The notes below the pieces were generated by a model. The model had not been told where the DNA came from, did not search any database, and saw nothing but the letters and a program-made list of their open reading frames with translations. Shown piece by piece: positions 1 to 64,000 of a DNA stretch of 64,000 nucleotides (positions within the stretch are counted from its first letter, which is position 1; the number at the start of each line of letters is the position of its first letter). The translations under genes were made by a program, and so were the position numbers. This stretch comes from Pomacea canaliculata (taxonomy: Eukaryota > Mollusca > Gastropoda > Architaenioglossa > Ampullariidae). The DNA lies in assembly GCF_003073045.1 (NCBI RefSeq), contig NC_037595.1, positions 5,940,227 to 6,004,226 of the forward strand. Reading direction: 5' to 3'.

Positions 1-347
1 TAATCATCTTCCCGGGGGCCTTGAGGTGTAGAAATGGTCTAAAAGCATGGCGAGGGGCGTTGGTCGCCTCAGGCGGTACCCGGCCTTCAGCTGGACAATA
101 CTGGGTACACAGTTATTTCCCATGGCCGCACATCACTTGTGGCCGCTTACGTCGATTGTTGTCGTTAGCGCCGACTGGCCACCGGTGTTGAATAGGGCGG
201 CCAGACATTTGGTGCGCCAGTCGGGCCGATATGCCGCCAGCTTGACCACTTCACTGCTTTAACCATTGTAATTAACCTTACCCCAACCGAATAACACACT
301 AACTATACTAAATACACAAAATATCACAAAAGTAGAAAACATATTTT
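1..347. other. Window edge, no gene recognised
   Basis: The first 250 bases are GC-richer than what follows and contain a 71-codon open frame on the plus strand (47-262) with no recognisable domain. The rest is AT-rich. I see no splice sites or repeats here that I can name. It may be the tail of a repeat that begins outside the window. Confidence 0.4.
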
Positions 348-1650
348 CTACAGGTGTGGTTTCTCTTCAGTGTGGGTCAGCATGTGGCTTTTAAGGTAAG
401 ATGATGTTTTGAAAGATACTTTACATATGCTACACTGGTGAGGTTTTTCTTCACTGTGGGCCAGCATGTGCCTTTTTAAGTATTGTGATGCTTTGAAAGA
501 TACTTCACATATGTGGGATTGCCACACTGGTGAGGTTTCTCTTCAGTGTTGGTCAGCATGTGCCTTTTAAGGTAAGAGGATGATTTGAAAGATACTTTAC
601 ATATGCTGCACTGGTGAGGTTTCATTTTGAGCATTTGTAAGTCATATGAGCACTTGAAAGTAGCGGCACACAAACTGCACTGGTGAAATTTGCCAACACC
701 ATGAGTCAACTTATGTTTTCGGTCATAAGAAAAAGTGAAAGAGAAACATACTTTGCAATTATCAGGTTTAACAACATTGTTGGTTGATTTTTTTGAATTT
801 TTGTCGCCTTCTTTGACATTTGAAGTTTTCGGATAATTGGCATGATTTTCTGTTATGATATTCATCACCTCAGGAGTTTCACAACTACCTTCAGTAATCT
901 CTTTAAAGTTCTCATCAATGTCATGCTTCCCCACTACCTGCGGACTAGGTAAGTATAGCTCGGTCTTCACTATGTAACTATAATCTCGTTCTTCTTGCTT
1001 AATAACAGGGTACTCTTCTGTCTTTGCAGCATGCACAGGCTTTAAGTCAGTTGGCATTAAAAAACTGTCATCTTGACAGCAGAGGCTCATTTTAACAACA
1101 CTCTCATTCTTCCAGCTTGTCTGCTCTGTGTGTATAGCACACACAATGTTTAGGTGACTAGGATTTTTGTCTACTTTAATTGAACAAACAGCCTCTTCGG
1201 AACTGACATTTGTCTTTACAACACTGTCACACCTCCAGCCTGTCCTCTGACTGTGTGCAGCATGCTCAGCTTTTATGTAATCACAAGGAGGTTGCTCATG
1301 AAAACAAGTACCATCTTGAGAATGGTTCTCCAGTTTCACACCCTCTCCTGAATCCAGTCTGACTTCCAAATATGTGCAGCATTCTCAGTTTTTATGTCAT
1401 GCAGGTGTTGACTAGGAATGTCCTTAGTTTTAATCAAACAAGTAGCATCTTGAGAAAGATACTCTAGTTTTACATCATTATGTAGGTCTTCTTGTAGATA
1501 AACCACAGAGTTTAATTCACTCTATATGCTGTCTTCCTGTTCTCCTAAGGTTTCAGTCAATTGTTCTTTTTCAGTTGTTGAAGTACTTTTAGATGTAAAC
1601 TGCACACAAGGATTAAGGTTACTCATCTTTGGTGTCTTATCAGTAAGAAC
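348..1650 (-). pseudogene. Decayed C2H2 zinc-finger gene, last exon
   Basis: An intact relative would be a nuclear DNA-binding C2H2 zinc-finger protein. The exon starts after a good acceptor (ATTGTTTCAG, AG at 1651-1652) and has an ATG at 1626. An acidic, repetitive N-terminal part is followed by about five fingers ending at a TAG at 348-350. The fingers have the CxxC...HxxxH pattern and linkers of the TEEKPHQC kind. Breaks are clear: an in-frame TAG at 1522-1524, a frame change near 1340-1380, a second finger without its histidines, a third with its last His replaced by Asn, and an 8-base insertion at about 513-523 that shifts the final two fingers out of frame. Those two fingers read cleanly in the shifted frame, so the insertion looks recent. 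It could be an assembly error, but several independent lesions favour a pseudogene. Confidence 0.8.
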
Positions 1651-3030
1651 CTGAAACAATCCAATGTGACAATTTATTAATTTTTTACTTACTTCAACTA
1701 AAGTTAAATATTTAAAAATATTTCAGAATGGTTGTGATTTAAGTCATAATGGTTGTTAGCTTCATTTCTATCTCACATGATGTGTGTCACCTGCATTCTA
1801 CAGTGCCTTTCAGACGAGGAATATAAATAAAATCAAAACACATACAACAATTTAAAATTTTAAAAATAATGTAATTTGAAATTAAAAGAAACATAACACA
1901 AACCCAAATTTCCCCAACCCACAGTCTTGAACACTTTCCTAATGTTCCTACTGAAAATAAGTTCCTCCCAAAGTCTCAACTTAAACAACACAAAAAATCT
2001 ACACTTGAAGGCAGCACACAGTTTCCACTTGACACTGACACAAGTATCCTCTAGCAGTCAAGCGTGACACAAAGTTCCACTGGAGAATTCCCGGCGCATA
2101 TGAAGAATAGAAACAGAAGAGAAAAACAGAAACACAGAAACCTGGAGAAATAAAACAAAAACAATTCTTTAAACAAATGCAAATTCAAAACTATTCATAA
2201 AATATACACAAATATATCACTCTCATCAGAACTCTCCTCATTCTCCAACATTAACCACAGGCTCACCAAAAATCATCAAAAATACTCATTCACCGAAACA
2301 TCAACAAAGGGACACAACACCAAGGAGACCTTTCTTCTCCCCACTCCTGTCAAGGAATAACACCCCAATCACACACACACATCCAAAATACTACCACACT
2401 CTTTCCATTGTTCTTTCAACAAGCAACCTATCAACACCAAACTTAATTAAACACAGATCAGCCGGCCATCCCTGTATGGCGCGGCACGCCTCGGGCTGTA
2501 GATTGCTGTCTTTACCACCTCACCCAGCCAATTACTTCTCTCTATCCCCTTCCTAACTAAATGAAAAAAAAAAAACCATTTAAACAAAATACACAGCAGG
2601 TTTGTGACAATGTGCATACGGAAAAACCAATGTAAAAACTGTGCATGATGAAATCTTTGGAGTGGTGAATCTGATTTATAAAAGCTGAATACTCACTTCA
2701 TCAAAATTAAAATATTGTCCTATTCCTTCTTTCCTGCCAATATTCAAAGACGCACACAAACAAAATAGCTACTAAACTAGTTAAAATAATCTAAATAGTA
2801 CACATATGTCAATATATGTATCAAAGAATATGAAATAAATCAGTACGCTCTCTATGTGCGATTTGTAAAAAAGCTGAAGAAATTGAATTCCGGAGAAGGA
2901 AGAGGTGTTGTTGAGCCTTCCTCACGACATGTTAAGTACTACTTAAACTGTAGATTTGCATACACATAACACTGTTTAATTGCTTGTGTCCCTGGGAAAG
3001 TTGTACCTAACATTGATCAACTTTGTCAAA
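1651..3030. other. AT-rich non-coding stretch
   Basis: This stretch is upstream of the zinc-finger exon on the minus strand and downstream of the CUB-gene tail exon, so it is probably intron plus intergenic DNA. It is AT-rich with CA-rich runs near 2340-2400 and a short A run near 2563. I see no coding exon or transposon ends. Confidence 0.5.
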
Positions 3031-3039
3031 CCTAAACAT

Positions 3040-3287
3040 TTAGACAATGCCCGGTCCTGTGGTACCTGTTGTGACATTCGGCATCGTGCTGTACAAACTT
3101 GTTTTGACATATTCACTTGTTGTTGAGAGATTACTTGTGGCTCTAGTGTTATCGCTTGTTCCTATTGTTCGATAACCTGTTGGTGTAGTCTGATCACTTG
3201 TTGCTGGGGTCTGGTCACTTGTTGTTCTAGTATGGTCATTTGTCACTGGGGTCTGATCACTTGTTGGTGTAGTCTGATCACTTGTTG
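3040..3287 (-). CDS. Ser/Thr-rich tandem-repeat tail exon of CUB gene
   Basis: This is a last exon on the minus strand. It opens after GGGTCCACAG (AG at 3288-3289) and runs 82 codons to a TAA at 3040-3042. The first part is about eight copies of a degenerate 7-residue unit (TSDQTTP, TSDQTPV, TNDHTRT and so on), coded by a 21-bp repeat. The composition is Thr and Ser with regular Pro, as in heavily O-glycosylated mucin-like stalks. No transmembrane segment follows, so the product would end in this stalk. I join it to the CUB exon about 0.9 kb upstream because of position, strand and the common pairing of CUB domains with mucin-like linkers. The joining exon is not certain. Confidence 0.55.
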
Positions 3288-3331
3288 CTGTGGACCCGAG
3301 AAAAGGATAAATACTTTATGCTAATTTACTA

Positions 3332-3801
3332 CAGTCGGACCTCGATAAGTCGACCTTCCCTAAGTCGAAAACCTCCTTAATATCGAATTAATTGTTAGTT
3401 CCCGGCCAAATTCCATAAGACCAATGTATTTTAGATATCCTTAACTCGAAGTTTTTTGGCTTCCAACCTCCGTTAGTCGAAGTTTGAGTGATGACCAGCC
3501 ATGAGCAACTATGTCTCAAACTGTTCCAAACTATGTTCCAAACTGTCTCAGGAAAGACTCTTCTCCCCCATGTTCCTTTCATCTTTGTCAGTCTCTTATC
3601 AGGGCGAGCACTGACTGGAGTTGGTGTCGGTGGTTGTGTCCGTGCTGTACGTGCCGCGGACATGGCAAGTGGTCAGCGTCAGCCGGACAAACATTGTCCT
3701 TGATTAACCTGCGCCTATTTCGCCATTTTCCCAAACTCGAAAACTCCGTAAGTCAATTTTTTTTCGGGTCCCGTTGAGTTCGACTTATCGAGGTCCGACT
3801 C
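3332..3801. mobile_element. pogo/Tigger-like MITE, TA target site
   Basis: Terminal inverted repeats of about 22 bases begin CAGTCGGACCTCGATAAGTC on the left, and the right end reads the same on the other strand with one mismatch in the first base. TA dinucleotides flank both sides (3330-3331 and 3802-3803). This end sequence is typical of the pogo/Tigger branch of Tc1/mariner elements. The 470-bp interior has further AAGTCGA-like sub-repeats at both ends and no transposase. The overlapping open frames are probably chance. It lies between exons of the CUB gene. Confidence 0.85.
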
Positions 3802-3993
3802 TACCATTGTGTGTGTGTGTAAATATCAGTCTCTTGTTATCCAATGATAAAATATCGCTTGATTTTTCACTTTATTTATTTTCACGGACATAATAAAGAA
3901 CTGTATTGTCATCATTTCTTTGTTTTGTTTTTGCCTCTATCCTTCACATTTTCCACAAAGTAATTTCAGGCATTCGTATTTATGTGGGACATG

Positions 3994-4109
3994 CTATTTG
4001 AGAATTGATACACCTACTGGATTGTCTGCTGTCAGTGAGGCGTTTACTTCTATTGTTATGTGTAGAAATGTAGAAGTAACAGCAGCGAGAGTTGTTGTAT
4101 CCACAGTTT
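3994..4109 (-). CDS. Possible second CUB exon
   Basis: The reading frame continues in phase from the CUB exon: the donor at 4227 leaves one base, and an AG at 4110-4111 gives GAA and then 37 more codons up to a TAG at 3994-3996. The peptide includes TFLHITIEVNAS, plausible for a late CUB beta-strand with an N-glycosylation site. The acceptor lacks a strong pyrimidine tract, and the usual second CUB cysteine pair is not visible. The stop may not be used if an internal donor joins this exon to the Ser/Thr exon. Treat as tentative. Confidence 0.3.
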
Positions 4110-4226
4110 CTTGTAGGTATTAACTCTATATGAGGGCTGGTTGTACTGCTGGTTATTCTTGCCTACAACACGTTGTCAGATATAAACCACCTACAACTGT
4201 TGCAAAGGTTGGTAATTTCACCTTAC

Positions 4227-4418
4227 CTGTAGTGTAGATAATCAGATAGTCGTCGTCACAACCAGATGTTCCAGCCTGCAGTTGAAAATAGAGAAATGTT
4301 ATACGGTAGCCATCTGTAGTGTTGATTATGTAAACACAGTCTTGATTAGGCGGGTACTTGCTAGGGTACAACGGCGATGAAAAGGAACCAGAGGGTGAAG
4401 TATAAAAGCCACCACAAG
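4227..4418 (-). CDS. CUB domain exon
   Basis: A 192-nt exon lies between a good acceptor (TTTGTCCCAG, AG at 4419-4420) and a good donor (ACTACAG then GTAAGG at 4221-4226). It encodes the first two thirds of an extracellular CUB domain. It shows the opening CGG, the SPLYPSKYPPNQDC strand (SP.YP..YP.n..C), and the C-D-D-DYLIIY segment where Cys and the calcium-binding Asp sit in many CUB domains. CUB domains occur in secreted or cell-surface proteins and bind proteins or carbohydrate. No signal-peptide exon was found upstream, so the 5' end of the gene is missing from my model. Exon phase is 1 on both sides, typical of shuffled extracellular modules. Confidence 0.75.
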
Positions 4419-4419
4419 C

Positions 4420-5139
4420 TGGGACAAACATATTTGAAGAAACAGTTCTTCAGTTGGTGGTAGTAAGTGAAGTTAATTTGTCATAAATGGTACCATTTAC
4501 CAATTAAAGCAAAAAGAGTTTGCCACGATTTGATTGGTCCACAGCCGTGAGATATTTAACTAGATCCCTGAGCCTATTCCGCGAGCACCAACTCATACCT
4601 CAGGTGTATGGGACTAGTGTCAGGGCGCATGCGCTGTGGAAACACGAGTGGACTGGTGTGAGAATGGCTAAAGTATGAAAGGATGGTGGACTGGCTTGAT
4701 CACACTGGCCAACCTTCCTATAACCCGCTTTGGAAATAATGGACGAAAGAGAACGGCGACAGAACCATCCACATAACCACTACATTTCTTCAACCTCCAT
4801 CCAGCAGCAACTGCTACAGTACACAAAGACATTGCTTACCTACCCAGTCACCCTGGGGTACTCGAGGTCATACTTTAAACTTTAAAAATCAGTTGAAGGC
4901 TGAAACAGTCGAAGTTGCAGGGGGAAGGTTTTAGCGTTATGCCAGTAGCTAAAGATAGAAGAGAATAAACACCTGGTCTGATGTGCACAATGACAATGAC
5001 AATTCTTTATTTACGAGGAGTAAAATAAGCAGCAGAGCTCTTTTTTCCATTTGGCCCTCGCCCTTTACAGGGAAGGAAATTAACCACATAAATGAAGTAA
5101 TTAAGCATTATAGAAAAACGTTGTAGTAAACATAAAGAA
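4420..5139. other. No gene seen upstream of the CUB exon
   Basis: This should contain the 5' part of the CUB gene, but I could not identify a signal-peptide exon or promoter. The right end grades into the 3' untranslated tail of a LINE remnant on the minus strand. Confidence 0.35.
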
Positions 5140-5930
5140 GGGTAGATATGTACAAGGTGATGGTTAAGAAGAAATATGCATATATTTACAAGGTTACCTG
5201 GAGTTGGGAGGAATCTCTAGAGGCCTCATCTATATGTCTTGAAAGTGTTTAGATAGATGGCGTCTAAAGCAGTTCAGGGAGTTCATTTGCTTGAGATGGA
5301 GAGGGAGGCTGTTCCATTGCACGCTTCCTGAGAATTTTAGACTTGATTTGAAGAGGTCTAGTCTAGGAAAGGGATATTCAGTTTTGGGAAGGTTCTAGAG
5401 TTATTGGAGGAAAATAGTAGAGAAAGTCTTGGCGATAGTTTACCTGACAGTATTTTAGACATGAAAATACATTTGTTAAATTTAAGTCTGTCTTTCAGAG
5501 GAAGGACGCCTAGAGAGGTGAAGTCATTCGGGTCTAATTTCGGTTTTAGCAGGTTGTGGTAACAATCTAGGGCAGTGGTTCTTAACCTTGTTTGAGGCAC
5601 CGAACCCACAAGATTCATACGCACATTTACCGAACCCTTCTTTAGTTTCATCACGAATTGCGGGTGTGTCTTGACCTCCGTGGCGGAGGCTCCGCCGAAC
5701 CCCTGAGACCGACTCACCGAACCCCTAGGGTTCGATAGAACCCCGGTTAAGAACCACTGGTCTAGAGGCCTGGCTGCCTTACAGTGTTATAGCGATAGTT
5801 GCTGGCTCCGTGTAAAACACCAATCTAGAGAGATACATCTCTTGGAGGACTCGATACGGTAACACTTTTATCAAACGGGAAATGTAGTTCGGGTTGGGTT
5901 AGTGTTAGGGTTATTTTATTTCACATGTCT
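5140..5930 (-). mobile_element. Decayed LINE 3' end (reverse-transcriptase C terminus)
   Basis: The minus strand encodes the C-terminal tail shared by CR1/Jockey-like reverse transcriptases. It reads LGVLPLKDRLKFNKCIFMSK, then after a one-base frame change VQWNSLPLHLKQ and FRRHLSKHF, ending near 5235. This matches the family pattern of an L-x-W/L-P-x2-x-R region, a late WN-x-LP motif and a final F-x-x-x-L segment. The element is split by a hAT-like MITE at 5573-5759; the LINE sequence resumes beyond 5760. It is dead: frameshifted and 5'-truncated. Confidence 0.75.
5573..5759. mobile_element. hAT-like MITE inserted in the LINE
   Basis: The ends are perfect inverted repeats, CAGTGGTTCTTAACC and its complement, closely resembling the hAT/Charlie end consensus in many animals. 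Flanks are atctaggg on the left and gtctagag on the right, an imperfect 8-bp target duplication around TCTAG, the preferred hAT target core. The 187-bp interior has no coding capacity. Confidence 0.85.
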
Positions 5931-8900
5931 TTAGCAACCTGTGTCACTGTATCGTTAGCTCTCCTTAAGTTATTCCAAGAGGAAGTATAAATTTAGGCTT
6001 CGAAGAATGAGTCTGTAATTAGGATTAAACCAAGGACTAGCGAGGTATAATTGTTTATGATGAAAGTCTCGATCCGCTTCTCAAATCAGGGGAGGAAACC
6101 TCTCATGACACGCCTCCATCTCTCGACGCTCAACGTTGCAGTGCTGGACTAGGGCGAGGCGCTAGGCACCAACTGGCTATTCCACGCGAATCAGTCAACT
6201 AAAATGTTAAAAACAGATAAGGACTTAATCTGGCTGCTTGTCATTAGCCACCCTACTAACGACGGTTCTGCAGGCCATTTATCTTAGCGACGTGTTGCGC
6301 AGCTGGGCCCATGCAGCGCCTAGAAGTGTGCTGAGCACCATCTTCTCGACATCCACTCCTGGCCGGCAGCTCCTTGTCTTTGTTTAGATCCTCGATGACG
6401 TCAGTATGTCGTTAATTAAACCTCCATCAAGTCTCCAAAGATCTTAAAAAATTACTTGCATGAGCTGACTGCTTATAGCCAAGCGTCCTTGGAACCATTC
6501 CATAAATGTCGGTTTGGCATCTTGGACATCTTTGCTGTTCTTTGAAAGTTGTACCCGGGTTATTTAATCCAGGGGCTGGGGAACTCTCGGCATTTTGATA
6601 GCCTGGCGAAAGAATTTAAAATTTATGGGCTGGTGTATCGCAAGCACTTCTGGTTCTTAATTTGGCTCAAGCCATCAGATGAGCTGATGAGCTCCGGAAA
6701 GGTTTATAGGCTTACATGAAACGTTGTCCATTTAACAGAGATAATGGAGAATGGGGGTCATGTTAATTGTCCAAAGCTTTCGCCAAGGTTTGCTGTGAAT
6801 AGACTTGCTTAAACCGCGACTCAGCATGCCAGAAAAATTCGCAGTGAAGCGAGTTGTTTTCAAATAGTTAACTGGACAAGTGCAAAATAAAAAAGATGTG
6901 AATTTAAGAGTGCATTGTGCATATTTTGATTTTTAGCTCAGTCAGCTTGTGCACGTTTTGAACCCCCGAGTTAACGGGCCTCAACATGGCGTGACCAGTG
7001 GAAACCGATTCTTCTATAGTTAAAAAATGTAAACATAGTTATGAATAATGAGAACCAGATCAAGAGATAGAAATGCATCAGAAAAGTGCGGTGATAATTA
7101 AAAGTCCAAGAGGAGAAGCCGAGTAATTAGACTATTAGAGGACTGGCGTTCGAATAATGAAGTGCGCCAGCTCGGTACCCGCGTGGCAGACTTCTCCCAG
7201 TCGACCCAACTGTCTGGAATGGGTACCTGACACCTTTACATACATTTTACCAAAGGGCAAACTGGGATTAATTAAGCGTTTCCATGGAGATTTGACATCT
7301 TTCTGTATTTGTTTGATGGCTTTTATCTCGAGAAAGGGGAAGGAGGAGGATTTAGGACATTTTGTAATGAACACAACCCGGTAATTCGTTTTTGCAATTT
7401 TGTGGCAAAGTCGGCTTAAAAGCGAGTAATATGGTGGCATTACTTATAAGATCACGGAAAGAGTTTTGTGAGAGTTATATCTTACTGTGGTCAACAGAGA
7501 TTTAGCGACGGAATTGTAAAGTGGGTTTCGTACTACCGTTTGAATGGCGGTGTGTGTATCCACCAATTACCCAGTGCCAAGTTAGTGGTGGTACCATGTA
7601 CCGGATTACCTGAAACCAGTTTAGCGGAGGTATTGTACACAACTCTGAGTATGAATGCCATGACCATAGCCATGTGGAATCACACCGGTGAGCTCAAGGA
7701 AAGCCCCAGTTGTGAGCTGTTTTAGAAATAGCAGTAGACTGGAGACATTGTATATAGATGAGCAAAGAGAAAACTTATGGAGGGCTGTCAAAGCACTGAC
7801 ATACTTATCTTGGTAAATCGTCTATCGCTCACAGCTCCATTGCCAAAGCCATCCCAAGACAGTCTGACAAAGTACATACATCAACAAAAACCAAATGCAT
7901 GCTCATTCATTTTCCGGTAAAATATTGGCCTGGGGCTTTGAAGAAAATGCTGTCAGATCCTAGAGACAATAGATGATCTGAATTGCATGCACGTGCTGGC
8001 TCTGTGTGAAGCTCCTCTGAAAAGAACCAAGGTTAAAAAAAGTTTTGGTGTGATGATTCAACGCTCGTTTCCTTGCGATAAGTTAGGCTATTTTTGGAGG
8101 CTCGTGTTCTGCCTCACTGAAGTACTTGTGTCGGTGGCAACAATAGTGATCTTGAGGTAAGTGTTTTGATGATGGAGTTCTGGAATTGCCGGCCTGCAAT
8201 GAAATAAGTGGATGATGGAACTCTGACATTACACTTCTGACAGTGACATGAGTTGTTTTCTTGCTATGCGGGATGAGCGTTTTGTTGCGAGACCGATGTC
8301 AAAGGTGGTTGTTGCGAGCCTGTGTAAGTACAATAAAGACAAACAGAAGCCTTTTGACTACATGTGACAGTTTGCTGTTGAATGGCGGGCAGTGTAAAGA
8401 CCAGTCTGCAAATTCCACAAATGTTTAACATTTTACTAGCACATCTCTTACTCTCCTCTTCCTATTGTAAAATGAGAGGGAGCAGGGCTGTGGATTATAT
8501 AGGACTGAGCTTTTATTTATTGTCACTTTCAGCTTTGTCGTGTGAATGCCTTTTGATTCGACGTTTAAGGACATTGTATTTAGAAGACTCGAACAGTGAT
8601 GGAAGTTGTTAAATTTTTAAACTGATTAAACTGGCTGTTGACTCTTATTGACTCTGGCTATTGTCTTTTACTGGTCATTGTCTTGAAGACAAATTATAAA
8701 CAGTTCATGGGTTCCCTAAATTTCTGTAACTAAGCCAGCAATATCATTATACACTCAGTAAAAGCAACGACGAAAGAAAGTAGTACTTACGACCCAATCG
8801 TCTTTCTGGTAAAATTACAGGTAGGCTGGGGATCAGACATTTTATAATTTTTTTTTTTATATAGATAAAGCCATTTTAGAAAATGTGTTCGGTAATGGAG

Positions 8901-9944
8901 GTGTCAATGTGTTGAGTGAAAAACTGTTTTTAACTCTAGCATTTGATGTTTCGAGTATGTAGTGAGCTCGTATCTCCTCCCACATGCTTATGATTTAAGT
9001 CATGCGTATATTTGAAATTACGACGCGTGCGTAATACGCAATGATGGGTATGGACAGGCTCTGTGGTAATGGGCGTTTTTTTTTTAAGAACCAAGAATCA
9101 TAACCTTGCAACGAACCAAAATCAGAAACATGAAAACATGTAAATAAAACTTCAAACGAGGCAAAATATGACCATATTTTTTTCTCCGCGTAAGCCACAC
9201 ATTCCTCAAAGGAGCTGACCTCGCGCACAGCTTGAGCTTGTCAAAGACGTATGTCATTAACAAAATAATAAAGTACAATAATAATAAACACAACACATAG
9301 TGTAAATTCAGGAAAGAGAAGCGATCATAGTTTCTAATCCGCTGTTGTTCGGCGAGTCTGAGGGGAATACGAAAATGAGAAAGGTGGTGCTTTGACTGGC
9401 AGTCGGCTGATTTTGCCCAGACTGTTTAAATCCAGGCCCTACCTGGCAACCATTCTCGTGATCGTCATAATACCACCACCATCCTGAACTTGCCACTGCC
9501 ACGCGTTCTTGTAGGAGGCGCATCTAAGCAATGAAGTAAACAGGTTTTTGAGGTCTTCTGGGAGGTCCTCCCACAAAGAAAGGAGAGCGCAAAGCTGTTT
9601 GTAGGCCACCCAAATGTCAGGGACAGACTCGCACAATTGCTTCTGCCCCCTCCTCTCCCATCCTTTAACAATCCCAGCTTTGGCAGTCAGCACAAATCGT
9701 AGCAATCGTAGGCATAAACCTTCCCAACTGCCATCGATTACAAACGGAAACCTTCCCTACTGTTATCATAATACAGTCTTGGCAAGCTGTTAACAATAGA
9801 GCTAACACAATCCACATCAGCTGCCTTCAAGAGTCAACATGACCTTGATCAGATCTTCTTTATCATCAACATAATCTCAGACAGTAGTCATCGATGTTCA
9901 GTGACAGCAACCACACACGCAAGCCCTTTCCTGGTAAACGTAGG
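5931..9944. other. Long stretch without recognised genes
   Basis: About 4 kb between the LINE remnant and the GTPase 3' end. The open frames present are short and show no domain, signal peptide or splice context that I would defend. The segment 7150-7440 has phrases that look like a dispersed repeat (the region around cttctcccagtcgaccca), but I saw no second copy in the window. A T run lies at about 8850-8860. The GTPase 3' UTR probably ends near the right edge. Confidence 0.4.
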
Positions 9945-10075
9945 GTGGTCTGGTGGGGTAACGGCTAGCGCCTGTCACCAAAACAGCGAAGGTCGACTGT
10001 CCTGGGTTCAGATCTCGTCTCGAGCACGCTGTTCTTTCTCTGTATGTGTCATCGGCTTACAGAGCTGAGTGATAT
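9945..10075 (+). mobile_element. tRNA-derived SINE, copy 1
   Basis: The 5' head is tRNA-like: an A-box-like segment (TGGTGGGGTAACGGCTAGCG) starts near 9951, and a B-box-like GGGTTCAGATC lies at 10004-10014. The core TCTCGTCTCG follows directly and is shared with copies at 33493 (plus) and 26217 (minus). It lies just downstream of the GTPase stop codon, in the opposite orientation, so it may be in the 3' UTR. Confidence 0.7.
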
Positions 10076-10196
10076 TAACCCAATTAGTGCCATCAAGCAT
10101 TCGCACAACCCGGGCAAAGAAACGCCAACTGTCGACAACATTCTGTCCTGCGAGCGCCATATTTTTCTGTCCCCACCCCACCCACCCCACTTTGTC

Positions 10197-13100
10197 TCAG
10201 AAGGTGGAGGTCCTGGAGCGCCACTTCTTCTCAGCCAGGTTGCGCAGACTCTGGCGGATCTGGAGCTTGGCAGCCACGGCAGGCCGCTGCATGATCCATG
10301 ACAGCTTCTCGCGCTTGCGGTGCACGGTGCGCACCTGGCGGCACAGCGAGGCGAAGACCTCCTCAACGCTGTCCGGGTCCTCGCTGGCCGACACCTCGCG
10401 GTAGCCGCAGCCATGTTCCGCTGCCCACGGCGCGCACTCGTTGCCGGTGACGCGTCGCAGGTGGATGAGGTCGCACTTGTTGGCCGCCAGTGCTATGGGC
10501 AGGCGCTCGTCGCCGCGCGAGAGTCGCAGGTGTGTGACGAGCTCCTGTGCGCAGGACCAGCTGTCCGGATCCGTGACGGAGAAGACCAGGAGGAATCCAT
10601 CGGCCCACGTAACTGGATCATGTCGCAGTTCTCTCGCGGAGGACTGAAAGGAAAATGAGTTAACAGCAGCTTAAAAACAAGCAAATAGTGAATGCACCTT
10701 AACAAACTTCCTTTCTAGGAAAACAAATATTAAAAAAAAAATAAAATAAAAAGATAAGGCATAATGAAAGGGGTTTTAGACATGCCTCGCTGGAGTCGAA
10801 TACTGATTACATGACAAGTATCACTAAGGGTTTCCTTAATAAGTGGGGCATTAATTCTCTACCACTCATCCACATGTTCACACGAAGGCATGTCGTTTTA
10901 GGAATGCTTGGGTAAATGCGAGCGCCACTAATATTGCTGTTAATGCGGATTTCCTAAATCAGCGGGAGCCTCCATGCTTGACCAGATTCTTCTGGTAATA
11001 CTGACGGTATGGCTGATAGTTTTATTAAGTACGCGCCGGTTCAGTAATTTCATCCTTCTACTTCCGTGTCTGTGCTTTCTTATGATGATTGTTTTTACCA
11101 CTGATCCCTCAATAAAAGAATCATGCTCCTAAGAAGCATGTAAGAAAGCAATGTATGATATGCTCTTATAAATTTAAGGAACCAGTTTCACTTTTCGTCT
11201 CCTATGGACACTACATATGCGTGATAGGATGGATGGATCAGGCCGACAATCATGGTGATCTGGCGCTCTCTCCTTGGGGATGATTACAACGCCAGAAAGC
11301 TGCGGGCGGCAGTTTTATGGCCTTTGGTCGACTCATCGCTTATCTTTCCAATTATCCGCAAAGAATCGCATCATAAACCATTTAAGAACATCGCTCAAAA
11401 TGGCTCGGTCGTGTCTGCAGCCTGGCGCACTCGCCTCCAAGACTCAGCTTCTGGAATAGCGCCACAGCAGAAAGGACACCGCAGACAGGAGTCTCCCGTT
11501 CTTAGTGAATACGCTGGTCACCCAGTGCTAAAAGATTTTCTTTGAAATTCCCTTCGAAGAGCATACAAGATGTCAAGTATGGGTCTGACACGGACTAGTT
11601 CGTGACAATAATGATATATAATAATCACATATAGCAAACAATTGGTGTTTAAACAAATAAAACAGACTGAAATTATAACATAGCAAACCGGAAAGGTAGC
11701 ATATCTGAAATGTACAAGTAAAGAGAGCAAACATAATGAATTATAACAAACATTTTAGTGCGCTGACCAAACCCAAAGGAAGAGAAAATCTGTCAGTCGG
11801 TAAACACAGGTGTAAGTGTCACAAATAATAAATAATGAAGTGAGAACATTGTCAGGTACTCGCAGCGACAGGTTGCAGTACGTAAATTCAGAAGACAGAG
11901 TACTTAATATGTATATATATTTAGACGATAAGAAAATGGAAGAGAATGGATGTTTTGCAGACGGAAGGATAATTGGTAAAGCGCAACAATATACGCAGCG
12001 AGTAATCATTGGTCATTAGGTCCGTGTTGTCTTCATTCGCCACGACGGGAGTAACTGGCGAGCGCTGAAAGTTTGGGGATAGCAGTGTTTTTGGCAGAGC
12101 AATACCGCGGGGCTGGAGTAAACATCCATCATGCCGGTGTCACGCTCGACTGTTATTTGTGCTCTGCTCCGTAACGATTCGAAGAACTCTCTCTCTCTCA
12201 CACACACACACCTCTGAGCGTTTGTCTATGCTTGGAACATTTTGGGGGTTGTTTTGTGTACATGCAGGTGTAGTTTACGGGTCTATATGTATTTTGTACT
12301 CTCTCTGAGTGTGAGAAAGAGAAGGATAGACTGTGAAAAAAAAAAACAACAACTTTGCACCATTCGTGCTTGATCTATGTTGCTAAGCCTGGTGCAGAGA
12401 AGCGAGTATGTCGAGTTGTTTCCTTAGTTTAACGCGAGTTCCGCCAGCGTTAGGCTAGTGTCTTGCTTCGCTGAACTGCCGACTGTTGTACTTGGATGTT
12501 GTCCAGTTTGTACTAATACATTAAGCGCCAGTCTTTATGACCAAGAGGGTTAGGACAAGTATGTTACATCCTCATCATCGTCGTTGTCGTCGTCGTCGTC
12601 CTCCTCCTCATCATCATCATCATCGTCTTCTTCTGTCTCTTCCTTTTCAAATGGGCTATGCTCATTTTTTAGTATTGCATATCAGAAATTAGTGTCAGAA
12701 TGACTATTCAACAACAATGATAGTAGTAGACACATTAGACATTAAACACGTAAAACATAGCAACTGACAAAAAATATTAGAACAACAGTTCAACGCAATC
12801 CAACCCTGACGATGGTATCGTTGCTCCTATTGCAAATTGAAGTTTTTTGTTATGATTGTGGATGTCTTCAGCACTTCAGCATCTGCTCGTGAATCATGCC
12901 TTCCTGGCTTATTTCAAGTGCAGGTAGTTCAGCCGTTAATTTTTTTTCCCCAAGGCCGTGACATGAGCTTAAAAGAAAAGGTCGGCTTGTTTACTTGTTT
13001 AGGATTTTATGAGCTTCTTTTCGACCAAATTGCTGGCTCTTTCTCCTGTGTTGTCTTACCTCTCACGGCATCTTAAAGAAATCCCTAAATATTCTTTTAC

Positions 13101-16100
13101 AAGCATTTTCAAGAGCTTGTGACGTTAATTAAGAAGGCTAATCACTTATATTACTTATTTTAACATTTACACATCTTCCTTCATTTTTCCTTCCTAACTA
13201 ACCTTCTACCTTTATTTTATTCCTTCATTCTCCAGCTTTTTTGTCAGTAATTCTGTCTTAAAAGGCCTGCTCCGTTTATTTCACGCCTACAGATAGCGAC
13301 TTATTTAACCATCTTGCTTTCTATCCTATTTAAAATAATTAATAATGGTAGCCACAAAAAGTAAAAATAAAATGTGTGATATGTCTGACATGGTAGGTCA
13401 GGCTACAAGACGAGAGAAAGCATAAGGGTGGGTGGGAAGTGTTAGGGAAGCTTGGAGGTGCACGTAGCTTCGACTTACCCGGTGGTTGCGAGACTCGTAA
13501 ACAACTCCTTCTGAAACCATATTCTCCTTCTCTTCCCCACACCTTCCCCACATCAAACCCGTGGGAGGTCACCACACGACCCACAGAGTGTCTGTTATAG
13601 GAAGATAGGTCCATCACTCCAGAAATAAAAACAATAAACCGAGGAATAGGACCATGGGGTAGAGCGCGCTGTGTGTGTGTGGTTAGGTGGGAGGGTGGAG
13701 TGGAGTGGATTGACGGGGTAGCCTCGTGATCCATGCAGGCTGCTTGTGATAGTATCGAAAGCTGCCTTGTGCTGTTATCCACAGCTCCCATCAGCTGCGC
13801 GTTGGTGGTCCAGGATCTTCTTCTTCATCTTGAAGTTACTACCGGTTACCAGACAAATGACGTCACGAGGTCTTGAGGAGAGAATAACAGAACTTTCTCG
13901 GCATGCCCCCTCGGATCACACACTTTATCGCCAGGTCTGGAACCCTGATTGTTTTGAACGTTTTGATTATGATGTGAGGCAAGATGGGCTGTTGTTCCTT
14001 TCTTCTGTGTCGTGATCACCACCATCATCACTACTGCTATAAATCCTTAGGCCCACACCTGTATGAATGTTTTTTCCTGTTTGTGTCCTTCTCTTTCTTT
14101 GTGTGTGTTTGTGCGTGTATGTGTGTGTGTGTGTTAGAGAGAGAGTGTGTATATCTCTCTCCTTTTTGTTTGCTATGGGATCTTACATTAAACAAAGTCA
14201 ACAGAAACAGTCACAAGCGACATAAGCCACGTGACGGTAACTCACATGCCAGGCGCTGTCCATGATGTGCAGCACGACCTGCTTACCGTCAACCACCGCC
14301 GAATGCGTAAAAATGGCGTCTGAAACAGTGGTAAAAAGATATCTCAGAATGGCGTCTGAAACAGTGGTAAAAAGATACCTCAGAATGGCGTCTGAAACAG
14401 TGGTAAAAAAATATCTCAGAATGGCGTCTGAAACAGTGGTAAAAAAATATCTCAGAATGGCGTCTGAAACAGTGGTAAAAAAATATCTCAGAATGGCGTC
14501 TGAAACAGTGGTAAAAAAATATCTCAGAATGGCGTCTGAAACAGTGGTAAAAAGATATCTCAGAATGGCGTCTGAAACAGTGGTAAAAAAATATCTCAGA
14601 ATGGCGTTTTCAGTACTGGCGTGGAGAATATTTCAGAATGTCGTTTGCACAACATTGGTAAGGAAATATTCCGGGAATCTGATAGAAGAATAATGACTTC
14701 AGGGGTACACACAATGAGCCACCTGCATGCTTACTGACAGGATAAATGATTTGACTATGATAACTGACCGAAAATAAAGTTTAAACAAAGAAAACATTTT
14801 AAGCTACCGACTTCTGTGTTTGAAAAATAAAAAAATATGGCAAAAATTGAGGAGTGCTATTTGTATAACATGCAAATATCAGCTAAAGCATTTCCTGAAA
14901 ATTATAATGATTAGAGCAAAAACTGTTGTCTTCAGAGAGAAAATGAAATATTACTTAACACCTCTTTCATCTTTGAAAACACGTTCATCTTTGAAAACAC
15001 TAGCATTCAAATAAGATTTTAAGGTCTCTGTCGTTCTTTTTTCTTTCAATTATTTTTGCTGTGCTCATTTACTGAAATATTTGTCCATTTGTCTATTATA
15101 CTTGTTTTTTAAACTGTTATTATTGATGTTCTCTATTGTCCTCTAAAAGTTTCTGTGGTGTTTTTGTTTTTATTTGTTTGTTTTTATGCTCTTCAGGCAA
15201 ACACCATTTATATCAGTATAAAGGTTCAGTTTAAACCTTAGTCTGGGCTGTGTTTTATGTGACTCGGACGTGATGTGCAGACTGGACATAATGACATAAC
15301 TTGTGTGTTCGCAATTTTCTCTTTTGGGGCCTTAGTTATAAAACCTCAGTGTTAGCTGTGGACCGGAAGTGTTGCGGTGTAAATAGAAACAAGCGAAGGT
15401 GTAAGACATCGGCTGATAATCTAAAGGTCTCCGTCTGGCGTACGGTTTACCTGTAGAGTTGTAGATGTTGAGAGAAAGTACAGCATACCTAGGGCAACGG
15501 ATGTGCCTCTGATAGTTACATGCGCCTCGGTCTCCGATAGAAGAAATAGCTGAGGCACCCACGCCGTTACTTGACTGACCCCTAATTGTATCATGGTATA
15601 GCCCACCATTGCTAGTACACCTACTATATAACCGACAGGCTTGTAGATTTGTCAGTTCTCTTTGTGACCTGTCATTATTGCTCGACATAGACGTTGTCAG
15701 ACACTACACTGAAATACATGTTCTAGACAAGGTATTAGCACCTGAAACTTCTTCGATTTACATCTTTACATTGTTGGTCCTCACACTGCAGCGGTGCAGT
15801 GCTTTTGTCACGTTCATTAAAAGGATATTAAACTTTGTATTTGTTCTCCCTCAGCTTTCCTTTACAGCCTTAAGGAACTCTTTTGCTGGAGGGATGATAA
15901 TTTTCAAGATGGCGAAAACACACAAGAACTGTTGCACCAACCGCTTTTTTGCCAAGATGGCGTAAACACTTGAGGAGGACGTCTCCCCCCCTCCCCAATG
16001 TAGTTGTATATAGCCTGGTCACAGTAGAAACCCATAGCAAAATATATACTCAAATAAAGTTTGCCATCTTACTGCATTAGTTCTTTTGAACAGACCGTGC

Positions 16101-19100
16101 CTGGCAGGTGAATGTAAGTTGAAAGACGTTATCCACAACATATGGAGGTAGAACATGCGTGGATCAGATGTGCGAGGTGACTGAACCGTGATCCAAAGGG
16201 CAAGGATCTTACAAGATGAAAGCAGCTTTTACTTTGTAAATGAACACAGATTATTTGATGAGCGAGTGCACCAGTGTTAGGGCAAATGGAGCCGCAGGGA
16301 TGTCTAACAGCACAGAAAATTCACCCCCTCCCCATACTTTGTTAAAAACCAACCCGTGCAGCCTTTTTTCCCAAGCAGCTGAGTATAGTTCCTTACACCT
16401 GGTCAAGATTATATCCCAAGGAAAAGTTGAAACCATATGCTGATTGGTCGTATTATTTAAACTCTCTGTACACACGTTAGATCATCTATGCTTGCGTTTG
16501 GAACTCGCGGACAAAAATAAATAAACAAACAAACAAAAACAAACAAACAAACAAACAAACTCATTCTTTAGTAATTTGGGGTTGGGAAATCAGCCTACGC
16601 TCGGGCTGGTCTTTAACCTGTTTGTACCAGAATATTCCATCTGTCCTGCGAGATATCTCCAGGTGGAACGTGCCAATACCTGAGTGCCTCCATGACCCAG
16701 ACAGAGCGGCAAACACGTCACTGGCTTTAGTGATCCATCGGTGCCTAAACACAGGTGAAATTAAACAAGCTCGTAAATTGTGATGCTGGTGAAGTTGTTC
16801 TAAGTCTGGCGCTGTTCTTGTTTAGATGATGGCCAACGAATGTGGTCGTCATTACCCACGACTGCGACCAATATCAGGCTGTTTGTGGCACAGCTGATTG
16901 ATTGCTGTAAATACAAACCTTACAGCTCTCAGCCAGAAGCTAGTTTTTATACCGGGGTGTAAGCACAGTAAACTGCTCTCCGGTCAGTTAAAACTTTATC
17001 AGAGTATAATACAAATATTTTATCAAGTGTCTGGGTTGATGCAGTAAATTCCAAAAGCTGAGGGAACGACTGCTGTTCTCGAGACACAAGACACATCACA
17101 CGCAGAAAGATCAAAACTTCCACGGACACGATTATAATTATTATCAATCCTGCAGCTAGAGGAGAGAGAAAGATGGGAGGACACGCCTTTCGACAGAAAC
17201 AATGGGAAACAACACAAGCCTGGGGCCTTCACGGAAACTGTAAACTATTCACAATAAGGCACAGGGTATATAAAGGGAGCGTAAAAAGTCTCAGACTAAG
17301 CAACAGCACACACTAGAAAATAACTTTCAGTAAAGACTGAATGGAGAAATACATTTCTAAAGTAATAAAGCACACAGATTTAGTCCCATATAAAAAGTCT
17401 CAAATACAGCCCCAGATAACTAACGAGATGCATCAACACCTGGGGCCAGATGCACAAAACATTGCTAAGAGCTAACTGGACGGCTAAGGTAAAGCAGGAT
17501 AGTAAAAGATAAGTAGTTAAGATAAATGCTTTGTTTGCACCTTGGTGTTCTGTGACTAGCCCAAGAAACTGTGTGCATTTAGGGCTTTATTTGTGGACTG
17601 AATTTAAGACCTAGCTGCCGAACATGATGCTGACAGTCTTATCTGCCTGCCCACGATATGCTTCATACCGTCTGACGTTCACGGAATACTTTGGCCATCC
17701 TGTCGTCTCGCCATGCCAGATATGCTGTGGTGTTGGCCTCTCCTCCCTGGCACTCACAGCTAACAATTGTTGTGAGACTCGGTTAGGAGTGGTGAGGATG
17801 AGGTCAGGCCGTGAAGATGCTACACCTAATGATTTTTTGCAGGTGAGTGCGAGAACAGCGCAGCTGTAGAAGACTCAGTGTTATGTTGTGAAGAGCGTGT
17901 GTGTAGATGAACATACCTTTCCCTCTTATGAGTGCTTGTGTGTGTGTGGTGGCGTCAGTAGACGAGGGACGATATGACCAGCAGTGACATAGGTGCCAGT
18001 ACCACTTACGTCACTACAGTTATGAGTTTTCTCACACATTTCACGAGATGTCTGCCAGGCCAAGAATATTGGCACATTTATCTTGCGTTCATAGTGACAA
18101 GATCCATTAACCTACGAACCTTTTATGCCATTCTAGAGAGAACGTTCATAAAAATTGGTGGGGAGGAGAATGATAAGAAAAGAAAGTTGATAATGCCAAA
18201 TGATCTAGCCCAACTGGCGTGTTCACAAGCTGTGACGAGGACAAGCACAGAAGAATACTAAAATGCAATGACGTGTTCAGGTGTTGAAACAGAAATGCAG
18301 AAAGAAGTACCTAAATAAAAACACTTTCTATGGTCAAATATGATAACAGCAAGGGTTCCAGAAATTGTATAATGACATTTATATCGATAAATAAAAAAAG
18401 AATAAATATCAAAGCAAACAGTAAAGGGAGCTAAAGTGCAAAAAGGGTCGTGTTGTTTAAGAGCACGCGCACGCGGGCACACACACACACAAAGGTATTT
18501 TGCGTTTTGACAAACCTAATGTAAACCCGTGCTATGAGCAGTGTGATGGTCGCTGCGTCAAAGACACACAATACTTTCTTTTAGTCTGCCCCGAAACATC
18601 CCTTTCGTAACAAATATACTCCGCTCTTTTTTTTAGTAGACTGTTGTGTCCTTTCAGGTTGATCTTCTCTGTAGAAACATGCCTAAAGGTCATGGCAATC
18701 TTTAAAGTTGCTATAAGCATAACTGAATGCCTTAAAATTAGATGGTAAATGATTCTATATTTTTTTCTTTTGCGGCCCTATGCATCTCGAGGAGTAACAA
18801 TGAATGAACTGGACTGGACTTTCTTTGAACTTTCGTTCATCTTCGTTAAAACACGCGTGCAGCTCTCACTGCAGTCTAAAGTGCTTTGTTGTTCATATGC
18901 AGCCAAAAGCAAAAGCAATGATGGGATTTAGCTTAAAATTGTTGCTACTAAATAAGTGCAAAATTTATTATCTCGAAGATCTGCGAAATGTCCACAAGCT
19001 GCAAGCGCCTGCTGCAAACACCTGTGCGGCCAAGTGCATGACGGCCATAAACGCACGCGGCATGTGGGCTCGTGGGAATAGGCAGACTTCCTGTTGTTGT

Positions 19101-22100
19101 CCAACATCGTCAAACACGCTCGAGCAAAACAACCATCATCCCCCCTCCTCCGCCTTCCACGCATTTAACACAGGCTTGGCTTGATGGGCGCCAACGTTTT
19201 GCTCGAACTCGTGGATGAAGAAAGGAAGGGTAAAGTGCACTCTGAGTCAAATTAACAGGATGTTTCAACACGTCTGTTTGTGTTTTACCTTCATGAAAAG
19301 CAGCTTTATTTTTGCTGCTGCTAATGTTGATTTGCTTTGGTTAAAACCTCACAAGAATATGGCGTTTCTTTGGTTAATAATAATAAACAGCGTGTGATTT
19401 ATTTATCCCATGATCAAGTTCATTTAGGAAATGCTCTCAGCGCTTAAGACGAGGAGGAGACATGGACAGCATACGAAGGAAAAAAGGAGAAACAACATTG
19501 CAGACAAGTAATCAAATAAAAGACAAGCATAGAAGACGCAAAGAGGGATCAGGAAACAAACAACAAGGATGGAGAGTATCATAAGCCTGCCGAGGAAGAC
19601 AAGCAGTTGGAGAGTCAATAGACTATAATCACAACTATTGACAACTAATCATTAGACGAAAAATACGTGAAAAAAGAGGCTTAGAGAATGGACTAGCATT
19701 TTGTTGACTGGACGGCCATAAATGAGTAATGCTCATGAAACAGATGTATTTTTATTCACGTTCCAAGGATTCGATGGTGGGTAGGTATCGGATATGTCAG
19801 GGAAGGGAGTTCGATTGTTTCGTAGCACAGTAACTAAAAATACGGTGATCACATGGTGCTCTGAAAACAGGAATAGTGAGGGTACGGCCATGAGAGGAAG
19901 AGCGGAGTTGTCTGTCATTTTAGTAAGGGGAGAAAAGTTCAGAGAAATAGTCAGGGCAGGAGCCTGCAAAGAAATTAAAACATCACAGACAGTTTGTACT
20001 GAATGCGAAAACGGATAAGTAGCCAGTGCAGAAAACGAAGGAGAAGAGTACCATGGTCCCGTTTCCTTGCTCTAAGCGAAATTCTGTACTGTCTGTAAAT
20101 CATCCACAGAGTGGTTTTTTTCTGTTTTGCTGGTGTCTGCTTTGGAAATCTCTCACAATGTTATTTGTTGTTCTGTTTTGGTTAACAACTTCAAAAGATG
20201 ATAGTAATGTAAGTTGTATAATAGTAACCCAGTGGAACGGAACTAACCGATGGCAGACTGAAGATTGGAAAAGACTAAGAAACACGGATGATAGATTTGT
20301 GGCTATTAAAGAAGGTAAAAAAATGGAAGAAGAAGGACTCACCCATCTCTGGATCATAGTCTCCTATGAAACGCCGCGTGAGGTACCGAACAATGATTGC
20401 TGCAACAGGTAAACATAATTCAGCTGGTCATGCTGTGAACCGACCATCAACAGTTAAACATAAGTAAACATATGTGTACAAACCTTCAACAGATAAACAC
20501 AGGTAAACTGATATGTTAGCGTATCACATTTCAAAGATTGGTTTTAAATAGGCTGAGTTACAAGCATTTTTAAGCATCAAAAACCACTTTCTTTCTGTTT
20601 AATCTTTACTTTTGAGTTTAGACAAAAAACACGCAATAAAATGTTTTGTTATCTTTTCACTCATTGCTTCAAATAGAAGTAAATTTGTAAGGACTACCGA
20701 AGTGAAATGTTCTTTTTGCCATATCTCGAGGAGTGGGAGTATTTTTTTCTTTCTTGAGACTTCTTATCGGAGCTATATCTTAATGAAGTTAACCAAGTCA
20801 AAGTAGAATATGTTCATCTTTAAAGCTTATCTACAAGATGGGCGAGAACAAACAACTGCAGAATTTTTGAACGCAAAATCTTTGATGAGTACAGGGTAGT
20901 TTTCACTGAACTTCAATTCTAGAATTGTAATTATCTAGGCTTTCATCAAGCAACGTGCTGTTCAAGTAACATAATCTGTTCAGATACAAAGCATTAATAG
21001 ATTAGGCCGACAAGGTAGGGGTCTTTATTTTTTCCATGTTTACACGTCGTATGCCAAAGATTTTAAAAAGCAGCCAAAGCAACTCTTTATTTTAAAGACT
21101 TATATGATTATTTATCAAAAGATTAAGAAAGAAACACAGGTAAATGAGTTCCTTTAAAACCTGCTATTAATGTTTGTGATAAATTCCTTTCAGGTTAAAA
21201 GTGTTCTTGTTTACACCGAATCATCTTTATTCATCTCTGATTTCTGCCTACATAACAGACTCCACGATTACCTCACAAACAGTTTTTCTGTCAGTCTTTG
21301 AGTCAGATAACTTTTTTAAATCTCCTTGGGCACAAAGATAGAGAGAGAACAGAAGAGAGAGAGAAAATAAACAAAGTAAAGGAAGCACTTGCTTTAGCAT
21401 TCATTTATCTATTCATCTGTTCTATTACACAACGCTCGTTTATTCTGACTGCAAGATATTTGGTAATTCAGCAAGATGCATCAGGATGCAACTCAACTTG
21501 TCAGGATGATCTTGCACCTGGAGTGGGAGGGTGGGTGTGGAGTGACGCACGTCTTAATGTTTTTCAGCAATTCTAATTTTCTACCGAAGGCGAAGAAAGT
21601 TCAAAGACATTAGCGTGAACCTTGCAGTTCTGTTTTCTGGATATCAAAAATATCTAAATCATTTCGCCCGGCGTCAAAAAGCAGATCCCACAGGGAAACC
21701 ATCTACATGCTAAGAGCATTTGCATGCGGTCCACAAATGTACCCAGAGGGCAACCGATGCGGCTCTGCGGGCCATTAGATAATATACCAGAGTGATGAGG
21801 ACGAAGTCATTCAGGCTAAGGCAAAAGGCCTGTTACACGACCATCAGTGGAGGCTGGTCAGGTGAGTCTTGAAGTGCAACGCGTCACAGACACGAAGCGA
21901 CAGAACAATGACCTTTACCCTGTGTGTCAGGATCCGAACTTGACTGCCTCTGGTTGCTTTACATCTGAGCCATAGCTAAACCCCAAGTAACTGGAACCCT
22001 CGAAGACCAGACGAGAACCTTAAGATTACCTGCCGAGGTCTGCACCTGCTTTTCAGCTAGAGGACTCCATATTGGCTCCGGCTCCTAGATCACCTCCAGT

Positions 22101-25100
22101 TCACAACTATGCCACAAAAGACCGTTTTGCAGGACCATGCAATCATACATCTGTTGGTCTGCTGAAGTTGGTGGACATACAGTATTATCTACTAACACTG
22201 GGCCACACTCTTTGCTAGTTTCTTCTGCTAAAGGTGGGACAGATATTCATCTAATTTTGTCTACCAAAGCTGAAGCAACACTTTAATCTAGTTTTACCTG
22301 CAAAAATCACTTTGTCTTATTTTTTCCTGCTCAAATTAACGCTCAGCTTCAACTGATTTTGTAGGTTTAACAAATCAGTTATTGTATGATTTGGATACAT
22401 TCGTTGTAATAAATGTCAGGGCCTTCATTTTCTCGCCCACCAACTGGATGCACAAAAAATAGTAGAACAGGACCAGTGGTATAGGAACTAAGGGGACAAG
22501 AAGAGCAGACGCCCCCTCAAAGAAGATATTAAGGAGGCAAGAAAGTCAACGTTGTTCACTGTCAGCATCGACTTTGACCACACCTTCCCCCAAACAAAGT
22601 CGAACATCCTCCTATATCACCGAGGACAGCATCGTGTGCAGTGCACTCGACTCTTATCATCACGCCATCGAGGCCCAGCTTGCCGTGCTTGTACTTCTCC
22701 ACTTCAAACGGGATGAGGTGTAGCATGCTTGTAAAGCAGGCGTCTACAAGACACAACTCTAGAGATAACTTTCACACTTATCGACATCACAGAGTCGGAC
22801 GGAGAGAAGAGGTAAGAGGATGAAGAAGAAATCAACGCCGATGATGATGAATGTGTCAACGACATAATTCTAATAATTACGAAAACAATTACTTCTAATC
22901 TACGTACTAAGTAAGGATCAGAAAAATATTACACATAAAACAAACCATTTGCAGCTTTCTCCTTGCAATTATCACGCCCCATAACTTTGAGATAGTCCGA
23001 AAGATGAAATCTTTTTTCCCCGAAAAAGCCACTTTAGCGATATAACATTGATCTTGGGTGCGGGTATCTTGCTGAGAAAAAAAAATGGGAATGTGAAAGT
23101 TGCAATGTCTATACGATGTTCTTCGCAAAAAAAAAAAAAAATAAATAAAATAAAAAAATGCACTGGTGTGGTTTTGTTTCTTGTTTAGCCACACTGTGAA
23201 ACTTCACACCTACCTGACATGACGTATAAGACCAGATGAATAAGCATGAGATGGATAAGCAGTAACGAGATGGTAGCAGCCTATCCAAATCCAAAACAAT
23301 GTTTAAGGGAAAAAAATTCAAAAGAAAAGAAACAAAGTAGACTGTTACCAACAAAAAATGTCTCAATCGCCTGGTTTTGAACAAAATAAAACATTAATTC
23401 CGAGCTTTGACACACTATTCAAAATATACATAAAATAAGTTAAATATCCAAGATATTATATTTATTAAACAGTTTTAATACAACCTCACAAACCCAAAAA
23501 ATTGTTAACATTAGGGTACCGAAAAAGATAGAGATAAAAGTGAAATTACTTTACATAATGAACAATATAGACACATATAGTATACAAAATAAACGGTAAT
23601 CTAGAATATAACAACAGTGCAACACAGGAGAGCAGTCAAGTTCGGATCCTGACACACAGGGTAAAGGCCATTGTTCTGTCGCTTCGTGTATATGACGCGT
23701 TGCACTTCAAGCAAGTACAGTACATAGCAGCTGCGGACTAAGAGCAAGAAACAGCAGCTGGAATAGACCGCCAGCAACAGCTGCGACATCACGGAACCTT
23801 CCCTAACCTCTTTCTCTTCCTCGCCCCTTTCATTCCTCCCCTCATCTTCCTCAGATTCCCATACCCCACGCTCCTCACACGCAGTATGGAAAACAAACAC
23901 AGAGCTGCAGACACTACCCGCAGAGTTATATCTCCTTTTCCTTCAGCCTGACAGTCGAGACATTTCACCTTACTTATCTACACTGACACCTACGGCAAAA
24001 ACCCTTCTACGGTTTACAAATAAGCTGGCTAGCGACACGGTCACGGCCGCAGTGCTGTGAAGGGGAGAGTTCTTGCCTCCTTTACCACCAAACACCCTGA
24101 TTGATCAAGTGTTTAAGTAAACCAAATGACTGCTTTCCACATAAAAAGGGTGGATTTATTTTCCTTGGCATGCAAAACGGACAAAACAGAAATTTGTTTA
24201 TTTTTCATGGGGGAAAATTAGATAGCGCAGTTGCAGATAATATGATTCCTAAGTGCTCTCAATATAACAGTGATTTGTTGGGGAAAGGGGATTGTTGAAA
24301 ATGTGTTTACTTTTTGTGTGTACTTACTCGAATGCTGGAAGTTTGGTGCAGGTGGTAGTAGTTGTGGTGGTAGTGATATGATGGTGATAGAAGTGGACAA
24401 GAACTTTCATTTTCTGTATTTCTTCTCGACTTCAGGAATGTCAGGAATGTAATGTTATTAAAATGCTGTAAATGTAACCATTAAATTACGCCAGTAAGAG
24501 AAAAGCAGAAGAAAATAATGAATGAATGAAGAACAGACACACAGAAAGAGAAAAAGGAGAATTCCAAATACATGAATGAAAATGAATGAAACCGAGTAAA
24601 AGAAAAAGAAAATGGGTTGAACGATAGAAAAAAGCAAGAGATAAAGACGTGTGTACGGCAGCTGACGATGCGAAAGATCAGCACCAAATAATCACCACCT
24701 CCTGTCTATTATCACCCTTTTAAAAACAACAGGTCTACAGCACATTCTGTTTTAAACCCACCCGTGCTCCAGGTGCACCTGTGATAAGCAAAGCGTTGAA
24801 AGCTGCCGCCAGATGAAAGCATATTATATTCAGCATTGACGCCCCTAGTGCAGCTAGACACACTACCTCCATTGACGACTTTTTAAAATCGTCAAACATC
24901 AAAAGTCTTCAACAATTATTAAAAAATTGCAGTAAACCAGGATTGTTGATCTTTTTACAATAAGCTATCGAGTTATTAGAATAGGTTTTATCTTTTCTTC
25001 TGCAAAAAATATGAATACTGGATTTGCGATCGTTTCTACTTTTTCAAGTCATTATTCTTTCTTTATTCGCTGACATCTTCTGAAATCCTGCCGTTAACAT

Positions 25101-28100
25101 GTGATGTTATTTTGTTGCTGGACTCAATCTGTACAAAGCATGTACATGTGTGTGTGGGTTTTTTTCTGTCTAGACTTGTTCTAGATCGTCCACAAGTACG
25201 TGTAAATGTGTGTGTGTGTGGAGAGATAAAGAGAGTTCAGGGTTAGGCCTAAAAGTCGCAAATCTCTGACTGTTAAGTTACGGGCACGTTTATGAACAGA
25301 AAACCATATACGAGGGCTGTAGAACTCAACCTTTGCTAATAGAGAAAAAAGCTAGACAATTTAATAGACGTCTGGTGTGATCTAAGTAAAAAAAAAAAAA
25401 CCAACTAGAACACTAAACAGAGCATTAGCTTAGCTTTACTTTCACAATATATTTTAGATGTTCAACTGTCTGCATGTATGCAAGTGTCCCTATGTAAGGA
25501 CAAATGGAAAGGTCAATGAGCGGATGCGTCCAACGCATTTAACATGTATCCCGTAAAAAAGCAGTTGAAAAACTATAAACGTCTTCATTTACACTTTCTT
25601 TGAGCATTTTCTTTTTTTTTTTTTTTTTTTTTTTGTTTTTTTTTTGTTGTTTGTTCTACATTCGCCACTGCACGGAAAGCGCGCTGACATAAGCTGGCCA
25701 GATCGCCCGATACACCAGGCGAACTCCATCAAGAGCTTGATTGTAAGCCGGCACTGAAGCCTTGCATAGCTTTGCCGCACCACATGACCTGTGACGACAG
25801 ACAGCGATGAAAGTCTCATAAACATCGCCGGAAACAGATGATGCATAGCAAGGGCTTGCACGTGAAATGCATGGTTTATTCAGCTCAATTCTGCCTTGTC
25901 AAATGGATGTGTTGCAATTGCACGCATGTTTTGGGTGGGTTCAATGACCTTTTTTAGCTTGACTGTTGTATTGAGCACGCACAAGACCGAACTGGACTGT
26001 CATCAAAAATCACGTTGACTAACCCATACAACAAATTCACTAAAAAGGATTGGGATGGAATTGGTCACCGTTGGTACAAACACGATTTATACAAATGTAG
26101 AAAATAGGAAGAGAAATATATGATAAGACTAACCCACATTTTGTTGCGCACCACTAAGTCTTTCAACACATGGTTCCTCTGCATGGTTGTTTGCTTATTG
26201 AGCAGGAAAGTGCTTCAACCTTGCAGCGATTTTGCACTATGGGGGAAAGGGAGCAGGGAGGAAACCGGAATTCCAGGAGAAAAACCCCGACGGCCAGCCA
26301 TGAGAACAGATGTCACGTACAGAGAGTGTCCCGAGACGAGATATGAACCCTGAGCCGCTCACTGTAGTGGTGACAAACGAGTTTTAACCACTACACTACC
26401 GGGTACCCTTTGTTCCTCTGCATGGAAGTGTGCTGTGCATAAATGCTAAACAGCCGATTTAATTGAGGAAAGCAAAATGCCATTTCTATTTAACACTGGC
26501 ATACACTACCTGTCACTGAGACTTATGATCTCAGCTTGTCTGGTTCCTGCCCAATGCCTGTTATTCCCAGGCAGTCAGTGCACAGGCTTGTGCAGGTGGG
26601 ATTTATTTATTTATCCATCGTCTCAAACCTTATCAAGCTGCAGTAGGTGTTTTCGCTCAATAGTCTGGAAAGATTCTATTTTCTATAAAAGCATTAGCTG
26701 TTTTCATACTGCACGCTAAGGCTTTATCGTGGGAAGAAACGAGAGAAAAGAAGGAAGAAATAAAACAGTGCATATGTTGTCCGCTACCTGTTTATGCTGT
26801 GTGCCAGTGTGTTTAACGATGATAATCTTCATCATCTGCTTAAAGGTCTAGTGATACCTCTCAGAGCAAGATACTATTTCCCAAAATATGGATAAACATG
26901 TCCTTCCGTTCTCGAGATGCATGCATACGAACACCAACATGGACAGAAACACGTCCAACTCTTGACACATGATCACATCGTGACAGATACACCCAGTAAC
27001 TGAGGCATTGACAACTTAGATGTACAATCCACCTGCAATCCTATTGTCTGCGTTGTTGACCCTTTTCTGTGCATGATTGTGCTTGTATGTGTGTATGTTG
27101 AGAAAGGAAGGGGGTTGTTTACACAGATTTTGGGAAGTATCTTGCTCTGCGATATACGCACTCACTAGAACAAAATTCCACCCCACTATCATCTTTAATA
27201 ATCTTTACATAATCAAAAGGACGAAGTCTGTAACAAGACAAATGCGAAGCAACGACGCCGGATATTTTTAGATACATCTAGGTTTGCCAAGCCTGTGCTC
27301 ACGTGTTTTTATAAACAGCTGGTGTGTCACTTAGCAAACTTTAGTTAATTGCTGCAAGAAACAGCCAGAACTAGGTCAACTCTTCATGTCTACCTGAATG
27401 CTTCGCAAATTTTGTTGACGGGCTGCTGTTTACACAGTTTCTCCATGTCTCCTATGCTTTGACTAGAACATTTATTTTCCACAGAACAGTACACGTCTGT
27501 TTTTGCTGCTTGGAAAACAGAGAGACTGGACGGACAGAAGAGGAAGAAGTGAGAAGGGAATATTCCTTTCCACTTCAGTCTGTGGTCTGCATGGCCATTC
27601 TTACGTGTGACAAGGACAGACGAGTGCTATTTAAAAATCACACCAGAAGTTATTGGGATTAGAATGTCTATCCTATAAGTCATTTGTCCGCATTTCTTTA
27701 CATAAAAGAAAAAGTAAAGAGAATGGAAAAGTGTCCAGTAACCTACTGACTGCAGAGTTATGAAAGTAGAGTGGTTAAATGTGTCTAGGGCACGGCAGGT
27801 GGAGTCCAACCCTCTACTTCCACAGCTTTTCTATTAAAGTAAATACTTATTCCTTCAGGGCCAGCAGGTGGGTGGGAAAGGGGTTTAGTCGTATGCACAA
27901 GCGGTCACCAAAACTGTCATTTTGCATCGACGGGTGGACTAACCCCATGAATCAGAGCCTCCCTTCGCATCATAGAGCCCCAATACATTCACTACAGTAT
28001 CGTTTAGGTTTGGGCTTGAAAACTCCTGAATAGTGCCATGTCTTCTTCCCACTCATTCCCCACCCTCAGCCCTATCCCCCCACCCCCCACCCCCACACAC

Positions 28101-31100
28101 AAAACCTTGCGATGTTAATTACTCCTCAAAAATCGTCAGCTCAGTTTCCTTCTTTAAACATTCATTCCCATGCCACTATACAGTTTCACAGGCTTCTTGC
28201 TGAATGTAGTACATCTCGACTGGTTGGAACCTTCTCTTTCCTTTGTTTTTGTCTGTTTGTGCTCTGACACTGTTCTTTTCTATTGTAATTAACTTATGAA
28301 GGTCATCAGTTGTTTTATTTTTCTTATTTTAACTATTTATGTACTTCATTCCGTTTTTGTGGATTCGGGGAGGTAGAAAAAATTTCATAAGAAAAAAAGC
28401 ATAGATCTTAAAAAAGAAAGCCAGACCTCAGGCGATCTCGGTATCACCAGAACAACAACATATGGCCACACGCTTTGCAGCGAAGCAATGGAGCTCTCTC
28501 ACTTTCCATATCCGCCACTAATGCAACGTAGCAACCAAGCGGTCGCAAAAATCTGTTAAAGTATATTTTGTACAGGCAAAGGACGTCGGAACCACACGTG
28601 GCTAACTGAGGGGATGCTGCCCAAAACCGGGTCCGCTGGCGAGGTGTTGTTGCGGCTCTATACTCCGCGGGGAGTAACAAGGCATAAACAACAAAACAAT
28701 GTTTTGCACAGTTAACTGCATCATCCAGCTAATAATTTAAGCGCTCTTTACCGAGGAGTGGTATCTGGGCTCGTTTTCCTCCAGTGACCGTAGTTATGAA
28801 GCGAGAGTAAGGCATTTCCCTGGAGCAGTATGGAGAATTCAAGGACAAGAGTCTTGTTTCCGAAGTTATAAAGCGATATTCAGACTCCCTAGATGTTTTA
28901 CTACCGGAGCGGTAACAAAGGTGTCCTAGGATAAAGAAACATGAAGCAGTGTCCGCAGGGTCTGTACACGTGTTGACCCTGGGCAACTCATAATCCTCGC
29001 TTCTTAACTACGCCCCCTTAAGAAAACATCTGTATTGCTTTTCACTGTTGTCAAAATTAATAAAATCTGAGTCCCTTCAGGCGAAAACTTGGTAACTCAC
29101 CCTATTTATTTTTAAAAAAAAAAAAAGAAAAATAAGTGCTAGTTAGAAAATAAAAATTAAGAACAAGATAAGGATAATTTTGTGCATCATAGGAAACTTA
29201 TAAACACGCAATTTTGCATCTAGACTTGAGACCCAGAACCAAAACTGTGCCTTGCCTGCCCCTGTAATAGTTAAAGTGCTTTTTGCACCGAAGATGAAAG
29301 AGCGACTTTTATTGAGAATGTCAAATTCAATTTAGAAAGCTTCGTTAATGGAAAACTCCAGTGCACTGAGCTTGTCATAAAGCAGCTGCCATTGACGTTA
29401 ATACACAGTCGGAATAAGCTTCAAGGAGCTTTAATAACGTGTTAGGACCCGAAATAATTTTCGCCCTCAAGGAAGGAAATATTGCAGAGAAATTGAAAAT
29501 GCTGTACCCCACATACGCAAGAGCAGAAGTAATTATTTCCATAAATATATTTTGCTGCTGACTCTCTCTCCCCTCCATCTTTCTTTTACTTTGTTTGACT
29601 GTGTGCCATCGTCTGAGCCATGCTACCTTGTGACGACCCTGTGATGGCTATAAAGTCGAGACTTTCGACATCTGACCCGAGGTGCATAGGTACCTCTGAC
29701 TTAGCTAATGGTCACCAAGTTTCTCTCTGAATGTGGCACCAGTTTGGTGCAGCTGGCGGGATATCATCATCCGTTACTCGTATGCCGGGAGCCAGCTATG
29801 ACAATATTTTCTTGCCTCGGTTGATGTTAAAACGAACGGCTGATCAGACCTGTGGCCAGGAGAGGTCTACGTGATGTTCGCAATTCCTCACCAGCTGACG
29901 TTTGTCGAGAGCTCGCCCTGACAGCTCTGAAAGGAGGACGGAGGTTCAATCACTAACACTGCGAGTGCTTTGTCAACTCATTAAACACACCTGGCTGGCT
30001 CTGCTTGTCATATAACCTTCATTATACCTCTGACTTAAAAAGAATGAAGTTCGAGATGTGAGAAATTCAGGACCCTCCATCTGAATGCACCATTCTCTTT
30101 CGTTTAATAGTTCACATTCATTCCACTGATTAGACAAATGGCCAATTTTGTTCATAAAAGTATAAACAGGTATGCTAAAGGTAGTATGTTTTTATACATA
30201 TATATATATATCTTTGGTCATAAATTCTTTAATAACGATAATTTGTTTTAAAATGAAACAAATACTCTTTATTTGAATTCAGACATTAAAAGCAATTTTT
30301 ACTCATTAGTCATTGAAATGGTCCCTGAAAACTAGTATTCAGAAATGTGGGATGTTTCTTTCTGTTGGAGTGCTGGCTTTTACTCAATGTTAGAGGCCTA
30401 AAACAGTACTGCAACTAGTCTGATTTTACTGAAAGTGAAAGTATAGCACTTTTTTCGCGAAGACTGTGTCGTGTGTTTGTTTACCTGTATGACAGTGTCT
30501 GGATATTCTCGGACTCAATCAGACGAAACATTTCTTGTTACTGTCGCAAGCCTGAGTGGGGAGGTTGTGACAAGACATGAATGTTTTTCTTTTTCTTTTT
30601 CTTTTTCTTTTCTTTTCTTTTTTTTTACTTTTGGAATCACTATGAATAATGCATTTCTAGTGGCGTTCCGAACGGTTGAGGAAACGAAAAAACTAACGTA
30701 CCAGGAGACTACAGCGATGCAGCGTGGCAAAACAATCTCCTGTTGGCAGCTTCTGGAGATTCCAGACCAACGACAACGATCTGTATCACCAGGCTTTAGT
30801 GTTTAGCAGCCTAATGTCAAGTGAAATGGCTACATTTTGGAGATGGAAGAGGAGCCCAGGAGTGTCAATACTTTGACGATGGCTCACAGATATAGAACGG
30901 AATGTTTAACTAAGGTAGCATTTCTGAAGTCGTGTGGAGAAGTACTCTTGAAACCTGCAGAGAAATTCTTCGCCCGACACACATAGTCTCTCACTCGCGC
31001 ACGCACATTGGCTTAAGTAAAGCAATCCTATTTACAATGTATATTTTTAACACATGGCAAAGACAATGATTTGTAGCAAATTAATGGATTGTCAGTGATC

Positions 31101-34100
31101 CAAAGGATTGTTCAGGAGGATACTTTTGACATCTAAATCCTCATGACTTTAATTTCTCCCCTTTTTAAAGTAATACATGGAATTATATCTCTTTCCCCCA
31201 TTTTTTTCTCCTACTCCTCAAGCTCTCTTACCTCCCATTTTCTATTTCTTTCTTTCTCTTATTCATTTATATCTCGTCCATCGATCTCTTGAAGCTCTCA
31301 TCTGTTCTTCAAACTCGGCGCTCTCCGCATTGTCAGTAGCTTGGAGGTGAGTGCTCTTGACTTCGCATCGTGAGGTCGCCGGTCTGAGACTCGCCAGGGT
31401 CTGTGACTGGAAAGTTTCCCAGGGCCACCAAGCACGCTGTCACCTGGTTTACCACGAAAGATCAAAGGCAGCAAAAGGATGAGGTTGGTCTCCATCTTCC
31501 ACATGTCGTGGCCTTTACACGATGAACCACTTAAAGTTCACTGCTCCAGTCCAAAAGGTTTTTACCTCACCTTTACACTACCTCTTCCTCCCCAGCCAGA
31601 AGCATTATCCGCTCTCTCCGGTTCTCGCGCTCGATCCTTCCCTCTCTTCTCGCCCTTTTCGTACTCGGTTTTTTGTTGAGCTTCTTTTTTTTTTCTCTGC
31701 TTCCACTTTCTTTTCTTTCTGATAAGATAGCAGTTCTCTTAGAAACCGACAAACGATCCTTCTCTGCAACAGACACTGTATTATTTTCGGTGCCTGCACC
31801 ATTCTAGTCCCTCCCCTTCAAGATAACTCCCTGTTCCAGATCTCCACCGGTTCCCTGCTCGCTCTTTCCCTTCATGCCTGCTTGACATTCCCCATGTACT
31901 TGTCGTCATAGCTATATGCCAGTCTCTTGTGACCACCGCTAACCACCGGAACGCGCAGCAACGCGGCGGAATGCAAACAGCGACTGCGGAAAACGGGATT
32001 TGTACAAATTATTGACATCACTCGATGGGAAAAGGCAGTTTTTATATTGTTGTTATTGCAGCTTTCCGTTTTTTAATGTATACGAACAAAATTCCTGATA
32101 TTTTTCTCTGTGCCTATCTTATATCCATGTCGTTGCTGTTATAGCTCAACGCGGAAAGGTCCCGATAGCTTCCGAACATATGCTTCAACATCTACCTCCG
32201 TCCGCACCACTTTATCTAGGTCTATTGTCTTTCTCATTTTTAGTGTACCAGGGACCGTGCCTATCAAATATTTTCTTCTGTGGCGAAGAAAGCTGTTGTT
32301 TCTAAGTTCACCTTGGTGTCCCAAAGCCTCTCTTTCAGTGTGGCTTCCTGGAGGCCACATCTGTGTATGTGTACTGTGTAGTGGGAAGAGCTGCAGGACA
32401 TGCTCTGTAGTATGTGGGCCTGTCTCGCATGAGCAGTTTTCGGTTCATAACAGCTCCAGGTAGTACAGGTGTGCGCGCAGTCAGCAGCGTCCGGTGCGCA
32501 GGTGGAAGATGATGGCCTGTTGTGGCGTTTCAGACCAAACATCTGATGGCGGGTTGTGTTCACTTGCCCGCCGGCTCCAAGTGGTGCCTTTGGCTTCGTT
32601 GTAGTGAAATTCCCGCTAGTGCTGCTGTCCACGCTAATGCAGCATTTCTAGGGTAAGCGACATGATAAGGAAGCTTGGCTGGTCTTTTCTGTTGGTTTTC
32701 TCTGGAACATCTGTACAATGGCAGATCTCCTGGAGCTGGGTATCCCATCGCTCAGCATCCTGGATGGGCTCGTGTTCGTGTTGATCTTCATGGCCTCTTT
32801 TTAAACTTGAGCGCAAAAGGATCGAAGGTGGCGGCTATCTTCGGGACTGGATTCATCATTATTCTTTCCTAGCCTGTCAGGATCCTTTGAGTAATTTTCG
32901 ATACATTATTGTCTTTCGAGAATTATGTCTGCGCCCTACCAAGCTGGCATCAGTTGGCTCTGCTTAAGCTGGTTTTCCCACTGTCACACCTATCAAACTG
33001 GAGAGGTTCAGCTGTCGCCCATTCTCTTTCCCTGGCCCTGTCTGTTTCTCCGTTCACTGGGGACGCTACATGATGACTGGTCTGGAATTAAAATCTTTCT
33101 CTTTGGGAGGAACCTAATGTAATCGGTTTTCCTTGACTGTCACTTTTTCCACTTTCTGTGCCCCCATGTTCCTTCATGTTCCTGACAGTGTTTACTGTGC
33201 AGATGTGTGAGTGTGTTTCCCTGATTGTGATGCCCTTCTCGGTCATACAGAATCATTACCTACTGTCCTTTGTATCTCGTAAAGAGCACCGAGCTCACCT
33301 GTGTGTGTGTGTGGTGGTGGTGGTGGGGAAAATGCGCTATACACTTATCATTATTATTATTATTTAGACCAATAAGTAATTGGATATACGTAGACCTGAA
33401 GACTTTATTCCTGTGGTTTAATCATGTGAGAATGATAAATTACACGATGAATCGCAAGATATGGCCATCGATGACCAATGTAAGAGCGACAACGCGGTTT
33501 GGTGGCGTAAGAAGTAAGCGCTTGTCACCAACACAGTGATGATCAGCTGTCCTGGGTTCACATCTCGTCTCGGGATCGCATTTGTTTTCATGTATGTCGT
33601 ACTTGTGCACTTGCATAGTGACTGACAAACGTCCTCCCCTCAACACACACACACAGAGATACCTGTTACATGCTCCAGGTTTTGTCAGTTTCGTAAGCAT
33701 TACATAAAACAAACATCTGGGTTTTTGCTTGCCATTGATATCGTGATTCTCATGCGAAAGTTAGCAAAAGTCTACTCGTCTGTTATGCGAAGTTTACCCG
33801 TTGGCTGTTCAGCACTAGATTCCGATAACAAGAGTTGAGAAAAGCAGGATTACTGCTGTCTGGTCGTCTGGTTGGCAGACAAAGTCTTTAATCCTACAGT
33901 TAATACCACGTAGATAACTTGCTCTCTCGCAGAGTGTAGCCCAGACTCTGTGTCTCAGACTAAGTGCACGTGCATATCGTTTTGGACTGCAGTTCATAGG
34001 AAGCAGCACCGCGTGGCCTCGACTGTTGGAAAGCGCACCTTCACAAAGAGCTGCCTAAGTTTCGTCAGGAGATACTGAAATAAGTTGAAGGTCAAAGAAA

Positions 34101-37100
34101 AAGTTCGTTTGTGTCCCTTCCCTCCTTACCACCTTTCCCACAACCACTACCACCTCTACACAAACAGTCGTGCATAACGAATGTGTGTATGTGTGTGTTG
34201 TCGGTTTGTGCGTATCACAAGCAGCGGCTTCATCATTACCGTCTGATACGATGTAGTTCCGCATAAGTGTCGGCAGGTAAACAGTTGTTGGCCTCCGGGG
34301 TCCAACCCACATGGGGTCACAGTGTTATCACAGCGGTGCGTCTATAAATAACGTGCTCTAGCGAACTGTGGCCACGTTTGTCCTGCTGCCAGACACAGGT
34401 AAACACTTGCCGAGAAACAGGCAGGCTTTGAAAAATAAAATGGCGCGCGCGTGTCTCTGTGTGTGTGTGCGCGCGCTCGCGCGTGTGAGAGAGAGGTGAA
34501 GAGTTGTGTGTGCACGCTCTGTATATTGCCATGAAAAAATTGTGCGATACAGGAAGCTGTGCAATTTTATTTTTCGCTATCGCCGAGACTTCCTTTGATA
34601 AATCTTGATTATTCAAATGAAGTTGGATTGTTGTCTCAGCATCCAGCCAGAACAGTTGTTTCCATGGGAATACATCTACCATTTCTTCTGAAAGGAAGGG
34701 AAGATGAATAACAACCATTGATCATTGTGCTATTTCGAAATAATGCAGCCTGCTATTGACAAACAGTGGAGCGACTGCAGGAGCGGGAGTGACCGGCCTT
34801 GTTATTATAAACACATCTCCACTTTAGTGTCTAAAATAGTTTTGTGCTAATGTGATCGGGCACATCGTTTTGACTCGACTAATATCCGAACGCACGCTAC
34901 TCGGGAAATTGTGAATGTGGCCACGGATGTGTATAGGTGGATTGCAGTCTGTCTGCCAAGACCAACGCTTAGCCTCTTGCGAAGTTTTCCGATGTTAGTC
35001 TCGGTGAGCCTACACAAAGAATGTGACTAAACCGGAAGCTTTGTAGTCTCATGCCTCGTTTCAGTAGTAATCTGAAATGTGACTAAACCGGAACCTTTGT
35101 AGTCTCATTCCTAGTTTTAGTAGTTAACCGGAAAAAAAATCGTCTTCCAGCATTCCAGTAATACAAGTTCGTGATGTGCCTCTAGACCTGATGCAAAAGG
35201 GATGAATCATCGATGTTCCTTCGTTTCTGGGTGAGTTGCTGACAAGTTGTTGCAAACATCGGCACCTGGTGCTCAAGAAGTATACATCAATTGTAGGTCC
35301 ACTGGAGTGTTTGGAAACTTCTCGCGGGAATATGGCGCCAACGCGAGATTATTCTGACGTGCTACCGAGACATAACGGCGAGCACGCGCAGTTTTATTCA
35401 TGGGCACACCGACACGAGAAGAGTGTGTTGTGGAAAGACTTTAGAGACTGTTGTCGGGGTAGATGTCCTGTACAGACGGGAGGAGTCAGGCGAACTGTGT
35501 AGTCGCCTAGAGTGGAAGCTTTGAGGGAGTCGCAGTCTCCTCTAGACTACAATACAATTCTTAGGTCAGTAGTTGACCCTGAAGGAACCTTACATTTGCT
35601 TCGTAACTACAAAGAGGCAGGCAAGCCCGTGGTCATTCTACTTTGGTTACATAGACATCTATCATCTCCACGGGCAAGATAACTCTTTACAACTTCCTAT
35701 CAACAGATCATCAATCTTATCCTGTGGCTTGCCGGCTTAAAAGGTTCCTGGTGCAGGCCCTATCTATCACGTGCAGGGTGTGCGCTAGTGTTCAGGTGAT
35801 ATTTCTTCGTGAGCAAAGGTCTACATGAGGGGAATGGACAAAACAGCTAATTAAAGTCTTTGCCGATAGAGATTCTTCTTCTCGGCAAGAGAACGAGAGG
35901 AAGGGATAATGGATGTTTGTATTTTTTGACAAATCAGCAACTGAAGCAACGCCACAGCTAAGCAACTGCCACATCCCAATAGAAATTATGTGTGAGATCA
36001 GAGAGATCTGAGCGTGTGTGCATGTGAGAGGGGGCGAGAGAGAAGGGACAGGAGGGAAGACTGGAGGCAGAAAATAGAGAAAACGACTGCAAAGCAGACA
36101 CATACCAGCAAGCAGAAATAGCAGCAGGTGGGGTTTCTAACGGGAAAGGTAGGAAGTAGGCAGGAAAGGTTTACACTCTGCTTCCTGCCTACAGTGTGGT
36201 TAAGATGTTGTTATGGCAATGAAATATTAGAGGTGAGAGAGTATCTATGGTTAGTTCCGTCACTCTTAGAGAACACACGCACCACTTACACTCACAAGCA
36301 CGTGCGCCCGCGTTTACATGCACATGATTATACGCAAACAACCACGAGCCGTAGCTATAAACTATAAATACATCTGTATCTGGGTGAGCTTTAGCTCCAC
36401 TCAGCTCTAACAACTCCTCTGTAAGCGTAGTTGTGGACCATGTTCATAGCTAACTCTGGGGGTAACTTTACTTCTGCTTCGTAACTACGGCTCCAGGACG
36501 CAAGAAAGAAGGAGACGGAGATTTGTCACTGATAGAAAGAGCAGAAGAGAGTATCTTTGGTCTACATCTTGCGGAACTGCAGGCGCGGTTTGTAGTTGAC
36601 AAATCACAGATGGCCCGTGATGATACAGTATATATGATCTGCAGTATTTCATCGTCTTTCTGCTAGTTTCGTTTGTGTCTTCTGATGTTTCTATCCTGGT
36701 TTTCGCTATAATGCAGCTGACCGTCATTCATCAAAGCACGATGACAAAGCGACGAAGATTTCATCCTACACTTTCATTTCAAACCGACCAAACGTGACCG
36801 ATGAGATATTCTTCACGAGGCAGGCACGCATGCACATACACACTCTCTCCAATGCGCGTTCTCTCTCTCGCACACACACACACACACGCACGTATACATA
36901 CACTCTTCCTCATACATACTGAAATACAGCGAGTGAGTGAGTGAGTGAGAGAGAGAGAGAGAGAAAAGAGGAATAGGATGTAGCATAAAGCGAAGGTGAT
37001 CGATCAGTGCTCCTGCTTGGGATTGTCAATGAGTCTTATTGCCCCCACCTTGTTTAGACGATTCGCCTGTAACGTCCTGATAATGTAATCTGTTATCGTC

Positions 37101-38706
37101 AGAACCAGCGCTAGTCCTTTGCGGGGCTGCCAGAGAAATAACACGAATCCTCGTAGCTGTGAAGTTTGAAATACTGCAGAGGAAATGGGTTAATCTACAT
37201 AAGCAAAGATTAGATTGCTAAGTGGGTATGGATCGCAATCCTCTTCTCTACTTTATGATGAGTTTGATTCTTTCGACATGTTCAGCAAGCCCTACTTTGT
37301 CAAAAGCATCAGAAAACAGAAAGACTTATTGCTTATCTTTACAATGGTGTGTGTGTGTGTCGGAGGTGTGACGATGAACGTGTATATTAAGAATGGTCTA
37401 GATATAAGATCGTGCGTTTTAAGTTTCTTTGATGCCTTATCCTTCTCTATTAACAAGGACTTGTTCTGCCTTTATTTTAGTAAACTATGTAAGTGATCAC
37501 ACTTCCCACTGGGATTAATAAAGTTGGTCATTTGTCATTTCATCATTTGGAGAGTAACGTAGTGAATGTAAGTGGCTGACCATCTTTAGCATACGGCTTA
37601 AGGAAGGTGAAGTCAAACACTCCCCTTCCACTGTTTTTACCTCCCCTCAAATAATCAACGACATTCTGCTCCACAGTTGAACTCACTGACCACCAGGGTA
37701 CGGAGACTCTCCACTAGTAGAGATCACAGAGATCGAAAAAATCGCTAGGAGTAGTGGCTTTGGGCCACAGCAAGGAATATGTCGCGATAATCTGAATAGA
37801 AAATGTGTCACAGCCTGAGAAAGAACCAGAGATTTTACGAACACCATGGCAGACACCATAACTGACAGCGTCACTTCATTTCGCATCATGACCAGGTTTC
37901 CCTGGAGATGGCCATAAAATGGTAAAAAGGTATTGGTAATTATTAGGAGTTTTTAATAGTTTGGGGCAAGAAATATATGATCTTAAAGTTCAGCAGGATT
38001 TGGGTCATTGGATAAATTTCAGAAATGTTTCAGGGCCCACGAGATGTCCAATTTTCTAGAACAATGTTTGTACAACCCTTTTCTGTTTTTTGCCAAAGTT
38101 TTCTTTCAAGGCTCGTTAAGTTCAGTTGTTAAATTAAATGATTACTTTTCTCTCACACTCACCATCCTTTTCTTCCACGCACGAAATCGCCGCTATCGCT
38201 GTTTACAACAATTAGTAGTAAAAGAACCTTGATCAGAAGCAGTGCTCTCTTAGCTGACACTGTTTGCATATTCTTTCAGGCTGACTAGAAGTCTTGTAAT
38301 CAGGGGTGGAAACGATGGAGGAAACTAAAGATAATACTGTATGTTCAAAAGCGAGCAGTTAAGTGAGAGAAAACGGCGAAGAAAATGTATATTTATTTAT
38401 TTTTATAATGAATACTCCCATCAAAGTACTCTGAGTCTTCTAAAAGGCTAGTCATATATTAACACATTGTCATTCAGGAACTTGTACAAGCGAAAGCAGA
38501 AAAATAGGCAGGCGAGGTGCATCAAAACACTCAGCTGCTGAGAATTCGGCAGTACAAACATGTCCGCAAGTGATGTCAAAATTCAATCACTCTTGTGCCT
38601 CTAGATTGTTTGCCTCTTTAAATATTGGCAAAAATTTAAGTTTCTTAAATTAGAATGACCCTAACTTGCCCAGGACGATAGGGCACAGCCAAAAGCAGTT
38701 CGTACA

Positions 38707-38756
<50 letters not shown>

Positions 38757-38930
38757 AGAGGATATGTTTAAGTCATAAGAGAAAGTCGCTGTAATCCTAC
38801 CTGATTTTCCAACACCTTTAGATCCTAGCACAGCAATGTTGATTTCCCTGCCGCCTCCACCGCTGCCAATGCTGCTGCTGCTGCTGTTCGTGCTGCTGCC
38901 GTTGCTGTGTCGTCCATGACTGAAATCCAT
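10197..38930 (-). CDS. Ras-like small GTPase, RERG/RASL11 type
   Basis: A cytoplasmic GTP-binding switch protein of 235 residues. Coding exons (minus): 38930-38801, 20399-20343, 14319-14246, 10643-10197. Their lengths (130, 57, 74, 447) sum to 708 nt and all phases match. Residues 1-28 are a Ser/Gly-rich tail. G1 is GSKGVGKS (residues 36-43), followed by RYLTRRFIGDYDPEM at switch I. The third exon gives VVDGKQVVLHIMDSAWH, where Ras has DTAGQ. The last exon carries WADGFLLVFSVTD, G4 NKCD and G5 VSAS, and a basic tail ending SRTSTF with no CAAX box, as in RERG. Odd points: the switch I Thr (Ras T35) is Glu, and Gly60/Gln61 are Trp/His, so GTP hydrolysis and effector binding should differ from Ras. 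The first intron is 18.4 kb. The exon 3 acceptor sits in a repeat array. The exact subfamily is uncertain. Confidence 0.92.
10644..14245 (-). other. Third intron of the GTPase gene
   Basis: Bounded by the GTGAGT donor after exon 3 (14240-14245) and the TTTCCTTTCAG acceptor before exon 4. It holds a (cgt/tcc/atc) run at about 12570-12632 and a GT/AG-rich run at 14100-14155. I find no further coding exon inside it. Confidence 0.7.
14246..14319 (-). CDS. GTPase exon 3 (beta-3 and G3 region)
   Basis: Listed separately because its start is ambiguous. With the acceptor nearest the exon (AG at 14320-14321) the exon is 74 nt, phase 1 in and 0 out, and reads DAIFTHSAVVDG, then KQVVLHIMDSAWH. That aligns without gaps to the switch I to G3 interval of RERG/RASL11 proteins. 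Seven more copies of the same acceptor lie upstream at 36-nt steps. Confidence 0.88.
14313..14680 (-). repeat. 36-bp minisatellite made of a splice acceptor
   Basis: Eight near-identical 36-bp units run from 14313 to 14600, followed by about two diverged units to 14680. Read on the minus strand, each unit is a pyrimidine-rich tract, ACCACTGTTTCAG, then the first eight exon bases ACGCCATT. So each unit repeats the complete exon 3 acceptor of the GTPase gene. AG dinucleotides fall at plus positions 14320, 14356, 14392, 14428, 14464, 14500, 14536 and 14572. Variation between units is mostly at one or two positions in the T run. Units are a multiple of three and contain no stop in the exon frame. 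Each would add DAILRYLFTTVS (or the variant with RYFF). Confidence 0.93.
16514..16560. repeat. (CAAA)n microsatellite
   Basis: A run of caaa/aaac units with a few interruptions, inside the GTPase second intron. Confidence 0.9.
19430..19980. repeat. Dispersed repeat, copy 1
   Basis: It begins with gctctcagcgcttaagac, then a segment with atggacagcatacgaagga, and later a segment ending in ggtgggtaggtatcggatatg. Related stretches start near 40092 and near 53490. All three are degenerate, so this is an old interspersed repeat, probably from a retroelement. I cannot name the class. Confidence 0.55.
20343..20399 (-). CDS. GTPase exon 2 (57-nt switch I exon)
   Basis: This small exon lies between the acceptor TTTACCTGTTGCAG (AG at 20400-20401) and the donor GTGAGT. 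It encodes IIVRYLTRRFIGDYDPEM, preceded by an Ala shared with exon 1. The peptide matches the alpha-1 helix and switch I of RERG/RASL11-type GTPases. Phase is 1 on both sides, so skipping it would keep the frame but remove switch I. Confidence 0.9.
21868..21947 (+). repeat. 80-bp inverted repeat, left arm
   Basis: It starts cttgaagtgcaacgcgtcac and ends gatccgaacttgactgc. Its reverse complement recurs at 23632-23712 with only a few differences. Most likely these are two copies of one interspersed repeat in opposite orientation. Confidence 0.8.
23632..23712 (-). repeat. 80-bp inverted repeat, right arm
   Basis: The partner of 21868-21947, in opposite orientation about 1.7 kb away. No terminal repeats or target duplications join the two into a single transposon. 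Confidence 0.8.
26217..26409 (-). mobile_element. tRNA-derived SINE, copy 2
   Basis: On the minus strand the head reads GTAGTGTAGTGGTTAAAAC (A-box-like), then GGGTTCATATC (B box, 26340-26350) and TCTCGTCTCGGGA. The body continues into GGGGTTTTTCTCCTGG and GGTTTCCTCCCTGCTCC. The head and core match the copies at 9945 and 33493; this copy is the longest. Confidence 0.75.
31325..31460 (+). mobile_element. Possible tRNA-derived SINE of another type
   Basis: A tRNA-like order is visible: an A-box-like stretch (TAGCTTGGAGGTGAGTGC), the phrase gacttcgcatcgtgaggtcg and a B-box-like GGTCTGAGACTC, followed by a body with tttcccagggccacc. It is degenerate and no second copy is in the window. Confidence 0.45.
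32250..32640 (-). mobile_element. Decayed LINE open frame, C-terminal tail
   Basis: The minus strand shows a decayed reverse-transcriptase tail of a type common in invertebrates: a Cys-rich patch (STCAPDA), HILQ, a later LKERLWDTKV and a closing LETTAFFATEENI before a TGA. Frameshifts break the frame. The neighbouring frame with RRKYLIGT in 32139-32360 looks like switch I of a small GTPase but is downstream 3' sequence of this repeat. Confidence 0.5.
33493..33610 (+). mobile_element. tRNA-derived SINE, copy 3
   Basis: It is very similar to the copy at 9945: GGTTTGGTGGCGTAAG, cttgtcaccaa, then TGTCCTGGGTTCACATC with the B box at 33553-33563 and TCTCGTCTCGGG. The matching order of A-box, B-box and core supports one SINE family. 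Confidence 0.75.
35021..35132. repeat. Tandem duplication, 56-bp unit
   Basis: Two adjacent copies begin atgtgactaaaccggaa at 35021 and 35077 and share tttgtagtctcat and the gttttagtagt-like tail, with a few substitutions. It is in the first GTPase intron. Confidence 0.85.
36840..36966. repeat. Compound simple repeat
   Basis: A CT-rich and CA-rich run is followed by (gtga)n and (ga)n. It is low-complexity sequence in the first GTPase intron. Confidence 0.85.
38707..38756. repeat. (ATC)n microsatellite beside GTPase exon 1
   Basis: About 16 uninterrupted atc units, starting about 45 bases inside the first intron from the exon 1 donor. It is probably polymorphic in length. Confidence 0.95.
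38801..38930 (-). CDS. GTPase exon 1 (start codon and P-loop)
   Basis: The ATG at 38928-38930 opens a frame of 43 codons plus one base up to a GTAGGATT donor. The first 28 residues are Ser/Gly/Asn-rich, coded partly by an AGC-repeat tract, and are likely disordered. REINIAVLGSKGVGKS then forms beta-1 and the P-loop. No upstream in-frame ATG is obvious in the exon as seen, so this start is preferred. Confidence 0.9.
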
Positions 38931-40080
38931 GCTTAGCCTTTCCAGGAGCCACCGCCTTTCTCTTTCTCACACATACAAGTCAGTAGTATTATCGTCTCAG
39001 TGACCAGCTTGAATAGAATACTGTACTTCACTACCACAAATTCCCTACTGGAGTTAACACTATACTAACCACGACTCCTATGTCTCAAAATCTAGCGACT
39101 GAGCTCTTCTGCATATGAAAGGATAGAGATTCTATCGTAGTATCTTTAGACGACAGTAACTATTCCTTTTTCGTCTATTTCTCGTTCACTCTCACTCTCT
39201 CTTTCTCTACAAATGCGCTTTGATTTTCACGTCTTGAGGGAACAAACGCACGTCCTATCATAAGTATTAATTGCTTCTTCATAGGCATCACACACACTTA
39301 TCCAACGATATTTTTTTTCCCTTGAGCCTCTTCCTCAGCTTTCGTGTAAAACAAGCCTTTATTTTTCGTAAAGACTTTTTCTGGCTTCTAATAGAAGATT
39401 ATTTTTGAGCCCATTGACCTTTTAAGCTTTCCGAGCAATTCGCCTGAGCACCTGAAGACGGTGTTGTCATGCTGGCATCACGGTGTATTAAGCCCAACAC
39501 AGACTCATCTTTTAGCGAATCGAACAATATCCCCATATTCATCATACAGCAAATAGGAAGTCAAATAGTACGCAAAGAGTTCTCTGCAGTCTCCTTCCTA
39601 GATCATCTTAAGTCTCTGTACTTGCGCGAGCCCAATTACTTGTGTGAAGAGAGAACTTTCCCGGTCTTCACCCGGCGATCGACAAAGAAAGATAACTACG
39701 GTTACCGATCGCGGCGAAGTCTAGTTTGTTGGTGTCACTGACTCTTCGAGCAACGCACGCAGCATGTCAGCATCTATTACGTACTTCAGTGCCCGCGAGG
39801 TGCACCTTGCTTTCGCGAGCTTATTCTTTTACCGGATGTGACAGCGCACCTAGGGAGAAGAAGGCGTCTGTTTGGCACCCGAAAGACAAATGAAGCCCGC
39901 CCCCTCTCTCTCTCTCCGGTTTGTGTGTGTTGCTTATAATTTTATGCGTGTGTGGCGATGGGGAGGGGAACGGCGTGGGTGGATGTGCACACATCGTGTG
40001 TAGGTCAGCGCGTGCGTGAATTACTGATATATTAAATAATTATAATTAACGCGTCATTTATATAACGCATGACCACGTTC
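38931..40080. other. Upstream region of the GTPase gene
   Basis: This should contain the 5' UTR and promoter. I see no convincing TATA box; the stretch 39720-39860 is GC-richer and may be the core promoter region. An open frame on the plus strand (39469-39741, 90 codons) has no recognisable features. Confidence 0.35.
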
Positions 40081-40091
40081 ATGGAGGAGCA

Positions 40092-40256
40092 TGCTCTCAG
40101 CGCTTGAGACAAGAACGAGATATGGACAGAATACGAAGGACGTAGGGATAAACAACAGTACTGATAAGTAATAAAAGGCAAATATAAAATTGCAAAGAGA
40201 AATAGAGTAACAAACAGTAAGGACTGAGAATACTGTGACTCTACAGAGCAGGCGGT
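40092..40256. repeat. Dispersed repeat, copy 2
   Basis: It starts gctctcagcgcttgagac, followed by atggacagaatacgaagga, matching the copy near 19430 and, less well, the one near 53490. A hAT-like MITE is inserted at its right end. Confidence 0.6.
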
Positions 40257-40264
40257 CTAATCAA

Positions 40265-40632
40265 CAGTGTTGTCCATAGGAATGGGAATCCCATGGGAAT
40301 CCCATGGGAAACGTCCCATGGGACGGGATGGGATGGGACAGCACACATTTGTATTTCCCATGGTAGTCGATACTTGATATTGCAAAATAAATTTACTGTT
40401 ATTTCATTCATCAAGGATTTAAATCTTTCCTCTGAATCATCTATTGTATGTGAAGTAGCAGGAATTATAGAACAAAAGCCGAAAAGTGGTTTTCAGTGTT
40501 GTCCATAGGATTGTTAATACCATGGGAATCCCATGGGAAACATCCCGTGGGATGGGACGGGATGGGACAGGCATAAATTGCCATGGGACGGGATGGGACG
40601 GGATAGAAAAATATGTCCCATGGACAACCCTG
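40265..40632. mobile_element. hAT-like MITE with perfect 8-bp target duplication
   Basis: Ends are CAGTGTTGTCCAT on the left and ATGGACAACCCTG on the right, inverted repeats with one mismatch. The host octamer ctaatcaa occurs exactly at 40257-40264 and 40633-40640. The interior has runs of GGGATGGGAC and CCCATGGGAA units, and a second copy of the left end starts at 40496, so it may be a duplicated or nested element. No transposase is present. Confidence 0.9.
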
Positions 40633-40857
40633 CTAATCAATGGATGAAAAAAGTTTTAAAATGGTTAGAAGATGTACTAGTATTATGTGCTAGATATTAG
40701 TGATAGGGACATTTATCATTCCATACACTTAACGAGTTAGGATATAAAACTGATAAATTGCTTTCATAATGTTACTGCTTGTTTTAAGATCAAACAAGTT
40801 TGAAACCAGATTCCGACATAACACATTTTAGCTCTACACAAAGAATATGCATAACAT

Positions 40858-41032
40858 CAGGGCTTCTGCTAAGGCTAAATTTTTTGGGGTCCCGGGGACC
40901 CCTTCTTCAGATTTTTATGGGGTGCCTGTTCTTTGCCCAAATTTGAAGGGGACCCCATTGACGAAAATTGAAGGGGTCCTCGGAACTTTTAATGCGTACT
41001 GTACGCAATTTTTTGCGTAAGCAGAAGCCCTG
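40858..41032. mobile_element. Short MITE with 7-bp target duplication
   Basis: A 175-bp element with inverted ends CAGGGCTTCTGCT / AGCAGAAGCCCTG, flanked by ataacat at 40851-40857 and 41033-41039. The interior has a repeated GGGGTCC/GGGGACC pattern. The ends look hAT-like, although an 8-bp duplication would be usual. The related stretch in the next unit (near 52560) lacks it. Confidence 0.85.
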
Positions 41033-41204
41033 ATAACATGTATAGTTTTTCCCACAAAGTGCAAACCCTTGCATGTCTATTGTAACTCTTTTCTACTGTC
41101 TATCATTTTAAATCTATTTTGTACCATTTTCTGCTTTTTTTACAGTTAAATTCAAATTCTACCCTTATTTTTAAGTTCCCTCATGGTATACGAGACTTAC
41201 CATG

Positions 41205-41510
41205 TAGCGATCAAAAACTGTCAGTTGTTGCTGAAGCGATGATCAGTTTTTAGTAAATCCATGGTCATTCTGAATAAATCATCGTCCTCAAAAATCATAA
41301 GTTCTGTTTTGAGAAACTGTTTTCCAGCTCTTTTCAAAGAACCAACTAAACAAGGTTAAAAAAAGAACTATGGTATACCTTGAATCTGAATGGCGACTGA
41401 TGCTGATCGTCTGCTCTGCACGAAGCACTTCAGAGTTACATGCCCATTAGAACAAAACAAGGGAAGCAATCCCCAAATACTAGTTGTTGCGTGGTTGACT
41501 GCCCTTTGGA
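41205..41510 (-). pseudogene. Broken copy of small secreted-peptide gene (unit 1)
   Basis: It aligns along its length with the candidate small gene at 52739-53043. Both share the phrases GGGAAGCAATC, AGAGTTACATGCCCAT and CTGATCGTCTGCTC on the plus strand and a GTAAGTCTC donor at the left end. Here the start codon is lost, a one-base deletion lies near it, a TAA interrupts the signal-peptide part (TTC TAA TGG against TGC CTA TGG in the sister copy), and the second exon frame has a TGA. A functional product is therefore unlikely. Confidence 0.5.
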
Positions 41511-42009
41511 ACACGCGTGCTTATACACAAACTCACACACAACTTACACAAGGAATGAAAGATGACTGAATAGGTCATTGATCTTTACATCTGACTCTGT
41601 AATAATGATGATGATAATAATAATAGCCGCACACGTATTTCGTAACGTAATTTTTTTTTAAATATACTCGTCAATGCATACTTGTTTCCTTGTCTGATCC
41701 GTTCTGCGCACAATATTATTTCCTCTGTACAGTCTTTCCTGTATTTATGTTTCCTAATAGATCTTATTTCTCCCATCCTTCTCCCTCTCCCTAGTTTAGA
41801 TTGAGGGCTAGTTAAAAAATAATAATTTTCCCCATTTCGCTCGAAAATAAAGATGTGCAGTTTGTCTCTTAGAAGCACTTATTTATTAATGTCTACTTGT
41901 CTGCCCCCTTCCCCAAATACACACATAATAGTTTTATCAATTACCCCTTGAGAAGTGTAGAGAAACTACTGTATACACAAACAGTTTTCGTCTAAAGAGA
42001 GGTATGTTA

Positions 42010-42110
42010 ATTTGGAGCCACGACCCCCGATTCTCGCTGTCGTGGTGAGAGGCGCTTTAGCCACTGCGCCTCTAGCCGACATGCTTATTAGTAAGAATAA
42101 GGGTCTATCT
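42010..42110 (-). mobile_element. Possible SINE head
   Basis: On the minus strand GAGGCGCAGTGGCTAAAGCG is A-box-like, and GGGGGTCGTGGCTCC lies about 35 bases on, where a B box would be. It is only weakly similar to the other SINE copies. Confidence 0.35.
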
Positions 42111-42155
42111 GCAGATGGGGGATTTACCAGCCAATTTATGCATAATGACAAGTTG

Positions 42156-42186
<31 letters not shown>

Positions 42187-42199
42187 GTCTAGTCTTTGA

Positions 42200-42330
42200 T
42201 TTCGCTTTCTGATTGTACTTCTTCCAGGTTTGCTTCTTGTCAAAGATGACGCCATGATCAAGGTCTCTTACTCCGGGGCGTGTCTCCTAGTTTGCTTCCT
42301 CGATGATAGTGTAAAGAATGGTGTTGAGGA
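42200..42330 (-). mobile_element. LINE remnant, reverse-transcriptase fragment (unit 1)
   Basis: The minus strand reads VIFDKKQTW in a context resembling the YLGVxFDxKLTW motif of non-LTR reverse transcriptases. A related fragment with TYLRIVFDKKQ lies at 62600-62735 at the matching place in unit 3, so the insertion predates that duplication. Confidence 0.55.
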
Positions 42331-42644
42331 CGTTTCCATGTTTACAGATGTACATCATTCTTATTGTCATGTCACGAGTCTAGCTGCTAGCTGCTAACTT
42401 CGGTTAAATTACATGGCTAATCGTGTACAAAATGCGTAGTTGGAACAAATACAAAGTATCTTTATTAATCTTTTTAGGAAATTGTTTTGTCTGCCAGCGG
42501 TAACACGAGACCATTTTCCATAAAACTTTACCACAGGCTATAGAAGAACGTAAACTGACTACATTCACTTCATTTACACAGTCTCTCTCGCAATTATCAC
42601 ACACACAAACCCACACTTACTTTCAACATTACGAGTGTAGGTTA

Positions 42645-43008
42645 GTCATGTTTCAGATAAAGTTTATTCAGAAGATATGTGCTTCTGTTAGCATTTAGCA
42701 TAACGTGTAAGCGTCAAAGAGACTTTCAGTCGGCACAACGACTGCGCTGCTAGAGTACTCAGGCTAAGGACTGCTCAGTACAAGGCTTTTCTTTGAGTTT
42801 TCTTCTGAGTTTAATAAGATTGAAGATTTGTTTGCTCTTCTTGAGAGAAAAAGATCTGTTAGCAAACTCTGACAGGTATGTCAATTTAGAGAACATGATC
42901 ATCGAAATGACCAGAAAAAAAATATTGTGGCTAAAAAGCACTAATGCAGTTATAGCCTCTAAGACGTTGCGTGGTATCATCGCTGTCAAATGTTGTGACC
43001 TCTGCGGC
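42645..43008 (-). other. 3' UTR of gene A with poly(A) signal
   Basis: On the minus strand AATAAA (42663-42668) follows the stop codon by about 340 bases. Flanking sequence (agtttattcag, gcatttagca, cagtcggcacaac, cagtacaaggct) is conserved in the B and, in part, C copies. This supports a real transcript end near 42650. Confidence 0.75.
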
Positions 43009-46000
43009 TTAGGAACAGCTGTCATCCTCGCTGTCGTCCTTCAGCCGGTACGAGAGGCCGCTGTAGCACTTGGACGCCTTCACCAGGCTCGTCAGAATCG
43101 GAAACTCGCGACAGTCGTCGATGGCTTCGGCGACCTTGTCACAGCTTTTGGTTGGGTCCTTGGGTGGAGCTCCTTGACACATCCAGTCTATGCAGTTCTG
43201 CAGGAAGAAAAAAGCTTAACGTAAAAGGACTTATTATGATTATCCAGCAAAACAAAGAAGGAAATCAGAAATGTTAAAAATGGTAAAATAAATCTATAAT
43301 ATAACGATGCTGCTCACCAAAGTCATCAACAGAAAACTGATAAATAAAGTCAGGAATTTTGAGTATCACCTGTGCTTTATAAAACAAAATAAAACGTGTT
43401 AACGGTGTTAAATTCACGATCTAGCGCACTAAGCAGCGCGATATAGAGTTCAGCGAACAAACTGTTCCATTCATCATTAGACATTTTCATCCCTTTGAGA
43501 ATGTGTTTTTATAATTGTTTCCTGGATAGTAACAGTGTTATCATACAGCTGTACAGTGCGTGAAACTCACGGCAAAGATTTCGATGGGTGAGAAGGTGTA
43601 CTTGGTCAGACACTTGCGGTGACCTTTCTCACCCAGGATATTCCAGCACGCGGCCATGGTCTTTATTCTCGCTGCGTCGTCAGGGCAGAGGTTGACGAAC
43701 TTGTCCTGGCTGACTAAGCAGAAGTCTTCGATACTGTCACAAACACAAAGAAAACAATAAGAGAGAGAGAGAGCTGGCAAGCACAACGTCCAGTAAGTAT
43801 CCCCTTCTGTTCAAGGTGTGAGCGTGTTAGTCATCAGCATATGACAAAGTAGTGACAGAATAATTAATTGTCCGCAAGTTCTGAGTTGTGATTATAGTTA
43901 AGGATAGGATCTGTTACACGTGCATGACTGTCATTTTGTGACTCAGAGACTAAAGACTAGGATGGAGAATGTTTCCTTCACAAGAAGAAATTAATTCTCA
44001 CTTCTCATATTGAGCAATCTTAGGATTGCTGAACACGTCGAGCATAACAGTGGCTACATCGTCTGACCATTCGGTGAAGCCAGCAGTCCTGTCCTTCAGA
44101 ATGTTTTTGCTGGAATTTCCTGAAATTTCATGTAAACAAAACATTTTACACACACACACACACACACACTTTTAAGTACACAAAGGTTTCAGAGTCGATC
44201 TCTTGTGTGGAAATCTTTCTCACCACAGAGCTGCTCAGGATACGGAACTAGTGGAACGCTGTCATCATTGCAAGTGAAGGACCAGTCAGAAGACTTGAAT
44301 CTACTGCCTTTGAACTCATACAGACCAAAGCTGAATGACCAGGTATTTTGTTTCTCAGTGAAGATCACACCAAGGCCGTCATCTTCGTGAGCGTAGTTAA
44401 AGATGTCGGCGAACTTAAGATTTCCGTCTTTCACTACTACCGGCAGCAGAGTTGTTGACCCCTTGCACTGCAGCTCTGTAAGGTACTGTAAAAATAAAAT
44501 GACCAGCTGACTGGAACATGAACTCACGTCCAAGAATGACAAACCGCGTGAAAATATTCTCTCTTTCTCTTCTGTCTCTGTCTCTCTGTAGATACAGAGC
44601 TATCCAATAGCAATGTCGGATATACATGATGTATGCTTCTTCATCGCTAGCACAAGGAAAAAATAGTATAAAAGTAATAATACTAGTATTCAGTGTCTTT
44701 GATAATTCAAAGAAAACACGAAAAGCTAAGAAAGTCATTCTGGCTTCAGTAACTATTTATGCTACACATTGTTTCACTCACACCAATTTTCGGATCCTTA
44801 GTAAAGTTGAAAGTGGAGGAAAAAAATGTTTGAACTATCTGTCCATCTAATCAGTCTATTTACAGTAAAGAAAAAAAACGAATGCTATATCTTTTTTACT
44901 CAAATAATATTTGTCTTTGTTTTTATTTGAAAGACGCGGCCCACTTTTGCAAGCATCAGCCATGGATTGAAGGTCTCTTAAAGTGCTATTTTCAATTAAA
45001 TTTGCTAAAATAAAAAGTTAGAAAGACAGACAAACAGAGTCAGCAGTCTGAAAAACAAGAAGGTTGTTGTTCCTTACTTTGCCGGCGATCTTGTAGCTGG
45101 TGCGGAACTCGATGAACTTGCCGTCGGAGATCCTCTTGACACCCAACCAGGCCGTGGAAGAGAGGTAATCAACGCCGTTATAGGTGATACCTGGGGTGAC
45201 GTTGATGATGTAGTCACCGCAATGCTGGCCTTTGATGGCATTGTACTTGCAGGGCAGCTCCACCCTGGCTCTGTAGCCGTTAAACTGCTGCAGTCGGTTG
45301 CCGAACTCAGAGCGACACGTGAACGCTGCTCTCCCTGTGTGACGTAACATACAGATGTTCACATATTTTCATGGGTCACACTGCTGCTGTTGTTGCTATA
45401 ATTATTAGTAGTAATAGTAGTATTTTTATTTGCACTGTTTCTCTGTCTAGCTCTGTCTAAAATAGCTACTTTGTACTGAAATTATTTGCAAGTCTATGCC
45501 TAGGGCTAAATGTTCATTTTGATGTTCATGCTTCTAATTATTCTGCAACGTGCCATACTACTGCAATAAATACTCATCCTACTACTACTACTACTACAAT
45601 GATGACGAGAACTATTTCTGCTGGTGTTCTGATATTCTTTTCAAACTCTATACAAATGACCGTGTAGATTATGGTTGCATTATTGCTACAACGCACTTTA
45701 ATTTCCTATACTGGTTTATTGATTGGCGAGGTCATGTGAACTGTACAAGTGCAATTAATGCAAGTCAAGTATAAAATCATTATACATGGCAAAGAGAGTG
45801 GGAAAGGCCAAACATCTTCTCATGACCCTCCCCTTTTATTCTCAACACCCCCAAAAGTTGCTGCCAGGCACTGTGAGCTAGCGAGTAAATCGGAAAAACA
45901 AATGTAAAGAGAAAAGAAAAATGCTTGTGCATGACCATTAATAATTGAGTAAACCTGGTTGGGTGGAGTGAGTGAACAATAGCTTGAATTTTTCTGTGCA

Positions 46001-46138
46001 GGAATTCCTGGCTATACGTCAACCGTCTAAAGTTAAGGTGCGTATATACCCTCCCCCTAACAAAACTCACGCTTCTTTATACTCACCACCGACAAAAGCC
46101 ACTGAGGCTAGAAAAAGAAGAATAAAGCCCCCTCTCAT
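43009..46138 (-). CDS. Secreted VWFD/C8-like protein, copy A
   Basis: Coding exons (minus): 46138-46087, 45334-45078, 44485-44224, 44119-44002, 43733-43571, 43197-43009. They sum to 1041 nt, giving 346 residues, with correct GT-AG sites and matching phases. Residues 1-17 (MRGGFILLFLASVAFVG) are a signal peptide. The second exon (FGNRLQQFNGYRARVELPCKYNAI, quoted here in two overlapping parts: FGNRLQQFNGY and YRARVELPCKYNAI) and third exon (LYEFKG, WSFTCNDD) resemble a VWFD beta-sheet domain. The last two exons have the Cys spacing of a C8 module (FCLVSQDKF, ACW, KC, NCIDWMC, SC, DC). N-glycosylation sites are visible in IINVTPG and GNSSKN. It should act outside the cell; the precise role is unknown. 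Family assignment rests on pattern only and is less sure than the gene model. A near-identical paralogue lies 11 kb upstream. Confidence 0.92.
44148..44171. repeat. (AC)n microsatellite in intron of gene A
   Basis: A short pure run of ac units in the intron between the third and fourth coding exons of gene A. It is absent at the matching place in gene B. Confidence 0.9.
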
Positions 46139-46155
46139 GGCTGCTTGTATGAAAT
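46139..46155 (-). other. 5' UTR part of the start-codon exon, gene A
   Basis: The exon begins after TTTTTCTGTTGCAG (AG at 46156-46157) and has 17 untranslated bases before the ATG. The same layout is seen in gene B, where two alternative AGs lie five bases apart. Confidence 0.75.
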
Positions 46156-47181
46156 CTGCAACAGAAAAACAAAGAACAAGAAATTTGCGGGCTGCACAAA
46201 ATCAAGTAAAAATCTTAGTTGTTTCTCTCCAAGACAACCCTTCATGTTCTCTCCCTTGCCTTTGTAACTACCTGACCCACCTGTGACAACATCTGGCATT
46301 AATGACTCCAGAATTATTTACATACTTAAGGAACACCATAACCCTTCTCATCGCAACAGGTAGCTGTCTGCCATGCTTATGTGTATTATAGTTCCTTGTG
46401 GAAAAGTCGCCGGTATCGATGGCACCAACAATAAACAGTGCTTACGACAGACGGTGTGGGCCGCAAAGCCATGCGATGTACGACCACACAGAAAGATAAG
46501 CAATACAAAAATGTCAGCAGTATTGATGCAGACACTAATAGGGGAGTTTACTAATCATTTTACCGCCTAATTCCATATTTTGCGGTATTAAGCGAGAAAC
46601 GTGAAAGATCTTTGCCATGCGCTGAGTGGGAAAATGAATCTTGGAAATAGTAATAGATAAAGACAATCACACGATAGTGAGAGGAGAAACAGAGAAAAAG
46701 AGAGAGAGAAAGAAAGAAGGTGAATGTTTGATCCAACAGGGTCATGACCATATACAGGGAAATTCACAAACTCTAATATATGCCCTATGCAGAAAGACAT
46801 AACTAACTTCCTCACAGTCTTATTGGTATTAGAAAATAATAACAAAGTGTTTGGTCCTATAGTAATCAGTTATGCAGTTGGTTTCTTTTTACCTATATTT
46901 ACTTGCTACCCCACTGTGATACGACTACAGGGAAATAACAATCAGTAAGCCCGCTTTTCACGCGGAACAGTCCGTTGTTTACGCTGCATTGTAGGCACCA
47001 TGGAATCGCTGTTAGTCTTATACACTGAAGTTCTTACAGTTCTTACATATTCTTAAATACTAAACCACGCGTAATGATAGCTGGAGGTATATGGTTTGAG
47101 CTGTCATCACGAACATGTCCTTCAAAACAACAACAAATGATCACAGTGATCCAAGCCCTGCATATTTGCAGCGATACTCAC

Positions 47182-47256
47182 CTGTCACGGAGTTACTCCT
47201 TCAGACGTGATTTCGCGAGATTCAGACTGTCTTGGGCTCACCGGGTGAGGACCTGT
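47182..47256 (-). other. Non-coding first exon of gene A
   Basis: It lies about 30 bases downstream of a TATA box and ends at CCGTGACAG with a GTGAGTATC donor (47177-47181 and on). It is conserved with 58419-58488 in gene B. The start site is inferred from the TATA distance. Confidence 0.7.
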
Positions 47257-47279
47257 TCTGGACAATGCTAACGACGCAA

Positions 47280-47380
47280 CTTTTATACTACTTGGCGACA
47301 CAAAAACATCATCGAAAATTTACATTTCATGCACAGCCACAGCTGGCATGTGCATATATCATATTACTACCCAATCGTCA
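47280..47380 (-). promoter_or_regulatory. Promoter of gene A: TATA box and conserved upstream block
   Basis: TATAAAAG occurs on the minus strand at 47280-47287. Further upstream (47335-47380, written on plus) the block cagctggcatgtgcatat..catat is shared with gene B. It includes E-box-like CAGCTG and CATGTG hexamers (CAGCTG and CACGTG in B). Confidence 0.7.
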
Positions 47381-47639
47381 GCAATGTTCCCATCCGTCTC
47401 AACTGACCTCCCCCACCACACACACACAACATTACCTCGACCTTTGTTATCCTCTGACGCCCCCGGATTTTCTTTAACAATACTTGCTTTCTTTCCATAT
47501 TACCAGACATGTTTCACCCGACACTGTCTTATGTTAGTTAGCCTCTCTTCATCTACCTTGCAAGACATCAAAGAAACTGAAGTTGGACAAAATCTGATAA
47601 ATATTCGAATTAAATATTCTTATTATGTACTGTGCACAT

Positions 47640-48260
47640 GAATATAAAACTGACCAAAACGGGATCTGAGAGAAGACCGTTAACGTAAACTCTCTGTTGC
47701 CTGTTGGTTAAAAAGTCCAGATTCCAAAGAGTTAGTTAGTGGAATAGATGGTAGTCTGAAGCTAGACTCTCCGCCAACAAGTGAGGTTGCACAGTGTTAA
47801 CAGCAGAAGCAAAATCAGCAAAGAGAAGCCTGGCATGAGGGTATGACTGTGTCAACACAGAAAGTGATGTACGAAGACACAACATCAGCCAAGTCATCTA
47901 GAATGGAATTATTAAAAAAAAAAACTGCTGGTCTGTGCAGTCGAAGCACCCCTGCAGGTGGATGATATTCTCTTCTGTCCAGCACTTTACTGTCTTCCCA
48001 CCGGGGTTCATCGCCGACCCACTGTCTTATGCACCGGCGCCAGGAGAATGCCGGTGTGGCACGACCCTCCAAGGGATGGTAAGCATAGAGCTTTGTAAGC
48101 ACTGGGGACAGCGCCATAATAAAGCTCGAGAATAGAGTTTCTCTGTGTGGTGGAGCAGGATACATATTGCTCATAGCTTTTAAATGTCCCGGTAATCCAA
48201 CAATGAATAAAATCACCAAGGATAAACTTGGGAAAGTCAGGGCAAATGGCGTCTGATTTA
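47640..48260 (-). mobile_element. Decayed CR1-like LINE, endonuclease to reverse transcriptase
   Basis: The minus strand shows, in shifting frames, an endonuclease part (FILGDF, YVSCSTTQRNSILELYY, LCLPSLGGSCHTGIL), a linker (GCFDCTDQQFF, LDDLADVVSSYITFCVDTVIP) and then reverse-transcriptase motifs (FADFASAVNTVQPHLL, LWNLDFLTNRQQRVYVNG). The order fits a CR1/Rex-type element with an internal deletion. It is found only in unit 1, so it inserted after the units split. Confidence 0.75.
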
Positions 48261-48299
48261 TGTATCACATCGGCGATCAGGTGAACGGCGGGCTTTGAG

Positions 48300-49420
48300 T
48301 TGACACTTGGGTGGGTAATATACTATATATATATAAAATATTATGCACAGGAGTGTAAAAAAGCAGAGGAAATCGCCGGGGTAGGTAGTAAGAACATCAG
48401 TTAGCACATTTATAAAGCGTCAGGTCAAAAACCAGGCAGAAAAGACTGTAGAAGACATCCACATCGATGACTTCTTGCGCCTTGTTCCCATAATTAAGAA
48501 AGAGTGTTTGTTAGTCCCCTTGTTTCAAAAACCACTAGAAAAAAAGGAGATAGGATGAAACAAAACAAAATCTGCTTCATTTGGTAGCAAAAGAAGATGA
48601 AATATTTGTGCTAGCTTTGGATTTGATATTTAAATGGGATAATAGGCTGGGTTTTGGTTTATAGGTTTGGGTTCGATGTCAATACTATAGTTATAAACTA
48701 CTTTAGATTGTGAAAACCTGGACATCATGCTGAACAACAGCACTGGTTTTTCTATTCGTAGAATAGTCCATACGATTCGTGTCGGATAGATGCAATATGG
48801 TTTTTTTTGTGCTGTTTGATATAGTGATAGTCCATGGGAAAAACAAAGAGGAGAGATTTTTTGCGTACGCGCATATAGTCTTTGGTGCTCTCTAAATATT
48901 CTCGTCTGTTTTTGTAAATATTTCTTAACAATCATATGAAACCACCGAAAGATAAAAAAAATCCATACTCACAGAATATTTGTGCATAAAAACTTGATAG
49001 GACAGAAATATACGTTTTTTTGGTAAGTAGGTGTCTATCCAGATATATCCCATATCCAGACATAACCAGTTTTTGATAAGGATAGGTTTATTGTTTTACA
49101 TATATTCCCGAAAATGTCTTATATTTACAACAACAAAAAAACAAAACAAAACAAAAAAAAACAAACAAACAAACAACAAAACAAAAAAAACACAAAAAAA
49201 AACAAACAAACAACAAAACAAAACCGCAAAGTTATCTAAAAGATGTACCATTTTTCTGCTCTTAGATTTTGAAAGAATTCGTCTGAAGCCGTGTGTTTGA
49301 AGAACTTCTCATTAATGATTAATTTGCTAGTGATGTCTAAAAATAAGTATACTCAAAATTCTTATGAGAAAGAAAAAGGGAACACAAGAAAATAAGAATT
49401 ATCGTTTCCTGTCAGATTGA
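48300..49420. other. Unit 1 spacer with an extra segment
   Basis: The phrases at about 48430-48612 match 59230-59375 in unit 2. After atgaaatatttgtg the similarity stops and resumes near 49422. About 0.8 kb here is therefore extra in unit 1, or lost in unit 2, and includes the (CAAA)n tract at 49131-49225. No coding sequence is recognised. Confidence 0.5.
49131..49225. repeat. (CAAA)n / (CAAAA)n low-complexity tract
   Basis: An A-rich run of caaa, caaaa and caaac units, possibly the tail of a retroelement. It is present in unit 1 only. Confidence 0.9.
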
Positions 49421-49421
49421 A

Positions 49422-49712
49422 GTTGGCTATGCGCTGGATATTGTTTGCTTGCTTTTGTTTTACTCTAGACAGCTGCGGCAAAGTTGTGACCCGCCTCGCA
49501 TTGTCCGCTGACCAGCTGCTGCTGACCAAGGTGAAGACAGGGGCAAGGTGACAAAAATCTGCGGTAAAATTATCGCCGTAATCATTCAAATCCACGAATT
49601 TTCCACGGAATTCGCGTTCTGATCGATGCACCAGTCTCTATACGTCTGTCGATTTTCTGTCGTGCGTTTGATAAAAGTTCATGTGAGTGGTAATTATTTA
49701 TCCGGGACACTA
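49422..49712. promoter_or_regulatory. Conserved upstream block, unit 1
   Basis: About 290 bases, roughly 2.2 kb upstream of the 5' UTR exon of gene A, are shared with 59376-59700 upstream of gene B. The strongest parts are ggaattcgcgttc, ctatacgtctgtcgattttctgtcgtg and ctgaccagctgctgctgacc. It could be an enhancer, a non-coding RNA, or an exon. On the minus strand both copies read HR(S/A)EREFRGKF before they diverge, and copy B then has a stop. Function is unknown. Confidence 0.55.
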
Positions 49713-51081
49713 GCAACGTGGCGACTCATGCGCTGACTATTATTCCAAGGACTAACGAAGAGAAACTGGTCACCTCTAGCCGAACCGGCACGAGGGATGT
49801 GTGGGGGAGGGGCGAGCAGGGGCCACCGCCCAAGACCCCGCGCTAACAAGTGCGAGGCCCCGCATCCCCCTATCGCCGTCTCTCCCACTGGTCACTTGAT
49901 CCAACGCATCTTCTGCATGATTTAACATGCTATATATTCATTTAATTAAGGAGTTAAAACCTACACTGCAATAGGCTGATGCAACGAGTTAAAAGATCCT
50001 AAAGCTTTGAGTGACCAGGGCTTCAGGAACGGGACATTGATGATCATTCGGAGATTGGTTTGTAGTGCCTGTGAGACTTTCATCGCAGCGGTCTCCGAAT
50101 CACATCTGTTATGAAGTCAGTATTTGATATTGATTTAGGCCAGATAGCCTTCCAAAACCTGAAAAAGATATTGTATTATATTACACAGACTGCTCGTGGG
50201 AACAAGAAGAAAAAATTACAGCGTTGCAGCGGTCATAATAATCCTTTGCGTGCGCAATAATCCAACAATCGGCCTAGCATGAGTGGCATCTTTGGTGGGG
50301 CTTATGAATGTGAACAATACGGCTCTTCGGAGTGACGAGAGCTTGACAGATGTAAGAATGCATTTCTTTTCGCAGTTTCGTCATTGCTGTTCTTTGCTTT
50401 TACCCGTGATATTAGAATCCCTCACAACTCAGTCTATGTATGTAACCTTATGCCGAACTATAAATCCTCGTATTTTTCTGTCTGAATATAAATATGAGAA
50501 AACGAAACTTTTTTTTAACACCGTGGTAGAACTGGAGTCGTTGGGAAATGTTAAGGAGTAGCTATTAGATGCATATTGAGATCTAATTTTTTCACTTATC
50601 ATGAATTTTTATTCATTGCTGTGGCACTTTTAAAAAATTAAATTTAGACAGGGCCTACAAAGAGGCAGACTTAGTTGTCTTGCCAGTTTTTAAAAAAAAT
50701 CGCTACTGTCCGGACGATTGTTTGAGTGTTAAGCGCGCATGTGAGCATCTGTGACAATGTCTGAATTATTTATTCATACAACAAGATTAAATCGACGCTA
50801 TCGACAATACTCAAACATGACGAGTCCACAAGCAGCTGATGTAATGATAGGGGGAAAAGTGTTAACAAAGCAAAGGTTTCAAATAATGTAAGAGACGTGG
50901 AAGTTATTACTGGTGTGAAGAAAAAAGACACAAATCGTACTATAAAATACTATAAATAATACAAGTAGTTAGCTATGGGTGGGTGCCGAAATCAGTTAAA
51001 TACATTTATTTTTTTATTTATTTATTTTGTTAGTAGTAAAAAGTGCTGTACAATACTATAAATTGCTGCAAAGTGGAATAG
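49713..51081. other. Spacer between units, no gene seen
   Basis: AT-rich spacer with a GC-rich patch at 49780-49890. I see no domain-bearing open frame, exon or element end until the MITE at 51090. Confidence 0.45.
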
Positions 51082-51089
51082 TGCTAGTA

Positions 51090-51502
51090 CAGTGATGCCC
51101 AACCTTTTTCGGCCTGCGGGCCATACACATTTCCGACATGCTTGTCACGGGCCGCTTCACCTCAAAAATACAAAAAAAAAAACAACAAAAAAATAGAGCA
51201 GATACCATTTTTATTAGAAACAAGTTGTACTTGCCGTTACTTATGTAGTAATTAGTGGGATATTTGAAGTTGTTTACCCGAAACCAACTTCTGAATGTCC
51301 GGCTGCATCGCACTGAATCAAATGTTCGTCCATCGAAAAAAAAATTGAGACGCCCGCACGTAGGGATAAATACCTCTTCTTCCCTTTTTTTCGTTTTTTA
51401 GGTCTTTTTTTTTTTTTATTACTAACATGCCGATTTCCTGCACTGTGGGCAGAAGTTTCGCGGGCCGGATGGCACCGCGTCGCAGTAGGTTGGGCATTCC
51501 TG
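51090..51502. mobile_element. hAT-like MITE with perfect 8-bp target duplication
   Basis: Ends CAGTGATGCCCAACCT and AGGTTGGGCATTCCTG form inverted repeats. The octamer tgctagta flanks both sides exactly (51082-51089 and 51503-51510). Sub-terminal gcgggcc motifs are also inverted. No transposase is encoded. Confidence 0.9.
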
Positions 51503-51510
51503 TGCTAGTA

Positions 51511-52732
51511 TAATACTTTTCAAATGATTCAGTCCTGGAGAATTTAATTATTCCGTACCAGATTATAAGCACACAAAGATTAGAAGACCACGTGATGACC
51601 CTGTAACAAACCTGTTACTTTTTTGTTTGTTCGTTTGCTTTTGTTTGAATGAGAACGGTAAGCGAGGGCGGATGGCGAGTGTTTTGCGTGTGTGTGGGTG
51701 TGTGCGTGGGAGCGAGCGAGGGAGTGAGCGTCTCATAGCGGCAGCTTTTTCTTTGGTGTAACGGTGTCATTGAGGGCCTGCACTCGTATAAATAGTAAAC
51801 ACTAGGATTGAGAAAAAACGAGTGATTTTTTTGTGCCTGTCGCTTGTTCTTGCCCGTGTGTAAAGTCTTGACCAGACTTCAAGTTGTAAAGTCTTGACCA
51901 GATTGATTAAAAGTGTAAATTATTCACGTGAAACTTGTTGAGGTGAGTCTACTTCAGTTTTTTTAATTTATATTTGTCATTAGAGAATATTGAATTAGTA
52001 ATATAGTGAATTTAAAAAAGATTTTGAAGAAAATAGTGTTCTGTTTAGTTTTTTCTTCTTCCTTTTTCTCTGTTTGTTTTTAGTTAGTGCGCTGAATCTC
52101 ACTGAACTTCAAGAGATGCGGCAACTGGGAAAAGACTGTGTATCGGATTTCTTAAGAGAGAAATTTGTTGGACGGCGGAGGCTTTAAAAACATTCTTGCT
52201 ACAAAGTGAACTTTAATCAAAGACTTTTATCGTGAAAAAGAGGGAGTTTATGTGCTTTAATGTATGTGGAATTATTAATATTTTTGTTTGGTGTTTTGAT
52301 CTCATCAAAACAAGCTGTAGAGCTGTATATGACAGACCCATCTTGTACTTTTGGCCCAAAGTTAATTGAAGTTCAAGATAGAAAACTGGTTTTCTACAGT
52401 GTGTGTGTGTGAGTGAGTGAAAGAGCGCAAGCGTGTTGGTGGATGTGTGAGAAATGCTGATATAATCAAAGCACTTCATGAGTTAGGACATGAAGACGGA
52501 TGAAATGCTTTCATAATGCTAATATAAGATCAAACAAAAGCAAATACCGCCGTCACATGCTTGTTATTCACAAAAAATCCACTATAATTTGGTTGCAATT
52601 TTTTTCACAAAAGTCTAAACCCTTTGAAAAAAGGCTTTGTATTTCTTTTTCTTCTTTCTCTACCATTTAACAGCTTCGTTCCATTTCCTACTTGTTTTCA
52701 CAATGAGTGTCAAAAATTCCATGGAATGAGAG
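51511..52732. other. Spacer left of the small peptide gene
   Basis: Its right part (from about 52440) matches parts of 40700-41200 and 61150-61230 in the other units. A short direct repeat (gtaaagtcttgaccaga, twice near 51855-51900) is the only structure of note. No gene is recognised. Confidence 0.45.
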
Positions 52733-52738
52733 ACTTAC

Positions 52739-53043
52739 CGAGCAACATTTTAGAAACGATTCTTTATCGCTGAAACAACAGATTTAGTTACTCGATTGTC
52801 ATTCTGAATAAATCTTCGTCCATAAAGATTGTGGTACTTATGTCTTGAGGAAGAAACACTTAGCTGTTGTCCAGCTCTTTTGATAAAAACAAATAAACAA
52901 GATTAACAGAAAAGTTAATTATGAATTTTGGCAGACCTTGAATTTGAATGGCCACTGATTCTGATCGTCTGCTCCGCTAGAAACATTTCAGAGTTACATG
53001 CCCATAGGCACAAAACAAGGGAAGCAATCGCTAAATGTCTCAT
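52739..53043 (-). CDS. Candidate small secreted peptide (unit 2)
   Basis: Two exons are proposed: 53043-52937 (107 nt) and 52876-52739, with a stop at 52750-52752, giving 77 residues. The start MRHLAIASLVLCLWACNSEM is a good signal peptide. The mature part is basic, rich in Arg/Ser/Asn, contains an NLYGRRF stretch and ends SAIKNRF. Exon 2 ends at a strong GTAAGTCTC donor conserved in the broken copy near 41205. Weak points: the proposed intron is only 60 bases, the donor is GTCTGC, and no homologue is known to me. It may be a neuropeptide- or antimicrobial-like precursor, or only a decayed duplicate. Confidence 0.3.
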
Positions 53044-53259
53044 TGTTACTTGATTGGCTTCCCCTTTTTCGACAATGGCATCCGTACACACACACACCAG
53101 ATTACACCACACACACTCACAAAATCACGCAAAAGTCGCACAGGCAAGAAAGAAAGACGAAGGACTGAATATGTCATAAGTCTAAATGTCTTTCTCTACA
53201 ATAATTGATAGAATAAATATCTCCATCATAAGAATAAAGACAAATGGTAATTAGTAATG

Positions 53260-53932
53260 CAGATAAAGTTTATTCAGACATTGAATACTTCTGTTAGCAT
53301 TTAGCAGAAAGTATAAGCGTCAAAGGGACACACCTTCATAAGAATTCCAGTCGGCACAACGAGTCCGGTTAGAGTGACCTGGTTAAACACTGTTCAGTAC
53401 AAGGCTCTACTTTGAGACTTGTTTAATAAGAACATGATACATTTATAATAATAAATGAAAGCTTTTTACTGCGAGAGCTAATACTCGAAAAGAGCATGCT
53501 CTTCGAGCTTAAAAAAAGAATGAGACATGGATAACATGGAACGCATACGAGAAATAAAATAATAAATAATAGTACCGACGAAAACAAAACACAAATATTG
53601 AAAAAGCAAAAGGGAACAAAGTAACAAGGAAGACAAGTAGGAAAGTATAGTAGTAAGCCGAAATTTGGGAGGGAGGAAAGGACTAACGCTGTGTGGACTG
53701 TGTGAATAGCGATGCTCAAGGAAGAAGGTGCGTTTTCGGCGCAAATTTGAAGTATTCAATTGTAGGTAGGTGGTGGATATGGAAAGGAAGTACCTTTTGC
53801 TATTCTTAGGATAGAAAGGTCAGTTAGCACATTCTGACACTTATGTCAGTTTAGAGAACAGGATCAGCCAAATCCCTGAAAAAAAATAAAGCCTTTAAAG
53901 CTTTGCGTGACAAGGGATGTTACTTCAACGGT
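53260..53932 (-). other. 3' UTR of gene B and inserted dispersed repeat
   Basis: AATAAA lies on the minus strand at 53269-53274, in the same sequence context as in genes A and C. Between the shared 3' UTR parts (up to about 53425 and from about 53825) lies an insertion of about 400 bases that includes the third copy of the gctctcagcgctt-type dispersed repeat (about 53485-53790). The UTR of B is thus longer than that of A. Confidence 0.6.
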
Positions 53933-56900
53933 TTAGGGACAGCTGTCATCCTGGCTGTCGTCCTTCAGTCGGTACGAGAGGCCGCTGTAGCACTTGGACT
54001 CCTTCACCAGGCTCGTCAGACCCGGAAACTCGCGACAGTCGTCGATGGCTTCGGCGACCTTGTCACAGCTTTTGGTTGGGTCCTTGGCCGGAGCTCCTTG
54101 ACACATCCAGTCTATGCAGTTCTGCAAGTCAAGGAGGAGAGAACATGTAGTGATAACGCAGCAGCAGAAGAGAAGAATCAATAAATCTCAAATGTTGTTT
54201 GCAATACAAAATCAAATATAAGGATTTAAAACCTAGAGCGATGCTTTGAGATTGCTTATGAAATGTAGACGTATTCAGTGTTATTATGAAAAAATTGAAT
54301 TATTTGAAGCTTTTCTTGCGCACCTACAAACACGATATGGATAGAATTCCACGAACAGACCGTATCGTCAAAATCTTGTTCACTCAGCACAAGATTTTAA
54401 TTTCATCCCACGTGAATGTTTTGAGCAAGGACAGTCTCTATCGTACCACTACAGAGATGCGTGAAACTCACGGCAAAGATTTCGATGGGTGAGAAGGTGT
54501 ACTTGGTCAAACACTTCCGGTGACCTTTCTCACCCAGGATCTTCCAACATGCGGCGATGGTCTTTTGTCTCGCCGCATCGTCGGGACAGAGGTTGACGAG
54601 CTTGTCCTGGCTGACTTGGCAGAAATCTTCAATTCTGTCACATGCGCAAGGGAGACAATGAGAGGGAACTGGCAAAAACTTGAGGACCGGTAAGTGTCCT
54701 CTTCTACTCAGCGTGTGAACGTTAGTCTTTATCATATGAATACTTCTTTAGTTGGAGGTCTTTTTTTCTAACGACTCAATAGAGCTCCCAAAATGTAGGC
54801 AAATAACTCATTTATTTTTTGTTCTCGAAATACACGTCTACAAACGTTGTCATATACATAAAAAAAATCTCGACGCTGCGTTTGTACACAGATATTCGAA
54901 CCTAGGTCTCCCCCTGGTTTAGGCCTTGATAAAGTAAACAGATCCGTGGACCACCGGACATCTGTGTTGTTGACCTTGAGCTGTTTGTAGTCACATATCT
55001 CTAGAATGGAATGGGCATTTTCTTCATGACAGAGCAGTCACAAAATAAATAATATTTAACACTAATAGCAGTTCTCCTATGTTTAAAGTGACCCAGTTGT
55101 GGGTTGAGATTGTATTAAAAGCTAGGATCTAACACTTACATAACGTCCTCCTAACTGTAACTCTTGTCATTCTGCCACTCATAGACTAACGAATGGGATG
55201 GAGAATACTTCCTTCACGAAGAGGAATTAATTCTTACTTCTCGTATTGGGTAATCACGGGATTACTGAACACGTCGTATGTAATAGTGGCTTCGTCTTCT
55301 GACCACTGGGTAAAGCTGGCAGTCCTGTCCTTCAGAATGCTTTTGGTTGTATTTCCTGAAATTTAATGAAAACATTTAAAACAGAGAAATCCTAAACTAT
55401 GTGTTCCTGCTTTTGAATGTTGATGATGATGCTATGTGTTCTGACTCTGACAAAATCCTGCAGAAGGCAAAGCACATTACACCGTCGTATTTGTTAATGT
55501 GAAAAAAATTAAAGTATTGTCTTTTTAAAAAGAGAAATATGTAATCTACCTGTTTTCAACACGGCATTTTAATAGCAAAAATGTTGACGTAATGTTGTAT
55601 TTGTTATATATAGGTGTTCAACTCAGTTATAACAAAACATTCTCAATGGCTTTAAAGAATCAAGCATATCGGGCAATGACCTCGCTCCTACGTATAGTCA
55701 AGGCAATTACTTCCTGCAGATGTATAGTAGGATTTATTTAATAAGAGGATTTCCCTATTTTATTGTAAAGTATGGGGGATTTAGTTCTTGCAACATTACT
55801 ACAAAATTACAACTATTATAACATAAGTATATTTTCAGACGAAGAATGAAGCCACCCAACTCAGCGGTGTTTGATAGGTAGGTAGGTTTCCACTAGATGT
55901 CATTGTAAAAATTAAGATGGTCTGTTTTTAGTATACATTATTTAATCCTTCTAATGTACACTCTTTACTGCTTACTAGTTTATTTACATAGTCTAAGTGA
56001 CTAATGGAACCCATTCGAATTATGTTATTGCATTTAAAGATTTATCCGAATAGTTTAGGGCTGTCATGGGTTTGAGACCAACAAAATATATAAAAAATTT
56101 CCCCAACTGATCAGTAGATGTTTATTTGACAAATATGTCTAAAAGTGGTTTTCTAAACTGTATAAGATATACATGTATTGGAATTACGAAATGCATAAAT
56201 CATCGATTTCTTGTGAAAAAAAATGTGGAAATCTTTCTCACCACAGAGCTGCTCGGGATACGGAACTAGTGGAACGCTGTCATCATTGCAAGTGAAGGAC
56301 CAGTCTGAAGACTTGAATCTACTGCCTTTGAACTCATACAGACCAAAGCTGAATGACCAGGTATTTTGTTTCTCAGTGAAGATCACACCAAGGAGGTCAT
56401 CTTCGGGAGTGTAGTTAAAGATGTCGGTGAACTCTAGATCGCCGTCCTTCTTCACTATCGGCAGCAGGGTTGTTGAGCCCTCACACTGCAGTTCTGTCAG
56501 GTACTGTGAAAAACAAAAAATAGGACGATGTGAGGGGGTCACAACTCACGTCCAAGCACAACAAACCATGTACACGAGTAAATATTCTTTCTTCCTCTCT
56601 GCTTGTTCACTGGCGACATCCACGTGCTGTACGCTTCTTTATTCCTTCCGCAATGGAAAAAAAACCCACACACACACACAAAAATTCACATAAAGGACGA
56701 AATTCACTCTGTTCAAGATTTTTTTCACTTCTCACCACGTCAATACTTTTGGATGTTTTATATAAGTTGGTGAAGATATAAATAGCTAAAGCCATGTTTG
56801 AATAATCTAGTCATCTGATAAGTTCGTTATTTTTAATTTAATTCACACTGCACATTTAAAAAATAATCTTTTCCGGATTTTTTTTTTCTTTGTATTGTGT

Positions 56901-57864
56901 TAGATGTTTTCCTGGGCCATTTTTGCAAACGTCCTAGCTGCATATTGGAAGTTTCTTAACCTTCATAAAATATTTAAAACTTTTTTAATTTTTTTAATTT
57001 ACTAAAACAAGACAGACAGACAGAAAGAGCGAGCAGTTTACAAGACATGAAACTTGTTGTTCCTTACTTTGCCGGCGATCTTGTAGCTGGTGCGGAACTC
57101 AATGAACTTGCCGTCGGAGATCCTCTTGACACCCAACCAGGCCGTGGCAGAAAGGTAATCAACGCCGTTATAGGTGATACCTGGGGTGACGTTGATGATG
57201 TAGTCACCGCATTGCTGGCCTTTGATAGCATTGTACTTGCAGGGCAGCTCCACCCTGGCTCTGTAGTCGTTAAACTGCACCAGGCGGTTGCCGAACTCGG
57301 AGCGACACGTGAACGCCGCTCTCCCTGTGTGACGTAACACACAAGCATGTCACAGGTATACATGCCATACATTATTCCTGTTGTTGTTATAACTATTATG
57401 AGTAGCTGTAGTATTATTTCTACTCGTGCTACTGCTACTAAGTAGGTACAATGTATTGAAATTATTTGCAAACTCGACGCCAAGATCCAACTACTCGTTC
57501 CAAGTGTAATCATACACGGCGAAAAAAGTCTTTCCATGACCCTTCGCTTTTATTCTCACTACCGCCAACAGTTGCTGCTAAACAGCTAACGGGAGATCGG
57601 AGAATTAGAAATATAAAAAGAAAAGAAAAATACATGTTCATGACCAATAACAAGTGTCGGCCTCTTGGGTGGGAGAATTGAGTTAACGATAGCTTGACTC
57701 TTCCGATGCTTGAATCCCTGGCTTTACGTCACCCTTGTAAAAGTAAGGTGAGTATGGACAAGTTTCCCTTCCCCCTTCCAACATACATACACTCACGCTG
57801 CTTTCTACTCACCACCGACAAAAGCCACTGAGGCTAGAAAAAGAAGAATAAAGCCCCCTCTCAT
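53933..57864 (-). CDS. Secreted VWFD/C8-like protein, copy B
   Basis: Coding exons (minus): 57864-57813, 57324-57068, 56503-56242, 55355-55238, 54634-54472, 54121-53933. Exon lengths are identical to copy A, total 1041 nt and 346 residues, with no break. The signal peptide equals that of A. The first VWFD-like exon differs at only a few residues (NRLVQFNDY against NRLQQFNGY), and the second half of the next exon (WSFSFGLYEFKGSRFKSSDW) is identical. The short fourth coding exon is much more divergent (TASFTQWSEDEATITYDVF against TAGFTEWSDDVATVMLDVF). It ends KDDSQDDSCP. Cys positions are the same as in A, so the fold should be kept. N-glycosylation sites remain (NVT, GNTTK). Introns align poorly with A outside the splice sites. 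Confidence 0.92.
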
Positions 57865-58418
57865 GGCTGCTTGTAAGAAATCTGCTCTGCAACAGAACAA
57901 CAGAGAAAAGGAATTTTAAAAAATAGTAAAACTTTTTGCTTGAGTGTTCTTTCCAAGACTGTCCTGCATGTTTTCCCACTTGCCGTCTCAATTCTACTTA
58001 ACCCACTTTTGACACTGCTATCACCCCTTCCCTGCCGAAAAGATGGCACCAGCTATTAACAATGACTACGACAGACGGTGTGGACCGCAAAGCCATGCGA
58101 CAATAGTCCACACAGAAAGGTTAACAATATTGATGCAGAAACTAATAGTGAAGTTAACTGATTATTTATCGCCTAATTCCATACTTTGAAGCTTGGCGAT
58201 ATTAACAATCAGTAAACCCACTGCTCATACTCAGCATCGCTCGGATTATGATGCATCGCATGCACCAAAGAAACAATGTTAGCTTTATACATCGAATATT
58301 CTTATAGACTGTATCTAAATATAAGAGAGACCGTCCTTCTAAACAACACCAGTCTCAAATGATTACAGGTCGGATGATCACAGTGTTCAAAGCCCCACAC
58401 ATTGGAAGTACTACTCAC

Positions 58419-58488
58419 CTGTCGCGGAGTTTCTCCTGTAGACGTGATTTCACGAGATTCAGTCTTCGACTCACCCGGATCAGGACCT
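58419..58488 (-). other. Non-coding first exon of gene B
   Basis: It ends CCGCGACAG before a GTGAGTAG donor (58411-58418) and aligns with the first exon of gene A. The start is inferred from the position of the TATA-like box. Confidence 0.7.
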
Positions 58489-58511
58489 GTTCTCGACAGC
58501 GGGAGGCGCGA

Positions 58512-58612
58512 CTTTTATGCTACCTGGAGACAAAGAACTTTACAGTATGACCATTTACTTTTACTACAGCGACAGCTGGCACGTGCATACATCATATGAT
58601 TACTTAATCGTC
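58512..58612 (-). promoter_or_regulatory. Promoter of gene B: CATAAAAG box and upstream block
   Basis: At the position of the TATA box of gene A this copy has CATAAAAG (58512-58519), one base off consensus. The upstream block cagctggcacgtgcatacatcatatga (58573 onward on plus; first 20 bases cagctggcacgtgcatacat) is conserved with gene A and contains CAGCTG and CACGTG E boxes. Confidence 0.65.
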
Positions 58613-58633
58613 CGTAAACTTTCCATCTTCCTT

Positions 58634-58917
58634 AAAAAAATAATAATGGGGATTTGTATAGCTCCTGTGCAAAGATAATATAAACCATACACAGACTAAA
58701 TCATAATCAACCATGCACCCATATCAGCATTTAACAGATACGCCCACTACAACATACACTCACAAAATAAATTACAGACACACCTTATGCACGTTTATGT
58801 TGTGACATTGATGTCGCCATTCTGAAAAGATGTGTTTTAAATTTAGACTTAAAGGTGGTAAGAAAGTCAGAGCGACGATGGCTGACGAGTAATTTAGTTA
58901 GTGGGACTCCAAGAAGC
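58634..58917. mobile_element. Inserted repeat with gatttgtatagc motif (unit 2)
   Basis: This stretch interrupts sequence that is continuous in unit 1 (near 47395-47405). Its start (ggggatttgtatagctcc, then cagactaaatcat) matches a repeat at 62465-62575. It is probably a SINE or LINE tail; the class is not clear. Confidence 0.55.
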
Positions 58918-59375
58918 TAACCCCCCACCCTCTCCTACATTCACTACCTCCCCCTTTGTTATCCTCTGAAGCCCCTCCACCAGATTTTCTTTATCCTTAT
59001 TTGCTGAAACTGTCGTTCTCTCCGTCGCGTAACAAATTTCAAGACACGCTTACCCCGCTTCTATCTTGTGGGGAATCCTGAGGAATGGGCCAGAGTTTGG
59101 TGTCTATTCAAAATTAATGTTCTCATTAAACATTTTGCATATAAGGTGTCAAATTATTTTTTAAAGAAAAAGAGCTCTGAAGATATAAAAAAGAAATAAA
59201 AAAAGAGTGGTAATGTAAAGCAGGAACTGGAAAGCCCGTTAGAAAAGACCCTTACTGCATAAGACATCTACATCGAGAACTGAGGCATCTTCGTCAGAAA
59301 TAAGGGGTAGGGGAAACACGTAAGCCAAACATCTACTTTATTTGATAAAATGTTGAGATGAAATATTTCTGCAAA

Positions 59376-59700
59376 TTGGCCATCAGCTGGGTATTGTTTA
59401 CTTGTTCTTTTTGCTCAGCTGCTGCGTTCGTGTTGTTTTACTTTCGACATCCGGAAAGTTTGTGTTCCGGCTCGTCGTTCGCTTTGTCCGTTGACCAGCT
59501 GCTGCTGACCTAGGCAAAGGTGAAAAATTTTGCGATAACTCTCTCGCAATAATTATCAAAGTAAATGAATTTCCCTCGGAATTCGCGTTCCGCTCGATGC
59601 ACCAGCTTCTATACGTCTGTCGATTTTCTGTCGTGAGTGTTCGCTTGATCCAAGTTCGTATGACCAGTATTTATGTATCCGGTACACTATCGCGAGCTGC
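59376..59700. promoter_or_regulatory. Conserved upstream block, unit 2
   Basis: The counterpart of 49422-49712, about 1 kb upstream of the first exon of gene B. The shared phrases are ggaattcgcgttc, gatgcaccag, tatacgtctgtcgatttt and gaccagctgctgctgacc. Conservation is well above that of surrounding spacer DNA. Role unknown. Confidence 0.55.
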
Positions 59701-61149
59701 CACCTGACGACGGTGACAGTTTCAGAATAAATCTGTATTCCCTAAACGGCTCGCAGACGATTTTTTTCGATAAACTCCTAGAAAGAAGCCATCAACAGAG
59801 CAGCTTCCGGCTTAGTGAATGACTACATTGGCTGTCAGCAGAGTCTGCGACAGTAACAACAATAAACAGTCAGGAGATGGTTTATACTGTTGCGTGGAAG
59901 GATGCCACTGTGCAAATGTCAAATGTTTCGGTAAAAGTTTTTTTTTTTCGCTTTCGAGGGCTGTATTTTCGAATGTTTGATCGAATGATATCACCTCTTG
60001 GCGCGATAAAGCTTTTATTCTTGGCCTAGGTACGGTTAATAACTCCCACTATCTGCACTTTGGTGGGAAACTCCATCCCAAACCAAAAGTGTTCCATTTT
60101 GAGATTTCCAGCGATGCATTCAAAGCAAACCCCCAGAAATAAAAACCCACAGAAAATATAAAGTACTATTGAAAGTCTGTTAAAGTCTAAAATAAAGGTT
60201 GTCCATTTTAAGCTACAAGAAATATTTTCCCAATATCAATCGTTAAGCCGTCACCCCTTCCCCTGGTCTGCACAGTTCTTTTTATAGGACACCATCTACT
60301 TATTTTCGACTGCTTTAAATCCTATACCAGCTTTATTCACAAACAAGCCGCATCGTAGGCATTTTGTATCGTTTTTGGCATGATAAGGGTGTGTGATTAA
60401 GCAAATTATAAAATGCTTCAATTGTATGCGGCTTTTATTTTAAACTGCGAGCATTTAACACTGGAACAGTGTGAACAGTTAACACTTTAACAAGGAGCTC
60501 GTCAAAATTTAATTCACAGTTAACACAATATCTGTGGTGTGATACGCAATAAACAGTATCGCTGTTTAAATTTGGGTAAAAAAAAAAAAGTCGCGACTTG
60601 TAGTTCGAAATTTACAGTAATTACTCGAGTTAAAATCTACGTTATAATATACTCTTAACAGCTTTGCATCGGCGAGCTCGGAGCCCTGTGATTCATGTTT
60701 TAGTATGCTGTGTGCAGGTCAGAAGCAGATACTGTTCAACCTTTGTGACAATCATCATAAATTACAGGATTAATAAAATTCCGTTAGATAAATTAATGCT
60801 TATAAACTCAAAGGCAGGATTTGTATCAAGTGGAAATTTATTTTCATTTGACAGTCGATCTGACCAAGCCGACACTTGAGTTGTTAATGATCCTCTGGGT
60901 CTACTAGGATTAAAAAAATAAAAGTAAATATTTAATCCTAATACAGAATAATATTATAAAAAGAAGATCAGGGTGAACACTCTCTGATACATCTATTGGC
61001 CTGTTGTTTGCTAGTCTTTATGAAAAAAAATATTACCAGCCACAAGAAACACCTCAAAGATAATATGTCCAGACTGGCCCAAAGAAACAAATTTCAAGGC
61101 AGAACACTGGTGTGTGTGTGTGAGAGGGGGGTGGTGCGCGCGTGTGAGT
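59701..61149. other. Spacer between units 2 and 3, no gene seen
   Basis: AT-rich spacer. Only short open frames without domains. A GT/GC-rich simple run at 61110-61150 marks the start of sequence similar to unit 2 near 52400. Confidence 0.45.
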
Positions 61150-61477
61150 GCATGTGTAAGTCAGTCCGTACGAGAAATGCTGACATCGTTGATACATTTA
61201 CCAATCCAAGCACGTCAGGAGTAAGGGCCCCTGTCTTGATCATGGCGTGCGTGTACACAAAATCATGCAAGTCTCACAAGAAAGATGAATGACTTAATAG
61301 TTCGTAAATCTTTATATCTCACTCTGTAATAATTGCTGCACAACCAGGCACATGACAAGTATATTCGCTGACATGCTTGATTCCTTGTCTTTATAGATCC
61401 TTTCTGTGCACAAAATGATTTCCCCTCGTACTACCAGCAATCTTTCCAGTAGTTATTTTCGCTTACATATCTTATTT
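61150..61477. other. Unit 3 spacer, small peptide gene missing
   Basis: The left side matches 52440 in unit 2 and the right side matches 41510-41760 in unit 1. The segment holding the small secreted-peptide exons in units 1 and 2 is absent between them. Confidence 0.5.
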
Positions 61478-61681
61478 CAGACCTGGGCAAAGGCCGGCCC
61501 GCGGGCCGGATCCGGCCCGCCTCCTGTCTCTGACCGGCCCGCCCGCCCGCCCGCCCGTCCGCCCGTATATATATTATATATACAGTATTGGGTAAAACTG
61601 AGTTAACTATATTAGTCCGGCCCTCTAAAACCAACCCAATTTCTCATGCGGCCCCTTGGGAAAAATAATTGCCCACCCCTG
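61478..61681. mobile_element. hAT-like MITE, GC-rich, perfect 8-bp target duplication
   Basis: The octamer tcttattt flanks it at 61470-61477 and 61682-61689. The ends CAGACCTGGGCAA and TTGCCCACCCCTG are imperfect inverted repeats. The interior has a palindromic ggccggcccgcgggccgg stretch and a (cccg)n run, so it can form strong hairpins. It interrupts sequence continuous in unit 1 near 41760. Confidence 0.9.
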
Positions 61682-62329
61682 TCTTATTTCTATCTCTATC
61701 TCTCTCACTCCTTATCTCCATCCCCCCCCTCTCTCTTTCTCTCTTAATTGTATCGCATTTCGCTTACACATCGTATTTCTCTCTCTTTTACTCCTTCCCT
61801 CCATTTGCTCTTTCTCTCTTGCATTGCACTAGTTTTTTTTTCTTTTTTAGATCAAGAACTAGACCTAGATGTAAAAAAGCGTAGCATTTGCTTACTCTAT
61901 TGCCCTTGTAAATAAAGATTTGTCATTTGTCTCATTCAAGCACTAGTCTATTTATGTCTACCTATCAACTGTCTCCCCCTCCCACATAGACATTAATTGT
62001 ATTCACACACACCCCCTTGAGGGGTAGGGAGAAATCTCTTTAAACAAGCGAGGCTGTTTCTTCTTACAGAGCTTAAATGTACGAAGGAAGATATAATAAT
62101 GATACTAAGAAAAGGATGATAATCACACATACGCACGCACGAGCGCGTACACACACACACAAGGAGAGAGAGAACTCGAACTCTTTATTGACATCTAGTC
62201 ATTACTGTCAATATCATTAGGTGAGCCTCGTTTCTTTGCATTCACACGTATACATATACTCTCATGCATTCATATGTAAGCATAAACATTCATATATATA
62301 TATCTGCACACTTTAAATAAAGCGTTACA

Positions 62330-62375
62330 TTCAGGTTCTCAAAGCGTTACATTCAGGTTCTCAAAGCATTACATA
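62330..62375. repeat. 22-bp tandem repeat
   Basis: The unit aaagcgttacattcaggttctc occurs twice in tandem, plus a partial third. A short (ta)n run lies just before it at about 62293-62303. Confidence 0.85.
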
Positions 62376-62464
62376 GGAATCAGGCCAATTGTTTGGTATT
62401 GCTTACATTTTTACTGTCATATTTTCACTAAGACGTTTATGGAGGATAGGGTGGGTATAATCAT

Positions 62465-62575
62465 AATGAGGATTTGTATAGCGCATTTCAAAAAGTTTAC
62501 TCAGACCGCTTGACATAAAATATAAATAGACTAAATCATCAATAATTATTCACCTATATTCGCATATAAGTGGAA
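62465..62575. repeat. gatttgtatagcgc dispersed repeat
   Basis: It starts gaggatttgtatagcgcatt and includes agactaaatcat, matching the insert at 58634. It is probably the end of a retroelement. Confidence 0.6.
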
Positions 62576-62599
62576 AGTTTTTGTCTAGCCTTCTATTCC

Positions 62600-62735
62600 G
62601 TTTTCTGGATTTGGTGGAAACTTGCTTTTTGTCAAAGACGATTCTTAGATATGTGGCCTCTTTATTGCATCTCAAGGGTGTGTCTCCCGGTGTTTCAGTC
62701 CTACTTTGTTTATTCGATGACAGGGCGAAGAGTAT
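62600..62735 (-). mobile_element. LINE remnant, reverse-transcriptase fragment (unit 3)
   Basis: The minus strand reads ATYLRIVFDKKQ, like the YLGVxFD motif of non-LTR reverse transcriptases. It aligns with 42200-42330 in unit 1, with similar flanks (tgctagctgc, aattacatggct). Confidence 0.55.
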
Positions 62736-63404
62736 TGTTGAGGATTTATTTATAGATATGCCTCATTCTTACTCCCATGCCACGATATCTATCAGCTGCT
62801 AGCTGCATTGTATTGAATTACATGGCTTATATATATATAATGAATAGTTGGAATAGCTTTGGTCACTCCTTCGATGAACACTACACAAATATATTGTTTA
62901 AACACTGATGTGAAAATTCAACCTATGGTGGCTTACATGAGCAATCGTAGCTAACTTGAAACAGCGAGGCAGTGTCATTCCAGAAAATCACATGCCCTGA
63001 GATATTAGATAAACTATAACTACACATTCCGTCATATGGCTGTCAAGTCAGAACATACCATGTAAACACTGAAATAATATCACTGTCTGCGATATCCTGA
63101 ACAGTGTGAGTTTGAATTTACTGTACTTTCAATGGCTCCTCTGTGTTGGCTTATTGAGCTTATAAAATAATGTCATTGTCGGACAAAAACGTTATATATA
63201 TATACCTGTCATTTGTAACTTTGTCAGTGTGCTCACCCCTCCTTATCCTGTCTTTAGATACCTCTCATGAATATTCACACGGATAAATAGGCGCGCATGC
63301 AAACCAACACACACACGCACGTACTCACGCACGCATCCGCACATAAATGCAAACACACAATGATGGAGATTTTAAATATTATAAACAATAACAAAAAATT
63401 GCGT

Positions 63405-63731
63405 TATTCAAACAAAGTTTATTCAGAAATTGAATACTTCTTTTAGCATTTAACAGAAAGTATGTAAGTCAAAGAGGCCCTCATAAAACTTACTGCAAGC
63501 ACAGTGGCTGCGCTGCTAGAGTATTCCAGCTAAACACTACTCAGTCCAATACTCTTTTCTAACGTTCACTTTTGATAGAAAGATCTGTCACGTATGTCAG
63601 TTTAGAGAACAGGATCAGCCAAATCAACAGAGTAGATTTTTTGTAGAGAAACAAATTGTGGCTGAAAAAGAACTAAAGCCGTTAAAGCTTTGAGCGATAT
63701 CGTCGCTGTCAAATGTTGTGACGTCGGAGGT
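63405..63731 (-). other. 3' UTR of gene C with poly(A) signal
   Basis: AATAAA on the minus strand at 63418-63423, in the context aagtttattcag shared with genes A and B. The rest of the UTR is also similar. Confidence 0.7.
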
Positions 63732-63920
63732 TTAAGGACAGCTGTCACCCTCGCTGTCGTCCTTCAGCCGGTACGAGAGGCCGCTGTAGCACTTGGACTC
63801 CTTCACCAGGCTCGTCAGACCCGGAAACTCGCGACAGTCGTCGATGGCTTCAGCGACCTTGTCACAGCTTTTGGTTGGGTCCTTGGGTGGAGCTCCTTGA
63901 CACATCCAGTCTATGCAGTT
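63732..63920 (-). CDS. Secreted VWFD/C8-like protein, copy C (last exon only)
   Basis: A 189-nt last exon follows a TTGACTTGCAG acceptor and ends with TAA. It reads NCIDWMCQGAPPKDPTKSCD, with the six C8-like cysteines of this exon preserved, and ends DDSEGDSCP. It is closer to B in its tail and in FPGLTSLVKES, and equals A in GAPPKD. The other exons lie beyond the window on the right. Confidence 0.9.
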   Translation of the reverse strand, partial: NCIDWMCQGAPPKDPTKSCDKVAEAIDDCREFPGLTSLVKESKCYSGLSYRLKDDSEGDSCP

Positions 63921-64000
63921 CTGCAAGTCAAGGAAGAGAGAACATGCTATGGTAACGCAGCAAAAGAAGAGAGGAATCAATAAATGCCAAATGTAATTAG

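Follow-up and report, generated by a model that had tools for sequence, protein, structure and literature searches.

Eight tandem copies of a predicted 3' splice site form a minisatellite at exon 3 of a RERG-like gene in Pomacea canaliculata

Iterated splice sites have been described in several forms. At NAGNAG and other tandem acceptors, alternative AGs lie a few bases apart and the reading frame is kept. On the donor side, the human interferon-induced transcript 6-16 (IFI6) reportedly carries a minisatellite giving multiple splice donors, a case ascribed to Turri, Cuin and Porter in 1995. The closest described systems are the amphioxus mirages, whose units measure 10-160 bp (PMC3087553). The same report gives 6 and 3 units for BflGb6 haplotypes, proposes boundary-spanning minisatellites as raw material for intron gain, and presents Adh3 data which, together with the authors' RT-PCR, suggest that regular splicing is undisturbed by mirages (PMC3087553). 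A further report states that the Adh and TnC mirages yield no aberrant mRNAs and that PGBD5 has similar duplications (PMC3902484). In the human CBS variant c.844_845ins68, the last 52 intron bases and the first 16 exon bases are duplicated and the upstream copy is spliced out (PMC7490669). A preliminary description of the locus analyzed here had known of no described case of this kind, a view overtaken by the amphioxus mirages (globin, Adh3 and TnC), PGBD5 and the two-copy CBS acceptor duplication. Within the open-licence literature, no description of boundary-spanning minisatellites outside cephalochordates was found.

The locus lies in a window of 64,000 nt from Pomacea canaliculata (i.e., the whole stretch of DNA that was analyzed), in a predicted gene with four coding exons on the minus strand: exon 1 (coding part at 38801..38930, with the P-loop GSKGVGKS and the donor GTAGGA), exon 2 (20343..20399, encoding IIVRYLTRRFIGDYDPEM and ending in phase 1 at the donor GTGAGT), exon 3 proper (14246..14319, 74 nt, phase 1 in and phase 0 out, encoding DAIFTHSAVVDGKQVVLHIMDSAWH, with the donor GTGAGT at 14240..14245) and exon 4 (10197..10643, coding up to the stop codon). 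The phases at the three joints (1, 1 and 0) match. When joined, exons 2-4 give a Pfam Ras match at 3.1e-22, and the best PDB match by sequence is RERG (2ATV, 1.7e-24), with no gap over the joint of exons 2 and 3. Judged by these matches, the gene is a RERG-like member of the Ras superfamily.

In what we take to be the Ras numbering, the protein has Lys12, Glu35, Trp60 and His61, and so departs from the presumed canonical G-box residues (Gly12, Thr35, DxxG with Gly60, and Gln61); GKS of the P-loop and NKxD are kept. Because of these four residues, the protein probably does not work as an ordinary GTPase switch. Altered DxxG motifs are also present in the RERG-like paralogs L030, L038 and L039 (DCSPG, DTASK and DTCTK), so that degeneracy of the G3 box may be widespread in the RERG-like subfamily of P. 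canaliculata. Elsewhere in the window, the minus strand encodes a CUB domain at 4153-4449 (Pfam 3.5e-14). Moreover, the stretches 44189-45368 and 56153-57337 are similar, with the repeated peptide YLTELQC.GSTTLLP..., as though an unnamed gene had been duplicated locally; at E 0.1, Pfam had no match to the frames 44189-44599, 45018-45368 and 56153-56545. The window gave no hits in Rfam and tRNA scans.

Repeat detection and pairwise unit comparison delimited an array of eight units of 36 bp each on the minus strand at 14607-14320, which TRF reported as 36 bp x 8.2 with 98% matches at 14312-14607. Each unit has the make-up of a 3' splice site: its first eight bases are exon-like, being a copy of the exon 3 start, and the 28 intron bases that follow contain CTGAG, a pyrimidine tract and TTTCAG. 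In all eight units TTTCAG is the closing motif, and the following 36-mer, or exon 3, opens with ACGCCATT. The tandem, minisatellite-like units thus run across the intron-exon boundary, and exon 3 opens with the final copy of the eight repeated exon bases. The identification of the unit as the acceptor of a small-GTPase exon, made in the preliminary description, was confirmed, as was its nature as a minisatellite. The final AG of the array is at 14321-14320, with unique exon 3 sequence directly after it; the second AG present in each unit (CTGAG) is out of frame. Among the matches listed in a search of the genome (24 contigs, 440,159,624 bases), the array was found at a single place.

The array is homogenized inside and divergent at its edge. 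Pairwise identity among the eight units was 94-100%, and only two sites vary: a pyrimidine-tract position that is C in units 2, 7 and 8 and T in the others, and an A/G site in unit 7. Decayed unit copies were found on the minus strand at approximately 14620-14692 by gapped alignment to the unit, in which 14700-14608 scored 56, while the other minus-strand stretches of the window (n = 1048) averaged 16.8 and reached 40 at most. In this alignment the acceptor AG is gone from two decayed units (CAA, and TGAAA as read from the sequence), and a partial third one retains an out-of-frame AG at 14679 (TATCAG). Such decayed copies were seen on the intron side of the array only.

Several lines of evidence bear on which AG is authentic. 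The exon-proximal AG (14320..14321, minus strand) is very probably the ancestral and authentic acceptor, because exon 3 is 74 nt long in two of three paralogs, with matching phases. A protein search for Ras-like loci returned 16 matches, four of which are the window gene itself (L022, L024, L028 and L036), and three RERG-like paralogs yielded an exon 3: it measures 74 nt in L039, 74 nt in L038 and 77 nt in L030, the latter two lengths being counted from the printed sequence. The window exon reaches 74 nt, with phases as in the paralogs, only via the AG at 14321-14320, and the RERG alignment is gap-free with this acceptor. The insertion point of any additional unit adjoins residue 63 (presumably Ras 37), where switch I ends and beta-2 begins, and not, as previously proposed, between switch I and beta-3. 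Among six other Ras-superfamily loci aligned across residue 63 by tblastn (L023, L025, L029, L031, L032 and L035; E 0.005 or better), five were gap-free nearby and L031 had a one-residue gap; the L027 match, at chance level (E 8.8), was left out.

Acceptor strength was scored with a simple frequency matrix, which gave 5.75 for the array AGs, 7.36 for the exon 2 acceptor and 9.93 for the exon 4 acceptor, with 23 of the 346 AGs of intron 2 outscoring the array AGs. By the same matrix the AG at 14679, just upstream of the array, scored 8.42, above the array AGs; splicing there would break the reading frame. Such a linear model cannot rank the eight acceptors, because their local sequences are nearly the same, and under scanning logic an upstream AG could win. 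Use of mainly or only the last acceptor, which in its strict form the preliminary description had itself named as an alternative, is nevertheless favoured over upstream use, because the exon length of the paralogs, the amphioxus and CBS precedents, and predicted RNA folding all point to it.

A donor-side counterpart was found in paralog L039 (L039:308-634; C6, about 13273310-13273636), where a 49-bp x 6.6 array lies downstream of exon 3 and the donor ACAAAG/GTAATG recurs. It comprises eight tandem exon-3 donors, the authentic one included, 49 or 37 nt apart and in two cases with one exon base changed; judged by length only, two of the seven extra donors would extend exon 3 by a number of bases divisible by three and the other five are out of frame. 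Thus both acceptor and donor boundaries are affected in one genome. In another RERG-like paralog, a 31-bp x 7.2 array (L033:1258-1477) stops three bases before the acceptor AG (TGTAG), which is not inside the array, and at L059:374-592 a 110-bp stretch spanning the donor of a Ras-family exon is present in two copies. In a sample of Ras-family exons (20 of 153 Pfam Ras matches, hand-picked for shorter exons and taken with 300 flanking bases per side), three of 20 had some array near a boundary and one (L059) had it across the donor, a survey too small for a rate. The RERG-like paralogs were chosen because of the window gene. As background, nine arrays (period 20-120, at least three copies) cover 1481 of 200,000 bases in 20 arbitrary 10-kb stretches.

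The reading that we consider quite probable, given the sequence comparisons and the folding model, is a mirage-type minisatellite of which the last AG is mainly or only used and the upstream copies are spliced out. We infer how the array expanded, that splicing predominantly uses the last AG and that a hairpin may have a masking role. Tandem duplication would first have affected the 3' end of intron 2 together with the eight bases that open exon 3; slippage or unequal exchange would then have expanded and homogenized the units, with eight young copies as the outcome and some decayed ones left further upstream. The exon-proximal AG at 14321-14320 would be the one that the spliceosome mainly or only takes, producing the ancestral 74-nt exon, and the upstream unit copies would leave with the intron. 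On top of this, the array may mask itself: each upstream acceptor could fold onto CUGAGAUA of the next unit, so that a stem of 7 or 9 bp would enclose its AG; the last acceptor would stay free, the exon sequence after it being unable to pair.

The folding predictions are as follows. Seven junction hairpins of 24 nt each, one every 36 nt, are predicted on the minus strand at 14340..14579 (from 14579-14556 to 14363-14340), where UGUUUCAGA of one unit pairs with UCUGAGAUA of the next (UGUUUCAGA-CGCCAU-UCUGAGAUA). The predicted energy is -7.6 kcal/mol at six junctions and -5.0 kcal/mol (7 bp) at the junction with the A/G variant. At the last acceptor, which has exon sequence there instead of another unit, it is 0.0. 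The asymmetry follows because tandem duplication leaves every copy except the last in front of another copy. The mean unpaired probability of the AG ranged from 0.01 to 0.22 across the seven upstream sites and from 0.42 to 0.48 for the last one (four windows, 50-200 nt), a post hoc comparison which counts once, since the units are copies. Among randomized units, -7.6 was reached by 0.25% when the middle was shuffled (2000 trials), by 0.25% when the first eight bases of the middle were shuffled (2000 trials) and by 0.375% with random 8-mers (4000 trials).

On the other hand, masking alone does not explain the choice of the last AG, because the AG at 14679 is both less paired (0.25-0.30 unpaired, versus 0.02-0.11 at the seven upstream array AGs in the same folding run) and higher-scoring. 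Nor does pairing by itself exclude acceptor use, because the exon 2 acceptor, presumably constitutive, is also mostly paired in the prediction (0.12-0.20 unpaired); the exon 4 acceptor is less so (0.37-0.39). Folding of the L039 donor array gave no consistent difference between authentic and extra donors, and a general masking rule for mirages was rejected, as that array has no comparable masking. Two further candidates were also rejected: a temperature switch, as the modelled pairing of the AGs was nearly constant from 15 to 55 C, and a branch site at TTTAC, 48 nt before the last AG, as its A is predicted to be paired (0.17 unpaired). Thus, on the folding model, self-masking is a doubtful candidate for the reason why the last AG is chosen, and plain exon definition, which needs no hairpin, is at least as likely to be the sole cause.

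The most probable of the alternatives, which overlaps with the mirage-type reading and which we hold to be somewhat less than evenly probable, is a neutral minisatellite, of which the last AG is chosen by exon definition, as the acceptor nearest to the donor of a 74-nt exon, and the hairpin is coincidental. A short exon flanked by introns of about 6 kb and 3.6 kb fits the principle of exon definition, and the share of minisatellite sequence in the 200,000 sampled bases suggests that some overlaps with acceptors should arise by chance. The L039 array, which does without masking, and the less-paired AG at 14679, which masking would not avoid, fit it as well. It is less at ease with the rarity of the hairpin energy among randomized units (0.25-0.375%) and with the absence of the hairpin from exactly the proposed authentic site.

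A second alternative takes the array as a generator of isoforms, in which several of the eight acceptors would be used, inserting one to seven copies of DAILRY(F/L)FTTVS after switch I, with a copy number varying between individuals. Its attraction lies in the reading frame. The eight AGs stand in near-identical contexts at 36-nt steps, a length divisible by three, and when spliced to exons 1, 2 and 4 the frame is open from all eight, as the preliminary description had stated; the product grows by 12 residues per extra unit, from 235 aa with the last AG to 319 aa with the first, through seven inserted peptide units (DAILRYLFTTVS in three and DAILRYFFTTVS in four). Upstream, the frame closes at 14633, within the first decayed unit, and is thus open exactly across the AG-bearing units. 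However, 58% of shuffled units are open in a given frame, and, multiplied by one third for a length divisible by three, this puts the chance of frame preservation near 0.2, which is not evidence of design. An in-frame design of the array was rejected on this ground and because five of the seven extra donors of L039 are out of frame, so that such arrays are not maintained for their frame. Although hydrophobic (GRAVY 0.70-0.78), the inserted peptide lies within the range of translated unit shuffles (0.32 +/- 0.58). Moreover, the upstream AGs are predicted to be paired, and known mirages are reported to be without aberrant mRNA (PMC3087553, PMC3902484). Functional isoforms of a signalling switch, as first suggested, thus find little favour against paralog exon length, the amphioxus and CBS precedents, RNA folding and the non-canonical G-box residues, and we regard the isoform generator as unlikely.

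Similarly improbable, in our view, is the fuller version of self-masking suggested by the folding model, in which unit pairing would hide all AGs but the last, the minisatellite could grow harmlessly, and a factor opening the stems would release longer in-frame isoforms of a non-canonical Ras protein.

It is very unlikely that the copy number of the array was invented or altered by the assembler. One amphioxus mirage was aberrantly assembled in the draft genome, according to a supplement legend (PMC3087553), but the PacBio reads behind the published P. canaliculata assembly averaged 10.1 kb (PMC6129957), far above 300 bp; in addition, two sites vary among the units, and the array has decayed copies next to it. 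An overlapping plus-strand gene (frame 14241-14693, with repeated MASETVVKKYLR), for which the array would be coding or regulatory, is hardly credible and was rejected: in its favour, an open frame of 150 codons runs on that strand, with a less hydrophobic peptide (GRAVY -0.22), but a Pfam search of the frame gave no family above the cut-off, 55% of shuffled units have at least two of three frames open, and the array ends at the minus-strand exon boundary plus eight bases.

The mirage-type reading carries some wider implications. That one snail gene family has an acceptor-side example in one paralog and a donor-side example in another suggests a wider phenomenon. The arrays are also a natural setting in which to ask how the spliceosome selects among eight near-identical acceptors, for which there is a specific hairpin model open to mutational testing.

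Compared with known systems, the window array is, on its sequence features, of the mirage kind already described. Like the mirages of amphioxus (Adh3, the globins BflGb6 and BflGb9, and TnC), which involve acceptors or donors, it consists of tandem units across an exon-intron boundary, with splice signals in many copies, homogenized inside and divergent at the edges. It differs in its host, a mollusc, in its 36-bp in-frame unit and in its predicted junction hairpin; furthermore, length polymorphism and RNA outcome have been reported for the amphioxus mirages, whereas the window array is known from the sequence of one haploid assembly. CBS c.844_845ins68 likewise duplicates a 3' splice site, but as an insertion variant with two copies of a 68-bp unit. 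In the IFI6 minisatellite a splice site is also iterated, yet it is a donor and not an acceptor. NAGNAG acceptors share the preserved frame, their AGs being a few bases apart, whereas here whole acceptors stand 36 nt apart. What is new is a case in a mollusc, a donor-side counterpart in a paralog and the predicted hairpin at the unit junctions.
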